Positions 1-64,000 of a DNA stretch of 64,000 bases are shown piece by piece. The notes under the pieces are model-generated. The model saw only the letters and a program-made list of their open reading frames with translations, had not been told where the DNA came from and did not search any database. Every line of letters begins with the position of its first letter. Position 1 is the stretch's first letter. This DNA is from Sphaerobacter thermophilus DSM 20745. GTDB taxonomy: Bacteria; Chloroflexota; Chloroflexia; Thermomicrobiales; Thermomicrobiaceae. The stretch spans positions 868,001-932,000 of the forward strand of contig NC_013523.1 in the NCBI RefSeq assembly GCF_000024985.1, in the 5' to 3' direction. Both the position numbers and the translations under genes were made by a program.

Positions 1-457
1 GGTCGCGCTCCACCGTCACGTCGTAGCCGCCCGTGACCGCGTGATACTCGACCCAGTTATCGACGCCGAGGCCGACCAGGAGCAGCGTCTCGGGCTCGAG
101 GCAGTAGAGGATCTGGTCTCCAACCATGTGCCCGCTCGGGGCGCAGGCAACGAACTGCTTGGCCTTGCCCGGGCCGAAGTTCTTGAAGCTGTTCACCCCC
201 AGTCGCTCGAGGAGGCGCACGGCGTCCCGGCCGCGGACATAGAAGTTGACCATGTGGAAACTCTGATCGGCGAGGGCCACGGACTCGACGCTGGCACGCT
301 GTTCATCCTGCCAGTTGGTGAACTCAGGGAGGACGTGTGGTGCCGGCTGAAGGGTCGCGGTCCATATGGCGAGCGTGCCCTTGGGGTTCCGAAAGAGATG
401 ATCAACGATATTTGTCCCAGAGTCGAAAATGTCCTGAAGGGAACGAGGTGTCTGCAT
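1..457 (-). CDS. GcvT-like folate-dependent aminomethyltransferase / O-demethylase, 3' part cut off
   Basis: The minus strand is open from an ATG at 457 to the window edge, giving the first 152 residues. The N-terminus starts MQTPRSLQDIF and later reads AIWTATLQPAPHVLPEFTNW and VRGRDAVRLLERLGVNSFKN, the layout of the folate-binding domain of GcvT relatives such as the tetrahydrofolate-dependent aryl demethylases LigM/DesA. A purine-rich GGAGG lies about 7 bases before the ATG, which supports the start. Family knowledge says these enzymes move a one-carbon unit to tetrahydrofolate in the cytoplasm. I cannot tell glycine cleavage T protein from an O-demethylase because the C-terminal domain is outside the window, but the N-terminus looks more like the demethylase branch. 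Confidence 0.65.
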   Translation of the reverse strand, partial: MQTPRSLQDIFDSGTNIVDHLFRNPKGTLAIWTATLQPAPHVLPEFTNWQDEQRASVESVALADQSFHMVNFYVRGRDAVRLLERLGVNSFKNFGPGKAKQFVACAPSGHMVGDQILYCLEPETLLLVGLGVDNWVEYHAVTGGYDVTVERD

Positions 458-702
458 ACACAGCCTCCGTCTCTTCACGGCTCCCGGACCTGTGCGGTAC
501 CGGCGCAATGACAGGAAGATCCATGCCAGAGGCTGGTTGAACGTGTGCACCTCACTTTCGGGCGGGCGGCAGGTCGCCGTGCCGGGGACGTAGGTGCGGA
601 TGCGCTGCTGGGCCGGGTTCGGCAGATCGAAGTTGTCACGTCACAGCCCATCACAGCGCGAGCGGTTACGCGTCGTGGCGGTGGGCTGGCTGCGGTGGAC
701 AC

Positions 703-731
703 AAAAAACCCGTCTGGCTCAGCCAGACGGG
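703..731 (-). terminator. Second intrinsic terminator downstream of tRNA-Gly
   Basis: On the minus strand an 11-base arm ending in CAGACGGG (complement of 709-719 and 721-731) forms a near-perfect GC-rich hairpin and is followed by six T residues. This is a canonical Rho-independent terminator. It lies about 77 bases beyond the first one, with no gene recognised between them. Confidence 0.8.
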
Positions 732-807
732 GTCCGCTTCTCAAGCAATCAGGCTGGCTCTGTGCGCTGTGGGAATCACGCATGAAGCCAAGCGCCGTCG
801 CCGAGCA

Positions 808-840
808 CAAAAAAAGCCCGGATTCATACGGAATCCGGAC
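808..840 (-). terminator. Intrinsic terminator of tRNA-Gly
   Basis: The arms 818-825 and 831-838 (CCGGATTC / GAATCCGG) pair perfectly around a 5-base loop. On the minus strand a run of seven T follows. It lies just past the tRNA-Gly 3' end, so it is the transcript end of that monocistronic tRNA. Confidence 0.85.
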
Positions 841-846
841 CAAGGG

Positions 847-919
847 AGCGGGTGATGGGATTCGAACCCACGACATCCTGCTTGGGAAGCAGGCACTCTG
901 CCAACTGAGTTACACCCGC
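847..919 (-). tRNA. tRNA-Gly (anticodon CCC)
   Basis: The minus strand folds as a full cloverleaf. The 7-bp acceptor stem is GCGGGTG/CACCCGC. There is a D arm with AGTTGG. The anticodon stem is CCTGC/GCAGG with loop TTCCCAA, giving CCC. The T arm holds GTTCGAAT, and the discriminator base is T, normal for bacterial tRNA-Gly. CCA is not encoded. It reads GGG codons, which matter in a GC-rich genome. A promoter (940-969) and terminator (808-840) flank it. Confidence 0.95.
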
Positions 920-939
920 ATCAGTACCTGCCGACTCAC

Positions 940-969
940 AGTATAGCAGATGGTTCGGCACGTCGTCTA
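940..969 (-). promoter_or_regulatory. Promoter of tRNA-Gly
   Basis: On the minus strand a TATACT -10 box (940-945) preceded by TGC makes an extended -10. A TAGACG -35 box (964-969; 4 of 6 consensus bases) lies 18 bases upstream. The start site would fall about 14 bases before the mature tRNA 5' end. This is a housekeeping sigma factor type promoter. Confidence 0.7.
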
Positions 970-1147
970 GAGGTGCTCCCGGGGGGGCCGGCGTGCCGTC
1001 GGTCGGTACCGTGGTCCCGCGCCGAGGAGGGTTTCAATGGGACGATTCTCCCGCGCGGGATCCTTGATGACAGGCTACCTTGTTGGGGTGGGTTGTTGGT
1101 GCCAGCGCCGCCGGAGGCGGTGCAGAGCCCGGAAGGGGAGGAGTATT

Positions 1148-1669
1148 GTGAGAGTTGCGCTGATGAGGATGACCGGACGCTGGGTGGCGCTCGTCGGGGC
1201 GGTCGCCGCAGTGCTGGCGATCACCTCGCTTCTGGTCGTGCCGCGCGTGGCCGGGCAGCAGGGCCAGACGATCGTCATCGATGTCGCGTTCGACCAGCCG
1301 AACATCCACCGCCTGGCGGAAGCGCCGGCCGGGGCGTGGCCCGCGCGTGGGGAGGTGTCCTCCGGCGGCGGCAAGATCTTCGACGGCGATCTGGAGGCCA
1401 CGGAGCAGATCGGCGAGTTCTACTTCATCGGCGTCGGCACGTCCGCTCCCGAGTACTTCGAGACCGCGGCCAACCATCTCTTCGAGGTGGCGCGCTTTGA
1501 GCTCTGGGGTCAGGGGAGCATCGACGTGATGGGGACCGTCACGTTCCGGGGCACGAGCCACCTCTCCATCACGGGCGGTACTGGTGCCTTCGCGATGGCG
1601 CGCGGGGAGTGCACTGAGGAGATGGTCGCCTCTCGTCGCGGGCGCTTCACCTGCTACATCGAGCGCTAG
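1148..1669 (+). CDS. Secreted barrel protein (allene oxide cyclase / dirigent-like fold)
   Basis: A protein of 173 residues. I chose the GTG at 1148 because GGAGGAG lies 5-10 bases upstream. Residues 1-38 form a long signal peptide or anchor (basic start, then a Val/Ala/Leu-rich core ending near VAGQQG), so the protein is exported or surface-bound. The distal part has GEFYFIGVG and then a GTVTFRGTSHLSITGGTGAF stretch. A T-GGTG-F-A-ARG pattern is typical of the allene oxide cyclase barrel-like/dirigent superfamily, which binds small lipophilic ligands or guides phenoxy coupling in plants. Bacterial members have no established role. The domain call is from motif memory and the function is unknown. 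Confidence 0.55.
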   Translation: MRVALMRMTGRWVALVGAVAAVLAITSLLVVPRVAGQQGQTIVIDVAFDQPNIHRLAEAPAGAWPARGEVSSGGGKIFDGDLEATEQIGEFYFIGVGTSAPEYFETAANHLFEVARFELWGQGSIDVMGTVTFRGTSHLSITGGTGAFAMARGECTEEMVASRRGRFTCYIER

Positions 1670-1687
1670 GTATCAATCCACCTCTTC

Positions 1688-1748
1688 CAACGCGGCCTGA
1701 CGCCGCCTCGCCTAGCTGGTATGCCGTGTGAGGCGGCGTCCGTGTTGG
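1688..1748 (+). terminator. Strong stem-loop after the barrel protein gene
   Basis: The 11-base arms 1699-1709 and 1730-1740 (GACGCCGCCTC / GAGGCGGCGTC) pair perfectly, and the flanks CCAACGCG and CGTGTTGG extend the helix imperfectly. There is no T-run, so termination is likely but not certain. Confidence 0.55.
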
Positions 1749-1831
1749 AGGCGCGCATCGGGGCATTCCTCGTTACAATCCCGTGAGGGGCAAGGGCCCG
1801 AGGGGTGCCGAACTGAGAGCGAGGAGTGTTG

Positions 1832-3079
1832 ATGCGTAGCCACCTCACCCATCTGGAGTGCACGGCCTGTGGGGAGACCTATCCCGCCGACCGGTTGATG
1901 ACGACCTGCCCGGCATGCGGCAAGGTGCTCTTTGCGCGCTACGACCTCGAAGCGGCGGCCAAGACGCTGACGCGAGAATCGTTAGCCAGCCGGCCGTGGA
2001 ACCTGTGGCGCTACGCGGAGATCATGCCGGTGCAGGATGCTCGTTATGCACTCACGTTGGGTGAGGGGGGCACGCCGCTGCTGCCGGCTTCCCGGCTCGG
2101 GAAGGCGCTCGGCTACAATCGGCTGCTGGTAAAAGATGACGGGCAGAACCCGACCGGTAGCTTCAAGGCGCGGGGGTTGTGCGCCGCGGTGTCGCGCGCA
2201 AAGGAACTGGGAGCGAGCGCGGTGGCGATTCCCTCGGCCGGGAACGCGGCGGCGGCAATGTCGGCCTACGCGGCGCGCGCCGGGTTGGACGCCTATGTGT
2301 TCATGCCGGCCGACACGCCGGAGCCAATGAAGGCCGAGTGCCGCGCGTACGGTGCCCGGGTCTTCCTGGTCATCGGCCTGATCAATGACTGCGGACGGGT
2401 CGTGCGTGCGGGCGCCGAGGCACGGGGCTGGTTCGACGTCTCGACGCTCAAGGAGCCGTACCGGGCCGAGGGGAAGAAGACGATGGGGCTGGAGCTGGCC
2501 GAGCAGCTCGGCTGGCGCCTGCCCGATGCCATCGTCTATCCCACCGGCGGCGGCACCGGCATCGTCGGGATGTGGAAGGCGTTCGACGAGCTGGAGCAGT
2601 TGGGCTTGATCGGGTCGGAGCGCCCGCGGATGATCGTGGTCCAGTCCGAGGGCTGTGCGCCAATCGTGCGGGCATTCGAGCAGGGAGAGCGTCATGCGCA
2701 GCTCTGGGAGGGAGCAGCGACGGTGGCGCCCGGCATCCGGGTTCCGGTGGCGATCGGTGACTACCTGATCCTGGACGCGGTGCGCCAGAGCGGCGGCACG
2801 GCGATCACGGTGTCGGACGAGGAACTGCTGGAGGGCATGCGCCTCGCAGCCACGCACGAGGGGCTGTTCGTGTCGCCGGAGGCGGGCGCGGTCGTCGCGG
2901 CTGCCCGGCTGCTGCGTGAGCGCGGCGTGCTGGGCCAGGACGATGAGGTGGTGCTGTTCGCCACAGGAGCAGGGCTCAAGCATACGGATCTGGTCACCGG
3001 GGAATACCCGGTGCTGAACCCGGACGATCCGGACCTGCTGGCCGCGATCGACCGCGCGTACGGAGAACCTACGGCATAG
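1832..3079 (+). CDS. thrC: Threonine synthase
   Basis: A PLP enzyme converting O-phosphohomoserine to threonine in the cytoplasm, 415 residues. I chose ATG 1832 because GAGGAG sits 5-6 bases before it; in-frame GTG 1826 and TTG 1829 are alternatives. An N-terminal zinc-ribbon-like region (Cys10, Cys13, Cys26, Cys29) is typical of the class with this extension. The PLP lysine is in NPTGSFKARG (Lys112). The phosphate loop is YPTGGGTGIVGMWKA and the substrate region includes PSAGNAAAAM. The gene is a single unit and its 3' end overlaps the convergent mutM by 11 bases. Confidence 0.93.
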   Translation: MRSHLTHLECTACGETYPADRLMTTCPACGKVLFARYDLEAAAKTLTRESLASRPWNLWRYAEIMPVQDARYALTLGEGGTPLLPASRLGKALGYNRLLVKDDGQNPTGSFKARGLCAAVSRAKELGASAVAIPSAGNAAAAMSAYAARAGLDAYVFMPADTPEPMKAECRAYGARVFLVIGLINDCGRVVRAGAEARGWFDVSTLKEPYRAEGKKTMGLELAEQLGWRLPDAIVYPTGGGTGIVGMWKAFDELEQLGLIGSERPRMIVVQSEGCAPIVRAFEQGERHAQLWEGAATVAPGIRVPVAIGDYLILDAVRQSGGTAITVSDEELLEGMRLAATHEGLFVSPEAGAVVAAARLLRERGVLGQDDEVVLFATGAGLKHTDLVTGEYPVLNPDDPDLLAAIDRAYGEPTA

Positions 3080-3905
3080 GCAGGGGCTGGCAGCGGGGAC
3101 AGAAGCGGGTGCCGCGCTGGACCACGACAAGGCGGGCGATCGGCTCACCGCACCGTGGGCACGGGTCGCCCTCGGCCCGGTGGTAGATGTTGAGATAGTG
3201 CTGGTTGTTTCCGGGGCGGCCCAGGCCGTCCCGGTAGTCGCGCAGCGTCGTGCCTCCGCGCTCGATAGCGGCGGCGAGGGTCACGCGTATGGAATCCAGC
3301 AGGCGGGCGGCCTCGTCGAGTGTGAGGGAATTGGCCGGGCGCAGTGGGTGGATGCGGGCGGCAAAGAGCGCCTCGTCTGCGTAGATGTTGCCGACGCCCG
3401 CCAGAAACGTCTGGTCGAGCAGGAGCGGCTTGACGGCGCGCGAACGGGCGGCGAGCATGGCGGCGAACCGCTCGGCGGTGAACCGGTCGTCAAGCGGCTC
3501 GGGGCCGAGGCTGCGATCGAGTGCGGCCGCCTCGTCGGGAGTCAGGAGCGTGAGCCGTCCGAACTTGCGGGTATCGGAGAAGCGCAACTCACGTCCGTCG
3601 TCGAGGACGAAGGTCAGGTGGTGGTGCTTACCGGTGGGAGTGTCGGGGGACGTGACTGTCAATTCCCCGGTCATGCGCAGGTGCACGGCGATGGTGTCGC
3701 CGCTGTCGAGCGCGATGAGCAGGTACTTGCCGCGCCGCCCAAAGTCGGTGATCCGGCGGCCGGTCACGCGCGCGACGAACGCGTCGGGTTCGGGTGCGGC
3801 GATGCAGCCGGTGAACGCACCCAGCCGGACGGCGGCGATGGTGGTACCGTCAACGGCGGCCGTGAGGCTGCGGCGGACGTTTTCAACTTCCGGTAGCTCT
3901 GGCAC
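3069..3905 (-). CDS. mutM: Formamidopyrimidine-DNA glycosylase (Fpg)
   Basis: A base-excision repair enzyme that removes 8-oxoguanine and nicks the abasic site. The protein starts at GTG 3905 so that the mature N-terminus is Pro-Glu-Leu-Pro-Glu-Val, the catalytic Pro1 and Glu2; longer upstream frames would bury this essential proline. A GGAG lies before the GTG. It is 278 residues, normal for the family. The C-terminal zinc finger reads CPRCGEPI ... FCPRC. A helix-two-turn-helix region with LLLDQTFLAGVGNIYADEAL is present. A TATACT -10 box lies at 3933-3938 on the minus strand. It converges with thrC and overlaps its 3' end. Confidence 0.95.
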   Translation of the reverse strand: MPELPEVENVRRSLTAAVDGTTIAAVRLGAFTGCIAAPEPDAFVARVTGRRITDFGRRGKYLLIALDSGDTIAVHLRMTGELTVTSPDTPTGKHHHLTFVLDDGRELRFSDTRKFGRLTLLTPDEAAALDRSLGPEPLDDRFTAERFAAMLAARSRAVKPLLLDQTFLAGVGNIYADEALFAARIHPLRPANSLTLDEAARLLDSIRVTLAAAIERGGTTLRDYRDGLGRPGNNQHYLNIYHRAEGDPCPRCGEPIARLVVVQRGTRFCPRCQPLPMP

Positions 3906-3970
3906 AGTCCACTCCGAACTCGTGTTCGCATAAGTATAGCGCCCACAGGGCGCGCGGAGAGGGAGGTGGA

Positions 3971-4318
3971 ATGGCGAACGATTGCATCTTCTGCCGGATC
4001 GTGGCGGGTGAACTCCCGGCCACAATCGTCTACCAGGACGACGAGGTGACGGCGTTCAACGATATCAACCCCCAGGCGTCGACCCACGTCCTGGTGATCC
4101 CCAATCAGCACATCACATCACTCAACGACGCGGAGGAGACGGACCCAGCGCTCCTCGGCCGACTGCTCCAGGTGGCCGCCAAGGTCGCGCGCGATGCCGG
4201 GCTGGCCGAGTCAGGCTACCGGGTGGTCACCAACACCGGACCTGACTCCGGGCAGACGGTCTTCCACCTGCACTTCCACGTGCTCGGTGGCAACCCGCTG
4301 CGCCTGCCGCTCGGGTGA
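3971..4318 (+). CDS. HIT family nucleotide hydrolase
   Basis: A protein of 115 residues with N-terminal CIFCRIVAGELP (a CxxC pair as in Hint-type proteins that bind zinc) and the C-terminal HIT motif HLHFHVLGG, which supplies the catalytic histidine triad. Members hydrolyse adenosine phosphoramidates or dinucleoside polyphosphates in the cytoplasm. GGAGGTGGA lies just before the ATG. The gene is divergent from mutM with a 65-base shared promoter space. The substrate is not predictable here. Confidence 0.92.
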   Translation: MANDCIFCRIVAGELPATIVYQDDEVTAFNDINPQASTHVLVIPNQHITSLNDAEETDPALLGRLLQVAAKVARDAGLAESGYRVVTNTGPDSGQTVFHLHFHVLGGNPLRLPLG

Positions 4319-4337
4319 TCGGAGCGGCCGGTAGCAC

Positions 4338-4413
4338 AGGAGCGCCGGCGTCTTACCGGCTCCCGTCGTTCCCACGTGACGACAGCACGGGACGGAAGGA
4401 TGCCGGCGCTCCT
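4338..4413. repeat. Structured intergenic inverted repeat
   Basis: The 12-base arms 4338-4349 (AGGAGCGCCGGC) and 4402-4413 (GCCGGCGCTCCT) pair perfectly. The 52-base interior also contains complementary pieces (CCCGT / ACGGG, GTCGT / ACGAC), so a branched hairpin is likely. It lies between the HIT gene and a membrane protein gene. It may act as a terminator or a REP-like element, and no T-run follows. Confidence 0.6.
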
Positions 4414-4497
4414 TTGAGACGTGCGGCATCGTCGGTGAGGGCGTCTGGAGAGTACACTTAGGCGTACGACTGGAGTTCGATTTCCCGGGCGTCCGGG

Positions 4498-5250
4498 GTG
4501 GCTGGTGGGAAGATGCTATACCGCTTCGTCTCGGGCGATGTCCCCATCATGATCATGCTGTACCTCGTGTTCTGGCTCTGGGCACGAGGGCGGGTGTCGC
4601 TGCTGCGGCAGGTAGCGGTGCATGACACGCCGGTCTGGAACTGGATCGGGCGGGTCACGCTCGGGATCGTCCTGGCCTTTCCGGTGTGGGTTACGCTGTT
4701 CGACAACTGGCGACAGCTTCTGGGGTACGCGCTGTCACCGGCGAAGCGCTGGCAGAGCGACCCGTTCGACACCGTGCTGACGGCCGCGCCGATTCGGGAT
4801 ATCACGCTGGTGTTGCTGGCGGCGGGACTGCTCGGCTGCGCGCTGCTCTACTCCCGGCACCGGGGGAGTATCCCGCTGGCGGTGATGTGGGCCGCGATTG
4901 GTCTTGCTTGCATCTACTTCCTGAACCCGATCCGCATCCGGCTCGATGTCTATCTCTACGGCACCCAGGCGTCGCTGGCCGACCCGCAGCCGATTGACGT
5001 CGGGTTTATCCTGTTCTGGGCGACGGGGTTGTACGCGCTGATCACCGGGTTGCTCGCGGCCGGGGCGGCGCTGCTCTTTGCCGGGGTTGCCCTACCGGTG
5101 CGCCTGGTCTACTGGCTGGCGACGCGCGGGCGGGTCGAGCAGGAGGCGCCGGTCTACCAGGTCTTCCACCGTAAGGCGCGGGCGCTGCACGATCCTGCCG
5201 CTGCGGGTGGCGAGACCGGCCCCCCGACCAACCCGGAGTCGGTGGGGTAG
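4498..5250 (+). CDS. Polytopic membrane protein of unknown function
   Basis: A protein of 250 residues from GTG 4498; ATG 4513 is an equally possible start and neither has a strong ribosome site. I count five or six hydrophobic segments: IMIMLYLVFWLWA, LGIVLAFPVWVTLF, ITLVLLAAGLLGCALLY, LAVMWAAIGLACIYFL, and a long FILFWATGLYALITG to ALLFAGVALPV stretch. The C-terminal 50 residues are polar. No motif gives a function. It converges with xseB. Confidence 0.7.
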   Translation: MAGGKMLYRFVSGDVPIMIMLYLVFWLWARGRVSLLRQVAVHDTPVWNWIGRVTLGIVLAFPVWVTLFDNWRQLLGYALSPAKRWQSDPFDTVLTAAPIRDITLVLLAAGLLGCALLYSRHRGSIPLAVMWAAIGLACIYFLNPIRIRLDVYLYGTQASLADPQPIDVGFILFWATGLYALITGLLAAGAALLFAGVALPVRLVYWLATRGRVEQEAPVYQVFHRKARALHDPAAAGGETGPPTNPESVG

Positions 5251-5256
5251 GAGCCG

Positions 5257-5595
5257 CTACTCGTCCTCGAACTCGTCGTCGAATTCATCGTCGAAGTCAT
5301 CCCCGAAGAGGCTGAGGGGCCGCTCGCCGGGGCCACGGTCCGCGTCGTGGCTGGGGGTCAGACCGCTCGAGAGCTCGCTGACGCGGAGTTCGGCCTGGTC
5401 GAGCAGATCGTTGCAGCGACGGACGAGCGCCACCCCACGCTCGTACTCCTGCAAGGCCTGATCGAGCGACAGGTCACCCTGCTCCAACCGCTCGACCACT
5501 TCGTTCAGGACGGCTACCAGATCCTCGTACCCGGCGTCGGGCGGGACGACATCGGCGAGCCATTCATCGTTGGGTCTCTGCGGGGGTGTGGACAT
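5257..5595 (-). CDS. xseB: Exodeoxyribonuclease VII small subunit
   Basis: A protein of 112 residues. The start at ATG 5595 (MSTPPQRPN) has GGAGCGGAG just upstream; an earlier in-frame ATG at 5622 is less likely. The core GYEDLVAVLNEVVERLEQGDLSLDQALQEYERG is the family signature, a two-helix bundle with the Leu-Asp-Glu-Ala pattern. The tail is very acidic (Asp/Glu/Phe repeats), longer than usual. It overlaps the end of xseA by 32 bases, so the two subunits are translationally coupled. With XseA it forms the ssDNA exonuclease used in repair. Confidence 0.93.
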   Translation of the reverse strand: MSTPPQRPNDEWLADVVPPDAGYEDLVAVLNEVVERLEQGDLSLDQALQEYERGVALVRRCNDLLDQAELRVSELSSGLTPSHDADRGPGERPLSLFGDDFDDEFDDEFEDE

Positions 5596-6808
5596 GCTCC
5601 GCTCCTCTCGACGTTTCGACACTGCGCACGACGGCGCCGGCCTCTCCGTCGTGGAACTCCAGCGTCACCTCCTGGTCGACCGTTAGTCCTTTGACGCTGC
5701 GTAGTCGCTCGCCCGTTGCGCGGTCGAGCACAATCGCGTAGCCGCGCCGCATGACGCCCAAGGGATGCAACAGGTCGAGTTGTCGCTGGATGGCCTCGAT
5801 CGCTGCGCGCTGGCTGGCGATGCGGCGGCGAAGGTGCTGGTGCATGATCTCGGCGCGGTTGTCGAGCCGCAGGCGCTCCTGGCGGATCAGATTCTCAGGT
5901 CCGTGCCGCTGGAGCCGCAGCGCCAGCCCGTCGACCGTTTCGCGGCAGTCGCGGAGGATCTCCCAGAGCGCATTGTTGGCTCGGGCCAGCAGGCCGGTCA
6001 CCTCGGCCGCCAGCTCGTTGATGTGCGGTGCCACGATCTCGGCCGCGGCAGAGGGGGTCGGGGCGCGCACGTCGGCGACGAAGTCACAGATCGTGTAGTC
6101 GGTTTCGTGGCCGACGGCGGAGATGACCGGGATGCGGCTGGCAAAGACGGCGCGGGCGAGCGCCTCGTCATTGAAGCACCAGAGGTCTTCCATCGAGCCA
6201 CCGCCGCGCGCGATGATGATGACGTCGACGTTCCCGTCGAGCTGCAGCGCCTCCAGTGCGCGGATGATGGTGGGTGGCGCGTCTTCGCCCTGCACCTGGG
6301 CCGGAGCAAGGACCAACTCCGCGAGCGGGTAGCGGCGTCGCAGCACCGTTTGGATGTCGTGCCAGACGGCGCCGGTCGGCGACGTGACGACGCCGATGCG
6401 GCGCGGCAGGCGGGGAAGGGGTCGCTTGCGCGACGGGTCGAACAGGCCCTCCATCTCCAGCCGGCGCCGCAGTTCCTCGAACTGGAGATGCAGGAGCCCG
6501 GTCCCCTCTGGCTGGATCAGGTCGACGTAGAGCTGGTACTGCCCGCCGGCCTCGTAGACCGAGACCCGACCATGGGCCAGGATGGCGTCGCCGTTCTCGG
6601 GTTGGAAGGTGAGCCAGCGGGCATTCCCGCGGAAGAGCACGCAGCGGAGCTGGGCGCGCTCCGACTTGAGCGTGAAGTAAATGTGCCCGGCCGCCGAGCG
6701 CACGAAGTTGGAGACTTCCCCGCGGATCCAGACGTCGCTGAGGATCGGGTCCGCGTCGAGCAGATCCTTGATGTAAGCGGTGACGTCAGCGACGTCGAGA
6801 ATGCGCAC
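5564..6808 (-). CDS. xseA: Exodeoxyribonuclease VII large subunit
   Basis: A protein of 414 residues. Catalytic subunit of exonuclease VII, which degrades single-stranded DNA from both ends. It has an N-terminal OB-fold (IWIRGEVSNFVRSAAGHIYF), then the catalytic core with PTGAVWHDIQTVLRRRYP, IIIARGGGSMEDLWCFND and VISAVGHETDYTICDFVADVRAPTPSAAAE, all family hallmarks. A coiled-coil region follows. It starts at ATG 6808, 17 bases after the accB stop, and overlaps xseB at its 3' end. The operon order efp-accB-xseA-xseB groups housekeeping functions. Confidence 0.96.
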   Translation of the reverse strand: MRILDVADVTAYIKDLLDADPILSDVWIRGEVSNFVRSAAGHIYFTLKSERAQLRCVLFRGNARWLTFQPENGDAILAHGRVSVYEAGGQYQLYVDLIQPEGTGLLHLQFEELRRRLEMEGLFDPSRKRPLPRLPRRIGVVTSPTGAVWHDIQTVLRRRYPLAELVLAPAQVQGEDAPPTIIRALEALQLDGNVDVIIIARGGGSMEDLWCFNDEALARAVFASRIPVISAVGHETDYTICDFVADVRAPTPSAAAEIVAPHINELAAEVTGLLARANNALWEILRDCRETVDGLALRLQRHGPENLIRQERLRLDNRAEIMHQHLRRRIASQRAAIEAIQRQLDLLHPLGVMRRGYAIVLDRATGERLRSVKGLTVDQEVTLEFHDGEAGAVVRSVETSRGAEHVHTPAETQR

Positions 6809-6825
6809 GGCTCGCCCCTCTACGG

Positions 6826-7326
6826 CTAGGCGTGCGGCTTGATGCGCATCAGCGGATGGCCGTACTCGACCGGCTCGGCGTCGCGCACCATGATCTCCAC
6901 GACGGTCCCGGCCACGTCGGCCACGATCTCGTTCATGATCTTCATGGCCTCGATGATGGCCACGGTCTGCCCGACCTCAACCGTATCGCCCACCTGGACG
7001 AAGGGGCGCTCGCCCGGGGCCGGCGCCGCGTAGAAGGTGCCGATCATCGGCGAGGTGATGATGTGGCCTTCCTCGTCCTGGGCCGGATCTGCCGTCGGCT
7101 GAGTGGACGTCGCCTGGACGGGCGCCTCGGTCGGGGCCGAAAAGGTAACCGCTGGCTCCTCGCGGGCGGCCAACTCGATCCTCAAGTCGCCACGCCTGAC
7201 TTCGAGCCAGCCGATGCCGCCCTCGCGCATCACCTTGACCAGTTCGCGGACGGTGGCGGTGAGCGCCGCGTAGTCCTCCGGCAATTCGGGCCGGGCCCCG
7301 TCCGGCGTGTCGGGATTTCTCGTCAT
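6826..7326 (-). CDS. accB: Biotin carboxyl carrier protein of acetyl-CoA carboxylase
   Basis: A protein of 166 residues. The C-terminal biotinyl domain carries the attachment motif EAMKIMNE with Lys129 as the biotinylated residue. A Pro/Ala/Thr-rich linker (residues 58-86) precedes it, and the N-terminal helix is the usual AccB dimer region. It carries carboxybiotin between AccC and the carboxyltransferase in fatty acid synthesis. AccC (biotin carboxylase), the usual neighbour, is not adjacent; xseA follows instead. A short biotin ligase candidate lies far away at 36569-37105. Confidence 0.95.
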   Translation of the reverse strand: MTRNPDTPDGARPELPEDYAALTATVRELVKVMREGGIGWLEVRRGDLRIELAAREEPAVTFSAPTEAPVQATSTQPTADPAQDEEGHIITSPMIGTFYAAPAPGERPFVQVGDTVEVGQTVAIIEAMKIMNEIVADVAGTVVEIMVRDAEPVEYGHPLMRIKPHA

Positions 7327-7358
7327 CGTTCAGGCCGCTCCACTCGTGCGCAGTGTGC

Positions 7359-7919
7359 CTAGTTCACGCGCCCCAAGTACTCGCCGGTCCGGGTATCGAC
7401 CGTCACCACGTCGCCCTCGTTGATGAAGAGGGGGACGTTGATCGTCAGGCCGGTCTCCAGTCGCGCGGGCTTGGAGCCACCGGCGGCGGTGTCGCCCCGC
7501 ACACCCGGCTCGGTCTGCTCCACGCGCAGGTTCACCGTCACAGGCAGTTCAACATCAATCGGTTGGCCGTTGTGGGTAAGCAGGTCGATCGTCTCGTTCT
7601 CGATCAGGTAGTTCACCGCGTCCCCGAGCGTCTCCTTGTCGAGGGCGAACTGCTCGAACGTGTCCACGTCCATGAAGTGGTACTGGCCCTCGTCGTTGTA
7701 CAGGTACTGGACGCGCTGGCGCTCCAGCCGCACCGGTGTGAACTTCGAACCCGCCTGGAACGTCTGCTGGGTGATGGTGCCGGTGCGCAGGTTGCGCAGG
7801 CTGAGGCGGACGAAGGCGCTGCCGCGGCCCTGCTTGACGTGCTGGAAGTCGACGACGCGCACCAGCTCGCCGTTCATCTCCAGCGTCAGGCCCTTCCGAA
7901 GATCTCCCGTATCGATCAT
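7359..7919 (-). CDS. efp: Translation elongation factor P
   Basis: A protein of 186 residues; ATG 7919 was chosen because GGAGG lies 4-5 bases upstream and homologues begin with this MIDTGDLRKG-like N-terminus. EF-P relieves ribosome stalling at polyproline. Its three KOW/OB domains are complete (C-terminal VPLFINEGDVVTVDTRTGEY). The tip loop reads KQGRG with Arg32 where E. coli has a modified Lys34. From memory, T. thermophilus EF-P also has Arg here. No EpmA/EpmB or EarP modification gene is in this window. It is the third gene of an aroQ-pepP-efp-accB set. Confidence 0.96.
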   Translation of the reverse strand: MIDTGDLRKGLTLEMNGELVRVVDFQHVKQGRGSAFVRLSLRNLRTGTITQQTFQAGSKFTPVRLERQRVQYLYNDEGQYHFMDVDTFEQFALDKETLGDAVNYLIENETIDLLTHNGQPIDVELPVTVNLRVEQTEPGVRGDTAAGGSKPARLETGLTINVPLFINEGDVVTVDTRTGEYLGRVN

Positions 7920-7960
7920 GCTGCCTCCAATGGATGCCGTTTGGATGCCGTTGACGAACT

Positions 7961-9049
7961 TCAGTCGATGCTCCGCTTGGCCGCGCGGGTCAGGATGCGG
8001 ACGCCGTCTTCTTCCAGAACCCCGACGTCTTCGATGCGGACACCACCCCACCCGGGAATGTAGATGCCGGGCTCGATGGTGACCACGCTGCCGGCCGGGA
8101 GCGGTTCCTCGTTGCGCTTGGAGAGCGCCGGGCCCTCGTGGACCCGCACGCCGACCCCATGGCCCAGAGAGTGCCCGAACGCCTCGCCGTAGCCGGCCTG
8201 CTCGATCACGCCGCGCGCCAGCGCGTCCGCTTCGCGGCCGGTCAGCCCCGCCTTGAGACCAGCCTCGGCCGTTTCGAGCGCGCGGAGCACGATCGGGTAG
8301 ATCTCCCGAAGGCGGGGGTCCGGTTCGCCCACCCAGACGGTGCGGGTGAGATCGGCGCAGTAGCCGTCGACGCGGGCGCCCATGTCGATCACGATGGGCT
8401 CACCCGGCTGGATCTGGCGGTCGCCGGGGTCGTGGTGGGGCAGCGCCGCGTTGGGGCCCGACGCGACGATGGTCGGGAAGGATGGGCCGCTGGCACCGAG
8501 TTCGCGCATCGCGACCTCAAGGCGCAAGGCGATGTCGCGCTCGCGGTCTCCCGCCTTGATCGTCGGTGCGACCTGCTCGAAAGCGCGGTCGGTCACCTCG
8601 ATCGCGCGGGCGATCTTCGCGATCTCCTCCTGGGTCTTGATCAGCCGCAGGTCGTCGACGAGCGTCCCGACGGGAACCAACTCGACCTCGTCGCCCAGCC
8701 GCTCGGTGAGCGTTCGGTAGTCCTGGTAGAGGATTGCCTTGTCTTCGAAGCCGACCCGCCGCACGCCGATCTCCTGGAGCACCGCCGCGTCCGCCTCGGC
8801 CAGGCCATACACGCGGTCGAAGACCTCGAAGCCGGACGCCTGCTGGCGCGCCTGCTCGGAGTTGACGGAACTGGTGACGAGAACGGCGCGGTCGGGAGTA
8901 ATGATGACGTGCCCGCCTGACTCGTTTGGAGGGATGTCATCTCCGGTGTAACCCGTCAGGTAGTAACGATTTGACGGGTGGGTGATGACAATCGCGTCGA
9001 GGCCGAGCTCCGCAATCCGCTCACGGAGCACGGCAAGGCGGTCAGGCAT
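7961..9049 (-). CDS. Xaa-Pro aminopeptidase (M24 family)
   Basis: A protein of 362 residues. The start is ATG 9049 ([16 protein letters not shown]), overlapping the aroQ stop by 8 bases and so coupled to it. The N-terminal creatinase-like domain ([19 protein letters not shown]) is followed by the pita-bread metallopeptidase domain. Metal ligands are visible in [19 protein letters not shown] (two Asp), [16 protein letters not shown] (His), and [20 protein letters not shown] (Glu, Glu). It cleaves N-terminal residues before proline in the cytoplasm. Its position next to efp, which handles proline-rich translation, is common in bacteria. Confidence 0.93.
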
Positions 9050-9527
9050 CAGGCGAGGTCCCTTCTGCTTCGTACCGGTCCATGAGGTACCGCAGGGCGA
9101 GCAGGTAGCCCTCGGCGCCCAGTCCCGCGATCTGCCCGGTGACGACGGGGGCGATGACCGATCGGTGGCGGAACTCCTCACGGCGGTACACATTGCTGAG
9201 GTGCACCTCGACGGCGGGAACGGCCACCGCCGCCAGGGCATCGCGCAGGGCGATGCTGTAGTGGGTCAGAGCCCCTGGATTGACGATGATACCACAGGCC
9301 ACCGAGGCGTTGCGTTGGATCTGATCGATCAGTGCACCTTCGTAGTTGGACTGCACAATGATCGTCTCGAAGCCGCGCTCGGCGGCAGCTTCGCGGATCC
9401 GCTGGTCGATCTCGGCCAGCGTGACCCGGCCGTAGATCTCCGGCTCACGCTGGCCGAGCATGTTGAGGTTGGGTCCGTGCAGGACCAGGATGACCTTGCG
9501 CGCGGTCGGCGCGGGCGTGTCTGTCAC
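9042..9527 (-). CDS. aroQ: 3-dehydroquinate dehydratase, type II
   Basis: It converts 3-dehydroquinate to 3-dehydroshikimate in the shikimate pathway. The signature [18 protein letters not shown] holds the flexible lid and catalytic Tyr. [13 protein letters not shown] and [16 protein letters not shown] and [18 protein letters not shown] hold the remaining active-site Asn, His and Arg. I prefer GTG 9527 because AGGGG lies about 8 bases upstream; GTG 9536 is an alternative. It overlaps the GH18 gene stop by 4 bases and the peptidase start by 8, so the three are coupled. About 161 residues, normal for type II. Confidence 0.95.
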
Positions 9528-11206
9528 CGGATCCACCCCTTGTTGCGCACCTCATCGGTGCCGAGCAGGCCGAGCAGCACGACGTAGGGAGTGCCCGCGT
9601 TCTCCGGATGGTACTCAAAGCGGGCGCGCTCGAAATACTGCACCGTTCGCCCGGTGACCGGGTCGGTGAACTCCTCCGAGATCGGGTAGCCGAAGAGCGC
9701 CAGCGACTCACGGAAGGAGATGCCGGGATCCCCGAACTCCAGCCCGTGGCTGCTCCAGTACTCCCGGAAGCCGAAGCAGAGGCGATGGCCGGTCACCGGG
9801 AAGTAGTCGCAGTTCGCGTCGGGCTGGGTCGACGCCGGGAGCGGGAGGAACGGCTCGGTGCCGAGCAGGCCACGGCGCTCGGCCTCGGCTGCACCCAGGC
9901 GGCCAAGCAGCACCTCGTAGACGGTACCGGCGTTCTCAGGGTGGTACTCGAAGCGCTGCCGCTCGAAGTACTGCACGGTGTAGACCTCACCCGTGTCCGG
10001 ATTCGGCTCGCTGAACTCCTCGGTCCACGGAAAACCGAAGACCGGCAGACCGCCGTTGCGCTCCCAGTAGTGCTTGAAGCCGTAGGCGAGGGAGTGGCCG
10101 GTTTCCGGGAAGTAGACGCGGTCGGGCGTCGCCGGGAAGGGCGGCACGCGCGTGGCGGGCGTCGCCAGGCGTGCGACCTCATCCCAGACAGCCGGATCCT
10201 CGTGACCGAGCCGCCAGAATGCGAACCCGCCGACGCCCTCGTCCAGCATCAGGTCGAGCTTGGCGCGGATGCTGGTGGCGTTCTCGTACCAGACCTCGTG
10301 CTCGTGCCCGGCGTCGTCCGTGTAGCGCAGCCACGGGGTCTGCTGGGTCGTGTCGTAGCCGCCCTGAGCACCGGGCCGGGCCAGGAGCGCCTGCGCCTGG
10401 TCGTAGCGGACCGAGGTCGCCGTCTGCTTCTCCGTCACATTCCAGTTGTAGCCGTAGAGGGGCATCCCCAGCAGGATGGTCGCGGCAGGCATCCGGCTCT
10501 TGGTGTAGGTCACGACGTTGCGCACCCAGGGGAGCGGCGCGACAGGGCCGGGGTTGCCGCCGGCATAGTGGTAGTCATACGCCATCACGACGACATAGTC
10601 GTTGATCGCGCCGAGCGCCGCGTAGTCGTAGGCGCCGCCCCAGGCCGTCGGCGCGTCCGAGGTGCGGGCGGCGATGGCCTGGGTGACCAGCTTGCCTAGC
10701 GGACGGAAGCGCTTGGCCAGCCGCTGCTGGAAGTCGGTCAGCAGCGCGGCGTCGCTGGCGTTGACCGCCTCGAAGTCGATGTGGATGCCGTCGTAGTTGT
10801 TCTCCATCACGAGGTCGACCAGCCGCTCGACGATGGCATCGCGCTTCTCCGGCGTGGCGATCGTGTCGCGGAAGTCGTCCCAGCGGGGCACGTTCTTGAT
10901 CATCGGGACGATGGTGACCCCGGCCTTGCGCATCACGCTCAGCGCCTCTGGCTGGGAGAAGTCCTCGATCGTGCCGTCGGCGTTCAGGTGGTAGAAGTAG
11001 GGCGAGACAATGTCGAGTTTGTCGACGTGGGCCTTGAGTGTGGCCAGCGAGGTCGGGTCATACGTGATGTAGTAACCCCAGCGTACGGTCGCGGTGCGTG
11101 CCTCCGCCTCTCGCGGCGCAGGAGCAATCGCGGCTGCGAGTGTCGCTACCAGGAGGAGCAGTACTGCGCCCGTCCGTGCCGCTCGGAATGAGCCGTGCTT
11201 GGCCAT
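9524..11206 (-). CDS. Secreted GH18 family glycoside hydrolase with two C-terminal repeat modules
   Basis: A protein of 560 residues from ATG 11206. Residues 1-37 are a signal peptide (KHGSFRAAR then a Leu/Ala core, AEA end), so it is exported. The GH18 barrel (about 40-345) resembles spore-cortex or YaaH-like N-acetylglucosaminidases; the catalytic DxxDxDxE-type motif is DGIHIDFE with Glu146 as acid. [16 protein letters not shown] marks the barrel end. Residues about 365-445 and 460-550 are two copies of a module: [16 protein letters not shown] / [25 protein letters not shown] / FGYPISEEF, and [18 protein letters not shown] / [18 protein letters not shown]. The module probably binds the cell surface. 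It overlaps aroQ. Confidence 0.85.
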
Positions 11207-11274
11207 GTCGCCACGTTCCCCTTCCCGTGTGGGCACCCGACACCCTCTGGCTCACGGCCGGCGCCGAGCCCGCC

Positions 11275-12441
11275 TTATCCGCGTGGGGCAACCTGTGCGC
11301 TGACCGCGGGGACGTAGACCTTGATCGGGATGGGCCCGTCCGCCCCCTCGATCTCTGCTTGCCCTGCAAAGACGACGAGTGGGACGAGGAATTGTTGCGT
11401 CGCCGGCGACCCGGCCAGCGAATAGGCGAGCGACACCGAGGTCAGATTGGCCGACCCGGTGAGCGCCCCGTCGGACGCGGGCAGCGCAGCGGGGTCGATC
11501 TCGAGGTAGCCGCGCCCGGCGCGGATGTCGTTCCACAGGTCTTCTGCGGAACGCAGGCCGTAATCCGACCGGTTCAGGGCAGCCGGCCACTGTACATCCG
11601 CCTGGAGCACGGTGCCGTCAGCGGTGAGGGTCACCGCAGCTTCCGGCGCGGCAGAGAGGATCGACTCCGGTTCCACGGGCTTGATAGCGACGATGGCTCG
11701 CCCGGCGTCCTCATCGCGCAGCCGCACGCTGCCCGGCCCGGCGTCGGCCCCGACTAGGCGATGCTCGATCAGCCAGTTTCGGGCCATCTGAATGAGGGCA
11801 TCATCGCCGGGCAGCTCGGCTTCCCCGGACGCGTCCGGCGCGCTGTTGATGTAGCGGACCAGGTCGCCGGAGATGTAGAGGCTACCGTCGGCAGTGCGGA
11901 AGCTCCCGCCGCCCTGATCGACCACCTCGCTCTCGATGCCGAGCGCGGCGGCGACGGCCTCGACTTCCTCGAGCGTCCAGGCGCGGTGCTGGAGTGCGTA
12001 GACAGGCGCCTCAGTCGGGACGAGTTGCAGGCTCAGATCGAGGCGATAGTCCAGGGTAATCGGCCGCCGCGCCGAGTTGCCGCTGGGCATGTCCGGCGCC
12101 GGGAGGTCGCCGAAATCCCCGACCAGCGGAGTCGGCGTCGGCTCGATAGTCGGCGTGGGCGGCTCCGGCGTCGGGGTTTCCGGAACCTCGGTCCCCTCCT
12201 CGGCTGTCGGCTCCTCGCTCGGCGCCGCGGTCGGCGTCGCGATGCCGAGGGCGGTGGTTGGCGACGCGTCGACAGCCGCTGCGGTCGGTGACGCGGCCGG
12301 CGGTTCGGCCTCCGCGCGGCTGTTCAGGATAAGGACGCCGACGATGGCGACGACGATCACGATGAGGATGACGGACAGAATCAGATTGAGCCGGGATGCT
12401 GCGCCGCGGCGCGACCCTCGCCGATTCGGTCCCTGTGCCAT
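11275..12441 (-). CDS. Single-pass membrane protein with Pro/Thr linker, unknown extracellular domain
   Basis: A protein of 388 residues. Start uncertain: ATG 12441 (MAQGPNRRG) or GTG 12450. A basic N-terminus is followed by one membrane helix (LNLILSVILIVIVVAIVGVLIL, about residues 20-41) and an Ala/Pro/Thr/Glu-rich spacer of 90 residues. A globular domain outside the membrane starts near ITLDYRLDLSLQLVPTEAPVY. No catalytic motif is recognised. The topology suggests an N-in anchored extracellular sensor or envelope protein. It lies between uvrB and the GH18 gene on the same strand. Confidence 0.7.
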   Translation of the reverse strand: MAQGPNRRGSRRGAASRLNLILSVILIVIVVAIVGVLILNSRAEAEPPAASPTAAAVDASPTTALGIATPTAAPSEEPTAEEGTEVPETPTPEPPTPTIEPTPTPLVGDFGDLPAPDMPSGNSARRPITLDYRLDLSLQLVPTEAPVYALQHRAWTLEEVEAVAAALGIESEVVDQGGGSFRTADGSLYISGDLVRYINSAPDASGEAELPGDDALIQMARNWLIEHRLVGADAGPGSVRLRDEDAGRAIVAIKPVEPESILSAAPEAAVTLTADGTVLQADVQWPAALNRSDYGLRSAEDLWNDIRAGRGYLEIDPAALPASDGALTGSANLTSVSLAYSLAGSPATQQFLVPLVVFAGQAEIEGADGPIPIKVYVPAVSAQVAPRG

Positions 12442-12567
12442 TTCCCCCACTTCCCAGACGCGGACGGCAGCGGCGCCCGCGCCGCTGCCGATGCTTTACC
12501 TGTGTCGCCGGGGTCTGACGGCTGGGGTGTGAAGAGCGACGGCCCCCGGGTGCGTGATGTGCCGGCC

Positions 12568-14562
12568 TCAGACGACTTCCTGGATGCGTCGCAACTCGAT
12601 GATCTGGTCCCGGAGCAGTGCGGCCTTCTCGAACTCGAGCATCTTGGCCGCTTCCTTCATCTGCCGCTCCAGGTCCTTGATCATCCGCACCAGCTCGTCG
12701 GGCGGCAACTCGGCGATAGCCCCGGCCTTCGACTCGGCCCGATAGGGGCTCGCCTCTTCGGCCACCGCGCGCACGCGGTCAGTCAGGTCGCGGACCTCCT
12801 TGACGATGCCGCGCGGCTCGATGCCGTGCTCCTCATTGTAAGCGATCTGGATGGCGCGGCGCCGGTAGGTCTCGTTGATCGCGGCCTCCATCGACCGGGT
12901 GATGGTGTCGGCGTACATGATGACCTTGCCGTCGACATGGCGGGCCGCCCGGCCGATCGTCTGGATGAGCGAACTCTCGGAGCGCAGGTAGCCCTCCTTG
13001 TCGGCGTCGAGGATGGCGACCAGCGACACCTCGGGCAGGTCCAGACCCTCCCGCAACAGGTTGATCCCCACCACCACGTCGTAGACGCCGAGCCGCAAGT
13101 CGCGAAGGATCTCAATCCGCTCCAGCGTGTCGATTTCGCTGTGCAGGTAGTGTGTGCGGATGCCGATCTCCTTGAGGTAGTCGGCCAGATCCTCCGCCAT
13201 CTTCTTGGTCAGGGTCGTGACCAGCGCTCGCTCACCGCGCGCCACGCGACGGTGGATCTCGTCGATGAGGTCATCGATCTGGCCCTTGGTCGGCCGGACG
13301 CTGATCTCCGGGTCCAACAGGCCCGTCGGCCGGATGACCTGCTCGACAACCTGCTTGCTGTTCTGCAGCTCGAATTCGCCGGGCGTCGCCGAGACGTAGA
13401 TCACCTGGTTGATGTGCTGCATGAACTCGTCGAAGGTCAGCGGCCGGTTGTCCCGCGCCGACGGCAGGCGGAAGCCGAACTCGACGAGGATGTCCTTGCG
13501 CGAGCGGTCACCGCCGTACATCCCCCGGACCTGCGGGATCGACATGTGGGACTCGTCGATGAACATCAGATAGTCGTCCGGGAAGTAATCGAGCAGCGTC
13601 CAGGGCGGCTCGCCTTCCTTGCGACCGGAGAGGTGCCGGGAGTAGTTCTCGATGCCCGAGCAGTAGCCGGCTTCCTGCAGCATCTCCAGGTCGTACAGGG
13701 TGCGCTGCTTGAGGCGCGCCGCCTCCAGGATCTTCCCCTCCGCCTCCAGGTGCTTGAGCCACTCCTCCAGCTCTTCCTGGATGCTCTTGATAGCGCGCTG
13801 GAGCTTCTCCTGGCTGGTGACGAAGTGCTTGGCGGGGTAGATGTCGATCTCGTTGCGCTCGGCCAGGATCTCACCGGTGAGCGGGTCGATGTCGACGATG
13901 CGCTCGATCTCGTCGCCCCAGAACTCGATCCGGACCGCGATCTCCTCGTACGCCGGGAAGATGTCGAGCGTGTCGCCGCGCACGCGGAAGGTGCCGCGCA
14001 TCAGGGTCAGGTCGTTGCGCTCGTACTGGAGTTCGACCAGATGGCGCAGCACCTTGTCGCGCCGGACGGTGGCGCCGCGGCGCAGGGAGACGATCGTCTT
14101 CCCGTACTCCTCGGGTGAGCCGATGCCGTAGATGCAGGAGACGCTGGCGACGATGATGACGTCTCGCCGGGTCAGCAGTGCCCGCGTCGCAGCGTGGCGC
14201 AGCTTGTCAATCTCGTCGTTGATGTCCGCGTCCTTCTCGATGTAGGTGTCGGTCCGCGGGACGTAGGCCTCCGGCTGGTAGTAGTCGTAGTAGCTGACGA
14301 AGTACTCGACTGCGTTGTGCGGAAAGAACTCCTTGAACTCGCTGTAGAGCTGCGCGGCCAGGGTCTTGTTGGGCGCGAGGACCAGAGTCGGGCGTTGGAC
14401 TGCCTGGATCACGTTGGCCATGGTGAACGTCTTGCCCGAGCCGGTCACACCGAGCAAGGTCTGCTGGTCGTAGCCGCGCTGGAGCCCCTCGACCAGTTGG
14501 GCGATGGCCTTCGGCTGGTCGCCGGTCGGTCGGAGATCGGTGACTAGTTGGAATTCGGGCAT
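12568..14562 (-). CDS. uvrB: UvrABC excinuclease subunit B
   Basis: The helicase-like damage verification subunit of nucleotide excision repair, 664 residues. ATG 14562 ([10 protein letters not shown]) has AGGAG 6 bases before it; a longer frame to 14622 lacks support. Motifs: Walker [13 protein letters not shown], beta-hairpin region [21 protein letters not shown] in pieces, DESHMSIPQ (motif II), and helicase motif [11 protein letters not shown]. The C-terminal UVR domain is [31 protein letters not shown] -10 box lies at 14612-14617 on the minus strand. Confidence 0.97.
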
Positions 14563-14655
14563 GGCATCTCCTCGCCCCGCTGTCGAACTGCCGGCGAACA
14601 CGGCATCTCGAAGTATACCCAAGGGGGAGAGACGACCGGGAGGCGGCGCGGGTGC

Positions 14656-16257
14656 CTAGCCGCGGCGCCACCAGTAGTCGCGCTCGGTGACGACCTCGAC
14701 CAAAGAGGGCCGGCCTGCCGTGAAGGCGGCAGCGATGGTGCCGGTGAGGTTGTCGGGGGACTCGACGCGGGAATAGGCCAGACCGTGGAGGGCCGCGAGC
14801 GCCTCCAGGTTCAGTGGCGCGTACTCGCTGCCCACTCCCGGGTACCCGGCGTGCTCCTGCACCCGCAGCAGGTCGAGGTGCACACCCTGGTTGATGACCA
14901 CAAGGGGCAAGGGAACCCGCACGTCGCGAACGTGGGCCAGCAGTGAGGAGCGGATCGCAAGCGGGGTATCCGTCCCCAGCCAGATGACCGGCGCGCCGTC
15001 CCGGTGGAGCGCGGCCGCGAGGGCGAGTGCCAGCCCGGCACCGGGCAACCCGAGGCCGTTGCTCATGAGGAACGTACGCGGCTGGGTGGTGGTCCAGAGC
15101 TGGGCTGCGACCAGCCCCACCAGGTCGGTCTCCACCGCGAGCGGGACGTCGGCGGACGCCAACCGCCGTAGCTCGGCGATGACGTGCTGGGGAGTGATCG
15201 GCTGTGCGTCGGGAGCCGGGTGCCCGAGGGCGTCCTGAATGCCGCGGCGAGCGGCGCTCGCCCGCTGCTCCCCGTCTCCATATGCGCCTGCCTGGCGTGG
15301 GAGGTTGTTGGCGAGCGCGTTGAGGGGACCGACCAGGGTGACCTCGGCCGTGAGGCCGGGGTCCGGCCCGTTGGGGGTGAGCAGGATCGTCGGGACCGAG
15401 GTGCGCCAGGGCCGGACAAAGTCGGCGCTGGTGGCACCGAACGCGACGACGAGGTCGCTGTGCTCAATCAACTCGACGATTGGGTAGTCGCCCAGTGCGC
15501 CGTATACCCCGGCGAAGGCGGGGTCGGTCTCAGGCACCGCGCCCTTGGCCATCGGCGTCACGATCAGCGCCGCGCCCCACTGCTCGGCAAGGAGCCGCGC
15601 GGCCGTTTCGGCGCGGCCCTCGACCGCGTCCGGTCCGACCAGGACGACGATGCGCTGCGCGGCGCTGATCAGGTCGGCCGCGCGGCGGCGAAGTGTCTCG
15701 TACTCCTCGCTGGGAGGCGGCGCGGGGGGATGTGCCTGACCGCGCACCGGGGCAGCCGGCCTGGTCAACTCGTCGCTGTAGACCCGCAGGTGAACGACCC
15801 CGCGCGGCGGCGTGGTGGCGAGGTGCCACGCCAGGGGGACCAACTCCCGCGCGTTGTCGGCGCGCAGGCGGTAGGACCCCTTGCTCACGCTGGCGAAGAG
15901 CGCCCGCAGGTCGAGGGTGCGCCGGGCGGCGACGCGGGTTTCGTCTCCATCCGGCTCGACGGTGATGGCGATGAGGGAGCGCCGCTCGATCTGAGCCTGC
16001 GCCGCGGCAGTGGCCACCGCGGCGGCGCTCGGGCCGCTGCCGGTGACGATCACGCCGGTCCCGCCGTGAACGGCGCTCTCAGCGGCGGCGAGCATCGCGC
16101 CACCCGTAGCGTCGGGGGTGATGATGGTCGATATCCCCCGCAGCCGGCAGGCATTGAGGATCGTGGCTACCTCGGGGTCCGGAGCCACCGAGACGCGCTG
16201 GGTGCCGTTGCGCAGGAGATAGTCAGACAGGTAGAGCGCCGTGTCGATGGGAATCAC
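14656..16257 (-). CDS. TPP-enzyme family protein (acetolactate synthase-like) with degenerate cofactor motifs
   Basis: A protein of 533 residues from GTG 16257. The three-domain layout of the ALS/benzoylformate decarboxylase superfamily can be followed: an N-terminal PYR domain, a middle domain (IVVLVGPDAVEGRAETAA to TPNGPDPG) and a C-terminal PP domain. The catalytic Glu of the PYR domain (normally HEQ-A-A) is replaced by Asp49 in TPDATGGAML. The TPP-metal motif GDG...N is GTDTPLAIRSS at 428-438, followed by VVINQG. A standard decarboxylase chemistry is therefore doubtful. It lies between uvrB and the Nudix gene. Function unknown; substrate not inferable. Confidence 0.6.
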   Translation of the reverse strand: MIPIDTALYLSDYLLRNGTQRVSVAPDPEVATILNACRLRGISTIITPDATGGAMLAAAESAVHGGTGVIVTGSGPSAAAVATAAAQAQIERRSLIAITVEPDGDETRVAARRTLDLRALFASVSKGSYRLRADNARELVPLAWHLATTPPRGVVHLRVYSDELTRPAAPVRGQAHPPAPPPSEEYETLRRRAADLISAAQRIVVLVGPDAVEGRAETAARLLAEQWGAALIVTPMAKGAVPETDPAFAGVYGALGDYPIVELIEHSDLVVAFGATSADFVRPWRTSVPTILLTPNGPDPGLTAEVTLVGPLNALANNLPRQAGAYGDGEQRASAARRGIQDALGHPAPDAQPITPQHVIAELRRLASADVPLAVETDLVGLVAAQLWTTTQPRTFLMSNGLGLPGAGLALALAAALHRDGAPVIWLGTDTPLAIRSSLLAHVRDVRVPLPLVVINQGVHLDLLRVQEHAGYPGVGSEYAPLNLEALAALHGLAYSRVESPDNLTGTIAAAFTAGRPSLVEVVTERDYWWRRG

Positions 16258-16407
16258 CCCCGTCCGCAGAGCGTCAGGGTCGGAAGTTCGGGTTGCTCAT
16301 GCGGGCGCTGCGGCTCGCGTCGCAGGAACCATTCCCGAAGACTAGGAGGGGTCTTCGCCGTGCGTCCGGCACCGGCTCTGCGGCAATGCTACCACGGCAC
16401 GGAACTG

Positions 16408-16869
16408 TTAGGGGAGGGCGTAGAATTCGGCCTCCTCGCCGCCCATGGCGATGACATCGTAGATGTGCCGGGCGGCCCAGCGCTGGCTGGCGAGCGGCAA
16501 GCGGGCGACCGTTTCCTCCAGGTCGCACCACGCGTAGTCGCAGTACTCCTGGGAGAGACGTGGCTGTGCTCGCGGCTCGACCTGAACGGCGAAGGCTGGT
16601 GCGAGCACCACGCTGTCGGTCTTGTGGTCGTAGAACTGGTTGATGTAGTCGGCGGAGTAGAGCTTGGTCGGGGTCAGGCCGGTGTGCTCCTGCACCTCGC
16701 GGCGGGCCGCCTCGACGGCGCTCTCGCCCGGCTCGATCTTGCCGTGGACGGACTGCCAGGTATCGCCCAGCACGAGGTCAGGACGGCGGCGAACGACGAG
16801 GAACTGGGCGCCATGCTTGGTCCGGCGAAAGACGTAGACGTCTACGATATCGCTGACGATCCGCGGCAT
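16408..16869 (-). CDS. Nudix hydrolase
   Basis: A protein of 153 residues. The Nudix box spans GKIEPGESAVEAARREVQEH plus TGL (residues about 44-66): Gly, Glu, and the REV-Q-E core are present, but the second Glu of the EE pair is His. The protein likely hydrolyses nucleoside diphosphate-linked or dinucleotide substrates with Mg. AGAGGAAGC lies before ATG 16869. The C-terminal half has SQEYCDYAWCDLEETVARLP, a common Nudix tail. Substrate unknown. It is on the same strand as the TPP-like gene, about 150 bases upstream of it. Confidence 0.88.
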   Translation of the reverse strand: MPRIVSDIVDVYVFRRTKHGAQFLVVRRRPDLVLGDTWQSVHGKIEPGESAVEAARREVQEHTGLTPTKLYSADYINQFYDHKTDSVVLAPAFAVQVEPRAQPRLSQEYCDYAWCDLEETVARLPLASQRWAARHIYDVIAMGGEEAEFYALP

Positions 16870-17055
16870 AAGCTTCCTCTAGTCGGGGGCACGCCGGTAG
16901 GCGCCCACGTGCCGACCGGCCAGCATGACAGTGCGTCGACCGGCAGAATAGCACATCAACGGGTAGGACGCCACCGGTCCAATGCGCCAATCCTGCACTG
17001 ACTCGCGAGGTCGAAGAGCAGGAGCGTAGGCGTCGAATGGAGCGTCGCCCAACGT

Positions 17056-17104
17056 GTGGGAGTGGCCCTCACCCTGCCCCTTCTCCCAACGTTGGGAGAG
17101 GGAG
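17056..17104. repeat. Dispersed GC-rich palindromic repeat, copy 1
   Basis: The stretch reads CCCTCACC-CTGCCCCT then a perfect 18-base palindrome (17082-17099) TCTCCCAACGTTGGGAGA. Related copies with CCCTCACCCCC and a CTCTCC/GGGAGAG hairpin occur at 23921-23962 and 37138-37186. It lies between the Nudix gene and a membrane protein gene, in a 255-base gap with no gene. Confidence 0.65.
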
Positions 17105-17124
17105 GCGACGCACCGGGCCTGTCC

Positions 17125-17532
17125 CTAGTCGCGATTTCGCAGGCGCCAGAGCTGGTAGCGGATCTCGCCCATGATGCCGGCCCGACGGGGTGGCAGATCG
17201 ATGTCCTTGCCGCGCCAACGCTGGATCGGCGGCGGCGAGGGAGCGCGCCAGCGGAGGACGATCGGGGCGAAGAATGCCAGGATGCTGGCGATGGCCAGAA
17301 TCAGGGCGAGGGTAGCTGACAGATCCCGCGCGACGATGGCGATGAGCGCCAGTCCGAAGGCGACGCCGATCCAGATCCAGTCTGGTGCAGTCACCCGTGG
17401 GCGGCGCGGACCGGGTGGGCGGCGACTGGGTCCCCGCCGCGGCCGCAGGCGCTTCCAGGCTGGCTCCCGGTCGACCTTGTCCAGAATCTGAATGATTTCC
17501 TCTTCGACCCGGGTGTAGCGCTTCTTTGCCAT
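17125..17532 (-). CDS. Small membrane protein, two helices
   Basis: A protein of 135 residues. The N-terminus is charged (KKRYTRVEEEIIQILDKVD), followed by a Pro/Arg-rich stretch, two predicted membrane helices (IWIGVAFGLALIAIVA and LILAIASILAFFAPIVL) and a basic Trp-rich tail. The gene starts 9 bases after the cysteine desulfurase stop, so it belongs to the thiF-like/desulfurase operon. No function is recognised. I favour a conserved but uncharacterised membrane partner. Confidence 0.7.
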   Translation of the reverse strand: MAKKRYTRVEEEIIQILDKVDREPAWKRLRPRRGPSRRPPGPRRPRVTAPDWIWIGVAFGLALIAIVARDLSATLALILAIASILAFFAPIVLRWRAPSPPPIQRWRGKDIDLPPRRAGIMGEIRYQLWRLRNRD

Positions 17533-17541
17533 GATGACCCG

Positions 17542-18705
17542 TCACACCATCTGGAGCGAGGCTTTGGCCAACTCGCGCACCGCCTCGATGGTCCGGTCGA
17601 TCTCGTCGGCGGTGGTGAAGAATCCGGGACTGAACCGCACCGTGCCCCCCGGGAAGGCGCCGAGCGCCTGGCACGCCTCGGGCGCGCAGTGCAACCCGGT
17701 GCGGCAGGCGATCTGGAATGCGTCGTCAAGGGCCGCGCCGAAGTCGGTCGGCTCCCAGCCGTCGACGGTGATCGAGACCACGGCCACGCGCCGCTCGGGG
17801 TCGCTCGGCGAGAGGACGCGGACGCCCGGGATCTCGCGCAGTCCCTCGATGAGCCGGGTGGTCATTTCGCGCTCATGGGCGCCGATCGCGGCGACGCCCG
17901 TCTCCGCGATGACCTCCAGCGCCGCGCCGAGGGCGGCGATGCCGACCGTGTTGACGGTGCCTGCCTCGTAGCGCGCGGGGAGCGAGCGCGGCTGGAAATC
18001 CTCCTCGGAATTGCCGCCGGTGCCGCCCTCGCGCACCGGGGTCAGGTCGTCGATCTCCACCCGCGGGCCGAGGATCAGGCCCCCGGTCCCCGGCGGACCC
18101 ATCAGCCCCTTGTGGCCCGGAAAGGCGAGCAGATCGGCGCCGATCTCGTCCAGCGTGAAGGGCAGTGTCCCCGCCGTCTGCGCGGCATCGACGAGCAGGA
18201 AGGCGCCGTGGTCTGCCAGCACCTCGGCGATCTCGGCGATCGGCTGGATGGCGCCGTTCACGTTCGAGGCGTGGGTAATCGCCACCAGACGGGTGTTGGG
18301 CTGGAGCGCAGCCCGCACTGCGTCGGGCGTGACGAAGCCCTCGGCATCGGCAGGGACCTTGGTGGTTGAGACGCCGATCACCTCGAGCGCGCGGAGCGGC
18401 CGGCGCACTGAGTTGTGCTCCATCACCGTCGTCACGACGTGGTCGCCGGCCGAGAGGATGCCCTTGATCGCCAGGTTCAGCGCGTCGGTGGCGTTGGCGG
18501 CGAAGATGACCCGGCGCGGGTCGTCCACCCCGAAGAGGCGCGCGAGTGCCGCGCGGGTTCCTTCGACTGCAGCCGCAGCGCGCACCGCCATCCGGTGGCC
18601 GGAACGGCCCGGGTTGGCTCCGGCCTCACGCAGGAACGACCCAAGCGTCTCGTAGACCGGCTCCGGTTTTGGCCAACTGGTGGCAGCGTTGTCGAGGTAG
18701 ATCAT
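17542..18705 (-). CDS. Cysteine desulfurase family aminotransferase class V
   Basis: A protein of 387 residues. ATG 18705 (MIYLDNAATSWPKP) has TGAGG 7 bases upstream. PLP residues: GTEPLS-region ATDALNLAIKG, Asp in LLVDAAQTAGTLPF, Schiff-base Lys199 in AFPGHKGLMGPPGTG. The persulfide Cys is in CRTGLHCAPEAC near residue 330. The sequence style (FxDNAATSWPKP, HKGLMGPPGTG) fits the SufS-like group that is often found beside selenium or molybdenum-cofactor genes. It supplies sulfur, or handles selenium, from cysteine. It is coupled to the ThiF-like gene upstream, starting within 10 bases of its stop. Confidence 0.85.
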   Translation of the reverse strand: MIYLDNAATSWPKPEPVYETLGSFLREAGANPGRSGHRMAVRAAAAVEGTRAALARLFGVDDPRRVIFAANATDALNLAIKGILSAGDHVVTTVMEHNSVRRPLRALEVIGVSTTKVPADAEGFVTPDAVRAALQPNTRLVAITHASNVNGAIQPIAEIAEVLADHGAFLLVDAAQTAGTLPFTLDEIGADLLAFPGHKGLMGPPGTGGLILGPRVEIDDLTPVREGGTGGNSEEDFQPRSLPARYEAGTVNTVGIAALGAALEVIAETGVAAIGAHEREMTTRLIEGLREIPGVRVLSPSDPERRVAVVSITVDGWEPTDFGAALDDAFQIACRTGLHCAPEACQALGAFPGGTVRFSPGFFTTADEIDRTIEAVRELAKASLQMV

Positions 18706-18713
18706 CGCGTGCC

Positions 18714-19760
18714 TCACATACCGATGTAGCGGGCGTAGACGGAGCGCGCCTCCACGGGGTCGGTGGTGCCCTTGATGATCGCGCGTCCGTCGGGGAAGAC
18801 GGTCAGGTCATACCCGTCGGTGCGGAAGCGCAGCAGGTACGCATTGTACCCCACCTCGCCCACGGGCTTGAGCCGCTCGGCGAGGCTCGCCAGCGTGATG
18901 CGGGCAGGCGGATGGACCAGCACCTGAACCGCGTCGCGGCCGCAGAGCTGGGTCGTGTGGCTCGGCGCCTCGCGGTTCAGGAACTCGAACTGGCGCCGAC
19001 CGCAGCACGGACACTCGGGGTTTGGTGCACCGAGCGGGATGCGGTCGAAGCTGAGATCCCAAATGTCGAGCGAGAGCAGGGTGCGGTTCAGGTTCTCGCG
19101 TGCGCCGGTGGCCAGTTTCAGCGCCTCGGCGGACTCAATCGCGGCGACGGCGGCCACCGCCGGGCCGATGACACCCGCGGTGTCACACGTCGGAGCCTCC
19201 CCGGGTGGCGGCGGGTCGGGGAAGACGCAGCGCAGGCAGGGCGTCTCGCCCGGCAGGATCGTCATGGACATACCGTAGCTGCCGATGACCCCGCCGTAGA
19301 TCCACGGCTTACCGAGCTTGACGCAGGCATCGTTGAGCAGGTAGCGGATCTCGAAGTTGTCGGTACCGTCGATGACGAAGTCGACGTCGGTGATCAGGCT
19401 CTCGATGTTGGTCTGGTTGACATCGATGGCGCGGGCGTCGATCTCAATCTCAGAGTTGATCGCGCTTAGGCGCCGGGCGGCGGCGATCGCCTTGGGCAGG
19501 CCGGCGTCGAGATCCGACTCGTCGAAGAGGATCTGCCGCTGCAGATTGGTGAGCTCCGGAACGTCGCGGTCGACGATGCGGAGGAAGCCAACGCCGGCGC
19601 GGGCCAGCGTATCGGCCACGTGGGTGCCCAGCGCGCCGACGCCGATGACGCAGACGCGCGCCCGCTGGATGCGCTGCTGGCCCTCGGGTCCGATCGGCGC
19701 GAAGATGGCTTGGCGCTGGTAGCGCGCGGGCGTGGTGCGTGTCTCGATCACGTGACCCAT
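18714..19760 (-). CDS. ThiF/MoeB/HesA family adenylyltransferase
   Basis: A protein of 348 residues. It activates the C-terminal Gly of a small sulfur carrier (ThiS/MoaD type) by adenylation for thiocarboxylate formation. Motifs: GVGALGTHVADTLARAGVG (nucleotide loop), RDVPELTNLQRQ, DGTDNFEIRYLLND (catalytic Asp), CLRC and CPCC zinc pairs, and GVIGPAVAAVAAIES. The extra C-terminal domain of about 75 residues (after LCGRDAVQV) is seen in several Gram-positive ThiF proteins. It begins the minus-strand set with the cysteine desulfurase. No ThiS/MoaD carrier gene is beside it. ThiF versus MoeB cannot be decided. Confidence 0.88.
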   Translation of the reverse strand: MGHVIETRTTPARYQRQAIFAPIGPEGQQRIQRARVCVIGVGALGTHVADTLARAGVGFLRIVDRDVPELTNLQRQILFDESDLDAGLPKAIAAARRLSAINSEIEIDARAIDVNQTNIESLITDVDFVIDGTDNFEIRYLLNDACVKLGKPWIYGGVIGSYGMSMTILPGETPCLRCVFPDPPPPGEAPTCDTAGVIGPAVAAVAAIESAEALKLATGARENLNRTLLSLDIWDLSFDRIPLGAPNPECPCCGRRQFEFLNREAPSHTTQLCGRDAVQVLVHPPARITLASLAERLKPVGEVGYNAYLLRFRTDGYDLTVFPDGRAIIKGTTDPVEARSVYARYIGM

Positions 19761-19951
19761 CCGTTCTGGTCAAGGGACGCGGGCGGGTGTGGTAAGGTTG
19801 CATTGCTGATTCCGGGCGGCCGCCCGGCGCCAGCGTCGCGCGGCACGCGTCGGCTCAGTATCCCGCTCCCGCATGCCCCGTGCCGTATCTCACCGCGGTT
19901 CTGTACCCAGCCCCAGGCTGGGTTCGCTCTGCCTTGAAGGGTTCACCAACG

Positions 19952-20434
19952 GTGTATGTTATCCGGTTTACGATCAACGACGACTCCGGTGCAGTGAGCT
20001 TCGTCGGTCCGTGCCACGCGATCAAGATGATTGCTGCAGCGTGCAGCCGCCAGCCACGCAATTTGAATGAACTGCTCCACTACACCCGGCCGTACGACGC
20101 CGACTTCGTCGATAGCGTTCGCTCCGGGCTGGCGATCTTCGACGAGCACAATACGCCGGAGCATCCCGAAGCGTTCCACCGGCTCATGGACGAGGTGCCG
20201 ACGTCGGAACTCCCACCGTTCCGTGTACTCGACGCCGCGACCCGCAAGGCGAGCCTGGAACCGGCCGCAACGGGGCTCATCATTATCAACCTATCTCAGC
20301 GCCGGATTATTCAGGTGCAGAACAGCTACGCCGATGTGGAGCGCACAGGCCGTGGTCGGGTTCGCCACGGAGGACGACCGACGTCGATGCTCTACCACTA
20401 CAGCCTCCCGGCAGACTGGCGCATCGTGCCCTGA
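19952..20434 (+). CDS. Hypothetical protein, unknown
   Basis: About 160 residues from GTG 19952 (start chosen because AAGGG lies about 11 bases upstream; an ATG at 19880 is possible but its N-terminus looks unnatural). The mid part ELLHYTRPYDADFVDSVRSG and VLDAATRKASLEPAATGLII is soluble and mixed alpha/beta. The end (MLYHYSLPADWRIVP) is Trp/Pro-rich. No known domain is recognised. It stands alone on the plus strand between thiF-like and tyrA. Confidence 0.55.
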   Translation: MYVIRFTINDDSGAVSFVGPCHAIKMIAAACSRQPRNLNELLHYTRPYDADFVDSVRSGLAIFDEHNTPEHPEAFHRLMDEVPTSELPPFRVLDAATRKASLEPAATGLIIINLSQRRIIQVQNSYADVERTGRGRVRHGGRPTSMLYHYSLPADWRIVP

Positions 20435-20448
20435 CCCGGGCCGGGCGC

Positions 20449-21498
20449 CTACTCCCGCTCGGGTCGCACGCCGCGCTTATCTCCGCCGCGCGGGTCCCGG
20501 CCGGTGCGCGGCTTGCGGCGGAACAGGCTACCGAACAGCATCTGCTGCATCTGCTCGCCCATCGAGAAGGGCGTCAGTTCCTTATCGGCGTCCTGCACCA
20601 GTCCCCCGCTGCGTCGCTCGGTGGTGACCCAGTCGGCCCGGGCATCGCGCGCCTCTTCGAAGACCGCTCGCAGCGTCTCCAACGTCTCCTCGCTGCCGGT
20701 GGCGATCAGGTCGCGCAGGTACTGCAAGTCTTCAATGGCGGTGTCGACCCAGCGCACGATGTTCTCACGGTTGGTGGCGCAGATGTCCCGGTACATCTCC
20801 GGGCTTCCACCCGCCAGGCGCGACACGTCGCGGAAGCCGCTGGACGAGAGCTGGCGGATGTCCCGCCACTGGGAGTCCTTCCGCACGGTGCGCATGAGCG
20901 AGACGGACAGGAGCATCGGGAGGTGGCTGATGGCGGCCACGAACCCGTCGTGCTCGTGCGCGTCGACGAAGAGCGGCTCCGCATCCAGCGCCGAGATCAT
21001 GCCCAGGACGGTCTGGACCGCCTCCTCGCTCGCGTTGACGGTGGGGCAAACCGCCCAGGTCGCCTGCTTGAACAGGTCGGCCTCGGCGCCCTCCACGCTC
21101 TGGGTCTTCCCGGCCATCGGATGCCCGCCGACGAAGTGGATCGTAGGCGGGAGGATCTCGGCTGCCCAGGAGAGGACCTCAGCCTTGGTGCTTCCCGTGT
21201 CAGTGACGACCACGCCGTCCCGGCCGTGCTCGGCAATCGACTGCAGTACCTCACGCACTGCCCCGACGGGAGTGGCGATGACGATGAAATCGGCACGCTC
21301 GATCGCGCTGGGGAGGTTCCACTCCGTGCGGTCCACCGCGCCCAGCTTCTTGGCGTAGTTCTGCACGTCGAGGCTGACATCGAAGCCGGAGATCTCCAGA
21401 ACCGGCTCGCGTCGGCCGTTGTCAGTTGCCCAGCGCTTGAGCCCCAATCCAATGGATGCGCCGATTAAGCCGAGCCCGATGATCGAGACCCTCTGCAT
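20449..21498 (-). CDS. tyrA: Prephenate dehydrogenase
   Basis: It oxidatively decarboxylates prephenate to 4-hydroxyphenylpyruvate for tyrosine synthesis, 349 residues. The Rossmann loop is SIIGLGLIGASIGLGLK at the N-terminus. DTGSTKAEVLSW, FVGGHPMAGKTQSVEGAEADLF (catalytic His) and AAISHLPMLLSVSLM are family signatures. The C-terminal 40 residues are basic (FRRKPRTGRDPRGGDKRG) and lack an ACT domain, so feedback control by tyrosine may be absent or mediated elsewhere. Converges with the hypothetical gene upstream. Confidence 0.93.
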   Translation of the reverse strand: MQRVSIIGLGLIGASIGLGLKRWATDNGRREPVLEISGFDVSLDVQNYAKKLGAVDRTEWNLPSAIERADFIVIATPVGAVREVLQSIAEHGRDGVVVTDTGSTKAEVLSWAAEILPPTIHFVGGHPMAGKTQSVEGAEADLFKQATWAVCPTVNASEEAVQTVLGMISALDAEPLFVDAHEHDGFVAAISHLPMLLSVSLMRTVRKDSQWRDIRQLSSSGFRDVSRLAGGSPEMYRDICATNRENIVRWVDTAIEDLQYLRDLIATGSEETLETLRAVFEEARDARADWVTTERRSGGLVQDADKELTPFSMGEQMQQMLFGSLFRRKPRTGRDPRGGDKRGVRPERE

Positions 21499-21741
21499 TG
21501 CTCACCCTTCGCGTGACTGCCGCGCGTGGTCGTGGGGAAAACCCCGCTGTGAGTATATCAAACAGCGTGGGTAGGGCGATGCGGAACGGCACCCTACCGC
21601 ACGCCGCGTTTGGCTTATCTACGTGCAGTTGGTGGCGGACGGTTCATTCCCGGGGGGTACGCACGACCTCTGCGGGTGCCACCACGCTAGCGGCATCGCA
21701 CGGTGGCCCCGACACCACCCGCGTGCCCGCGCCGCTCCCGT

Positions 21742-22230
21742 TTACGGCTCGTAGGGTGCCACCAGTGTGGCGGCGATCCAGCCCTCGGTGCCGTCTTCCA
21801 GGCGACAGCGCATCCAGGTGGTGTTGCCCGTCTGCTGCTCCTCGCCCAGGAACTGCAGGAGGGTGCCCGGTGCGAGGGTGCGTATCGGCGGCGAGATCGT
21901 GTTGGGTCCCGAGCGGAAGTTCACGTCGGTGTTGGCGCTCACCCGGTGCGTTGCCTGCCAGGTCGGCGTCGGCGGCGGTGGCGCCGGGGTCGGCTCGGCC
22001 GGTGCCGGCGTCGCCGCCGGCGTGGCAACGGCGGCCACCTCCGTCGGGGACGGCGTCGCGTCGGCGGCGCCGCTCGGGATGAAGTCGCTCAGGTAGGGAC
22101 CGAGCCGGACGTAGATCCAAATAAAGCCCGCGATGATGATGAGGATGCTGATTGCCATGCTCAGACCGATCAGCATCCCCGACCGGCGCGAGCGTTGACG
22201 CAACCGTGAAGTCAGACTCGGCTCGACCAT
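21742..22230 (-). CDS. Membrane-anchored SH3 domain protein
   Basis: A protein of 162 residues from ATG 22230, with GGGGGAC just upstream. One membrane helix (MLIGLSMAISILIIIAGFIW, residues 19-38) is followed by a Pro/Ala/Thr linker (PAATPAPAEPTPAPPPPT in pieces) and a C-terminal bacterial SH3 domain: VNFRSGPNTISPPIRTLAPG, then TTWMRCRLEDGTEGWIA. Such domains bind peptidoglycan, so the protein is likely an outer-face cell wall attachment or sensor. It is divergent from the aldehyde dehydrogenase gene. Confidence 0.82.
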   Translation of the reverse strand: MVEPSLTSRLRQRSRRSGMLIGLSMAISILIIIAGFIWIYVRLGPYLSDFIPSGAADATPSPTEVAAVATPAATPAPAEPTPAPPPPTPTWQATHRVSANTDVNFRSGPNTISPPIRTLAPGTLLQFLGEEQQTGNTTWMRCRLEDGTEGWIAATLVAPYEP

Positions 22231-22432
22231 TGTCCCCCGCATCGCCTGACACACGCCCGGCCACCGCGGCGTGTGCATCCTGCCGGTATCCCGTTTCCGG
22301 GCGATTATACTACGCTCGGAACCGGCCGCCGCCGTGCTGCGGTGCGTCGGCGCGCAGTCGGGAAGCCCAAGACGGGGCGTGACGAGCAGCACGACCCGGT
22401 GGGATCGGTCATCGCAGGGACGGAGGGACCTG

Positions 22433-23911
22433 ATGGCGCAGTTCAAGAACTTCATCGGTGGCAAGTGGGTGGACTCACGCAGCGGCGAGGAGTTCGAACG
22501 CACCAACCCGGCCACCGGTGAGCTGATCGGGACGTTTCCCAAGAGCACGGAGGAGGACGTTCAGGCTGCAGTCGAGGCGGCGCGCGAAGCCTTCAATCGC
22601 TGGCGGCTCTACCCGGCGCCGAAGCGGGGTGAGATCCTCTACCGGGTCGGCCAGCTCCTGATCGAGCGTAAGGAGCAACTTGCCCGGGAAATGACGGAGG
22701 AGATGGGCAAGGTCCTCACCGAGGCACGTGGGGACGTGCAGGAAGGCATCGACATGACCTTCTACATGGCGGGCGAAGGTCGCCGCCTGTGGGGTCAGAC
22801 GACGCCGTCCGAGCTTCCCAACAAGTGGAACATGTCGGTGCGCAAGCCGCTCGGCGTGGTCGGCGTGATTACCCCGTGGAACTTCCCGCTGGCGATCCCG
22901 ACCTGGAAGATCATGCCCGCCCTCATCGCCGGGAACACCGTCGTCTTCAAGCCCGCGAGCTACACCTCGCGCATGGCCGTGCGGCTGGTGGAGATCTTCC
23001 AGGAGGCCGGCCTGCCCGACGGTGTGATCAACCTGGTCATGGGCAGCGGCGAGACAGTCGGTAATGCCATCCTGCGCCATCCGGACGTCGCGCTCATCTC
23101 CTTCACCGGCTCGACCGACACCGGCACCCACGTCTCGGTCGAAGGCGCACGCCTGGGCAAGCGGGTCTCGCTGGAGCTGGGCGGCAAGAACGCGATTATC
23201 GTCATGGACGACGCTGACATCGACCTGGCGGTCGACGGGATCCTCTGGAGCGCCTTCGGCACCTCCGGCCAGCGCTGCACGGCCGCCAGCCGGGTCATCG
23301 CCCATCGCGCGATCCAGCAGGAGCTGGTCGAGAAGTTGGCCGCGCGTGCCGGCGGGATGCGCCTCGGCTACGGCCTGGAGGAGACGACCGACATCGGGCC
23401 GGTGGTCAGCGCCTCGCAGCTGGAGCGGGTCCACTCCTACGTCGCCATCGGCCAGGACGAGGGGGCCGAACTGGTGGTGGGCGGCAAGATCGCCCGCGAC
23501 GGTGAGCTGGCCCGCGGCCACTTCCACGAGTCGACGATCTTCAACAACGTCAAGCCGACGATGCGCATCGCGCAGGAGGAGATCTTCGGCCCGGTCACGG
23601 CGGTCATCCCGGTGGACGGCCTGGATGAAGCGATCGAGGTGGCCAACGGCGTGAAGTACGGGCTGTCCGCCGCGATCTACACCCGGGACGTGAACAAGGC
23701 GTTCCGGGCGATGCAGGACATCTTCACCGGCATCCTGTACGTCAACGCCGGGACGATCGGCGCGGAGATCCACCTGCCGTTCGGCGGCACCAAGGCGACC
23801 GGCAACGGCCACCGCGAGGCCGGCCAGGCCGCGCTGGATGTGTTCACTGAATGGCAGAGCATCTACGTCGACTACAGCGGCCGCCTGCAGCGCGCGCAGA
23901 TAGACACGTAG
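22433..23911 (+). CDS. NAD(P)-dependent aldehyde dehydrogenase
   Basis: A protein of 492 residues. ATG 22433 was chosen because GGAGGGACCTG lies directly upstream. ALDH motifs: [28 protein letters not shown] (cofactor), SLELGGKNA (catalytic Glu), [12 protein letters not shown] (catalytic Cys), EEIFGPV. The C-terminal [20 protein letters not shown] resembles the ALDH7/alpha-ketoglutaric semialdehyde group more than betaine aldehyde enzymes. The substrate is not fixed by sequence. A TATACT box lies at 22306-22311, about 125 bases before the start. A terminator follows at 23936-23973. Confidence 0.92.
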
Positions 23912-23917
23912 GGGGCG

Positions 23918-23973
23918 AGGACCCCTCACCCCCACCCCCCTCTCCCACCAGGGGAGAGGGGGCATTGTTTTGG
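23918..23973 (+). terminator. Terminator formed by dispersed repeat copy 2
   Basis: The repeat ACCCCTCACCCCCACC is followed by a hairpin with arms 23936-23946 (CCCCCTCTCCC) and 23951-23962, loop ACCA, then ATTGTTTT. It resembles the palindromic repeat at 17056 and 37138. It probably ends the aldehyde dehydrogenase transcript. Confidence 0.65.
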
Positions 23974-23979
23974 ATCCGG

Positions 23980-25311
23980 CTAGGTCGCCGGGGGGATGCT
24001 GGCAGCCGGGCTGTCGTAGCGGACTGGGTCACGCGTTGACTCAGTTGCTGCTTGCTCCCGTCCGAGGTGCCAGACGAGGAAGGCGAGGGACAGGATGACG
24101 CACCAAGCGAACGTGGATGGCCCTGGCGCGGTGGATATCGGCGGAGGGAAGAAGGTGGTTATCGGCGGGAGGAAGAGCATCAGCCCCGCCCCGACCGTGA
24201 CCCACCAGGTGCGGGGTTGTTGCGCATAGACGGCGATGCCGGGGACGAGCAGGAAGGCGGCGCCGTGGGGGTGAACGTCGTAGCCCACCAGCAGCGTGAC
24301 GAACATGGTGGCTAGCACTTGTGCGGCAAACCGTGGCGACTCGGGTGCCCAGTGGCCGCGCCAGATGCGGGGGAGCAGTGCGAGCGTCGCGAGCGAGAGG
24401 AGTGCGAGGAGGGCCTGTCCCTCCCGTTCACCGAGCCCGGGCACTGTCGCCGCGAGCAGCCCCCGCCAACTGATCATGGTCTCGGGGGTCATCTTGTACC
24501 GGGTGAGGACGAAGCCGTCCGCGTAGCCGAGCACTGTCGAGACGTAGGCAACGACCCCGTCTAGGCCCATGATGAGGAACGAAGAGGCGAGGATCACGCA
24601 CCCGGCCGCGGTGAGTCCCCCGAGTGTCGCCCAACGACGCTTGAACAGGAGCACCAGTACCAGAGGCGCCAGGTACTGTGGCTTCAGGAGGAGGACGCCC
24701 AGCCAGCACCCGGCGCGCAGGTCATCCCGTCGTTCCAGGGCGAGGTAGCCCCGGTAGAAGGCGAAGACGAGCAGCCCGATCGGTTGTCCAACCAGGAGCC
24801 CACTGGGAACCGGCCACCACAGGAGGAGTGCTGCTACCGTGATCGCTCGGGAACTCCCCTGCACGCGCCGGGCGAGTCCTGCGATCGCAACCCCGAGCAG
24901 CGCGACATTGGCCAGGGTCCAGAGCACGAAGCCCCCGACTGGCCCCGCGAGGCTGAACGGCAGCACGAGCAGTTGGAACAGCGGTGGGTAGGGCACCGGG
25001 TTCACTTGCTCAAGCGTTACCCCCTCGCCGTAGTAGGCGTAGGTGGGCATGAGGTGCCGATGCAGCACCTCGAGGTTGTAGACCGAGGCCGGTCCGTCGC
25101 TGACGAACGCCCGCGCCGCGGCCCAGAACATGGCCCAGTCGATCCCGAGATAGAAGAAGAGCCCGGTGTAGTACAGGTGGGCTATCACGATGATGACGGG
25201 CTGGCTGGTGAGCAGCAGGAGTGCGAGCCAGCGCGCAGCCGTGCGTATAGCACGAATGAGTGACTGGCGCGATAGAGTGGTGATTGGAGCAGCATCGTCC
25301 TTACTCAGCAT
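23980..25311 (-). CDS. Polytopic membrane protein, GT87-like (DUF2029), paralogue A
   Basis: About 443 residues; start uncertain (ATG 25311 MLSKDDAAP, or ATG 25353), neither with a good ribosome site. Around eleven hydrophobic segments. The first extracytoplasmic loop has DWAMFWAAARAFVSDGP (Asp typical of GT-C catalysis) and VNPVPYPPLFQLL. Later GLLVGQPIGLLVFAF, LLLKPQYLAPLVLVLLFKRR and TPETMISWRGLL are shared with the gene at 25609. GT-C family enzymes such as mycobacterial alpha-mannosyltransferases use a lipid-linked sugar donor. The substrate here is unknown. It is divergent from its paralogue. Confidence 0.75.
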   Translation of the reverse strand: MLSKDDAAPITTLSRQSLIRAIRTAARWLALLLLTSQPVIIVIAHLYYTGLFFYLGIDWAMFWAAARAFVSDGPASVYNLEVLHRHLMPTYAYYGEGVTLEQVNPVPYPPLFQLLVLPFSLAGPVGGFVLWTLANVALLGVAIAGLARRVQGSSRAITVAALLLWWPVPSGLLVGQPIGLLVFAFYRGYLALERRDDLRAGCWLGVLLLKPQYLAPLVLVLLFKRRWATLGGLTAAGCVILASSFLIMGLDGVVAYVSTVLGYADGFVLTRYKMTPETMISWRGLLAATVPGLGEREGQALLALLSLATLALLPRIWRGHWAPESPRFAAQVLATMFVTLLVGYDVHPHGAAFLLVPGIAVYAQQPRTWWVTVGAGLMLFLPPITTFFPPPISTAPGPSTFAWCVILSLAFLVWHLGREQAATESTRDPVRYDSPAASIPPAT

Positions 25312-25608
25312 GGGTAAACTGTGCGGGGAAAACGGTCCGTAGCAAAGGCCCATCAGTACCAGATGCAGTGATGCCCCGGCGCCGGCTCACCGGCAGTGGC
25401 GGACATCCTCTCGCGAGGCGGCCCACGACCACCATCATGTGGGCCGGGCTGCGCCACCGCGTCGTGACGGTCATGGTTCGGCTCGACCAGTTCAGGACTT
25501 TGGTCACTCTCCTCTGCGGAGGTCCGCGACCTATCCTCTTCTCATATCGGTGCTTCGGTCACTCGCACGTGGTCATAGCCAGGTCGGTGGATCTCGGGGG
25601 AGACGATC

Positions 25609-26946
25609 TTGAAGGTAACCATCACCCACCCCGAAGGTGATGCCGAGGGTACGGCGCGATTCCGTACTCCCACGAGGCGGCTGGCCGAGACCGCTGGTGC
25701 GCTCCTCCCCGCGATGCTGACGGTGCTGGTGTCGATCATGGCGGTGACCATGATGCTCCAGTCCCTGGTGCATGGATGGATCGGCTGGCCGGCGTTCGAC
25801 TACCGGGCGTTTGCCGCGGCGGGCCGGGCGTTCATCGAGCATGGCGCGGTTGGGGCCTACGATCTGCCGACTCTGACCCGCGTCGGGCGGGAGCTAGTGG
25901 GGAGCGATGACGCCACGATCCCGGTGGCGCCGTACCCGCCAGCGTTTCTGCTCCTCCTTGCCCCGTTTGGGTTGCTTCCCTTCATTCAGGGCTTCTTCGT
26001 CTGGTTCCTCATAAATCTGGCCGGCGCGCTCTACAGCCTCCACTCGCTGGCGGCGCGATTCACCTCCCATCGACGCAAGATGGTGCTGCTCAGCGTGCTC
26101 TCGCTCCCGGTCCTCGACGGCCTGTTGGTGGGGCAACCGATCGCACTCCTCCTCCTTGGAATGTCTGGCCTCTACCGTAGTCTGGAGTCCGGCCGGGACG
26201 GGCGGGCGGGGCTGTGGGGTGGGCTCTTGCTGTTCAAGCCGCAGTACGTCGTGCTCCTCACGCTCGTGCTCGCGCTGAAGCGGCGCTGGCGTGTGCTGGG
26301 CGGGTTCGCCATAAGCGGAGCGGGGCTGGCGCTCATGTCAGTGCTCGCCGCGGGGCTCGACGGTGTGCGGGCATACCTGCACCTGCTCGGCGGGACCGGG
26401 GCGATAGACAGTGACGTGTTGGGGATCAACCCGGAGGCGATGATGACCTGGCGCGGCCTGGTGGTTCACCTCGCGCCAGACGCTCCGGACATCGTCGCTG
26501 GTGGTGTGGTCGTGCTCCTGACTGCGCTCACCGCTGTTGCCATGGTCCCGGTATGGCGCGGTGCCTGGCTCCCCGGCAGCCCACGCTTCGCTTTACAGAT
26601 GCTCGCCACAACGGCTGCAGGGTTGCTGGTGAGCTACCACAGTCACACGCACGGGGCAGCACTCCTGGTGGTCCCACTGCTCGCCGCGGCAGCCTCGGGC
26701 GTCCTTCCCAGGAGCGCCCAGGTCCTTGTAATCCTCGGCCTCCTTGTTTCGTCGGCACTCGTCATCCTGCTGGCCTGGCAGGAGATCGTATGGAGACCTG
26801 CCGTGGCTGTGCTCTTCGTCGCTGTCTGTGGCGGTCTGCTTATGGTCGGCCTCAGTGCGTTCCGGCGGAGCAGCCCCGAGCGGCGCACGGCGCTGGCAGT
26901 CCCGAGGCGGGAGGCGCGCGTGAGCTCGGAAGCAGGGCCGTCGTGA
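25609..26946 (+). CDS. Polytopic membrane protein, GT87-like (DUF2029), paralogue B
   Basis: A protein of 445 residues from TTG 25609, with GGGGGAG 6 bases upstream. Loop 1 has FDYRAFAAAGRAFIEHGAV and APYPPAFLLLLAPFGLLP. GLLVGQPIALLLLGM, LLFKPQYVVLLTLVLALKRR and NPEAMMTWRGLVVHLAP match the divergent gene at 23980, so the two are clear paralogues. Loop 1 keeps the candidate catalytic Asp. The C-terminus is basic and Ser/Arg-rich. Probably adds a hexose from a polyprenyl donor at the cell surface; not proven. A related GT-C gene follows at 27038. Confidence 0.78.
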   Translation: MKVTITHPEGDAEGTARFRTPTRRLAETAGALLPAMLTVLVSIMAVTMMLQSLVHGWIGWPAFDYRAFAAAGRAFIEHGAVGAYDLPTLTRVGRELVGSDDATIPVAPYPPAFLLLLAPFGLLPFIQGFFVWFLINLAGALYSLHSLAARFTSHRRKMVLLSVLSLPVLDGLLVGQPIALLLLGMSGLYRSLESGRDGRAGLWGGLLLFKPQYVVLLTLVLALKRRWRVLGGFAISGAGLALMSVLAAGLDGVRAYLHLLGGTGAIDSDVLGINPEAMMTWRGLVVHLAPDAPDIVAGGVVVLLTALTAVAMVPVWRGAWLPGSPRFALQMLATTAAGLLVSYHSHTHGAALLVVPLLAAAASGVLPRSAQVLVILGLLVSSALVILLAWQEIVWRPAVAVLFVAVCGGLLMVGLSAFRRSSPERRTALAVPRREARVSSEAGPS

Positions 26947-27037
26947 GCTCGGATGCGTCTGGATCCGGGCGCATCCTGGCGCGCCGGTCAGCCGACGGAG
27001 CCCAACGACTCCTGCTGGACCGCTTGGGAGGGCATTA

Positions 27038-28621
27038 GTGCGACCGCGCTTCTCGAGCGGTGCTCTGGTCGATCGGGAGCGGGGTGCTGCAGCGCTGCCG
27101 CGGAAGCCGGCCGATCGCGCGTGGCGGCTCGCGCTGCTCGCGCTGCTGCTGGGCACCTTCCTCTCTCGCCTCCCCTTCCTCTCTACGGTCCCCTTCAACG
27201 GCGACAGCGTGCACTACCTGTTGGCCATGGAGGCATTCGACCCGGCGCAGGCGCGGCCCCACCCGCCGGGGTATCCACTCTACGTGCTGTCGGGGAAGGC
27301 GGCGCGTTTGGTTGTGGGTGACCCGCACCAGGCGCTGGTGCTGCTGAGCGTGCTGGCGAGCGTGGTGGCGGTGTGGGGTGTTGTCCGGCTGGGCGCGGTC
27401 ATGGGGAGCCCGGCGGTCGGGCTCTGGGCCGGAGTGCTCCTGGCCGTGAACCCGATGTTCTGGCTCCACGGTGAGTTGGCGCTGCCGTATGCGATCGAAG
27501 CCGCGGGGGCGGTGCTTGTCGCGCTGGCCGCCTGGGAGAGCTACACCCGGCTCCGCGCTCGCGCCGCGGTCTGGCTGGCGCTTGCCGTCGCGGTGGCGGG
27601 CGGATTCCGGCCGACGGTCCTCACGCTGCTGGCGCCCGTCTTCCTCTTCGGCCTCCTCCGGCTCGGCTGGCGGGATCGCGCGCTGGCGCTCGGTGTTACC
27701 GGGCTCGCAGTGCTAACCTGGCTCGTCCCGCTGGTGGTGCTGAGCGGCGGGGTCGGAACCTACCTCGAGCTCGTCCGGCGGCAAGGGGAGATCGCGGGCG
27801 GGAAGACGGCGCTCCTCGGTGGGGCGGTGGACGGGTGGGTGGAGAACTTCGGGCTCTTCCTCACCACGTTGCTGGCAGCAATACACTTGGTGCTCCTGGT
27901 CGCCCTGGTCGCGCTGGTTCGGCGGCGGCCGCGGCGCATCTCGGCCCGGGCCGTGATGCTGTGGCTGTGGGTCGCCCCGGCGGCGCTCACCTTCGCGCTG
28001 GTCCACTTCGGCCAAATCGGCTACATCCTGTTGGTTGTACCGCCGTTGCTGCTGCTGTCGCTGTTCGCGGTCGCCGGTGCGTGGCCGGATGTGGTGGCGA
28101 GCCGTCGGCCAGCGCCGGTGCTGGTGACGTGCGTCATTGTGAGCCTGGTGCTCTCCTGGGCCGGCCTGGCGAGACTGCACGACAACGAGGCGGCGTGGCG
28201 AATGGTCCGGGCTGAGCTAGCGACGCGACCGCCCGCGGAGACGGTTGTGCTGGCGCGGGTGTCGGAGGGCGGATCGTTCCAGACGGCCGTCTGGGTTCTG
28301 CGCGAGTACCGGGTGGTGGGGTTGACCGGAAGCGAGTCCGCGGCGCGCGGGGCGCTCTACGAAGCCCGGGGCGGGGACTGGTCGTACCGGGTCGACAAGG
28401 AGGCGATCGCCTGCCGGCTTGTGCCGCTGGACGGTGCGCGGCGGGTGGCGGTGTTGGACGATCTGCTGGTCGGATGGGTGCCGGATCTCACCGGATGGGA
28501 ATCGATCGCGCTGCCTGGGGGGGAGCCGCTGCTGCTGCGCGACGTGCCGCCGGGGGCGACCGTCGTCGATCTCTCACGTGGAACGATTGCGGTGGTCGCG
28601 GGCGACGCGTCTGGGTGTTGA
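27038..28621 (+). CDS. GT-C type membrane protein (DUF2723/PMT-like)
   Basis: A protein of 527 residues from GTG 27038, with GGGAGGGCATTA just before. The first loop after the first helix reads FNGDSVHYLLAMEAFDPAQA, then RPHPPGYPLYVLSGKAA. The Asp and the HPPGYPLYV motif are characteristic of DUF2723/PMT-type enzymes. About ten hydrophobic segments follow. The C-terminal 140 residues are soluble, with a VLARVSEGGSFQTAVWVLRE region. This family transfers sugar to proteins or lipids. It is downstream of the paralogue pair, suggesting a surface glycan locus. Confidence 0.72.
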   Translation: MRPRFSSGALVDRERGAAALPRKPADRAWRLALLALLLGTFLSRLPFLSTVPFNGDSVHYLLAMEAFDPAQARPHPPGYPLYVLSGKAARLVVGDPHQALVLLSVLASVVAVWGVVRLGAVMGSPAVGLWAGVLLAVNPMFWLHGELALPYAIEAAGAVLVALAAWESYTRLRARAAVWLALAVAVAGGFRPTVLTLLAPVFLFGLLRLGWRDRALALGVTGLAVLTWLVPLVVLSGGVGTYLELVRRQGEIAGGKTALLGGAVDGWVENFGLFLTTLLAAIHLVLLVALVALVRRRPRRISARAVMLWLWVAPAALTFALVHFGQIGYILLVVPPLLLLSLFAVAGAWPDVVASRRPAPVLVTCVIVSLVLSWAGLARLHDNEAAWRMVRAELATRPPAETVVLARVSEGGSFQTAVWVLREYRVVGLTGSESAARGALYEARGGDWSYRVDKEAIACRLVPLDGARRVAVLDDLLVGWVPDLTGWESIALPGGEPLLLRDVPPGATVVDLSRGTIAVVAGDASGC

Positions 28622-28707
28622 TCCGGGATGCGGAGGCCGAGATGGCGACGCGACGGCCGCAGCCGCCGCGCCACGGTAAGAACGAAGTGTGAGCGAGAGC
28701 CGACGCC

Positions 28708-28881
28708 CTACTGCGTGTAGTTGAGGGCGTCGATCCCCGTCTGGTACGCGGCCTGGAGCATCGGACCGAGCGCGATCATGGCACCGATGACCACCAGCGC
28801 GACCGTGATGAGAATCAACGAGTACTCGACGAGCCCCTGGCCGTCGTGCGCACCGGGTTGCCGCTCTGGGTTGTGATCCAT
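28708..28881 (-). CDS. Flp/Fap-type pilin
   Basis: A protein of 57 residues from ATG 28881 (MDHNPERQPGAHDGQG). The prepilin cleavage region is GQG then LVEYSLILITVALVVIGA, the N-methylated hydrophobic helix of type IVb Flp pilins. The mature part is short (about 40 residues), typical for Flp. It is the second of two pilin genes on the minus strand, with a hairpin between them (28918-28946). Assembly genes (Tad, prepilin peptidase) are not in this window. Confidence 0.82.
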   Translation of the reverse strand: MDHNPERQPGAHDGQGLVEYSLILITVALVVIGAMIALGPMLQAAYQTGIDALNYTQ

Positions 28882-28917
28882 CGGCGTCCGTCCTTCCGGT
28901 GCCTGCTCGGTACGAAA

Positions 28918-28946
28918 GCGGCCCCGTCCAGCAGGTACGGGGCCGC
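28918..28946 (-). terminator. Hairpin between the two pilin genes
   Basis: Perfect 10-base arms 28918-28927 and 28937-28946 (GCGGCCCCGT / ACGGGGCCGC) with a 9-base loop. On the minus strand TTTCG follows, so it may partly terminate or stabilise the upstream pilin mRNA and set the ratio of the two pilins. Confidence 0.6.
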
Positions 28947-28980
28947 TCACTCCGGTCAGTCAGGGAGTCTACTGCCCGCG

Positions 28981-29172
28981 CTAGGGTCGATCGCTGAGGG
29001 TGCCCGTGACATCGGTGAAGACCTCGCTGATTTTAACACCCAGCGCCTGCATGGCGACGATCGCGACGACGGAGATGAGCACCAGGATCAGGGCATACTC
29101 GACGAGGCCCTGGCCCTCGAACTGATCCTCGTCGACGTAGAGGCCGTACAGGGACTTGATGTACTCGACCAT
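28981..29172 (-). CDS. Flp/Fap-type pilin
   Basis: A protein of 63 residues. AGGAGGG lies 6 bases before ATG 29172. The leader MVEYIKSLYGLYVDEDQFEG ends at GQG, followed by LVEYALILVLISVVAIVA, so it is a second type IVb pilin, closely related in helix sequence to the pilin downstream. The long acidic leader differs. The 5' untranslated region is long, with an inverted repeat at 29297-29314. It is likely the major pilin because it has the best ribosome site. Confidence 0.88.
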   Translation of the reverse strand: MVEYIKSLYGLYVDEDQFEGQGLVEYALILVLISVVAIVAMQALGVKISEVFTDVTGTLSDRP

Positions 29173-29296
29173 TTCATCCCTCCTATTGATGAATGACTAC
29201 CGGATGAAACGACCCGAACTGATGCACTCAGGGACACGAGATCTAGATCCGGAAACCTGACCGGAAGTCTATTGTCTCCCTCCCTTCGTGTGCGGA

Positions 29297-29314
29297 AATT
29301 CCCTATCGGGAATT
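29297..29314. promoter_or_regulatory. Inverted repeat upstream of pilin genes
   Basis: AATTCCC (29297-29303) and GGGAATT (29308-29314) with a 4-base gap form an operator-like dyad. It lies about 130 bases upstream of the first pilin on the minus strand, in a 269-base gap without genes. A role as regulator binding site is a guess. Confidence 0.35.
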
Positions 29315-29441
29315 CCTGCCTTCATGCTCGGTACCACGAGAATGGATCCGAACTATCTAGGTGCAACATTAGGGGATGGGAAGCTGTAGCACAATGAACC
29401 GTTGGTCCTCATCGGCGCGGTCGTTTGTACCATTCCCGCAA

Positions 29442-30530
29442 CTACGCAAGGGGGATGACCAGCGCCAGGCGAGTTGCGGTGTCGTCGACCGGCTCGAAAT
29501 GTAGTTCGGCGCCGAGGTGGTCGAGGCGGCGCTGGACCGTCTCGTCGGTGCGCAACCGCGGCAGGGTTTGGTTGCGCTCCAGCCCCTGACCGCGGACCTC
29601 GATGCGGGCGGTCACCTGGGCGTCTTCGTAGCGGACGTCGATGTCGATCGCCTGGACGCCGTCGTCCGCCACGGCCGCGGCGATCGCCTCCTGCAGGAGG
29701 CGGTAGAGGGCGAGGCGTACCGGCTCCGCCAGGTCCCCGTCGTGGTCGGGACCGTCGATGTGGCCCTCGATCGGCCGGTTGCGACTGACCTGGGTCAGGT
29801 AGCGGCGCAGGGTCGGCACGACGCCCAGTTCGCGCAGCACCACCGGGCGCAGTTCCAGCAGCATGCGGCGGGACTCGGACAGGGCGTCCGCGGCTACGCG
29901 GCGCAGTTCTCCCAGCTCGGTGCGGGCCTGCTCCGGGTCCCGTTCCATCAGGCGTTCGCAGACTTCGGCCTCCAACAGGATGTTGGCAAGCGCCTGGGCT
30001 GGACCGTCGACCACGCGCTGGGCCAGGCGCAGACGCTCGTCCTCCTGGGCCTGGATGATGTCGGCGAAGGGGACACTCGGGAGCGCGACGGTGGCGCCGT
30101 GGCGGAGGCCACGGGTGCGCATGTCGCCCGCCCCCGACCTAGCGCCCTGGATCGTCAGGTAGGTTTCGGCCAGATCCACCAGGGTGCGCAGTCGCTCCTG
30201 ATGGTCGCGGATGGTGCGCTCCCGCTCCTGGAGTTGTTCGAGCTGGCTGCGCATCATGAGCAGGCGCAACTCCACTTCATGGGCGGCGCGGAGCATGTCG
30301 CGGATGTCGGAGCGGGCGTAGGATTCCAGGTTGGCGTCCATCTCGCGAACGCGATTCGCGAGTTGCAACTCGCGCTGGCTGAGGCGATCCACCTCGCTTG
30401 CCGTCTGGCTGACGAGGAGGGCGATCTCCTGCAACGCCTTGGAGCCCTCCTCCAGTTCCGCGCGGCACTCGGCGGCCAGGGTCTCGAGGCGGAGGGCGAA
30501 CTCTTTGGTCTGAGGTGGCGGCAACGACAT
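29442..30530 (-). CDS. DegS-like sensor kinase-type protein lacking the phosphoacceptor His
   Basis: A protein of 362 residues from ATG 30530. Residues 1-130 are a coiled coil (EELxxL heptads), as in the DegS sensor domain. The DHp helix reads QAQEDERLRLAQ-RVVDGPAQALANILL. In active HisKA_3 kinases the position of Val174 is the phosphorylated His (REIHDGPAQ). The ATPase N box is EAIAAAVADD instead of EAVTNALKH, and the G box is absent or altered (VRGQGLER). So this looks like a kinase-dead relative, perhaps a dimerising or adaptor protein. It follows the pilin genes and shares their strand. Confidence 0.8.
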   Translation of the reverse strand: MSLPPPQTKEFALRLETLAAECRAELEEGSKALQEIALLVSQTASEVDRLSQRELQLANRVREMDANLESYARSDIRDMLRAAHEVELRLLMMRSQLEQLQERERTIRDHQERLRTLVDLAETYLTIQGARSGAGDMRTRGLRHGATVALPSVPFADIIQAQEDERLRLAQRVVDGPAQALANILLEAEVCERLMERDPEQARTELGELRRVAADALSESRRMLLELRPVVLRELGVVPTLRRYLTQVSRNRPIEGHIDGPDHDGDLAEPVRLALYRLLQEAIAAAVADDGVQAIDIDVRYEDAQVTARIEVRGQGLERNQTLPRLRTDETVQRRLDHLGAELHFEPVDDTATRLALVIPLA

Positions 30531-30840
30531 GGCACAACTCCCGAGATCGACGACGCGAGCGCTCGACGGACGCGCCTGCCAGGCGCGTCGTGTGTGGAGC
30601 GTACGGCCAGTCGTCGGTGGGGAGAATGGTACACAGGTCCTGAAGTGTGGGTGGGGGAGGGCAAAGGGGACGCGCGTGGCAGCGGCTCGCCTGTGCTGCA
30701 CGGCCAGGGCACCGTTCCGCACCTGGACGCTTTGTTCACGTCAAGACCGAACCACCCGGGACGTCGGCTGCCCCGGGTGGTTTGTCTTCGAGGTTGTGTC
30801 ACGAGAGTGGCGAGCGAGGGCTGCCGCCGCTGTACGTCGC

Positions 30841-32397
30841 CTAGAAACTCCCGCCCGCGCCGCCGCCACCGGCGGATGCGCCGCCGACGCTGCCGCCGGA
30901 GGATGAGGACGGCGGTGAGACGGCAGTGTGGAACCCTACCCAGTATGGGTAGAAGCCCATGGACGAGCCAGGCTGCATGGTGGCGTTGAACCAGGCAGGC
31001 TGGTAGCCGGCTTCACTGGCCTCCTTCAGGCGGTCGTCGAGCGAGTCGACCACGCCGAAGGCGACTGCGTAGGGGAGTACCTCGTCAAGGTCGAGGACGG
31101 CGGCGAGGTCGTTCCGAGCGGAGGTGATGCCTTCCTTGTAGCCGCGCCAGGCGACGGCCTCGGCCTCACCAAACTGGGTGGTGTCACGGATACTCGCGGC
31201 GAGGATGAGGGTGACGAGCGACGCGATGCCGAGGAGCAAGGGACCGATCCCTGCCAGCGGCTGTTCGGCTCCACCCGCGAGCACAGCGGCGATGACGGTG
31301 ACGAGGAACCCGACTGCAGCGGCCAGGTAGGCGGGGCGCCGTCGCGAACCCGGGTTCGGCGCGTAGAGGCCCTCGTGTTCCAGGTGCTTGCGGAGCTCCT
31401 CCCGTGTCCGGCTCCACTTCGAGCGCGAGGCGCGGAGTTCCTTGGAGGTGACGAGGCCTGCCCCGGCGCTGCTCCCCTCGAGGGCTTCCCACAGCGCGAC
31501 TTCGAACGGCGTGCGGAGAAGGGTCCGATCGAGCAGACGGACCTGTACCTTCTTCTCGCCGGCCGGCTCGATGGCGAGTGCCCCGCGATTCGCCAGGTCG
31601 ATGAGGGTGGCCTCAAGGTGCCGGTCCATGATGTGCCCGTCGACGAGGGCTCCGGCCACCGCGGGCGGCCGCGTGGATGGTGGCATCGTGGTAGGAGTGG
31701 CCGTGCCATGCGCGACCGGCCGCTCCCGGAAGCGGCGCAGGCCGATGGCGAAGACCAAGGCCGCGATCGCTGACGAGACGAGATTGACAATGCTGAAGAC
31801 TCCCGCCGTCAGATCCTCCGCGATTTGCTCGAACCGGGATGGCGGCGGAGGCGGCGGCGGGCCGTAGGTGAGCGCGTGGGCGATGGCGTCGAGCCCGGCG
31901 CCGATCCCGGCCGCCGTCTGGTCTGCCCGGAGCAGCGGAATCATCTCCTCATCGATGATGCGCTGCAGCTCCGATTGGGGCAGGTTCCCGCCATCGAAGT
32001 GCTTTTCCCCGGCGTAGATGAACACCTCGCCGCGGCGGAGATTGTCGGGCTGGAGGTTGAAGAACATGACGACGCCGTCGCGGGCACCGGGAGCGGACTG
32101 CACATCCCAGGCGTCCATCAAGGCACGGGCGTCGGCTTCCGTCTCCCGCTGGGAGGCGTCGCGGGCCTGGAGGTAGACGATGACCGGGGCACCGGCGGCT
32201 TCGACGGCGGCGGCGCGGGCCTCCAGGTCGGCGAGCTCGTCGGCGGTGAGCAGACCGGTGGTGTCGTAGACGCGTTGCCCGGGCACCGGCTCACCGTACT
32301 CGGTCGCCCCTATGGCCGGGCTGGCGAGGAGCAGCATCAGAACCACGATCATGGTTGCCCAGGTGAGGCGCCGGATAGCTCGGGCGATGGTGCGCAT
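30841..32397 (-). CDS. TPM-domain membrane protein with glycine-rich tail
   Basis: A protein of 518 residues; ATG 32397 has AAGGGGG upstream. A signal peptide (IVVLMLLLASPAIGA) is followed by a TPM phosphatase-like domain: VYDTTGLLTADELADLEARA, VYLQARDAS, GVVMFFNLQPDN and AGEKHF. A membrane helix (IVNLVSSAIAALVFAIGL) and a cytoplasmic region with LEATLIDLANRGALAIEP follow, then two further helices (LAAAVGFLVTVIAAVLAGG, IGPLLLGIASLVTLILAAS). The end is Gly/Ser-rich (GGSVGGASAGGGGAGGSF), as in YgcG-type proteins. Role unknown, perhaps membrane protein quality control. Confidence 0.78.
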   Translation of the reverse strand: MRTIARAIRRLTWATMIVVLMLLLASPAIGATEYGEPVPGQRVYDTTGLLTADELADLEARAAAVEAAGAPVIVYLQARDASQRETEADARALMDAWDVQSAPGARDGVVMFFNLQPDNLRRGEVFIYAGEKHFDGGNLPQSELQRIIDEEMIPLLRADQTAAGIGAGLDAIAHALTYGPPPPPPPSRFEQIAEDLTAGVFSIVNLVSSAIAALVFAIGLRRFRERPVAHGTATPTTMPPSTRPPAVAGALVDGHIMDRHLEATLIDLANRGALAIEPAGEKKVQVRLLDRTLLRTPFEVALWEALEGSSAGAGLVTSKELRASRSKWSRTREELRKHLEHEGLYAPNPGSRRRPAYLAAAVGFLVTVIAAVLAGGAEQPLAGIGPLLLGIASLVTLILAASIRDTTQFGEAEAVAWRGYKEGITSARNDLAAVLDLDEVLPYAVAFGVVDSLDDRLKEASEAGYQPAWFNATMQPGSSMGFYPYWVGFHTAVSPPSSSSGGSVGGASAGGGGAGGSF

Positions 32398-32651
32398 AAG
32401 GACCCCCTTGTCCCTAAGAGCCGGTCCACGGGACCGTGAAAGGTCTACGTAAAGCATAGGCGGACACGATGGGAAGGGTCTAGATCAATGGGACAGGATG
32501 GGTGCGCCCGAAGGGACAGTGCAAGGGGTCGGCGGCTCGTCGCGGTTGACGAGATTCGTGGCGCGCGGCCCTGGCGCGTCGACGCATCCTCCAGGCTGGT
32601 GCAACAGCCACGGCTGTATTCGCCGCGTGGCCCGTCGGCACGCGGACTTCC

Positions 32652-32681
32652 TTGACACGGCGCGTTGCAAGCCGGTACCAT
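32652..32681 (+). promoter_or_regulatory. Promoter of tRNA-Gln
   Basis: A perfect TTGACA -35 (32652-32657) with TACCAT -10 (32676-32681) and an 18-base spacer. The start site would be about 14 bases before the tRNA at 32703. Transcription may continue into glmU. Confidence 0.8.
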
Positions 32682-32702
32682 TAGACGTGCGCTAGCGGCT
32701 GT

Positions 32703-32773
32703 TGGCGGGTGGTGAAATGGTATCACAAGGGCCTTTGGAGCCTTTGTTCCAGGTTCGAATCCTGGCCCGCCAA
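32703..32773 (+). tRNA. tRNA-Gln (anticodon TTG)
   Basis: The acceptor is TGGCGGG/CCCGCCA. The D arm is GTG-AAATGGTA-TCAC, the anticodon stem AGGGC/GCCTT with loop CTTTGGA (TTG, reading CAA/CAG), and the T arm CCAGG-TTCGAAT-CCTGG. The discriminator is A and CCA is not encoded. The gene is 71 bases long with a good promoter upstream, and glmU follows 60 bases later. Confidence 0.95.
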
Positions 32774-32832
32774 CCGGATTTAGGCGCCGGGGCGGAACCG
32801 TACCGCCCTGCATCGTCAGGCGTCGGGCGGCA

Positions 32833-34227
32833 GTGAACTCGGACGAAACTGGTAGAGCGCAGTCACAAGTTGCCGCGGTCATCCTCGCCGCGGGCTTGGG
32901 TACGCGCATGAAGTCGCGTATCCCGAAGGAGCTGCAGCCCCTCGCCGGGCGCCCCGTGATCGACTACGTCCTCCGTGCGATCCAACCCCTCGCTCCCTTG
33001 CAGACGATCGTGGTGTTGAGTCCCGCCAAGGCGGGGCTGGCCGAACGCCTGCCGCCTGAGTGCGAGGTGGCCTGGCAACACGAGCCGCTGGGTACCGGCC
33101 ACGCCGCGGCGCAGGCGCTGCCGCTGCTGCGTCCGGAGGTCCGCCAGGTGGTGATCCTCTTCGGCGATCATCCCCTTCTCTCGCCAGACACGGTGAAGGA
33201 ACTCGTCGATACCGCCGTCCAAACGCGTGCGCTCGTGACGCTGCTCACCGCGCTGGTGGATGACCCGGCGGGCTACGGCCGACTGCGGCGCGAGGGAGGC
33301 CGCATCGTGGGGGTGATCGAGGCCAAGGAGGACGACAGCCGTTACGACGGCCCGGTCGAGATCAACAGCGGCATCTCCTGCTACCGGCGCGACTGGCTCG
33401 AGGAAGCGCTGCCCCAGGTGCCGCGGAGTGCGGTGGGGGAATACTACCTGACGTCGCTCGTGGCGATGGCCGCGAGTGCATCCGAGCCGGACCCACCGGT
33501 TGTCTCAGTCGTCGCATCCCCAGACGTCGCACACGGCGTGAATGACCGTGTAGAGCTGGCGGCGGCCGAGGCGATCATCCGGCGGCGGATCAATGAGCGG
33601 TTGATGCGTGCCGGAGTGGCGATCGTCGATCCGGCGACCACCTTCATCGACGACACCGTGGAGATTGCACCAGACGCGCGGATCGAGCCGTTCACGACGA
33701 TCAGCGGTGCTTCCGTGATCGGTGAGGGAGCGCGCATCGGCCCGCAGGCCATCCTCCGCGACGCTCGGGTGGGGCCGGAGAGCGAGGTGCTGGCCTCGGT
33801 GATCGAGGAGTCGGAGATCGGGGCGCGGGTCCATGTCGGGCCCTTCACCCACCTGCGGCCTGGCACGCGGGTGGCGGATGATGTCCACATCGGTAACTAC
33901 GTGGAGATGAAGAACACTGTGGTCGGCTCCGGGACGCACGTCGGACATGTCTCCTACCTGGGCGACGCCGAACTCGGGCGAGATGTGAACATCGGTGCGG
34001 GGACGATCACGGCGAACTACGACGGACGAGACAAGCACCGAACGGTGATCGGGGACAGCGCCTTCATCGGGGTGGATACGATGCTGCGGGCGCCGGTTAC
34101 GGTGGGTCCCGGGGCGCGGACCGGAGCGGGGGCTGTGGTGCTCCGGGATGTCGCGCCTGGGGAGACGGTGGCAGGTGTTCCGGCGCGGCCGCTACCGCGC
34201 CGGACACAGGACGCGGGGGAGAGGTAG
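32833..34227 (+). CDS. glmU: Bifunctional GlmU: glucosamine-1-phosphate acetyltransferase / UDP-GlcNAc pyrophosphorylase
   Basis: A protein of 464 residues from GTG 32833. The uridylyltransferase domain starts with AAVILAAGLGTRMKSRIPKE and binds UTP; EPLGTGHAAAQALP and VLFGDHPLL are further motifs. The C-terminal half is a left-handed beta helix of hexapeptide repeats with GPFTHLRPGTRV, VEMKNT and HVSYLGDAELG, NIGAGTITANYDG. It makes UDP-GlcNAc for peptidoglycan. It lies just after tRNA-Gln and 6 bases before prs, so both are probably in one operon. Confidence 0.96.
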   Translation: MNSDETGRAQSQVAAVILAAGLGTRMKSRIPKELQPLAGRPVIDYVLRAIQPLAPLQTIVVLSPAKAGLAERLPPECEVAWQHEPLGTGHAAAQALPLLRPEVRQVVILFGDHPLLSPDTVKELVDTAVQTRALVTLLTALVDDPAGYGRLRREGGRIVGVIEAKEDDSRYDGPVEINSGISCYRRDWLEEALPQVPRSAVGEYYLTSLVAMAASASEPDPPVVSVVASPDVAHGVNDRVELAAAEAIIRRRINERLMRAGVAIVDPATTFIDDTVEIAPDARIEPFTTISGASVIGEGARIGPQAILRDARVGPESEVLASVIEESEIGARVHVGPFTHLRPGTRVADDVHIGNYVEMKNTVVGSGTHVGHVSYLGDAELGRDVNIGAGTITANYDGRDKHRTVIGDSAFIGVDTMLRAPVTVGPGARTGAGAVVLRDVAPGETVAGVPARPLPRRTQDAGER

Positions 34228-34233
34228 ACAGGG

Positions 34234-35172
34234 ATGGACGGCCGGCTGCAGGTTTTCGCCGGGAATTCCAGCCCAGCGCTTGCAAACCGGATCGTGAGCG
34301 AGCTTGAGGCGCCGCTGGGGCGGGCGATCGTTGGGGCGTGGAAAGACGGCGAGACGCGGGTCAAGCTGGAGGAGAACGTCCGCGGCTCGGATGTCTTCGT
34401 CATCCAGACGATGAGCCGGCCGGTAAACCAGAACTTGATGGAGTTGCTGGTCATCCTGGACGCGCTGCGGCGTGCCTCGGCCGCGCGGATCACGGCCGTG
34501 ATCCCGTACTACGCCTATGCGCGGCAGGAAAAGAAGACGTCCGGGCGTGAGCCGATCAGTGCCAAGCTGGTCGCCAACCTGCTGGTGACAGCCGGCGCGG
34601 ACCGGATCCTGACCATGGACCTGCACTCCCCGGCGATCGAAGGCTTTTTCGACATCCAGGTCGATCACCTTCGCGCAACGCCGATCCTGGCGGCGCACTT
34701 CCGGCGGCTCGGGCTGGACGATCTGGTCGTAGTGAGCCCGGATTCGGGCAGCGTGGCCCGCGCCGAAGAGTTCCGGCGGCGCACAGGTGGGTCGCTGGCC
34801 ATCATCTCGAAGCAGCGGCCAGGGCCGGAGCGGGCCGAGGTGCTGGAGATGGTCGGCGACGTCGAGGGCCGCCACGCGGTTATCGTCGACGATATGATCT
34901 CCTCCGGTTGGACGCTGGTGAAGGCTGCCGAGGCGCTCCTGGCGCGCGGCGCGCGGAGCGTGCGTGCGGCGGCCGTGCACGGGGTCTTCGCCGGTGAGGC
35001 GATGCGGCTGATCCAGGAGTCACCGATCGAGAAGGTCTTTGTCACTGACACACTACCGTTACCGGAAGGGGTGTCGTCCGACAAGGTTGAGGTTCTGACC
35101 GTAGCGCCGTTGATCGCCGAGGCGATCATGCGGATCCATAAGGACCTCAGCATCAGCGCGCTGTTCACCTAG
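34234..35172 (+). CDS. prs: Ribose-phosphate pyrophosphokinase
   Basis: It makes PRPP from ribose 5-phosphate and ATP for nucleotide, His and Trp synthesis, 312 residues. The N-terminal loop holds AGNSSPALANRIVSEL. ILDALRRASAARITAVIPYYAYARQ is the catalytic region, and HSPAIEGFFDI, DSGSVARAEEF and the PRPP-binding VIVDDMISSGWTL are complete. It starts 7 bases after glmU. A palindromic hairpin (35210-35230) lies between it and the next gene. Confidence 0.96.
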   Translation: MDGRLQVFAGNSSPALANRIVSELEAPLGRAIVGAWKDGETRVKLEENVRGSDVFVIQTMSRPVNQNLMELLVILDALRRASAARITAVIPYYAYARQEKKTSGREPISAKLVANLLVTAGADRILTMDLHSPAIEGFFDIQVDHLRATPILAAHFRRLGLDDLVVVSPDSGSVARAEEFRRRTGGSLAIISKQRPGPERAEVLEMVGDVEGRHAVIVDDMISSGWTLVKAAEALLARGARSVRAAAVHGVFAGEAMRLIQESPIEKVFVTDTLPLPEGVSSDKVEVLTVAPLIAEAIMRIHKDLSISALFT

Positions 35173-35209
35173 AGCGCGCCGGGCGACACCCTGCGGGGCA
35201 ACCCCGCCA

Positions 35210-35230
35210 CCGATCGGGCAGACCGATCGG
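35210..35230. repeat. Hairpin between prs and the CBS-domain gene
   Basis: Two identical self-complementary CCGATCGG boxes (35210-35217 and 35223-35230), separated by 5 bases, can pair. Further GGAGCCC/GGGCTCC complementarity lies just downstream. Possible terminator or attenuator. Confidence 0.4.
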
Positions 35231-35292
35231 AGCCCGGAGCCCGGAGAGCTATGGGGGCTCCGGCTGGAGGGGATCCCAGGAGTTGAGGGGGT

Positions 35293-36567
35293 TTGAGTAC
35301 CGATAGTAGTTGGATAGAGTTAGCCGTCGCGGCTGTGGCGCTCCTGGTGCTAACCCTGGCTGCCTTCGTTGAAGCAAGCCTCGCGGCGGTGAATCGCGTC
35401 ACGCTCCGCGAGATGATCGAGGAGCGAACCAGTCCCCACCGCGTCCAGTCCTTCATCGAGCATCCCCAGTTGATCCGCTCGACGATGATCCTTGTCCAGT
35501 TGCTCGCGGCGCTCGTCGCCGGGGCGATGCTCACGCGTGTCTTCACCCGCGAGTTCCCCAGCTACGGCCTGTTGCTGGCGCTCGTCGTCGGGACGATCGC
35601 CCTGGTGGTCGCCGGTCGGGTGCTGCCGGGCGCGCTGACCGCCAGTGAGCAGCGGGAAGAGTCGCGCCGCCTGAACCGGCTCAGCGCGGTGCTCGCGGGT
35701 GCGGTTTGGCCGCTGACGACGGTAGCCGACCTCATTATCCGCCTGGTCCGGCGTGGTGCGCCGGGCGAGGCCGGCAACGGCGAGGACGCCGGCGAGGCGC
35801 ACGAGGGTGGGAACGGCGACCTGGACATCGAAGAGGACGAGCAGGAGATGATCAGCGGGGTGCTCGGCCTCGAGGAGGCGACGGTCCGCGAGATCATGGT
35901 TCCCCGGCTCGACATCGTGGCGGCGCCGCAGGACATGTCGATCTCGGAGGTGGTGGATCTGGCTCGCTCGGCCGGCCACTCACGTATCCCGGTCTACCGC
36001 GACTCAATCGACTCGATCGTCGGCGTGATCTACGCCAAGGACCTGCTCCGGTTCGTGAACGAGCAGGCGACCGGGGTCAAGCTGCTCGACCTGCTGCGCC
36101 CGGCGTACTTCGTGCCGGAGTCGAAGCATGTGGATGAGCTGCTGCGCGACATGCGGCAGGCGAAGGTGCACATCGCCATCGTCGTCGACGAGTACGGTGG
36201 GACGGCCGGCCTGGTGACGATCGAGGACATCCTTGAGGAGATCGTCGGCGAGATTCAGGACGAGTACGACCGCGAGACACCGCTGATCGAGCGGCTGGGG
36301 GCCGAAGAGGTGATCGTCGACGGCAGGATCGCGGTGGACGAGATCGCCGACATCTTTGAGACCGAGTTCGCCGAAGGGGAGACCGGCACGATCGGCGGGT
36401 TCGTGCAGAAGCGGCTTGGCCGGATCCCGAAGGCCGGGGAATCATTGCGAGCCGATGGCCTGCTCATCGAGGTGCAGGCCGTGGAGCACCACCGGATTCG
36501 CAAGCTCCGGGTGGTGCGCGTGCGTGAGGACGGGACCGCGGTGAGCGAAGAAGCCGGGGCAGCCTGA
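35293..36567 (+). CDS. CNNM/CorC-type membrane protein with CBS pair
   Basis: A protein of 424 residues from TTG 35293 (AGGAG about 10 bases upstream). The N-terminal DUF21 membrane domain has about four helices (ELAVAAVALLVLTLAAFVEA and MILVQLLAALVAGAML). Then the CBS pair, with TVREIMVPRLDIVAAPQDMS, SRIPVYRDSIDSIVGVIYAKDLL and IAIVVDEYGGTAGLVTIEDILEE, and a CorC_HlyC FAD-like domain (VDGRIAVDEIADIFE to IGGFVQKRLGRIPKAGE). Such proteins take part in Mg/Co ion transport or efflux. It overlaps neither neighbour but sits one base before the biotin ligase gene. Confidence 0.92.
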   Translation: MSTDSSWIELAVAAVALLVLTLAAFVEASLAAVNRVTLREMIEERTSPHRVQSFIEHPQLIRSTMILVQLLAALVAGAMLTRVFTREFPSYGLLLALVVGTIALVVAGRVLPGALTASEQREESRRLNRLSAVLAGAVWPLTTVADLIIRLVRRGAPGEAGNGEDAGEAHEGGNGDLDIEEDEQEMISGVLGLEEATVREIMVPRLDIVAAPQDMSISEVVDLARSAGHSRIPVYRDSIDSIVGVIYAKDLLRFVNEQATGVKLLDLLRPAYFVPESKHVDELLRDMRQAKVHIAIVVDEYGGTAGLVTIEDILEEIVGEIQDEYDRETPLIERLGAEEVIVDGRIAVDEIADIFETEFAEGETGTIGGFVQKRLGRIPKAGESLRADGLLIEVQAVEHHRIRKLRVVRVREDGTAVSEEAGAA

Positions 36568-36568
36568 C

Positions 36569-37105
36569 GTGAAGTGGCGCATCGAGCGACGGAACTCGGT
36601 CACCTCAACGATGGACGTGGCTGCGGATCTTGCAGGACGAGGCGCCCCGGCTGGAACGGTCGTCGTCGCTGACGAGCAGACGGCCGGTCGCGGCCGCCTC
36701 GGCCGGGTCTGGCTGGCGCCAGCCGGCACCTGCCTGCTCTTCACCGCGCTCTTCCGCCCGCCCCTCGCCGTGGCCCAGTCACCTACGCTGCTTCGGGACA
36801 TCGGCGAGCGCGTGGCGGCGGCCGTCGCGGAGACGACCGGTGTCCAGCCCACCATCAAGGAGCCGAACGACCTCCTCATCGACGGCAGGAAGGTCGCCGG
36901 GATCCTGGTCCAGACCAGCATCCGTGGTGACCACCTCGACTACCTTCTGGTCGGCATCGGACTGAACGTCAACCTCCCTGAGGACCTCCTCCCGGTCCCG
37001 ACTGCCACCAGTCTTCTCATTGCCACCGGACGTGAACATGACCGCGACGCGCTGCTACACGCGATCCTGCGACGCCTGGAAGAGGTGCCGGGGCTGGCAG
37101 GGTAA
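36569..37105 (+). CDS. Biotin-[acetyl-CoA-carboxylase] ligase, short form
   Basis: A protein of 178 residues from GTG 36569, overlapping the upstream stop region. The biotin protein ligase core is present: TSTMDVAADLA, VVVADEQTAGRGRLGRVWL (biotin/AMP loop, GRGRxGR), and IGLNVNLPEDLLP. The usual KWPND motif appears as KEPNDLLIDGRKVAG: Trp is Glu. The protein lacks the C-terminal SH3-like domain and any DNA-binding domain, so it is not a BirA repressor. It presumably biotinylates the AccB at 6826. Called birA-like only in function. Confidence 0.82.
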   Translation: MKWRIERRNSVTSTMDVAADLAGRGAPAGTVVVADEQTAGRGRLGRVWLAPAGTCLLFTALFRPPLAVAQSPTLLRDIGERVAAAVAETTGVQPTIKEPNDLLIDGRKVAGILVQTSIRGDHLDYLLVGIGLNVNLPEDLLPVPTATSLLIATGREHDRDALLHAILRRLEEVPGLAG

Positions 37106-37120
37106 GGCGCGTGTCGTATT

Positions 37121-37211
37121 GCGTGTTCCGTGTTGCGTCCCCCTCACCCCCGGCCCCTCTCGGACGGAGCCCACAAGGGGAGAGGGGAAACGGACGCAAC
37201 GCGGAACACGC
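37121..37211. repeat. Nested inverted repeats between the biotin ligase and mutS
   Basis: Outer 20-base arms 37121-37140 (GCGTGTTCCG TGTTGCGTCC) and 37192-37211 (complement with one mismatch) enclose a CCCTCACCCCC-type GC-rich hairpin (about 37138-37187) of the dispersed family. The outer-arm sequence GCGTGTTCCGTGTTGCGT occurs again at 63302-63404. Confidence 0.75.
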
Positions 37212-37230
37212 ACCACGCAACACTCCCCGG

Positions 37231-37258
37231 ATGACGTGTCGGTGCGCTTGCGTATAAT
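37231..37258 (+). promoter_or_regulatory. Promoter of mutS, start codon at the transcription start
   Basis: A perfect TATAAT -10 box (37253-37258) with ATGACG at 37231-37236 as a weak -35, 16-base spacer. The predicted start site is about 37265, the mutS ATG itself, so mutS may be leaderless. No Shine-Dalgarno site exists before this ATG. Confidence 0.6.
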
Positions 37259-37264
37259 GCCTGC

Positions 37265-39946
37265 ATGGCACAGGGTACGGCGAGGCAAGGGAAGACGGTT
37301 CGCAGCCGTGCGGGGAGGGGACGGTCCGGCGCGTCCGACCTCGTGCCGTCGCGGCGGCAATACCTCGACCTGAAGGCACAGCATCCCCACGCTATCCTCC
37401 TCTACCGCATGGGGGACTTCTACGAGGCGTTCGACGACGACGCGCGCGTGGTGGCCCGCGACGCGCGCATCACGCTGACTTCGCGTAGCTTCGGCCGGAA
37501 CGGTCGGGTGCCGATGGCCGGCATCCCGTACCATGCGCTGAACCACTATCTGGCACGACTCCTGGCGCACGGGCACACCATCGCGATTGCCGAGCAGGTG
37601 AGTGAGCCAGGCCGGGGGCTGGTCGAGCGGGCTATCACGCGCGTGCTGAGCCCGGGAACGGTCGGCGAGGCGGCGCTCCTCCCGGAGGGCGAGAACCGGT
37701 ACCTGGCGTCGATCTGCCCGTTCGGCGATCGGATTGGACTGGCGTGGGCAGACGTGAGTACCGGCGAGTTTGCGGTGACGGAGCTATCCGGGCCGCGAGC
37801 GCGCGACCAGCTTGCCGAGGAGCTGGCACGGCTGAACCCGGCCGAGTGCCTCGTTCCGGATGACGGGCGTGCCGACGACGTCGAGGTGGCGCATCGCACG
37901 CGGATGGAGCACTGGCGCTTCGAGCCGGAACGTGCGCGGGCGGAACTCACCCGACACCTTGGCGTACGCTCGCTGGTGCCGTTCGGCTGCGAGGATCTGC
38001 CTGCGGCGACAGCCGCTGCTGGGGCGATCCTAGCGTACCTGGAGCGGACCAACCCGGCGCTCTTGCCGCTGTTGACCGGGTTGCGGACGGAGTCCATCGA
38101 CGGATGGGTAGGGCTCGACGCGGCGACGCGCAGGAACCTCGAGTTGACCCGGAGCCTGCGAACCGGTGGCACGCGCGGGAGCCTGCTCGGGATGCTCGAT
38201 GAGACCCGGACCGCGATGGGCGCCCGCACCTTGCGCCGCCTGGTCGGCCAGCCGCTGCGGGATCTGTCCGAGCTGCAGCGGCGGCAGGCGGTGGTCGCCG
38301 GGCTGGTCGCGCGCCCCACCCTGCGGGCCGCGATCACGTCGTCCCTTGGTGGTGTGGGCGACCTGGAGCGGCTCGTCGGGCGGGTAACGCAGGGGCTGGG
38401 CACCGCGCGGGACTTCGTGACCCTTGGCGGGGCGTTGCGCGCCATCTCGCCGATCCTGGCTTCGCTCCGCGTCAGCGGCGACCCCGCGCTGGCTGCCTTC
38501 GCGGACGAGATCGACCCGTGCACCGACGTGCTGACGCTGGTCGAAGCAGCGGTCGAAGATGATCCGGAGGACGGGGCCCGCATCCGCGCCGGTTTCTCGC
38601 CCGAGCTGGACGCCGCTCGTGAAGGCGCCATGTCGACGCGCCGCTGGCTGGCCGGACTGGAGCGGCGCGAGCGGGAGCGGACCGGGATCAAGTCGCTGAA
38701 GGTCGGCTACAACAAGGTCTTCGGCTACTACATCGAGGTGACGCGGCCCAACCTCGCGCGGGTGCCCGGCGACTACGTCCGCAAGCAAACGGTGGCGACG
38801 GGCGAGCGATACGTGACGGCAGCCTTGAAGGAGGCGGAGGCACGCATCCTCGCCGCGGATGAGGAGATTGCCGCCCTCGAGCGCGCGGCGCTGGCGCGGC
38901 TGACGCGCGACGTGACCGCGGCGACCGGCCGGCTGCTGACAGCGGCGAACCGGCTGGCGCTGCTCGACGCGCTTCTGTCCCTGGCAGTGGTCGCCGACCG
39001 GGGCGGGTGGACGCGGCCGGTGCTGGAGGACAGTGCGACGCTGGAGATCATCGGCGGGCGCCACCCGGTGGTGGAAGCGAGCCTGGAGGGCGAGGCGTTC
39101 ATCGCGAACGACTGCCGTCTGGGTGGCGAGGCGCCGCGGGTGCTGGTCGTCACCGGGCCGAACATGGGCGGGAAGAGCACCTACCTGCGACAGGTCGCCC
39201 TCATCGTGCTCCTGGCGCAGATCGGCTCGTTCGTCCCTGCGGAGCGGGCGCGGATCGGTCTGGTCGACCGGATCTTCACCCGCGTTGGCGCGCAGGACGA
39301 CCTGGCGGGCGGCTCGAGTACCTTCATGGTCGAGATGCTGGAGACGGCCACCATCCTGCGCCAGGCGACCGAGCGCAGTCTGGTCATCCTCGACGAAGTC
39401 GGGCGCGGCACCGGTACGCAGGACGGGCTGGCGATCGCCCAGGCGGTGCTGGAGGATCTCCACGACCGGGTGCGGGCGCGCACGCTCTTCGCCACCCACT
39501 ACCTGGAGTTGACCGCGCTTGCTGAGCGGCTGGCGGACGTGGCCAATGTCCACCTGGCGGCGCTGGAGACGGACGAGCGCGTGATATTCCTCTACGCGGT
39601 GCGGCCAGGGCCGGCCGACCGGGCGTACGGCATCCAGGTGGCGCGGCTGGCAGGGCTACCGCCCTGGGTGGCCGACCGGGCTGCGTCGGTGTTGCGGGGA
39701 TTGACGGAGATGCGATCGGCACCGCCTCCTGCTCCCGCTGAGCGGGAGCTTTCGGCTCCCCGGGTGGCAGAGGATGGTGCGCCGTACCAGCTTACGCTCG
39801 ACGGCTTCACGCCTGCGCCGTCGGAGGCCGAGCGTCTGGCTCGCGCGCTCGACTCGCTGGACCTGACGGCGCTGACGCCGCGGGAAGCGCTCGACTGGCT
39901 GTTCGAGCAGCAGGCGCGGCTCCGTGGCGGAAACCCGCGTCACTGA
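37265..39946 (+). CDS. mutS: DNA mismatch repair protein MutS
   Basis: A protein of 893 residues. N-terminal mismatch-binding domain with YRMGDFYEAFDDDAR (the Phe-X-Glu mismatch clamp), connector, lever and clamp domains, then an ATPase domain: Walker A TGPNMGGKSTYLRQVALIVL in pieces, signature STFMVEMLETATILR, Walker B LVILDEVGRGTGTQDG, and ATHYLELTALA. The C-terminal 60 residues are family-like. It recognises mispairs and recruits MutL. The N-terminal basic 25 residues (TARQGKTVRSRAGRGR) are an extension. It is followed by mutL 22 bases after its stop. Confidence 0.97.
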   Translation: MAQGTARQGKTVRSRAGRGRSGASDLVPSRRQYLDLKAQHPHAILLYRMGDFYEAFDDDARVVARDARITLTSRSFGRNGRVPMAGIPYHALNHYLARLLAHGHTIAIAEQVSEPGRGLVERAITRVLSPGTVGEAALLPEGENRYLASICPFGDRIGLAWADVSTGEFAVTELSGPRARDQLAEELARLNPAECLVPDDGRADDVEVAHRTRMEHWRFEPERARAELTRHLGVRSLVPFGCEDLPAATAAAGAILAYLERTNPALLPLLTGLRTESIDGWVGLDAATRRNLELTRSLRTGGTRGSLLGMLDETRTAMGARTLRRLVGQPLRDLSELQRRQAVVAGLVARPTLRAAITSSLGGVGDLERLVGRVTQGLGTARDFVTLGGALRAISPILASLRVSGDPALAAFADEIDPCTDVLTLVEAAVEDDPEDGARIRAGFSPELDAAREGAMSTRRWLAGLERRERERTGIKSLKVGYNKVFGYYIEVTRPNLARVPGDYVRKQTVATGERYVTAALKEAEARILAADEEIAALERAALARLTRDVTAATGRLLTAANRLALLDALLSLAVVADRGGWTRPVLEDSATLEIIGGRHPVVEASLEGEAFIANDCRLGGEAPRVLVVTGPNMGGKSTYLRQVALIVLLAQIGSFVPAERARIGLVDRIFTRVGAQDDLAGGSSTFMVEMLETATILRQATERSLVILDEVGRGTGTQDGLAIAQAVLEDLHDRVRARTLFATHYLELTALAERLADVANVHLAALETDERVIFLYAVRPGPADRAYGIQVARLAGLPPWVADRAASVLRGLTEMRSAPPPAPAERELSAPRVAEDGAPYQLTLDGFTPAPSEAERLARALDSLDLTALTPREALDWLFEQQARLRGGNPRH

Positions 39947-39968
39947 AACCGCAGGGCGGGAGGGGAGC

Positions 39969-41705
39969 ATGCCGGACCACCCGGCGACCGTTCTCCGGCC
40001 GATCAGAGTGCTGCCGGCCCCGGTCGTGGCCCGCATCGCCGCCGGGGAAGTCATCGAGCGGCCGGCGTCGGTGGTGAAGGAGCTGGTCGAGAACGCGCTC
40101 GACGCCGGGGCGCGGCAGATCCGGATCGATGTCCAGGGTGGCGGACTCGCGCTCATCCGAGTCAGCGACGACGGTTGCGGCATCCCGGCGGACCAGATGC
40201 CGCTGGCCTGCGCGCGCCACGCGACGAGCAAACTTCCAGACGACGACCTGGAGCAGGTGCGCACCCTCGGCTTCCGCGGTGAAGCGCTGCCTAGCATCGC
40301 GACCGTGGCGGAGTTGACGCTGGTCAGCGCCACCGACAACAGTGGCGTGGGTCATCGGCTCGTCCTGCGCGGGGGTTCGGTAGCCGTTTCCGAGCCCGCG
40401 CCCCGTTCCCGCGGCACGACCGTGACCGTGCGCCACCTGTTCCAGAACGTACCCGCCCGCCTGGCTTCCTGCGGTCGACCTCAAACTGAAATCAGAGAGA
40501 TCTCCCAGACCGTCCGAAGGCTTGCGCTGGCGGCGCCGCACGTCCGAATGAGCCTCTACATTGACGGTCGGCTGACGCTCCACACCGACGGAGGTGGCGA
40601 CCTGGGCGAGGCGTTGGTCGCGGTCTACGGCGCCGCGCTGTCCGGACGCCTAATCCCACTCGGGCCGATCGAGGTGGCAAGCGCGCGCATCGCCGGGGTT
40701 GTGGCTGGGCCGGAGGTCACGCGACCGGGGCGCGGCCAGATCACGTTCATCGTCAACGGCCGCGCGGTCCAGCCGCGGGGCCTGCTGGCGCAGGTCGAGA
40801 CCGCTTACCGCCCGGTGCTCCCGCGCGGGCGGCACCCGGTGCTGGCGGTGACGATCGACGTGCCCCCGGGATTGGTAGACATCAATATCCACCCGGCCAA
40901 GCTGGAGGTCCGGCTGCGCGCCGAGCGCGAGATCGGCGCGGCGATCGGCGAAATGATCCGTGATGCGCTGGGGCGGCAACCGCTGCCGCTTCGTGCGGAG
41001 CCCGCGGTCGGCGTGGCCGCGCTGGCCCCGACGCTGGCGCATCTGGCCGAGGCACGGCCTGTCTGGGACGACGACGCTCCGATCATCACGCCGGGCCTGC
41101 CGCCGCTCCGGCTGATCGACCAGGTGCAGGGGCGGCTTCTCCTCCTCGAGGGTGACGATGGGTTGTACCTCGTCGATCAGCACCGCGCCCATGAGCGGGT
41201 GATCTTCGAGCATCTAGTCGCCCGTCACGGCGACGGTGGACCGGAGCCGGTGGCGCTGCCGGAGCCGTTGCTGCTGGAACTGCGTCCGGCCCAGGTGGCC
41301 CGTTTCGCCCGGCGGCTGGATGATCTGGCGGCGTTGGGCTTCCAGTGCGAGTCCTTTGGCGGGCGGATGTTCCTCCTGCGGGCGGCTCCAGCGCTGCCCG
41401 GCGTGTTCACCACGCCCGGCGATACGGCGCTCGCCGGCGTCGGCGAGACTGACGGGCTGGTGGCGGAGTTGGTGGCGCTGGCCGACAGCGAGCCAGGGGA
41501 GGGCGAGGGCTGGCGCCAGGAGTTGCTCGTGCGGCTGGCCTGCCGCAGTGCCGTGCGCCGTGGGCGGCATCTTGAGCGCCCCGCCATGCGCGCGCTCGTC
41601 GAGGCACTGGGTCACACCCGTGCTCCCGCCGTCTGTCCCCATGGATCGCCGCTCCTGATTCACGTCAGCGACACGCTGCTGGAGCGTCAGTTCGGCTGGC
41701 GCTGA
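39969..41705 (+). CDS. mutL: DNA mismatch repair protein MutL
   Basis: A protein of 578 residues; ATG 39969 has GGGAGGGGAGC directly upstream. GHKL ATPase motifs: IAAGEVIERPASVVKELVEN, DDGCGIP, ATSKLPDDD, LGFRGEALPSIATVAELT. The C-terminal domain has the endonuclease motif DQHRAHERVIFE (DQHA(X)2E(X)4E type, with Arg for Ala), ACRSAVRRGRHL and CPHGSP instead of CPHGRP. So it is probably a nicking MutL, consistent with absence of MutH. It is coupled to mutS. Confidence 0.96.
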   Translation: MPDHPATVLRPIRVLPAPVVARIAAGEVIERPASVVKELVENALDAGARQIRIDVQGGGLALIRVSDDGCGIPADQMPLACARHATSKLPDDDLEQVRTLGFRGEALPSIATVAELTLVSATDNSGVGHRLVLRGGSVAVSEPAPRSRGTTVTVRHLFQNVPARLASCGRPQTEIREISQTVRRLALAAPHVRMSLYIDGRLTLHTDGGGDLGEALVAVYGAALSGRLIPLGPIEVASARIAGVVAGPEVTRPGRGQITFIVNGRAVQPRGLLAQVETAYRPVLPRGRHPVLAVTIDVPPGLVDINIHPAKLEVRLRAEREIGAAIGEMIRDALGRQPLPLRAEPAVGVAALAPTLAHLAEARPVWDDDAPIITPGLPPLRLIDQVQGRLLLLEGDDGLYLVDQHRAHERVIFEHLVARHGDGGPEPVALPEPLLLELRPAQVARFARRLDDLAALGFQCESFGGRMFLLRAAPALPGVFTTPGDTALAGVGETDGLVAELVALADSEPGEGEGWRQELLVRLACRSAVRRGRHLERPAMRALVEALGHTRAPAVCPHGSPLLIHVSDTLLERQFGWR

Positions 41706-41863
41706 CGCGACGAGGCCTCCGACACGTCCGGCCCTGGCCGCGTCGGCTGCCGTCGCGTGTGTTCCACCGCGCGGGTCGCCGCGCTAAACTAAACATAACT
41801 GACGACTCGCGCACCTCACCGATCACCCGCATCCCAGGCTTGCAACGTCAGAAGGGTGGTCCC

Positions 41864-42157
41864 ATGCCGACCTACGTGCTGCTGATTAGCTGGACCGAGC
41901 AGGGCGTGAAGAGCGCCAAGGCCACGGTCGAACGTGCACAGTACTCGCAGCAACTCGCCCAGCGCATGGGCGGCAATCTGAGCACGCTCTACTGGACTCT
42001 CGGCAGTTACGACATCGTGGGTGTCGCGGAGATGCCTGACGACGAGAGCGTGACGGCGCTCGCGGTGGCGATTGCGTCGCAGGGGAATGTGCGCACGGAG
42101 ACGCTGCGCGCCTTCTCTGCCGACGAAATGGAGCGGATCCTGCAGCAGGTCCCGTAA
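41864..42157 (+). CDS. GYD domain protein
   Basis: A protein of 97 residues; ATG 41864 preceded by GAAGGGTGG. The family hallmark LGSYDIVGVAEMPDDES contains the GYD-like motif (here GSYD). N-terminal strand TYVLLISWTEQGVK and C-terminal FSADEMERIL are also typical. A small ferredoxin-like fold of unknown function, cytoplasmic. Confidence 0.82.
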   Translation: MPTYVLLISWTEQGVKSAKATVERAQYSQQLAQRMGGNLSTLYWTLGSYDIVGVAEMPDDESVTALAVAIASQGNVRTETLRAFSADEMERILQQVP

Positions 42158-42427
42158 CCGTCGCCGCCCGTGCGGCGAGGTGGGCGAGTGGCTCGATCCC
42201 GCCAAGGATTGTGGGAGAGGCATGCGAGAGTCGCCGGTTCCATACGTACGCGGCGTCGTGGCCGCGTAACAGGAGCCTCGACGCCGACCGCTCGCCGTTT
42301 CCGGAATCCCCGGGGCAAGCGGGTAGGCCGAAGCGTACGGAGTGCGGAGCCGGGCCGTGCATCAGGCCCGGCTCCTCGGTGTCGCGCCTGAGTTGGATCG
42401 GTAAGGCCGGTGGGGTGTTCGACGAGT
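42158..42427. other. Intergenic region with stem-loop, no gene seen
   Basis: Between GYD and the zinc-ribbon gene. It contains a perfect 11-bp stem at 42346-42356/42365-42375 (GGAGCCGGGCC arms). Part of 42175-42250 superficially resembles a tRNA arm but does not fold. It may be a bidirectional terminator for the convergent genes. Confidence 0.5.
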
Positions 42428-42706
42428 CTAGCGTGCCCCCTCGTTGGGGCCGACGGTCAGGCGTCCGGTGGCGATCAGCCAGGAGAGGAACTGCCACCAT
42501 TGCCGCTCGCGGTCGCTCGGCTCGTAGGGTTCATCGACGAACTGTGTCGCGCTCGCGCGGTACTGATCCAACCCACGCCCGGCTGCCCAGATCTCGCAGC
42601 GGGCGCAGAGAACAAGCCGGTCGTCCACGAAGCCTTCCACCTGGACGAGTTCGCCGCAGGACTTGCAGTAGCGTGTGAGCGTGTTGCGTGATTCCGGTTG
42701 ACCCAT
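42428..42706 (-). CDS. Small zinc-ribbon-like protein
   Basis: A protein of 92 residues; AGGGGATC lies before ATG 42706. Two CxxC pairs (YCKSCGE and LCARCEIW), at about residues 14-37, can bind zinc. The C-terminal half is aromatic and acidic (EPSDRERQWWQFLSWLIATG). No family recognised. May be a nucleic-acid or protein adaptor. Confidence 0.65.
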   Translation of the reverse strand: MGQPESRNTLTRYCKSCGELVQVEGFVDDRLVLCARCEIWAAGRGLDQYRASATQFVDEPYEPSDRERQWWQFLSWLIATGRLTVGPNEGAR

Positions 42707-42882
42707 GATCCCCTATCACTCGTGCTATCGGGTGCGACGCACGGCTAACCCGTCGTGTGCAGGTACCCGCGCCTCCAAACATGCGAAAACCCTCACAACG
42801 TCCGTCGGAGGGCGGCGGCAATGATACCGATGCCGGGCCTGTTTGCACAGGTGCGGTGCTCGCGGCCTCGGAGGTCCTGTGC

Positions 42883-42912
42883 TTGACCCATTTGTATGGC
42901 GTTCCCTATACT
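42883..42912 (+). promoter_or_regulatory. Promoter of the acyl-CoA dehydrogenase operon
   Basis: TTGACC (42883-42888) and TATACT (42907-42912) with an 18-base spacer. The start would lie near 42919, about 70 bases before the first ATG. A close match to sigma-70 consensus, both boxes 5 of 6. Confidence 0.75.
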
Positions 42913-42988
42913 GCGGCCGGTTGTGGGGGAAGGGACGCGCGCGGGGGCGCGCGTGTGCGATGCGCGTAGGCAGTGCCGGGAGGCGTTG

Positions 42989-44200
42989 ATGGACTTCGAA
43001 TACACCAGCGAGCAGATCCAGGTGCGCGACATGGTGCGCGAGTTCGCACAGCGGGAGGTCGCGCCCTACATTCAGGAGTGGGACGCCAAGGGCGAGTACC
43101 ACCCGGAAGTGCTCTATAAGATGGGAAGCCTCGGCATCCTCGGACTGCCGATCCCCGAGCGGTACGGCGGCGGCGGGTTTGACTACGTGAGCTTCGCGCT
43201 GGCCTGCGAGGAGCTCGAGGCGGTCGACACGTTCCTCCGGGTGGTGATGAGCGTCCACGTCGGGCTCAACAGCCTGACGCTGCACCAGTGGGCCACCGAG
43301 GAGCAGAAGCAGCGCTGGCTGGTGCCGCAGGCGAAGGGTGAGAAGCTCGCGACCTTCGGCCTGACCGAGCCTGGCGCGGGCTCCGACGCCGGGAATATCC
43401 AGACCCGTGCGGTGCGCGACGGCGACTACTACATCCTCAACGGCGAGAAGATGTGGATCTCGCTCGCCAATACCGCCGACCACTTCCTCGTCTTCGCCAC
43501 GCTCGATCCGAGCAAGAAGCACCACGGTCTGATCGCGCTGGTCGTCGAGCGCGGTATGGAGGGCCTGACCACCGGGTCCATCAAGGGCAAGCTCGGCGTG
43601 CGCGCCGGGGATACCGGGTGGATCAACTTCCAGAACGTGCGTGTTCCGGTCGAGAACCGGATCGGCGAGGAAGGTGAAGGCTTCAAGATCGCCATGAGCG
43701 CCATCGACCAGGGTCGCTTCACCGTCGCCGCCGGTGCGGTCGGTTTGATTCGCGCCGCCAAGGAGGCCAGCATCAAGTACTGCCACGAGCGGGAGGCGTT
43801 CGGCGAGCCGATCGGGAAGTTCCAGCTCGTGCAGCAGATGATCGCCAACATGGTGGCGGGCGAGGAAGCTTCGCGCCTGCTGGTGATGCGGGCGGCAGAG
43901 TTGAAGAACCGCGGCATCCGCAACACCCGCGAGACGTCGCTCGCCAAGTGGTTCGCCTGTGACCGGGCCTTCGAGGCCGCCAACGACGCCATCCAGATCC
44001 ACGGCGCCTACGGGTACTCGAACGAGTACCCGGTCGAGCGCTACATGCGCAACGCTCGCGGCGCCGTCATCTACGAGGGCACGCGGGAGATCCACCAGCT
44101 CATTCAGGCGGGCTACGCGCTCGGCTACCGGACCGACCGGCCGCTGCGCTGCCCACAGCCTCCGGCCCAGGCCTGGGAGAGCGAAGTCGCGGCGCGGTAG
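42989..44200 (+). CDS. Acyl-CoA dehydrogenase
   Basis: A protein of 403 residues. GGGAGGCGTTG lies before ATG 42989. FAD-dependent alpha,beta-desaturation of acyl-CoA. Motifs: TFGLTEPGAGSDAGN, NGEKMWISLAN, QIHGAYGYSNEYPVERY, and the catalytic base Glu in VIYEGTREIHQLIQ. The sequence ends with an extra Pro-rich tail (PQPPAQAWESEVAAR). Chain-length preference cannot be read. It begins a block with enoyl-CoA hydratase, etfB, etfA and a FixC-like flavoprotein that drains its electrons. Confidence 0.93.
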   Translation: MDFEYTSEQIQVRDMVREFAQREVAPYIQEWDAKGEYHPEVLYKMGSLGILGLPIPERYGGGGFDYVSFALACEELEAVDTFLRVVMSVHVGLNSLTLHQWATEEQKQRWLVPQAKGEKLATFGLTEPGAGSDAGNIQTRAVRDGDYYILNGEKMWISLANTADHFLVFATLDPSKKHHGLIALVVERGMEGLTTGSIKGKLGVRAGDTGWINFQNVRVPVENRIGEEGEGFKIAMSAIDQGRFTVAAGAVGLIRAAKEASIKYCHEREAFGEPIGKFQLVQQMIANMVAGEEASRLLVMRAAELKNRGIRNTRETSLAKWFACDRAFEAANDAIQIHGAYGYSNEYPVERYMRNARGAVIYEGTREIHQLIQAGYALGYRTDRPLRCPQPPAQAWESEVAAR

Positions 44201-44359
44201 TAGGTCGGACGGGGAGGGGCGCTGGCGCGATGCCGCGCCCCTCTCGCCTGTGGGCGCGGGACGTGCTCGAGCGCGCGGCAGCCTGCGCTGCGCGTGGCGC
44301 GATCGACTGCGACCTTGTGGCGGCGGCGCAAGCCGCCGCAGGACGGGAGGCGAGCGACG

Positions 44360-45133
44360 ATGGCGGTTGATGTGGCGCGCGACGGGCATGTGGCGACGCT
44401 GACGCTGAATCGCCCGGACGTCCTCAATGCGTTCAACACAGAGCAGTTGGAAGCCCTGCGGGATGCGCTGGCCGGGGTGACCCGCGACCCCGAGGTGCGG
44501 GCGATCATCATTACCGGCGCCGGAGATCGAGCATTCGCTGCCGGCGCGGACATCGCCGAGATGCGGGACAAAGGCCCGAGCCAGGCGCTCATCTTTGCCC
44601 GGCTGGGCCAGTCGGTCTGTTCGATGCTGGAGAACGCGCCGCAGCCGACCATCGCCGCGATCAATGGGTTCGCACTGGGCGGCGGCTGCGAGCTGGCGCT
44701 GGCGTGCGACATCCGCATCTGCTCAGAGAATGCCCAGCTCGGCCAGCCCGAGGTCACGCTCGGCATCCCGCCCGGCTGGGGCGGGACTCAGCGGCTGGCG
44801 CGGGTGATCGGGCGCGCGGCAGCCAAGGAATTGATCTTGACCGGCCGGCGGATCGGCGCCGAGGAGGCGCTGCGGCTGGGCCTGGTGAGCGCGGTCTACC
44901 CGGCCGAAGAGTTGATGCCCCGGGCGCGGGAGCTGGCTGAGCGGATCGCCGCCAACGCGCCGGTCGCGGTGTACTACGCCAAAGAGGCGATCAATCGGGG
45001 GACGGAGACGGACCTCGAGACCGCGCTGGCCTACGAGGCGCACCTGTTCGCCCTCGCCTTTGACACGCGCGACCAGAAGGAGGGCATGGGCGCCTTCCTG
45101 GAGCGGCGCAAGCCCGACTTCACGGGACAGTAG
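44360..45133 (+). CDS. Enoyl-CoA hydratase/isomerase family protein
   Basis: A protein of 257 residues; ATG 44360 preceded by GGGAGGCGAG. Crotonase fold: LNRPDVLNAFNTEQLEALR, the oxyanion hole region AFAAGADIAEM, ALGGGCELALACDIRICS, and the catalytic Glu region LGQPEVTLGIPPGWGGTQRL (two Glu residues typical of hydratases). It probably hydrates 2-enoyl-CoA in beta-oxidation. Directly downstream of acyl-CoA dehydrogenase. Confidence 0.93.
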   Translation: MAVDVARDGHVATLTLNRPDVLNAFNTEQLEALRDALAGVTRDPEVRAIIITGAGDRAFAAGADIAEMRDKGPSQALIFARLGQSVCSMLENAPQPTIAAINGFALGGGCELALACDIRICSENAQLGQPEVTLGIPPGWGGTQRLARVIGRAAAKELILTGRRIGAEEALRLGLVSAVYPAEELMPRARELAERIAANAPVAVYYAKEAINRGTETDLETALAYEAHLFALAFDTRDQKEGMGAFLERRKPDFTGQ

Positions 45134-45204
45134 GGGTACGGGGCGGGAGCCGTTGCCCCGTCTGACGAACGACGGTGGCCTAATGACTAGGTGGAGGTAG
45201 GCGC

Positions 45205-45972
45205 TTGAAGATCGTGGTCCTGGTGAAGCAGGTGCCGGACCCGAATGCGGTCCGCTTCGACCCGCGCGCGGGCGATATCCAGTCCGGCACGCCGCAGGTC
45301 GCTAACGAGTACGACCTGCACGCGATGGAGGCGGCCATCCGGATCAAGGAGCAGCAGGGCGACGTCGAGATCGTCGCGGTGAGCCTCGGGCAGGCGCGGG
45401 AGACGCTGAACCGCTGTCTGGCGATGGGGGCGGACCGGGCCATCGTCGTCGAAGACGCGGCTCTGGCGTCCGGGGATAGCGCCGTTACCGCGAAGGCGCT
45501 GGCGGCGGTTCTGCGCGCCGAAGGGTTTGACCTGATCCTGGTCGGCCAGGAGACGAGCGACGGCGGCACGGGGTCGGTCGGCCCGGCGCTGGCGGCGCTG
45601 CTCGACGTGCCGGTGGTGAGCAATGTGGTGGCGCTCGAGCAGCAGGACGGGCGGCTCACGGTGCAGCGGGAGATCGAGGACGGGCGGCAGGTGATCGACC
45701 TTGCGCCGCCGGCAATCCTCTGCGCCCTCAGCGGGTTGAACGAGCCGCGCTACCCCTCGCTCAAGGGCATCATGGCAGCACGGCGCAAGCCGACGGAGGC
45801 GAAGAGCGCGGCCGACCTGGGGCTCGAGGCTGACGCGGTGCAGTCGCGGGTGAGCTGGGGGGCGCTCTTCGTCGAGGAGGAGACGGCCGAGGGCATCATC
45901 CTCAAGGATGTGGACGCCGACAGTGCCGTAGATCAGTTGGTGGCCTTCCTGCAGGAGCGCAAGCTGGTCTGA
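45205..45972 (+). CDS. etfB: Electron transfer flavoprotein beta subunit
   Basis: A protein of 255 residues from TTG 45205 with GGAGG just upstream. KIVVLVKQVPDPN at the N-terminus, NEYDLHAMEAAIRIKE, and the nucleotide-binding LVGQETSDGGTGSVGPALA are EtfB/FixA signatures. It forms the heterodimer with EtfA, takes electrons from the dehydrogenase FAD and passes them on. It is followed by etfA after 33 bases. Confidence 0.95.
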   Translation: MKIVVLVKQVPDPNAVRFDPRAGDIQSGTPQVANEYDLHAMEAAIRIKEQQGDVEIVAVSLGQARETLNRCLAMGADRAIVVEDAALASGDSAVTAKALAAVLRAEGFDLILVGQETSDGGTGSVGPALAALLDVPVVSNVVALEQQDGRLTVQREIEDGRQVIDLAPPAILCALSGLNEPRYPSLKGIMAARRKPTEAKSAADLGLEADAVQSRVSWGALFVEEETAEGIILKDVDADSAVDQLVAFLQERKLV

Positions 45973-46005
45973 CGTCCGGCTCGAGGAGCGGAGAGAGGAA
46001 CAGCG

Positions 46006-47004
46006 GTGACGAACGGAGCGAGCGGCGTCCTCCTGGTGGTCGAGACGCGGGATGGCGCCATCCGGGAGACGTCTCGGGAATTGTTCGGGATCGGTCGGAC
46101 GCTGGCGAGCGAGACCGGCGGGTCGCTCGCGGCGGTGGTGTTGGGGAGCGGGCTCGACGCAGCCGCGAGCGAGGCGGCGGCGCTGGGCGCGGATCGGGTG
46201 CTGGTCGCCGACGCGCCGGAGTTGGCGGCCTTCACGGTCGATGCCTACGCCAAGGCCGTTGATGCCGCGATCGACGCCACGAGCCCGGCAATCGTGCTCC
46301 TGGCCGGGACGACCGGCGGGCGGGATCTGGCGCCGTTCCTGGCGACGCGGCGCGACGTGGCCTACCTGGTCGACTGCGTCCGGCTTGCGCGGCAGGACGG
46401 CTCCTGGGTCGGAACTCGGCCGGTCTATCAGGGCAAGGTGCTCACCGAGGTGCGGGCAGCCGGGGACGGGCTGACCTTCGCCACGATCCATGCCGGGGCC
46501 TTCGTTGCGCCCGAGCCGGACGCCGGCCGGACGGCGGAGACGACGGCGCTTGAGCTGAACTTCGCGCCGGGTGAGATCCGGGTGACGGTCAAGGATCTGG
46601 TGCAGGCGGAGGCCGGACCGAGCAACCTGGAGCAGGCCGAGGTGGTTGTTGTCGGTGGCCGTGGTCTGGGCGAGGCCGCCAACTTCAAGCTGGCCGAGGA
46701 TCTGGCTTCGGTGCTCGGCGGTGCGGTTGGCGCGACGCGCGCGGTGACCGACCTCGGGTGGCGCCCGCACTACGAACAGGTCGGCCAGACCGGCAAGACC
46801 ATCGCGCCGAAGCTGTACATCGGCCTGGGTGTCTCTGGCGCGGTCCAGCACACGGTCGGGATCCGCGGGTCGGAGACGATCGTGGCGATCAACCGCGACC
46901 CCGACGCGCCCATCTTCAAGATGGCGGACTTCGGCATCGTGGGCGACGTGCAGGAGATCGTACCGAAGCTGACGGAGAAGCTGCGAGCGGTCCGCGGCGG
47001 CTAA
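46006..47004 (+). CDS. etfA: Electron transfer flavoprotein alpha subunit
   Basis: A protein of 332 residues from GTG 46006. The N-terminal domain gives the dimer interface. The C-terminal FAD-binding region reads VVGGRGLGEAANFKLAEDLA, GATRAVTDLGW, QVGQTGKTIAPKLYIGLGVS, GAVQHTVGI and AINRDPDAPIFKMADFGIVG, all EtfA/FixB hallmarks. The N-terminal extension ASGVLLVVETRDGAI is short. It shares the block with etfB and the FixC-like gene. Confidence 0.95.
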   Translation: MTNGASGVLLVVETRDGAIRETSRELFGIGRTLASETGGSLAAVVLGSGLDAAASEAAALGADRVLVADAPELAAFTVDAYAKAVDAAIDATSPAIVLLAGTTGGRDLAPFLATRRDVAYLVDCVRLARQDGSWVGTRPVYQGKVLTEVRAAGDGLTFATIHAGAFVAPEPDAGRTAETTALELNFAPGEIRVTVKDLVQAEAGPSNLEQAEVVVVGGRGLGEAANFKLAEDLASVLGGAVGATRAVTDLGWRPHYEQVGQTGKTIAPKLYIGLGVSGAVQHTVGIRGSETIVAINRDPDAPIFKMADFGIVGDVQEIVPKLTEKLRAVRGG

Positions 47005-47017
47005 GGGCGACCGGCAA

Positions 47018-47038
47018 GGGCGGGTTCCCAACCCGCCC
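47018..47038 (+). terminator. Hairpin before the FixC-like gene
   Basis: Perfect 9-base arms GGGCGGGTT (47018-47026) and AACCCGCCC (47030-47038) with a 3-base loop, followed by GACCAGAAGGG. Possible processing site between etfA and the flavoprotein gene. Confidence 0.4.
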
Positions 47039-47069
47039 CGACCAGAAGGGAACGTAGGGCGGAGGAGCG

Positions 47070-48368
47070 ATGCAGGACGAGCGGGTCGACGTCATCGTCG
47101 TCGGGGCGGGGCCGGCCGGCACGGCGGCCGCGCTGACGCTGGCGCGCGCCGGTTTGGAGGTCGTGGTCATCGAGCGCGGCGCGTACCCTGGCGCGAAGAA
47201 CGTCATGGGCGGCATCCTCTACCGCCAGCCCACCGAGGAGCTGGTGCCCGAGTTCTGGCGCGAGGCGCCCCTGGAGCGGGCGATCATCGAGCAGCGCTAC
47301 ATGCTCCTGACTGAGGACAGCCTCCTCGGCGTCACCTACCGCACGCAGGAATTCGCGAAAGAGCCGTACAACTCCTTCAGCGTGATGCGCGGCGAGTTCG
47401 ACCAGTGGTTCGCCTCCAAAGCTGAAGAGGCGGGCGCTTTCATCATCACCCAGATGGTGGTTGAGGACCTCATCTGGGAGGACGGCAAGATCGACGGCGT
47501 GCGCACCGGGGAGGAGGAGGGTGATCTCCGGGCCGACGTCGTCGTGCTGGCCGACGGTGCCAACTCACTCCTAGCACAGAAGGCAGGGTTGCACCGCGAG
47601 TGGAAGCCGAATGAGCAGGCGCTGGTCGCCAAGGAGTTGATCCGGCTGTCCGAAGAGGAGATCGAGCGCCGCTTCAATGTCCCGAGCGGCCAGGGCGTCG
47701 CGATGGAGATCTTCGGCCAGTCGACGAAGGGTCTCCTCGGCTACGGGTTTATCTACACCAACAAGGACACGATCTCGATCGGCACCGGTGCGCTCCTCTC
47801 CGACCTGATCGAGACCGGGCGGAATGTCAGCGACATGCTGAACGACTTCAAGGCCCACCCCTGCATCGCGCCGATGCTCGAAGGCGGGGAGCTGGTCGAG
47901 TATTCGGCGCACCTGATCCCGGAGGGCGGCTGGCACGCGATGCCGCGCCTCTTCACCGACGGCGCGCTGGTGGTCGGGGATGCTGCCGGGCTGCTCAACC
48001 CGATCAACCGCGAGGGGTCGAACTTCGCCATGATCTCCGGCAAGCTGGCGGCTGAGGCGATCATCGAGGCGAAGGCCGCCGGGGACTTCTCCGCGGTGGG
48101 GTTGAGCCGCTACCAGGAGCTGCTCGAAGAGAGTTTCGTCCTGCAGGACCTCTACACCATCCGCAACGTGACGCCGTTCGCGCACGCGCGTCCCTGGCTG
48201 CTGAACGAGGTGCCGGAGGTGCTGTCGCGGGCGATGCGCGAGTACCTCACCGTCGATGACGACCCGAAGCGGGTGAAGCAGGGGAAGATCCTGCGCATCC
48301 TCCGCGACGGGTTCCCCGTGGGGCGGACGCTCGGCGACGCGGTCGGCGCGCTGCGCCTCCTGCGGTAG
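47070..48368 (+). CDS. FixC-like electron transfer flavoprotein dehydrogenase
   Basis: A protein of 432 residues. FAD-binding loop VDVIVVGAGPAGTAAALTL, then VVVIERGAYPGAKNVMGG, which is nearly the FixC/ETF-QO signature. LIPEGGWHAMPRLFTDGALV, VGDAAGLLNPINREGSNFAMI and LRDGFPVGRTLGDAV follow. It receives electrons from EtfAB and reduces a quinone or ferredoxin-type partner. The 4Fe-4S FixX partner is not encoded next to it. A strong terminator (48405-48432) ends the block. Confidence 0.9.
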   Translation: MQDERVDVIVVGAGPAGTAAALTLARAGLEVVVIERGAYPGAKNVMGGILYRQPTEELVPEFWREAPLERAIIEQRYMLLTEDSLLGVTYRTQEFAKEPYNSFSVMRGEFDQWFASKAEEAGAFIITQMVVEDLIWEDGKIDGVRTGEEEGDLRADVVVLADGANSLLAQKAGLHREWKPNEQALVAKELIRLSEEEIERRFNVPSGQGVAMEIFGQSTKGLLGYGFIYTNKDTISIGTGALLSDLIETGRNVSDMLNDFKAHPCIAPMLEGGELVEYSAHLIPEGGWHAMPRLFTDGALVVGDAAGLLNPINREGSNFAMISGKLAAEAIIEAKAAGDFSAVGLSRYQELLEESFVLQDLYTIRNVTPFAHARPWLLNEVPEVLSRAMREYLTVDDDPKRVKQGKILRILRDGFPVGRTLGDAVGALRLLR

Positions 48369-48404
48369 GGGACAAAGAGCTCCCGGTGTTCCCAAAGGAA
48401 ACAA

Positions 48405-48432
48405 CGAGGCCGGCCCATCAGGGCCGGCCTCG
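48405..48432. terminator. Terminator between fixC-like and PHP genes
   Basis: Perfect 12-base arms CGAGGCCGGCCC (48405-48416) and GGGCCGGCCTCG (48421-48432) with loop ATCA. No T-run, but strong enough to serve both convergent genes. Confidence 0.6.
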
Positions 48433-48474
48433 CTGTCGATTCCACGTGGTCGCCCCGTCGCCGGGGCGTGCGGG

Positions 48475-50301
48475 TCAGGCCGTCGCGGCCTCCACCGGTT
48501 TCCCGGTGGCGGTTTGAATCGCCACGCGCCAGTCGTCGTCGATACCCTCCTCGGTCACGCCGTAGAAGATGCGCACGTTGCCGTTCTGCCGGTAGGCCAG
48601 GTCGTAGCGCACGCTGCCGTCACGCTGCTTGTGCGCCTTGATGAAGCCGAGCGGCCCGTGCCAGCGGATCTTCTCGGGATCGATCGGGTTCGACTCCTTC
48701 TGTGTAATGGCATAGCGCCAGAGCCGCCGCGCCGAGTCCCTCGTCACGTTCTGCACGACCTTGCGGTTGCGCAGGTCGCGCATCGAGTGGTAGACAACGC
48801 CGTCGCGGGTCTCGGACGCGACAATCTCGACCCCCGTCCGTGGGAGTCGCGCCTCCGCCTCGTCATCGCTCAACTCAGACGGCAATGCGGGCTCACCGGC
48901 AGACGACACCGAGTCGCCCGCACCGGCGGCCTCGGCCGCCGCTTCCCGTCGTGCCTCCAGCGCGGCGCGCACCATCTGAATGATCTCGTCGCGCATAGCC
49001 ACGCTCGTCTCCGACTCTTGCCGGAGCAGGATCTCGCCGGTGAGGAGTGCGTAGGGCTTGTCCTGACCCTGCGGCACGGTGACCACGAGGACATCCTTGT
49101 CCTCGATCGTGTGGATGTCGACCGTGGCAGCCGGGGGCGGTGTGATGAACCGGGCGATGTCGTTGCGGAGCTGCTCGGCGGCTTGCTTGGCATTGGCGAC
49201 GCCGATGATCTCGCTGTCCGGCTTGGCGTCCAGCCCGATGAAGATCGTGCCGCCGTTGGTGTTGGCGAAGGCCACCACATCCTTCAGCACAGCGTTCGAC
49301 TTAGAGCGCCGGCTGGCCAGGCGCGGGTGGAACGCCTGGACGATGTTGTTCCCCTCCTCCCGGGCGGCCAGCACGAAGTCGTACGGGGCCTCCGACGGGC
49401 GGTGGGGACGGAGCAGGGAGAAGTCGTCGCCTTCGAAGACGGCCTTGAGAGCCTCGAAGCTCAGTTCTCCCAAGAGGACCTCGGTCATGCGATCGCCGAT
49501 GCCCAGGTTGGTCTCGCGCTCCGGGTCGCGGGTGAGGCGATGCGCGTCAGACCCTTGAATGACGTGCATCCGGCGCGGGTACTCCGGCTTGGTACCGTTG
49601 AAGAATCGCGCCGTGCTCCGCCGCGAAGTGCTGTCCAGGTCGGTTGCCTCAAGCGCGTGCAGGTACGGGCTCTGGGTATAGGCGATCTTGGTCTGGCCTC
49701 CGAAGGGGAAGCCCTGCATCGCGATGCCGTGGGTCGAATTGACGTGCGCGCCGATTACCAGCGCGCCGGCCTCGTGCAGGATCTCGTAGGCCTGGAGGAC
49801 CTCGGTGGTTGCGCCGACCTCGCTGCTCCCCAGGTCGAGCTTCTCTTCCGGGATGCCGAGGGTCAGCAGGATGTGCTCCATCTTCCGAATCGAGGTGTCG
49901 GGCGGGAAGATGGCCAGGATGTGAAACCCGAAGGTTGCGGTGAACTCGAAGCCCGGGAGAACGAGCATCTTGTTCAGGAGCCGGCGGTACTCGGCGAGGA
50001 GCGCTTCTTCCTCCGGCTCAAGTCGCCCGAGGGCTTCGAGGAGTTCCAGGTCCTCGATTTCTCGCCACATGCGCGCCCAGCCGCGGACTGTGTTGTGATC
50101 GGTGAACGCGAGGATATCGATGCCGCGAGCCTCGGCCCGCTGCAAGAGGTGGACGAAACTGACACCCTGCTCCTGATAGTCAGCAGAGGCGGGGGTATGG
50201 ATGTGGAGATCCATCGTCCGCCAGGCGAGATCCTGGCGTTCTTGAGGTTCCGCGGGACGCTGGCGAGGACGTCTACTTCTAGCCAAGGGTGATACTGGCA
50301 C
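48475..50301 (-). CDS. PHP phosphoesterase fused to an AlbA_2 (Schlafen-like) domain
   Basis: About 608 residues; the start is uncertain (GTG 50301 or TTG 50286, both after GGAAGGGG). The N-terminal PHP domain has the metal motif [10 protein letters not shown], then [36 protein letters not shown] and GSDAHRL. It is followed by an AlbA_2 ATP-binding/RNA-binding-like domain ([21 protein letters not shown] and [19 protein letters not shown]). The C-terminal 130 residues include [20 protein letters not shown] and a Trp/Arg-rich part that may bind nucleic acid. Two domains that usually act on nucleic acids or nucleotides. Role unknown. Confidence 0.85.
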
Positions 50302-50330
50302 CCCCTTCCTGACAATGTGTTGATATACGA

Positions 50331-50364
50331 CAGGCCGTGGTGGAATCGTCCGCGCCACGGCCTG
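50331..50364. repeat. Hairpin upstream of the PHP gene
   Basis: Perfect 10-base arms CAGGCCGTGG (50331-50340) and CCACGGCCTG (50355-50364) with a 14-base loop. It lies about 30 bases upstream of the PHP gene start on the minus strand, so it could fold in the mRNA leader as an attenuator. Confidence 0.55.
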
Positions 50365-50585
50365 ACCCCGCAAGGAAAGCATATCATAGGGGCATGCACC
50401 CCGCACCGCCCGAAAGTCCGCGTGCTAAAATCTAGCGGCGGTATCCGGTACCGGACGGGCGGCGCAGGGCCGCCGCGACCGCAGAGCGACAGCGCTCGCG
50501 GTCTGGGGAAAAATCCGGCCCGCTCTCATTCCCCAAGCCCTGCTCATCGACAGAACTCTCCGCCGCGAACCAGGGAGCCAAGACG

Positions 50586-51497
50586 GTGAACGTATACCTG
50601 TTGCTCGACATTCTCTTGCTCATCCTGATCGCGCTGTTCGTGCCGATCGGGTTCTGGCGCGGGGTGCAGCGCGAGGTGCTGGTCACCCTTGGCATTCTCT
50701 TCGGCGCCGCGCTGGCCGAGTCGTGGGCTGGCCCGTGGGGCGCCGACCTGGCGAACCTGACCGGCCTGCGCGAGTCCGGTGGTGCCTTCATGGTGGCCGT
50801 CTTGTTCCTGATCGGCAGCACCTTCTTGCTGGGTTACGGCGCGGGCGCGGCGCTGCCCATGCCGCGTCCGGGATGGGTCGCCCGCGTCTTCGGGGCCCTG
50901 GTGGCAGGGGCGAACGGCACGCTGTTGCTGAGCTACGCGCTGCGCGATATCCGCTTCTACCTGCTCTCGGCTGAGAATCCGGCGTTCCTGGAGCGTGCGG
51001 TGGTGGCGCAGTTCCTCGCGACCGGCATCGGCTGGGTGTTGCTCGTGGCAGCCGCGGTCTTCCTCCCGATCGTGATCGTCCTGGCGTTGTTCGGCCGGGG
51101 CGGCTACGTCGAGGTTGAGGAAGAGGAGGCGCCAGAGCCGTATCCGGAGATCGAGCCGCCGACGACACGGGCCTTCCCTCCGCGCGTGCCCTCGTCGCTC
51201 AATGACGATGCGACGGCCGTGTACAAGACCGAGCCGCCCACGGTCCCGGTGCGTGCCGCGGAAGAGACCCGGCCGGTGCGGATCTCGGAGTCGGAGGACG
51301 ACGCGTCACGCTCAGGCGGCGCCCGGCTCGATGCGGAAGCGACCGCGCTGCTGCGGGACGCGCATGAAACGATCCAGATCCAAACCACGCCGCGCGAGGA
51401 GGCACACGTGCCGGTGTCGGACGGCACGTGCCCCTACTGCCACGCCGACGTCAGCGAGGCGGAGGTCTACTGTCCGCGCTGTGGGCGGATCCTGTAG
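50586..51497 (+). CDS. CvpA-like membrane protein with C-terminal zinc ribbon
   Basis: A protein of 303 residues from GTG 50586 (GGGAG 8 bases upstream). Four hydrophobic segments (LLLILIALFVPIGFW, FMVAVLFLIGSTFLLGYG, VFGALVAGANGTLLLS and WVLLVAAAVFLPIVIVLALFG) resemble CvpA/colicin V production proteins. A 120-residue acidic, Pro/Thr-rich cytoplasmic stretch is followed by CPYCHADVSEAEVYCPRC, a zinc ribbon. This end is not normal for CvpA. Function unknown. Confidence 0.75.
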   Translation: MNVYLLLDILLLILIALFVPIGFWRGVQREVLVTLGILFGAALAESWAGPWGADLANLTGLRESGGAFMVAVLFLIGSTFLLGYGAGAALPMPRPGWVARVFGALVAGANGTLLLSYALRDIRFYLLSAENPAFLERAVVAQFLATGIGWVLLVAAAVFLPIVIVLALFGRGGYVEVEEEEAPEPYPEIEPPTTRAFPPRVPSSLNDDATAVYKTEPPTVPVRAAEETRPVRISESEDDASRSGGARLDAEATALLRDAHETIQIQTTPREEAHVPVSDGTCPYCHADVSEAEVYCPRCGRIL

Positions 51498-51510
51498 CAG
51501 GATCCCCGCG

Positions 51511-52005
51511 CTAACCCTGTTCCCACTCGGTCCGCTGCGCCGCATAGAGCGACGCGTGGGGCTTGCCGTCGAGCGATTTCCGCATCAGCACCTCGACGCG
51601 GTCCTCGACGAATCCCTCGCGGGCGTAGAAGGCGTGCGCGATCGGGTTCGTGACGTCGACGCTCAACTCGATGAAGGAGCAGCCCTGGGCGCGCGCGTGT
51701 TCGGTGGCGGCATTGAGCAGGGTCCGCCCGATCCCCTGGCCGCGGAAGTCGGGGTGTACCACGAAGCGCCGGATCACGCCGAAGCGCCCGTGCTTGGCCT
51801 TCGCTCCAATGAACAGCTCCAGCTTTCCCACCACGCGGCCGTCGACCTCAGCGACCAGGACTGAGCTGGGTTCGTAGGCGTCGTCGTGGTACTCGACGAT
51901 CAGGTTCTCCTCGTCCCAGCACCATCCGGCCTCCCGGTTGAGCGCCGCCTCGGTCGCGGCGTCTTCGATCCGGCCCGGCCGCACCGTCACGGTTGGTGTC
52001 GTCAT
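51511..52005 (-). CDS. GNAT family acetyltransferase
   Basis: A protein of 164 residues from ATG 52005; GAGAGGGGG lies about 10 bases upstream. Motif A: RRFVVHPDFRGQGIGRTLLN is the acetyl-CoA-binding RGQGIG loop, then ELSVDVTNPIAHAFYAREGF closes the fold. The N-terminal TVRPGRIEDAATEAALNREAG. The acceptor is unknown. It converges with the CvpA-like gene and is divergent from the M20 gene. Confidence 0.92.
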   Translation of the reverse strand: MTTPTVTVRPGRIEDAATEAALNREAGWCWDEENLIVEYHDDAYEPSSVLVAEVDGRVVGKLELFIGAKAKHGRFGVIRRFVVHPDFRGQGIGRTLLNAATEHARAQGCSFIELSVDVTNPIAHAFYAREGFVEDRVEVLMRKSLDGKPHASLYAAQRTEWEQG

Positions 52006-52247
52006 CGGTCCCGACCCCCTCTCGCTCACAACCCTGGCGCCCTGCGCGCCCGGCGGTGCGGCTCATTCTACCGGCATGGTCCGAAACCAGACACCGTGCG
52101 GCGTGTCGGTATATCGGGAAGGGCTGCACTGCCGTATCCGTCGCTCCAACCGGTGGGACCGGACTGGATAGTGCACAGACGCGCCATCCCGCGTATAGTT
52201 CCGGGAGGATCAGCGGTTGGAATGTCCGATGGACGGGAGGGGAGTGC

Positions 52248-53462
52248 GTGAGCACGACCGGTAACTTGGAGGCCGCACGCGAAGCGGTCCTCGCGGCGAT
52301 CGACGCGGAGCGGGACAACCTGATCGCGCTGTCGAAGTTTATCCACGCCAACCCGGAGGTGGCGCTGCAAGAGGTCAAGTCGAGCGCGGCCTGTGCCGAT
52401 TTCCTGGCCGAGCGCGGGTTCTCGGTCGAACGTGGCGTGGCCGACCTGCCGACCGCCTTCCACGCCAGCAAGGGTGACGGGCGCCCCCACGTGGGTTATC
52501 TGTCGGAATACGACGCCCTGCCGGGTGTCGGGCACGGCTGCGGGCATAACCTGATTGCGATTGCCGGGATTGGAGCCGGGATTGGGCTGGCTGCCGCGTT
52601 GCCGCATGTCGGCGGGCGGGTGTCGGTCTTCGGCACCCCGGCCGAAGAAGCGATCGGCGGCAAGGTCATCATGGCCCGCGCGGGTGTCTTCTCCGGGCTG
52701 GACGCGGCCATGGGGGCGCACCCGGGCACCAGTGAAGCAGCGGTGCCGTACCTGGAGGGAAGTGGGCAGGCACTGGCCTGCCAGGGCGTGCGGATCGCCT
52801 TCCACGGGAAGGCGGCGCACGCGGCGGCCGATCCGCACAACGGCATCAACGCCCTCAACGCCCTGATCGAGACCTTCAACGGGATCAACGCGCTGCGCCA
52901 GCACATCAAGGACGAGGCCCGCATCCACGGGATCATCACCCAGGGCGGGCAGGCACCGAACGTCGTGCCTGACTACGCCGAGGGGTCGTTCCTGGTGCGG
53001 GCCTCGACCCGCGCCTACATGCAGGAGCTGGTTGACAAGGTCCGCGCCATCGCCGAGGGCGCGGCCTCGATGACCGGTGCGCGGCTCACCTTCGAGCGCT
53101 CGGAGGAGCCGTACTACGACATGATCACCAACTACCCCCTGGCGCGGCGGATCAAGAAGCACCTGGACGACCTGGGTCTTCAGCTCCCCGACCCGAAGGT
53201 GGAGCCGGGTAAGGGCTCGACCGACTGGGGGAATGTGAGCTATGAGGTGCCCTCGGTGGAGACGAGCTACCCGATCGTCGACCGGGTCATCACCTGGCAC
53301 TCGAAGGAGGTTGTCGAGGCAGCCGACAGCGAGCTGGGCTACGCCAACACGCTGACGGTGGCCAAGGCACTGGCGCTGGCCGGACTGGATGTGCTGACCG
53401 ACGCGGCACTGCGCGCCGAGATCGGGCTCGCCTTTGAGCGCGAGCGCGCCGCCCGCGCCTGA
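52248..53462 (+). CDS. M20D family amidohydrolase (AbgB-like)
   Basis: A protein of 404 residues; GTG 52248 follows GGGAGGGGAGTGC. Metal motifs: YLSEYDALPGVGHGCGHNLI (Asp, His/Cys), GTPAEEAIGGKVIM (Glu pair), MGAHPG, FHGKAAHAAADPHNG and TDWGNVSYEVPSVE. The VGHGCGHN and SYxVPS patterns resemble p-aminobenzoyl-glutamate hydrolase subunit B and related aminoacylases. A terminator follows (53484-53519). Confidence 0.9.
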   Translation: MSTTGNLEAAREAVLAAIDAERDNLIALSKFIHANPEVALQEVKSSAACADFLAERGFSVERGVADLPTAFHASKGDGRPHVGYLSEYDALPGVGHGCGHNLIAIAGIGAGIGLAAALPHVGGRVSVFGTPAEEAIGGKVIMARAGVFSGLDAAMGAHPGTSEAAVPYLEGSGQALACQGVRIAFHGKAAHAAADPHNGINALNALIETFNGINALRQHIKDEARIHGIITQGGQAPNVVPDYAEGSFLVRASTRAYMQELVDKVRAIAEGAASMTGARLTFERSEEPYYDMITNYPLARRIKKHLDDLGLQLPDPKVEPGKGSTDWGNVSYEVPSVETSYPIVDRVITWHSKEVVEAADSELGYANTLTVAKALALAGLDVLTDAALRAEIGLAFERERAARA

Positions 53463-53483
53463 TCCGACCGCTCGCCAGACCTC

Positions 53484-53519
53484 AGGCCCCGGTGGTTCGC
53501 CGCCGGGGCCTTCATTGTT
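53484..53519 (+). terminator. Terminator after the M20 gene
   Basis: Arms AGGCCCCGG (53484-53492) and CCGGGGCCT (53503-53511) with a 10-base loop, followed by TCATTGTT. Confidence 0.7.
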
Positions 53520-53582
53520 GCGGGTACATCCATTGCATGCCCCATCCCGGGTGCAGTGAACGGCTATGGGGATGGAGCAATC

Positions 53583-54332
53583 GTGAGCGACGAGCCGCTG
53601 CACGACCAGGAACACCAGGACGAGCGTCGTGCGGGGGAGCCGAGCGGTGAGGTGAGTCCCTCTGATCCCGTGGCTGGGAGCCGCGAGGTCATGGTGCCGT
53701 TCAGGGCCGTGGCGCTGGCCGGGACTATCACGCTCCCTGATCGGGCGCGGGGCGTAGTGCTGTTCGCCCACGGGAGTGGCAGTAGCCGGTTCAGCCCGCG
53801 TAACCGCTTCGTTGCCGGGGAGCTGCACGCGGCACGGCTGGGCACGCTGCTGATCGACCTGCTGACCCCGGAGGAGGAGGCGATCGACCAGCGCACGCGC
53901 GCGCTGCGCTTCGACATCGGCTTGTTGGCTGAGCGGGTCGCCGCCGCGACCGCGTGGCTCGGGGAGCAGCGGGAGACGCGCGGTCTCCCGATTGGCTACT
54001 TCGGCGCCAGCACCGGCGCCGCGGCCGCGCTGGTCGCCGCGGCGCAGTTGCCGAGCGCAGTCGGGGCGGTCGTCTCGCGCGGCGGCAGGCCGGACCTCGC
54101 CCGGGATGCCCTGCGGAGGGTCATCGCGCCGACGCTGCTGATCGTGGGCGGGCAGGATACGGCCGTCATCCCACTCAACGAGGCGGCGCTAGCGTCCTTG
54201 CCGGGGGTGAAGCGGCTTGAGACCGTGCCCGGCGCCACCCATCTCTTCGAGGAGCCGGGCGCGCTGGAGACGGTCGCATGCCTTGCTCGTGATTGGTTCG
54301 TGCGCTACCTGCCTGTGGGCGATGTCGCCTGA
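53583..54332 (+). CDS. Dienelactone hydrolase-like alpha/beta hydrolase
   Basis: A protein of 249 residues; GTG 53583 is preceded by GGATGGAGCAATC. Nucleophile elbow GYFGASTGAAAAL (Gly-Ala-Ser-Thr-Gly), acid Asp in IVGGQDTAVI, His in PGATHLFEEPG. LFAHGSGSSRFSPRN forms the oxyanion loop. The N-terminal 35 residues are acidic and low complexity. The substrate is unknown. It converges with and overlaps the frameshifted gene by 28 bases. Confidence 0.88.
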   Translation: MSDEPLHDQEHQDERRAGEPSGEVSPSDPVAGSREVMVPFRAVALAGTITLPDRARGVVLFAHGSGSSRFSPRNRFVAGELHAARLGTLLIDLLTPEEEAIDQRTRALRFDIGLLAERVAAATAWLGEQRETRGLPIGYFGASTGAAAALVAAAQLPSAVGAVVSRGGRPDLARDALRRVIAPTLLIVGGQDTAVIPLNEAALASLPGVKRLETVPGATHLFEEPGALETVACLARDWFVRYLPVGDVA

Positions 54333-55208
54333 GCCACCGGGGTGAGCAGGTCGAGCGGCAGGCGCAGGCTGTTGGGCCCGAGGTCGACCGTGAGGCGTGC
54401 TCCGCGATCGATTTCCGCGACATAGCGCACCTGCGGTGGATCCTCGGCCACGTCTCCGGTGTGCTGAGGGCGGGGACGCAGCAGGACCGCAGCCCGCTGG
54501 CTCGGACTCGCTGCGTCGTCTCCGACCTGCACGACGGCGGCGATCTCTCCCCCCCACCGGGAGCCAGGCCCGGGCGGTGTCTGCGCCCGCCCTGCCGCCG
54601 TGGGCGATGAGCACGCGGACATCTCCGTAGCGCAAGAACACCGCATAGCTGTCCAGGTCTTTGTTAGGCCCGGACCCGACCGCGAGCAGGATCTCCCCGT
54701 TGTTCCCCAGGCTGATGCGCTGGGTGCCGGTGAGGTAGCGGTGCTCGATCCCATGGTCGCGAGCGGCGCGCTCCAGCCGGGTCCAGACCGGGGCCTCACC
54801 GGGCGTGCCTAATACGGCGACCGACCCGACATCGCCGCGCTCCACGAGCGTGAGTGCACCGAGTGCCAGGCGGTCCTCTGCGGCTGGCACGACGAGCAGG
54901 TGCACGTACCGCTGCCACGGCAGCGTTGAACGGTCGACAAACTCGGTCAGCTCGTCCTGCCACTCGCTGCCGCCGACCACCACGGTCCGGCCGTCCACGC
55001 GTATGAGGGTGCTGAGGCCGTCCCCGGTATTGCCGACGGTCAGGCGGTTGCCGCCGTCCCACCCGGCTCCGGCCCAGCCGATGCCGACACCAGCCATGAT
55101 CGCCAGCACGAGGACGAGTGCCGCTGTGCGCCAGGACACGGGAGCGCTCAGCCATCCGGCATGTGGCACTCGCGCTGCTGGCGGTGTGGCGGGCGGCGAC
55201 GCGGCCAT
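54305..55208 (-). pseudogene. Frameshifted membrane-anchored protein (possible MBL-like domain)
   Basis: The start at ATG 55208 (MAASPPATPP) lies 2 bases after the pknB stop. The frame encodes one helix (TAALVLVLAIMAGVGIGWAG) and an extracytoplasmic domain (GDGLSTLIRVDGRTVVVGGS, VAVLGTPGEAPVWTRLERAA) up to LPVGG near 54552. A run of seven G on the minus strand (54549-54555) shifts to another frame, where EIAAVVQVGDDAASPSQRAA to ATSPTGR continues naturally to 54305. Removing one G restores a single frame of about 300 residues. The GDG..LIRV..GG pattern resembles the ComEC-type metallo-lactamase part, weakly. May be a pseudogene, a sequencing error or slippage. Confidence 0.65.
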
Positions 55209-55210
55209 GG

Positions 55211-57088
55211 CTAGTCGTCGCCGGCGTCGTAGTAGGCGATGGCGATGCTGGATCCGCGCGGCACCCAAGAGCCCCAGGCCAGCGTCGCGCTGACCACACC
55301 GCCGTCGGCGAAGTTCTCGCAGTCGAAATCGGGGGCCGACTGCTGGATCTGCTCGCACGTCTGCGGGACCACCGACTCGACGACGAATCCCGCGTTCTCC
55401 AGGGCGGCGACGACCTGCGGGTAGGGCTGCCCGAAGGCGTTGGGCACCTGGATCTGGTCGCCGACGCTGATATAGAGCGTGACCGTGCCGCCGTTCGCGA
55501 CCTGCGACGTCGGTTCGGTGCGGATGACGTTTCCGCGCGGTACGGTCGCGCTGCCCTCCTCGACCTCGTTCACTGTCAACCCGAGCTGCTCCAGTTGCTG
55601 GCGGGCCTGGGCCCGTGGCAGACCGGGGATGCCCTGGAGCGAGATGAACTCCGGGCCGATGCTAATCTTGACCAGGATCTCGGACCCCTTCGGGACCGAT
55701 TCCCCAGCCCGTGGCTCCTGATCGACGATCGTGCCGGGCGGCTCGACGTTGTGGTAGACCCGCTCCTCGACCAGCGTGAACCCGAGGCCGCTGACCGTCT
55801 CCTCCACCTGGTCGAGGGTGGAGCCGATCAGCCAGGGCACGGTCGCCATCTCCGGCGTCGGCGAGGGCGTCGGAGTGGCCGTACCGGGCGTCCCCGCCGG
55901 GCTTGGCGTGGCAGGGGTTGTCGCCGTGGCGGTGCTCGTTGGCGATGGCTCAGCCGTCGGGCTGGCGGCTGCCGCGGGCACGGTAGCGGTGGCGGTGGGT
56001 GTCGGCCGGTTGGACGGGTCAAAGAACCCGAAATCGCCGACATTGAAGACCAGGACTACGAGCCCGACGAGACCGATCAAGATGGCTGAGCCGATGAGCC
56101 AGGTGACGCATCCCACATCGTCGCGAAATACCTGGGTCCGTGCAGACGGCGGGGGCGGCGCTCCACGACCGGCCCGGCCGGGAGGGGCGGCAGCGGTGCT
56201 CCGGCGGGGCGGCCGGTCGACCGCGGCAGGTGCCGCACTGATCACGCGTGTCGCCTGACTGTCGGCCGTGGCTGCCCGTTCCCAGTTGTCGAGTGCGTCG
56301 GCCAGTGCACCGGCGCTCGGATAGCGGTCGGCCGGGTTCTTGGCCAGCGCTCGCAGCACGATCGCTTCGACTTCTGGCGGGATCGCCGGGTTGAACTGGC
56401 TCGGCGGCGGCGGGTTGGCGCTCACGTGCTGCATCGCGACGCCGACCGGCGTGTCGGCTTCGAACGGGAGACGCTTGGTGAGCATTTCGTAGAGGACGAC
56501 GCCGGTGGCGTAAACGTCGGAGGCCGGGGTCGCCTGAGCGCCGCGCGCCTGCTCGGGAGACACGTAGTGGACGGTGCCCATGCCGGTCCCGTCCTCGGTC
56601 AAGTTGGCGTCGCTCAAGCCCTTGGCGATACCGAAGTCGACCACCTTCACGTGGCCGTTCTGGTCGACGAGGATGTTCTGGGGCTTGATGTCGCGGTGGA
56701 CGAGGCCGTGGGCATGGGCGTAGTCGAGCGCTTCGGCTACCTGGCGAATGATGAAAGCGGCGCCGTCGACGGAGAAGGGCCCCTGGCGGCGGATAAGCTC
56801 CTTGAGGTTGGGGCCGTCGACGTACTCCATGACGATGTAGCGCGTGTGACCGTCCTGCCCGACGTCGTAGACGTTGGCGATGTGGGGATGAGAGAGACGC
56901 GCCGCCGACTGCGCTTCGCGCTCGAACCGCCGGAGGAAGTTGCTGTCAGAGATGTACTGGTCGCGCAGCACCTTGACGGCCACCACCCGGTTGAGGACCA
57001 GGTCGTAGCCGCGGTAGACGACCGCCATCCCGCCCTCGCCGATGCGTTCGTCGAGGCGGTAGCGCCCATTCAAGGCCCGTGCTTGCAC
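55211..57088 (-). CDS. pknB: Serine/threonine protein kinase with PASTA domains
   Basis: A protein of 625 residues from GTG 57088. GGGAGGTTCC lies upstream. Kinase motifs: IGEGGMAVVYRG (Gly loop), AVKVL (Lys), HGLVHRDIKPQNILV (HRD), VVDFGIAKG (DFG), and GTVHYVSPEQARG. A Pro/Thr/Ala linker (about 290-330) precedes a membrane helix (WLIGSAILIGLVGLVVLVF). The extracellular part has three PASTA repeats (starting ATVPWLIGSTLDQVEETV, LQGIPGLPRAQARQQLEQ, QVPNAFGQPYPQVVAAL). PASTA kinases sense muropeptides and control cell wall growth. Strong promoter at 57113-57142. Confidence 0.96.
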   Translation of the reverse strand: MQARALNGRYRLDERIGEGGMAVVYRGYDLVLNRVVAVKVLRDQYISDSNFLRRFEREAQSAARLSHPHIANVYDVGQDGHTRYIVMEYVDGPNLKELIRRQGPFSVDGAAFIIRQVAEALDYAHAHGLVHRDIKPQNILVDQNGHVKVVDFGIAKGLSDANLTEDGTGMGTVHYVSPEQARGAQATPASDVYATGVVLYEMLTKRLPFEADTPVGVAMQHVSANPPPPSQFNPAIPPEVEAIVLRALAKNPADRYPSAGALADALDNWERAATADSQATRVISAAPAAVDRPPRRSTAAAPPGRAGRGAPPPPSARTQVFRDDVGCVTWLIGSAILIGLVGLVVLVFNVGDFGFFDPSNRPTPTATATVPAAAASPTAEPSPTSTATATTPATPSPAGTPGTATPTPSPTPEMATVPWLIGSTLDQVEETVSGLGFTLVEERVYHNVEPPGTIVDQEPRAGESVPKGSEILVKISIGPEFISLQGIPGLPRAQARQQLEQLGLTVNEVEEGSATVPRGNVIRTEPTSQVANGGTVTLYISVGDQIQVPNAFGQPYPQVVAALENAGFVVESVVPQTCEQIQQSAPDFDCENFADGGVVSATLAWGSWVPRGSSIAIAYYDAGDD

Positions 57089-57112
57089 CAGATGGAACCT
57101 CCCCGGCGGCCA

Positions 57113-57142
57113 ATTCTAAGAAGCATGTCGCACACCTGTCAA
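57113..57142 (-). promoter_or_regulatory. Promoter of pknB
   Basis: On the minus strand, TTGACA (57137-57142) and TAGAAT (57113-57118) with an 18-base spacer. The start site would be about 57106, giving an 18-base leader with GGGAGG before the GTG. Confidence 0.8.
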
Positions 57143-57405
57143 TTCGTCGGATCAGCATGAGCGGCACGGGGGTGCGTGCCGCTGGCGCGGCAATCGTACT
57201 ACCCCTGGCCCGTGGATTACAGGGCCGTCACGGGTTCCTTCTGGCTCGTACCGCGATCGGGACGCAGATTCGTGGAGCGTCAGTAGAATCCCCGCAGCGC
57301 GGGCGGTGTCGACCGCCCGCTCGGGTCCGTCCCGGTTCCCCACGAGGCCAGCGGCCGGGGAATGCGGGTTCGCGCGGATGGTGTAGGGGCAGTAGAGGAG
57401 GACTG
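57143..57405. other. Leader region upstream of the thioesterase gene
   Basis: No gene is seen. A perfect 9-bp hairpin (57299-57307/57312-57320, GCGGGCGGT arms) lies here, and a TAGAAT box at 57284-57289 could be the -10 of the thioesterase gene. Confidence 0.5.
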
Positions 57406-57885
57406 GTGCAGTCCGAGCGGGTCAATTCAGTCGTCGACCATGGATGCTTCGGTTGTGGGGAGAAGAACCCCATTGGTCTGCGGCTCGCCTTCTACCGGCA
57501 CGGAGAGGCAGGCGTACGGGGTACCTTCACCCCGGCGCGCGAGCACGAGGGCTACCTCGGCATGACTCACGGAGGCATTCTCTCGACCGTCCTGGACGAG
57601 GCGATGAGCTGGGCCGTGCTGGCCGATGGCCGGTTGGCGGTGACGATGCGGATGGAGGTGCGTTTCCGTCGTCCGGTGCCGGTCGAGCAGCCGGTAGAGG
57701 TGGTCGCCGAAGTGGTGCGCGACCGGGGCCGCGTGGTCGAGACACGCGGTGAAATCAGGGACGGTGAGGGTACGGTGCTCGTCAGTGCCACGGGAGCTTT
57801 CATCCGCGTCTCCGACGAGCAGCAGGCCGAGTGGGAAGCCGTGTACTTCAGAACGGAACGTCCTCAGAATCGTCCAGATAGCTGA
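57406..57885 (+). CDS. Hot-dog fold thioesterase
   Basis: A protein of 159 residues; GTG 57406 is preceded by GAGGAGGACTG. The N-terminal CFGCGEKNPIGLRL, then the hot-dog helix YLGMTHGGILSTVLDEAMSW (the HGG motif of PaaI-like proteins), and VEVRFRRPVPVEQPVEV. It hydrolyses acyl-CoA or related thioesters, substrate unknown. The 3' end overlaps the convergent HD-domain gene by 38 bases. Confidence 0.85.
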   Translation: MQSERVNSVVDHGCFGCGEKNPIGLRLAFYRHGEAGVRGTFTPAREHEGYLGMTHGGILSTVLDEAMSWAVLADGRLAVTMRMEVRFRRPVPVEQPVEVVAEVVRDRGRVVETRGEIRDGEGTVLVSATGAFIRVSDEQQAEWEAVYFRTERPQNRPDS

Positions 57886-58855
57886 GCGCCGTGTCCGGCT
57901 CGTCTTGTCCGTCTGGGTCGGACGCTCCGTTGGTGGGAGGAACCCGAAGCCGGGACTCTCGCATCGGGAACCACACCCACGCTTCGTTCGGGCTGGCCGC
58001 GCGCAGCACATCGCGGGCGCCTGTAACGCTTGCGTCCAACTGGTCGGCATAGTGCAGGATCCAGGCTTCGATCGTGGCCGGGCGCACGGCGGCACCCCAC
58101 TCGGGCTGGCCGTGGTGGCTCGCGATGAGGTGCAGGAGCCCTGCTCGCCGTTCCTCGTCGATGTCATCCGCCGTCGAGAGGAGTTGTTCGACCATGCGGA
58201 TGCCACGGACAACGTGACCGAGGAGTCTTGCGTCCGGGTGCACCTGATCCGGCGCGTCGACCGGGTGCAGGCCGACCTTGCCGATGTCGTGGAGCAACGC
58301 CCCGGCGATGAGCAGGTCGCGATCGACTGCGCCGTTGTACAACGATGCGGCCGTATCGCTGATACGCGCGACGTTGACGCTGTGCTCGAGCAGGCCCTCG
58401 CGGTAGGCGCCGTGATTCCTGGCGCTGGCTGGTGACATCAGGAAACCGGGGAACGTGTTGACCGCACGCTTCACCAAGGCGGCTAAGCCGGGGTCGCGGA
58501 TGCTGTCCGCAAGAGCATAGAACACCGCGCGGTTGTCGTCCCGATAGGGGCCGGGCAGGTAAGGGGTGATGTCGCCATCGTGCTCAGCGCACTCGGTGAC
58601 GTGCAGTTCGCGTTTCCCCTGATATTCCCTGACGGTGGCCGTTAGATACAGCAACCGTGGGCAGGAGTACTCCTCGCCGTCCACGACGTCCCACTTGACG
58701 GCGCGTACCTCACGGCGCTCTAGGTCGCGCAGCCCGAACTCCAGGAACGGTTCGCCGGATTTCTTGTGTCGCCGTTCCACACGGAAGGCGAGCGCGATGC
58801 CCTCGACGACCTGCCCCACCACAAGGGTGGCGAAGTCCAGCGCGTAATGTTGCAC
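57848..58855 (-). CDS. YhaM-like 3'-5' exonuclease with HD domain
   Basis: A protein of 335 residues. The N-terminal OB-like domain (GQVVEGIALAFRVERRHKKS and FLEFGLRDLERREVRAVKWD) and the HD domain (HGAYREGLLEHSVNVARIS, ADR-type DLLIAGALLHDIGKVGLH, LIASHHGQPEWGA) match the YhaM/CBF1 family. In B. subtilis it degrades RNA and DNA from 3' ends. The C-terminus is acidic. It overlaps the thioesterase gene convergently. Confidence 0.88.
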   Translation of the reverse strand: MQHYALDFATLVVGQVVEGIALAFRVERRHKKSGEPFLEFGLRDLERREVRAVKWDVVDGEEYSCPRLLYLTATVREYQGKRELHVTECAEHDGDITPYLPGPYRDDNRAVFYALADSIRDPGLAALVKRAVNTFPGFLMSPASARNHGAYREGLLEHSVNVARISDTAASLYNGAVDRDLLIAGALLHDIGKVGLHPVDAPDQVHPDARLLGHVVRGIRMVEQLLSTADDIDEERRAGLLHLIASHHGQPEWGAAVRPATIEAWILHYADQLDASVTGARDVLRAASPNEAWVWFPMRESRLRVPPTNGASDPDGQDEPDTALSYLDDSEDVPF

Positions 58856-58973
58856 TGACGTCTACCGCTCCACTTGTCCCACAGTCGGTGTAGGTAGGAT
58901 ATGCGTTGACGTGGCAATCGTCAATCTCGCACTCAAGGCGAGGGATGCCGCGCGCTGGCGCGTCGGTGGCGAG

Positions 58974-59885
58974 TCACCCCACGGCGGCTTGCAGGGCGGA
59001 AGCGTTGGAGTCCCGGGCTACCGTCGTGCAGACGTAGACACGACCGATCCCAGCCGGGAGGCGGTCGGCGATGGCGTTCGCGACCGCCTGGGACGGGACG
59101 ACGGTGAACACCGACGGCCCGGCGCCGCTCGGCAGGACGACCTGCGCGCCCGCCGCGTGAAGCGCGTCGATGGCCCGGCTCACCGCATCCCATTCACGGA
59201 GCACGGGCGTGAAGGTGTTGTGCATGAGGTCGGGATCGAGGGTGTCGCCGCGCTCCAGCGCTGCGGCCAGGCGTCGCGTCGCCACGCCGTCGGTGAAATG
59301 GTCCGGCGTCAGCGCGCCGTAGAGGGCTGCCGTCTTCGCCGGGATGACGAGATCCGGGGCGACAACGACGAACCAGACGTTCGGCGGCGTGCTCAGGGGG
59401 GCCAGGTCGGTGCCGGTCCCGGTGGCCAGTGCCGTCCCGCCGCGGACGAAGAAGGGGACGTCGCTGCCAAGTGCCGCGGCGGCGCGTTCGACCTCATCGA
59501 GCGGAATGCCGGCCAGGGCGGCGAGGGCGCCGAGCAAGGTGCCGGCGTCGCTGCTGCCGCCACCCAGGCCCGCTGCCAGCGGGATGTGCTTCTCCAGCCG
59601 AATCTGCGCCCGCAGGCGCACGCCGAACCTCTCCTCAGCCAGCCGGACCGCCCGCCAGAGCAGGTCCGACTCGCGCTCCAGGCCTGCGGGCGGCGTGTAG
59701 CGGAGCGCCGGGGCGGGCAGCAGGTCGATGGTGTCGAAGAGGCTCACACTTTGCAGGATCGTGACAACTTCGTGATAGCCGTCGGGCCGCCGGGCCACGA
59801 CCTCCAGCCCGAGGTTCACCTTGGCCGGTGCGCGCAGGCGGAGCGGGGCGGCCAGCTCAATCGACTTCACTCGGATGCGCTCCAA
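58974..59885 (-). CDS. ispE: 4-diphosphocytidyl-2-C-methyl-D-erythritol kinase
   Basis: GHMP kinase of the non-mevalonate isoprenoid pathway, 303 residues. Motif 1 APAKVNLGLEVVARRPDGYH, motif 2 IPLAAGLGGGSSDAGTLLGA, and motif 3 LPSGAGPSVFTVV near the end are complete. It starts at 59885 and overlaps the end of rsmA by 29 bases, so the two are translationally coupled. ATP and Mg dependent, cytoplasmic. Confidence 0.95.
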   Translation of the reverse strand: MERIRVKSIELAAPLRLRAPAKVNLGLEVVARRPDGYHEVVTILQSVSLFDTIDLLPAPALRYTPPAGLERESDLLWRAVRLAEERFGVRLRAQIRLEKHIPLAAGLGGGSSDAGTLLGALAALAGIPLDEVERAAAALGSDVPFFVRGGTALATGTGTDLAPLSTPPNVWFVVVAPDLVIPAKTAALYGALTPDHFTDGVATRRLAAALERGDTLDPDLMHNTFTPVLREWDAVSRAIDALHAAGAQVVLPSGAGPSVFTVVPSQAVANAIADRLPAGIGRVYVCTTVARDSNASALQAAVG

Positions 59886-60750
59886 AGCTCCGCTGCATGG
59901 CGAGCCACTCCTCCACCGAGAGCGTTTCAGCGCGGCGATCCGGATCGATCCCCGCGGCCGTCAGTCGCTCCCCAACCACGCTCTTCGGGAGGTCCAGCGC
60001 ATCGGCCAGGGCATTCGCGAGCCGCTTGCGGCGCTGGGAGAACCCGGCCCGGACGAGGGTGAAGAAGGCAGCACGTTCGGCGCCGGACAGGGGCGGATTC
60101 GGATTAATATCGAGGCGAAGCACGGCGGAGTCGACGCGCGGGCGCGGCACGAATGCGCCCGGGCCGACGCGGAAGGCGATGCGGGGCACCGCATAGAACT
60201 GCACGGCGACCGCGAGGACACTCATCTCTGGAGGGCGGGCGACGATCCGCTCCGCCACCTCACGCTGCACCATGACGACCATGCGTCCGGGGCGGTGGTC
60301 GCTTTCGAGGACGTGCTCGATGACCGCCGCCGCGACCGAGTACGGGAGGTTGGCGACCACGTGGTAGGGTCGCTTCCCGGCGAGTTCGGCGAGATTCAGG
60401 TCGAGGATGTCGCCCTCGACGATGCGCACGTTCTCTAGTTCGAGCGACTCGCGCAGGTGGTCCGCGAGGCGCGTGTCGAGTTCAACGGCGATCACCGTGC
60501 CCGCGCGGCGCGCCAGCTCACGGGTGAGGATGCCAAGGCCGGGGCCGACCTCGACCACGAGGTCGTCGGGACCAAGGTCGGCAACCTCCGCGATGCGCTG
60601 GACGATCCGGGTGTCGTGCAGGAAGTTCTGGCCGAGCGCCTTGCTTGGCCGGACGCCGATCTCCTCCAGCAGGTCGCGGAACGTGGGCTCCGTGCGCTCA
60701 CGCTCTCTCCGCTGCCGGGAGCGCTCCCGTCGCCGCACACGCCCCTCCAT
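59857..60750 (-). CDS. rsmA: 16S rRNA (adenine1518-N6/adenine1519-N6)-dimethyltransferase
   Basis: KsgA-type enzyme, 297 residues. The SAM motif VVEVGPGLGILTRELARRA is preceded by KALGQNFLHD. Catalytic NLPYSVAAAVIEHVL and the FVPRPRVDSAVLRL region are typical. A basic N-terminal 25-residue extension (RRRERSRQRRERERTEP) is unusual but common in GC-rich bacteria. It methylates two adenines near the 3' end of 16S rRNA. It is part of the selD-rsmA-ispE minus-strand group, with 5 bases to selD. Confidence 0.95.
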   Translation of the reverse strand: MEGRVRRRERSRQRRERERTEPTFRDLLEEIGVRPSKALGQNFLHDTRIVQRIAEVADLGPDDLVVEVGPGLGILTRELARRAGTVIAVELDTRLADHLRESLELENVRIVEGDILDLNLAELAGKRPYHVVANLPYSVAAAVIEHVLESDHRPGRMVVMVQREVAERIVARPPEMSVLAVAVQFYAVPRIAFRVGPGAFVPRPRVDSAVLRLDINPNPPLSGAERAAFFTLVRAGFSQRRKRLANALADALDLPKSVVGERLTAAGIDPDRRAETLSVEEWLAMQRSFGAHPSEVD

Positions 60751-60755
60751 CCCAC

Positions 60756-61808
60756 TCAGGGTTGCAGGACGAGCCCTTGCCCCTCCTCGACCGAGCCCAC
60801 CCGCCAGAGCGGCTCACCGGCCGCGGCGAACGCCTGCTCCAGTGCCTGCGCCCGGTCGCTCGGAACCGCGATCAGCAGACCGCCCGATGTCTCAGGGTCG
60901 AACAGGAGGTCGAGCGTCGTCTGCGGGATGCCTGGCGTGACCTCGAGAATGCTCTCCGGCCCGTCGCCGTAGAAGGCCTGGTTGCGCCGGGCCCCGCCAG
61001 GGAGGCGGCCCTCCGCGGCGTAGCGCTCGGCGCCGGGGAGCCACGGCATCTGCCCCGCCGACAGGACAAGGCGCACGCCGCTCTTCTGCGCGACCTCGGT
61101 TGCGTGGCCGATCATCCCGAAGCCGGTGATGTCGGTGCAGGCGTTGACCCCAACCTCCTGCATCAAGGCAGCGGCGGTTCGATTGAGCTTCAGCATCGAC
61201 GCCACGGCCGCCTCCACGTCGGCAGGGTCGGCCGCACCGGCCTTGAGCGCAGTGGTGATGACGCCGGTACCGAGCGGCTTGGTGAGGTAGAGCACATCGC
61301 CCGGTCGGGCGCCGGCCTTAGTTACGACCCGATCGGGATGGATGGTGCCGGTAACGACGAGGCCGTACTTCGGCTCATTGTCGGTAACGGTGTGCCCTCC
61401 GGCGATGACCACCCCGGCCTCGGCAGCTTTGTCGGCGCCCCCCTGGAAGATGCGCTGCAGGACGTCCAGCGGCAGGTTGTCGGGGAAACCTGCGATGTTC
61501 AGCGCGAACAGCGGCGTACCCCCCATGGCGTAGACGTCGCTCATGGAGTTGGCTGCAGCGATAGCGCCGTACACGTACGGGTCGTCGACCACCGGCGTGA
61601 AGAAGTCGACCGTCTGGATCAAGGCAAGGTCGTCGCTCAGGCGATAGACGGCCGCGTCATCGCTGGTCTGGAGCCCGACGATCAGATTGGGGTCACTGAG
61701 CTGAGTGAGCGGACGCAGCACCTGCGCCAGGGCCTCTGGGCCCATTTTGGACGCTCAACCAGCGCAGCTCGCCAGTGTCGTGAGGCGAATCTCATCGCGA
61801 GACTGCAC
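60756..61808 (-). CDS. selD: Selenide, water dikinase with an in-frame UGA selenocysteine
   Basis: It makes selenophosphate from selenide and ATP. The visible frame from ATG 61745 lacks the catalytic N-terminus. Reading upstream, the same frame continues through TGA (61755-61757) with S-C-A-G-U-A-S-K-M-G-P, the exact context of the SelD Cys17/Sec. I start at GTG 61808, 9 bases after GGAAGG, giving MQSRDEIRLTTLASCAG before U18. The complete protein is 350 residues, the family length. Downstream motifs: IQTVDFFTPVVDDPYVYGAI, AGGHTVTDNEPKYGLVVTG, TDITGFGMIGHATEV. A SECIS-like hairpin follows the UGA. So this is a selenoprotein itself. It is 5 bases from rsmA. Confidence 0.92.
61730..61757 (-). 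promoter_or_regulatory. SECIS-like hairpin and recoded UGA in selD
   Basis: On the mRNA, UGA (61757-61755) is followed after 11 bases by a GC-rich stem, GGGCC (61743-61739) and GGCCC (61734-61730), with the loop CAGA (61738-61735). Bacterial SECIS elements lie just 3' of the UGA, with an apical G in the loop and a distance of roughly 16 or more bases to that loop, as here. Confidence 0.65.
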
Positions 61809-62021
61809 TGTCGCTTTCCTTCCAGGACCCTGACAACGCGGGTCATCGCCCGGTGTTCGGCACGGTGCCGAACCGCATGGCCCGATCATAGCCAACGCGC
61901 GTGACCGGCTCAACCTTCCCGGCCGTCGTCGTGGAGTGGTACCGATCGTGCTGGCCTGGCAGCGACACCCGGCAGTGGCCGGGACCGGTCCGAACGTTCT
62001 GGCAACGGAGGTGGGTGGACC

Positions 62022-62327
62022 ATGATGACCGTGATCACCGAGACAACCCTCAAGCCGGGCCAGGAGCAGGAATGGGACCGAGCTTTCGAGGAACGGATAG
62101 GCGCCGCGAAGAGCCAGCCGGGCTGGATCGACGCGCAGTTGCTCATCCCCGAGGATGAGCCGAACAAGCGCATCGTGGTCGGCACCTGGCGTTCCCGCGA
62201 CGACTGGGAGCGCTGGCACCAGACATCGACCTTCCAGCAGACGCGCGAGCCCATGAACCGATCGACCGCCGATGACGGCCGACCGGAGTGGCACCAGGTC
62301 CGGGCGCGCGAGGCGATGGAGGCCTGA
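62022..62327 (+). CDS. Antibiotic biosynthesis monooxygenase (ABM) domain protein
   Basis: A protein of 101 residues; GGAGGTGGGTGG lies before ATG 62022 (62025 is possible). The N-terminal MTVITETTLKPGQEQEWDRA, then QPGWIDAQLL and IVVGTWRSRDDWERWHQTST match the ABM ferredoxin-like fold. These proteins cleave heme or oxidise small aromatics, but many are uncharacterised. Divergent from selD. Confidence 0.8.
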   Translation: MMTVITETTLKPGQEQEWDRAFEERIGAAKSQPGWIDAQLLIPEDEPNKRIVVGTWRSRDDWERWHQTSTFQQTREPMNRSTADDGRPEWHQVRAREAMEA

Positions 62328-62467
62328 GCCAGCCGCTTCCCCCAGCCGCTATCCAGTGTGAGCCGGGCGCCGTCGATTGCCCCCGTCGCTGCACCTGCGT
62401 AGAATGGCGCGCGCCGCGCCGGAGCCGGCGCGGCCTGTGCATCGGGGTGAACAGAGCGGAGGCGTGG

Positions 62468-63295
62468 ATGGCCGGGTTGAGCACCGCGGAGCTGGTCGAT
62501 ATCGCGCTGGAAATGGCGGAGATGCGGACCTTGCCCGCCGACAGCGCGGTCTACGTCGAGAGCACTGACCTCAAGCGCGTGATGATGGGCATCGACATCG
62601 GCCCGGCCGAGCTGCTCCTGGCGCGGCAGTTGGGCTGCGATGGGGTGATCGCCCATCACCCGGCCGGCGGCAGCGCAACGCTCAACTTCCCTGAGGTCCT
62701 CACGCGTCATGTCGAACTGATGGTGGAGCACGGCGTGCCGGCCACCGCGGCGCGGGACGCCATCCAAGGGCTGCTCACCCGCTCGCTGCTCCGCGCGCAG
62801 AGCGCCAACCACGATCACACGCCGTCGGTCGCCCGTCTCCTGGAGATGCCGTTCCTCAACATCCACCTGCCGCTGGACGAGGTCGGACGGCGGATCATGG
62901 TCAAGACCATCCAGGAGGCGGTGGAGCCGCTGGGGGACGAGGCGCGGGTGCAGGACGCGATCGACGCGCTGATGACGCTGCCGGAATTCGCCGGTGCGGC
63001 GACGCGGATCATGGTCCCGGTCGGCGCGGTGGATCAGCCGCTGGGGAAGATCGCGGTTGTGCACGGGGCGGGGACCAACGGCGGGTACGCCGTGGCCCGC
63101 GCCTACTTTGACCACGGCGTGCGGACTGTCCTCTACATCCATATCGCCCCCGAAGAGGCGGAGCGCCTGCGCCGCGAAGGGGGCGGGAACCTCATCGTCA
63201 CCGGTCACATCGCCAGCGACCTCGTCGGCATCAACCGCTACGTCCAGGCGCTGGAGGAGCGGGGCGTCGAAGTCGTGCGCATGAGCGGGCTGTGA
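62468..63295 (+). CDS. NIF3-like (DUF34) protein
   Basis: A protein of 275 residues; ATG 62468 has GCGGAGGCG upstream. The N-terminal STDLKRVMMGIDIGPAELLL and GCDGVIAHHPAGGSATLNF carry a HHP motif typical of the NIF3/DUF34 metal site, and the C-terminal GNLIVTGHIASDLVGIN has another His. The function of NIF3 relatives is unknown, with a metal-dependent activity suspected. It ends 115 bases before the TetR stop, with a 28-bp inverted repeat between. Confidence 0.65.
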   Translation: MAGLSTAELVDIALEMAEMRTLPADSAVYVESTDLKRVMMGIDIGPAELLLARQLGCDGVIAHHPAGGSATLNFPEVLTRHVELMVEHGVPATAARDAIQGLLTRSLLRAQSANHDHTPSVARLLEMPFLNIHLPLDEVGRRIMVKTIQEAVEPLGDEARVQDAIDALMTLPEFAGAATRIMVPVGAVDQPLGKIAVVHGAGTNGGYAVARAYFDHGVRTVLYIHIAPEEAERLRREGGGNLIVTGHIASDLVGINRYVQALEERGVEVVRMSGL

Positions 63296-63301
63296 GACGT
63301 G

Positions 63302-63404
63302 GTGCGTGTTCCGTGTTGCGTGGTCCGTGCTCCGTGGCCCGTCGCAGCGGTGATTCACCCGCTACCGACTGCGCGACACGGACCACGCAACACGGAACAC
63401 GCAC
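63302..63404. repeat. Perfect 28-base inverted repeat between NIF3-like and tetR
   Basis: Arms 63302-63329 and 63377-63404 are perfect reverse complements and include GCGTGTTCCGTGTTGCGT, the same word as in the repeat before mutS. The 47-base spacer has no obvious palindrome. It may terminate both convergent genes, but the repeated word points to a dispersed element. Confidence 0.8.
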
Positions 63405-63410
63405 TACGCT

Positions 63411-63983
63411 TCACTCATCCCGCTCGCGCTGGAGTCCGCGGATGAACGCCGTGAGGAGCCGGTGGTAGGACTCGTCGACGTTCACCGGGAGGCCGAAGCC
63501 ACCGGCCAGTTCCAGCGAGACGAAGCCGTGCATAAGGCTCCGCAGCCCGCGTATGGCGTGGATCTGGTCCTCGGGTGAGAGCTGGTATGGCTCGAGCACC
63601 AGTCTCAGGACATCCAGGATCTCCTCGCTGGCATCGATCAGCGCCTGATGATCCGGGTCCGGTGCGCGCAGCGAGGCCTGGTAGAGCCGGGGATGCTCGT
63701 GCGCGAACAGCCGGTAGGCGTGCCCGATGGCAAGGATGGCATCCTCCCCGGTGCGGCCGATCGCCGCGCGCGCAATGCGGGCGCCGAGCTCTCGTACTGC
63801 GAAGACGGCCAGTCCGCGGCGCAGGTCGTCCTGACCGTCGATGTGGTTGTAGAGGGACGGCGTGCGTACCCCTAGCGCCGCGGCGATCTGGCTGAGCGTC
63901 ACCTCCCGCCCGTCCGCTTCGTCCAGCAGGTCGGCGGCGGTTCGGACGATGAGGCCGCGGCTCAGTCCGGGTCTAGGCGCCAT
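63411..63983 (-). CDS. TetR family transcription regulator
   Basis: A protein of 190 residues. The N-terminal HTH region reads LSRGLIVRTAADLLDEADGR, then VTLSQIAAALGVRTPSLYNH, the TetR DNA-binding helix pair ending with the LYNHIDGQDDLRRGL signature. The C-terminal ligand domain (GHAYRLFAHEHPRLYQASLR, IRGLRSLMHGFVSLELAGGF) fits the TetR_C_33 type. The ligand and target operator are not visible; the gene upstream lies beyond the window. Confidence 0.92.
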   Translation of the reverse strand: MAPRPGLSRGLIVRTAADLLDEADGREVTLSQIAAALGVRTPSLYNHIDGQDDLRRGLAVFAVRELGARIARAAIGRTGEDAILAIGHAYRLFAHEHPRLYQASLRAPDPDHQALIDASEEILDVLRLVLEPYQLSPEDQIHAIRGLRSLMHGFVSLELAGGFGLPVNVDESYHRLLTAFIRGLQRERDE

Positions 63984-64000
63984 GCGGAACCCCGCCCGCC

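Follow-up and report, generated by a model that had tools for sequence, protein, structure and literature searches.

Pseudo-histidine-kinases are few and have mostly been studied one at a time. The described systems closest to the protein reported here are DegS and DesK of Bacillus, DivL of Caulobacter, and the ChpT phosphotransferases; ChpT performs phosphotransfer through a His of its own. In DivL, Tyr takes the place of the phospho-acceptor His and the other kinase motifs are kept, and the sensors are PAS domains. The protein is conserved, shows neither kinase nor phosphatase activity, and acts by binding a response regulator (PMC4211667). The H188V variant of DesK has been described as phosphatase-trapped, and the phosphatase-competent DesK complex holds a nucleotide in its CA domain (PMC5231405). 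For NarX, also a HisKA_3 kinase, phosphatase activity requires the DxxxQ motif (cited in PMC3510030).

The window analyzed here is a stretch of 64,000 nucleotides from Sphaerobacter thermophilus DSM 20745, whose genome comprises 3,993,764 bases in two contigs. It encodes a DegS-like protein next to Flp pilin genes, with the following features.

28708 to 28950, minus strand: second Flp-like pilin (local Flp HMM; no Pfam match)
28981 to 29172, minus strand: flp pilin 1 (Pfam Flp_Fap), downstream of the pseudokinase
29442 to 30530, minus strand: DegS2-family pseudo-histidine-kinase, 362 amino acids, ATG start
30156 to 30488, minus strand: N-terminal DegS-type helical hairpin/coiled coil, residues 15-125 (conservation and predicted structure)
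29835 to 30059, minus strand: DHp domain, HisKA_3, residues 158-232 (Pfam and predicted structure)
30009 to 30011, minus strand: GTC codon of Val174, at the phospho-acceptor His position (DesK His188)
29994 to 30008, minus strand: D175-G-P-A-Q179, remnant of the HisKA_3 phosphatase motif DxxxQ
29445 to 29783, minus strand: degenerate CA (HATPase-like) domain, residues 250-362; N, G1, G2, and G3 boxes lost, fold predicted

The product of 29442-30530 matched HisKA_3 (E 5.9e-12, above the cut-off) and DegS (E 4e-8) in Pfam, and no HATPase domain was returned for it even at E values up to 1. A longer ORF with a GTG start, reaching 30722, was rejected as the gene because close relatives share the start MxLPPPQTKEF of the 362-residue form.

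An earlier sequence-only reading of this locus had claimed that Val replaces the phospho-acceptor His, and our structural alignment agreed: Val174 superposes on DesK His188 and Gln179 on Gln193, with a constant offset of 14, within a DHp motif that reads RLAQRVVDGPAQALAN (also given as RVVDGPAQ). The N box, said to lack its Asn, has indeed changed from NN to AA (LLQEAIAAAVADDG), and the G boxes, said to be unusual, depart further than that, with G1 changed from DDGSG to VRGQG, G3 from GRGTR to DDTATR, and the G2 segment deleted; the lid segment is also missing or altered. The protein thus has the DHp domain of a catalytic HisKA_3/DegS-type kinase and has neither the phospho-acceptor His nor the ATP boxes, and it probably does not bind ATP. 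The AlphaFold2 model (mean pLDDT 82.7) contains a confident helical hairpin, in keeping with the claim that the long coiled coil is kept, along with confident DHp helices and a CA-like fold, and its pTM of 0.48 makes the placement of the domains unsure.

The best solved Foldseek matches were the DesKC-H188V structures (3ehh/3ehj) of the Bacillus subtilis kinase, which share its DHp/CA architecture and its His-to-Val substitution. DesK itself, however, is membrane bound and naturally has the His and an ATP site, whereas the window protein has lost both and carries a DegS-type coiled-coil sensor. The N-terminal sensor region and the HisKA_3 DHp domain are shared with Bacillus DegS (Pfam PF05384 plus HisKA_3), but the phospho-acceptor His, the ATP motifs, and an adjacent DegU-type regulator are not. 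The likeness to DivL, by analogy only, lies in a conserved protein whose phospho-acceptor His has been replaced. ChpT (PDB 4fpp, 4fmt) has a DHp and a CA-like domain in common with the window protein (fold match Z about 12), which differs in having no His; ChpT resembles more closely the His-bearing DegS2 proteins of families f33 and f43 described below.

Two trees, one built from all columns and one without the CA columns, both resolved two families, DegS1 and DegS2, with the window protein in DegS2. SH-aLRT support for the Thermomicrobiales clade was 100% in the first tree and 99% in the second; in the second, where a few long-branched Anaerolineae DegS1 shift, the clade was sister to Chloroflexia DegS2 (95%). 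A flp pilin gene lies at most 2.5 kb downstream of DegS2 at 62 of the 108 loci with enough sequence, across many family groups, with cpaE and tadA further on at many of the loci; in several lineages the gene order is DegS1, LuxR-type response regulator, DegS2, flp, cpaE, tadA. Judged by this comparison of loci, DegS1-response regulator-DegS2-flp-cpaE/tadA is the ancestral Chloroflexota operon. The pilin genes that the sequence-only reading had noticed beside the kinase are part of a phylum-wide linkage, and the window locus, with flp downstream on the same strand, has the arrangement expected of a DegS2 member. Phylogeny and gene order together identify the window protein as the Thermomicrobiales DegS2, a Flp/Tad-locus kinase turned pseudokinase.

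The window flp is the only Pfam Flp_Fap match in the genome. A Tad cluster lies at C1:587-593 kb, with TadA recognized by Pfam and CpaB, CpaE, TadB, and TadC assigned by reading the sequences and by similarity to other loci. Within family f1, the protein occurs in 11/12 genomes with Flp_Fap and 3/9 without (Fisher p 0.016, shared ancestry ignored), and three g4 genomes (G114, G116, G117) have the DegS2 gene with no adjoining flp. The CpaE-like protein encoded in the Tad cluster at L259:7436-8701 carries an N-terminal receiver domain.

In Thermomicrobiales, the DegS1-response regulator pair sits away from DegS2, and its regulator belongs to the same family as the one beside DegS2 elsewhere (97% support). 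Most relatives have an intact DegS1 kinase with its regulator elsewhere in the genome: the pair was found in 14/17 Thermomicrobiales genomes with the DegS2 pseudokinase, and DegS1 in 9/44 without it, a Fisher test that ignores shared ancestry. The partner kinase with an intact His that the sequence-only reading proposed to look for is thus present in relatives, but in the window genome DegS1 (L088, G000:C1:1778935-1779948, minus strand, outside the window), which adjoins an intact DegU-like regulator, carries an in-frame TAG just before the DHp domain where the congener G112 has CAG; the TAG may be real or a sequencing error. In G110 (98% complete), the pseudokinase is present and no DegS1 or response regulator orthologue was found.

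Orthologues of the window protein are widespread among the 158 genomes of the class; none was found in the close relatives G108, G109, G111, and G123, and many relatives' assemblies are fragmented and partly incomplete. The His is absent from all 15 orthologues of f1/f3 (Thermomicrobiales, a heat-loving lineage), among which V, E, L, A, T, or I occupies the site, and is kept in 30/30 Chloroflexia orthologues examined. Across Chloroflexota outside this clade, most orthologues retain both the His and the ATP site. A sequencing error or frameshift was rejected: Val is also found in two congeners, G112 (94% identity) and G113 (78-79%), and no member of the clade has the His; in G104, where the gene is split over two contigs, the residue is Thr. 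The Val itself, whose conservation in Thermomicrobia had been left for checking, proved not to be conserved, and we rejected it as a functional residue. Homologues with an intact His, which had been named as possible evidence of a recent single loss, are many, but both trees rejected such a loss in favor of an old, clade-wide one. At the base of the clade, the DegS2 of G137 (f5; L057) has the His and already lacks the ATP motifs, which puts loss of the ATP site ahead of loss of the His. In g5 (L059-L062), Glu occupies this site (LEHELAQ), a change also present in the DesK H188E structures.

The pseudokinase gene is maintained as a protein under purifying selection. The ORF is full length in every member whose contig is complete at the locus, dN/dS between close pairs of orthologues is 0.07-0.25, and a comparison of the window genome with G112 shows 29 synonymous changes and no nonsynonymous change across the 113 CA codons. 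Mean pairwise identity in the His-less clade is 0.64 for the coiled coil, 0.52 for the DHp domain, and 0.44 for the CA domain, compared to 0.50, 0.76, and 0.61, respectively, in active orthologues. By these identities, constraint now falls mainly on the N-terminal coiled coil where it once fell on the DHp/CA core, which inverts the ranking of the parts seen in active orthologues. Within the DHp core, Gln179, Glu189, Leu186, Arg221, and Pro229 are invariant in the His-less clade, and Arg187 of active orthologues is mostly Glu. The (D/E)xxxQ motif of HisKA_3 response-regulator phosphatases is present in the window protein as D175/Q179; its Gln is invariant in the 15 f1/f3 orthologues and its acidic residue is D or E in 11/15, being His in g5.

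The sequence-only reading suggested a pseudokinase scaffold or adaptor. The conserved pseudokinase stands, and the scaffold or adaptor role is still an inference. The reading we tentatively prefer, well short of assurance, is that the protein is a dimeric, kinase-dead regulator that docks the response regulator of the DegS1 pair and lowers or gates its phosphorylation and hence pilus expression. The coiled coil would sense a cytoplasmic or partner signal, and the DHp four-helix bundle, with its (D/E)xxxQ kept and its His gone, would dock a NarL/DegU-type regulator phosphorylated by DegS1 or another kinase; the regulator would then be dephosphorylated or sequestered by DegS2, so that flp expression would be lowered or gated. 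We favor a regulator-docking role because Gln179 is invariant and the acidic residue mostly kept where the His is lost, because NarX and DesK H188V offer precedents, and because the best fold match is DesKC-H188V. The purifying selection, the adjacency of flp with cpaE/tadA further on, the shared response regulator family, and the co-occurrence of the protein with the DegS1 pair and, within f1, with Flp_Fap also count in its favor. Several findings speak against it, namely, that the DHp domain is less conserved than in active orthologues, that Arg187 is mostly Glu and His stands at the acidic position in g5, that the nucleotide held by the DesK CA domain is probably not bindable by the window protein, and that DegS1 has an in-frame stop in the window genome and is missing, along with its regulator, from G110. 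Given that DivL binds a response regulator without phosphatase activity, such a role can do without the phosphatase step.

It is possible, though we think it unlikely, that DegS2 instead joins DegS1 in mixed dimers or larger assemblies, its coiled coil feeding a second signal to the active kinase much as DivL modulates CckA. Consistent with this, the coiled coil is the best-conserved part in the His-less clade, and DegS1 and DegS2 flank one response regulator gene in f32, f33, f43, f48, f52, f57, and some Anaerolineae. The losses in the two families also differ and are partly reciprocal. The DegS2 proteins of f33 (L172-L180) and f57/f43 (L142, L161, L164-L171) keep the His and have lost the ATP motifs beside an intact DegS1, and are possibly phosphotransfer proteins; Anaerolineae-type DegS1 proteins (L042, L043, L045, L046) have Gln for His with intact N and G boxes beside an intact DegS2; in L139, DegS2 has an intact ATP site and Gln in place of the His; and both His and ATP site are absent from L186. 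To account for these states on the tree without CA columns, the ATP site must have changed at least 7 times and the His at least 4 times. The pattern suggests a DegS1-DegS2 partnership, though not a strict rule: the proposal that DegS2 can lose its ATP site only where DegS1 is intact was not upheld, given that G362 (f80, 99% complete) has a DegS2 without an N box and no evident DegS1. This genome also weighs against a mixed complex, as do the DegS1 stop codon in the window genome, the missing DegS1 of G110, and the Chloroflexia DegS2 proteins, which are intact even though the same genomes hold DegS1-like matches (matches not placed on the tree). More broadly, DegS1 and DegS2 might constitute a two-kinase, one-regulator hetero-oligomer of the Flp/Tad operon in which either partner can lose catalytic parts, with the fully non-catalytic DegS2 of Thermomicrobiales as the end state; we regard this as doubtful.

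An unlikelier role lies outside two-component signaling, where a coiled-coil dimer would scaffold or localize Tad/Flp assembly proteins and the DHp and CA domains would be merely folded remnants. The inverted order of conservation and the partial co-loss with flp within f1 are consistent with such an adaptor; the invariant DHp core residues and the persistence of the gene in g4 without an adjoining flp speak against it. That the gene is a decaying kinase relic with no present function, for which the loss of every catalytic motif and the missing orthologues in G108, G109, G111, and G123 could be cited, is very improbable in light of the full-length ORFs, the dN/dS values, and the unchanged CA codons. 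Least credible is an active enzyme that uses another phosphorylated residue or another mode of nucleotide use, since all four ATP boxes (N, G1, G2, G3) and the lid segment are missing or altered and the site offers no other conserved His, even though the CA domain is also under purifying selection.

Pseudo-histidine-kinases are already known from DivL; what is new here is the DegS2 family, its linkage to the pilus, and the way in which the DegS1/DegS2 pair has repeatedly lost catalytic parts, not always the same ones. Nothing relevant on a described DegS-like pseudokinase, or on a link between DegS and Flp, turned up in the literature searched, though this does not prove that none exists. One orthologous family at one pilus locus, across a whole phylum, includes intact, ATP-site-less, His-less, and doubly lacking forms, and DegS2 is thus a natural series in which to test the histidine kinase functions that remain without catalysis, as well as a candidate regulator of Flp/Tad pili in Chloroflexota.

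Upstream of the pseudokinase, 30841-32457 (minus strand) encodes a TPM-domain/DUF2207 membrane protein; among the loci compared, its cluster lies beside DegS2 only in Sphaerobacter and genus g2. Families across Thermomicrobiales retain, next to DegS2, the upstream genes found here at 32833-37105, which by sequence reading are glmU, prs, a gene for a CBS/CorC-type membrane protein, and birA.
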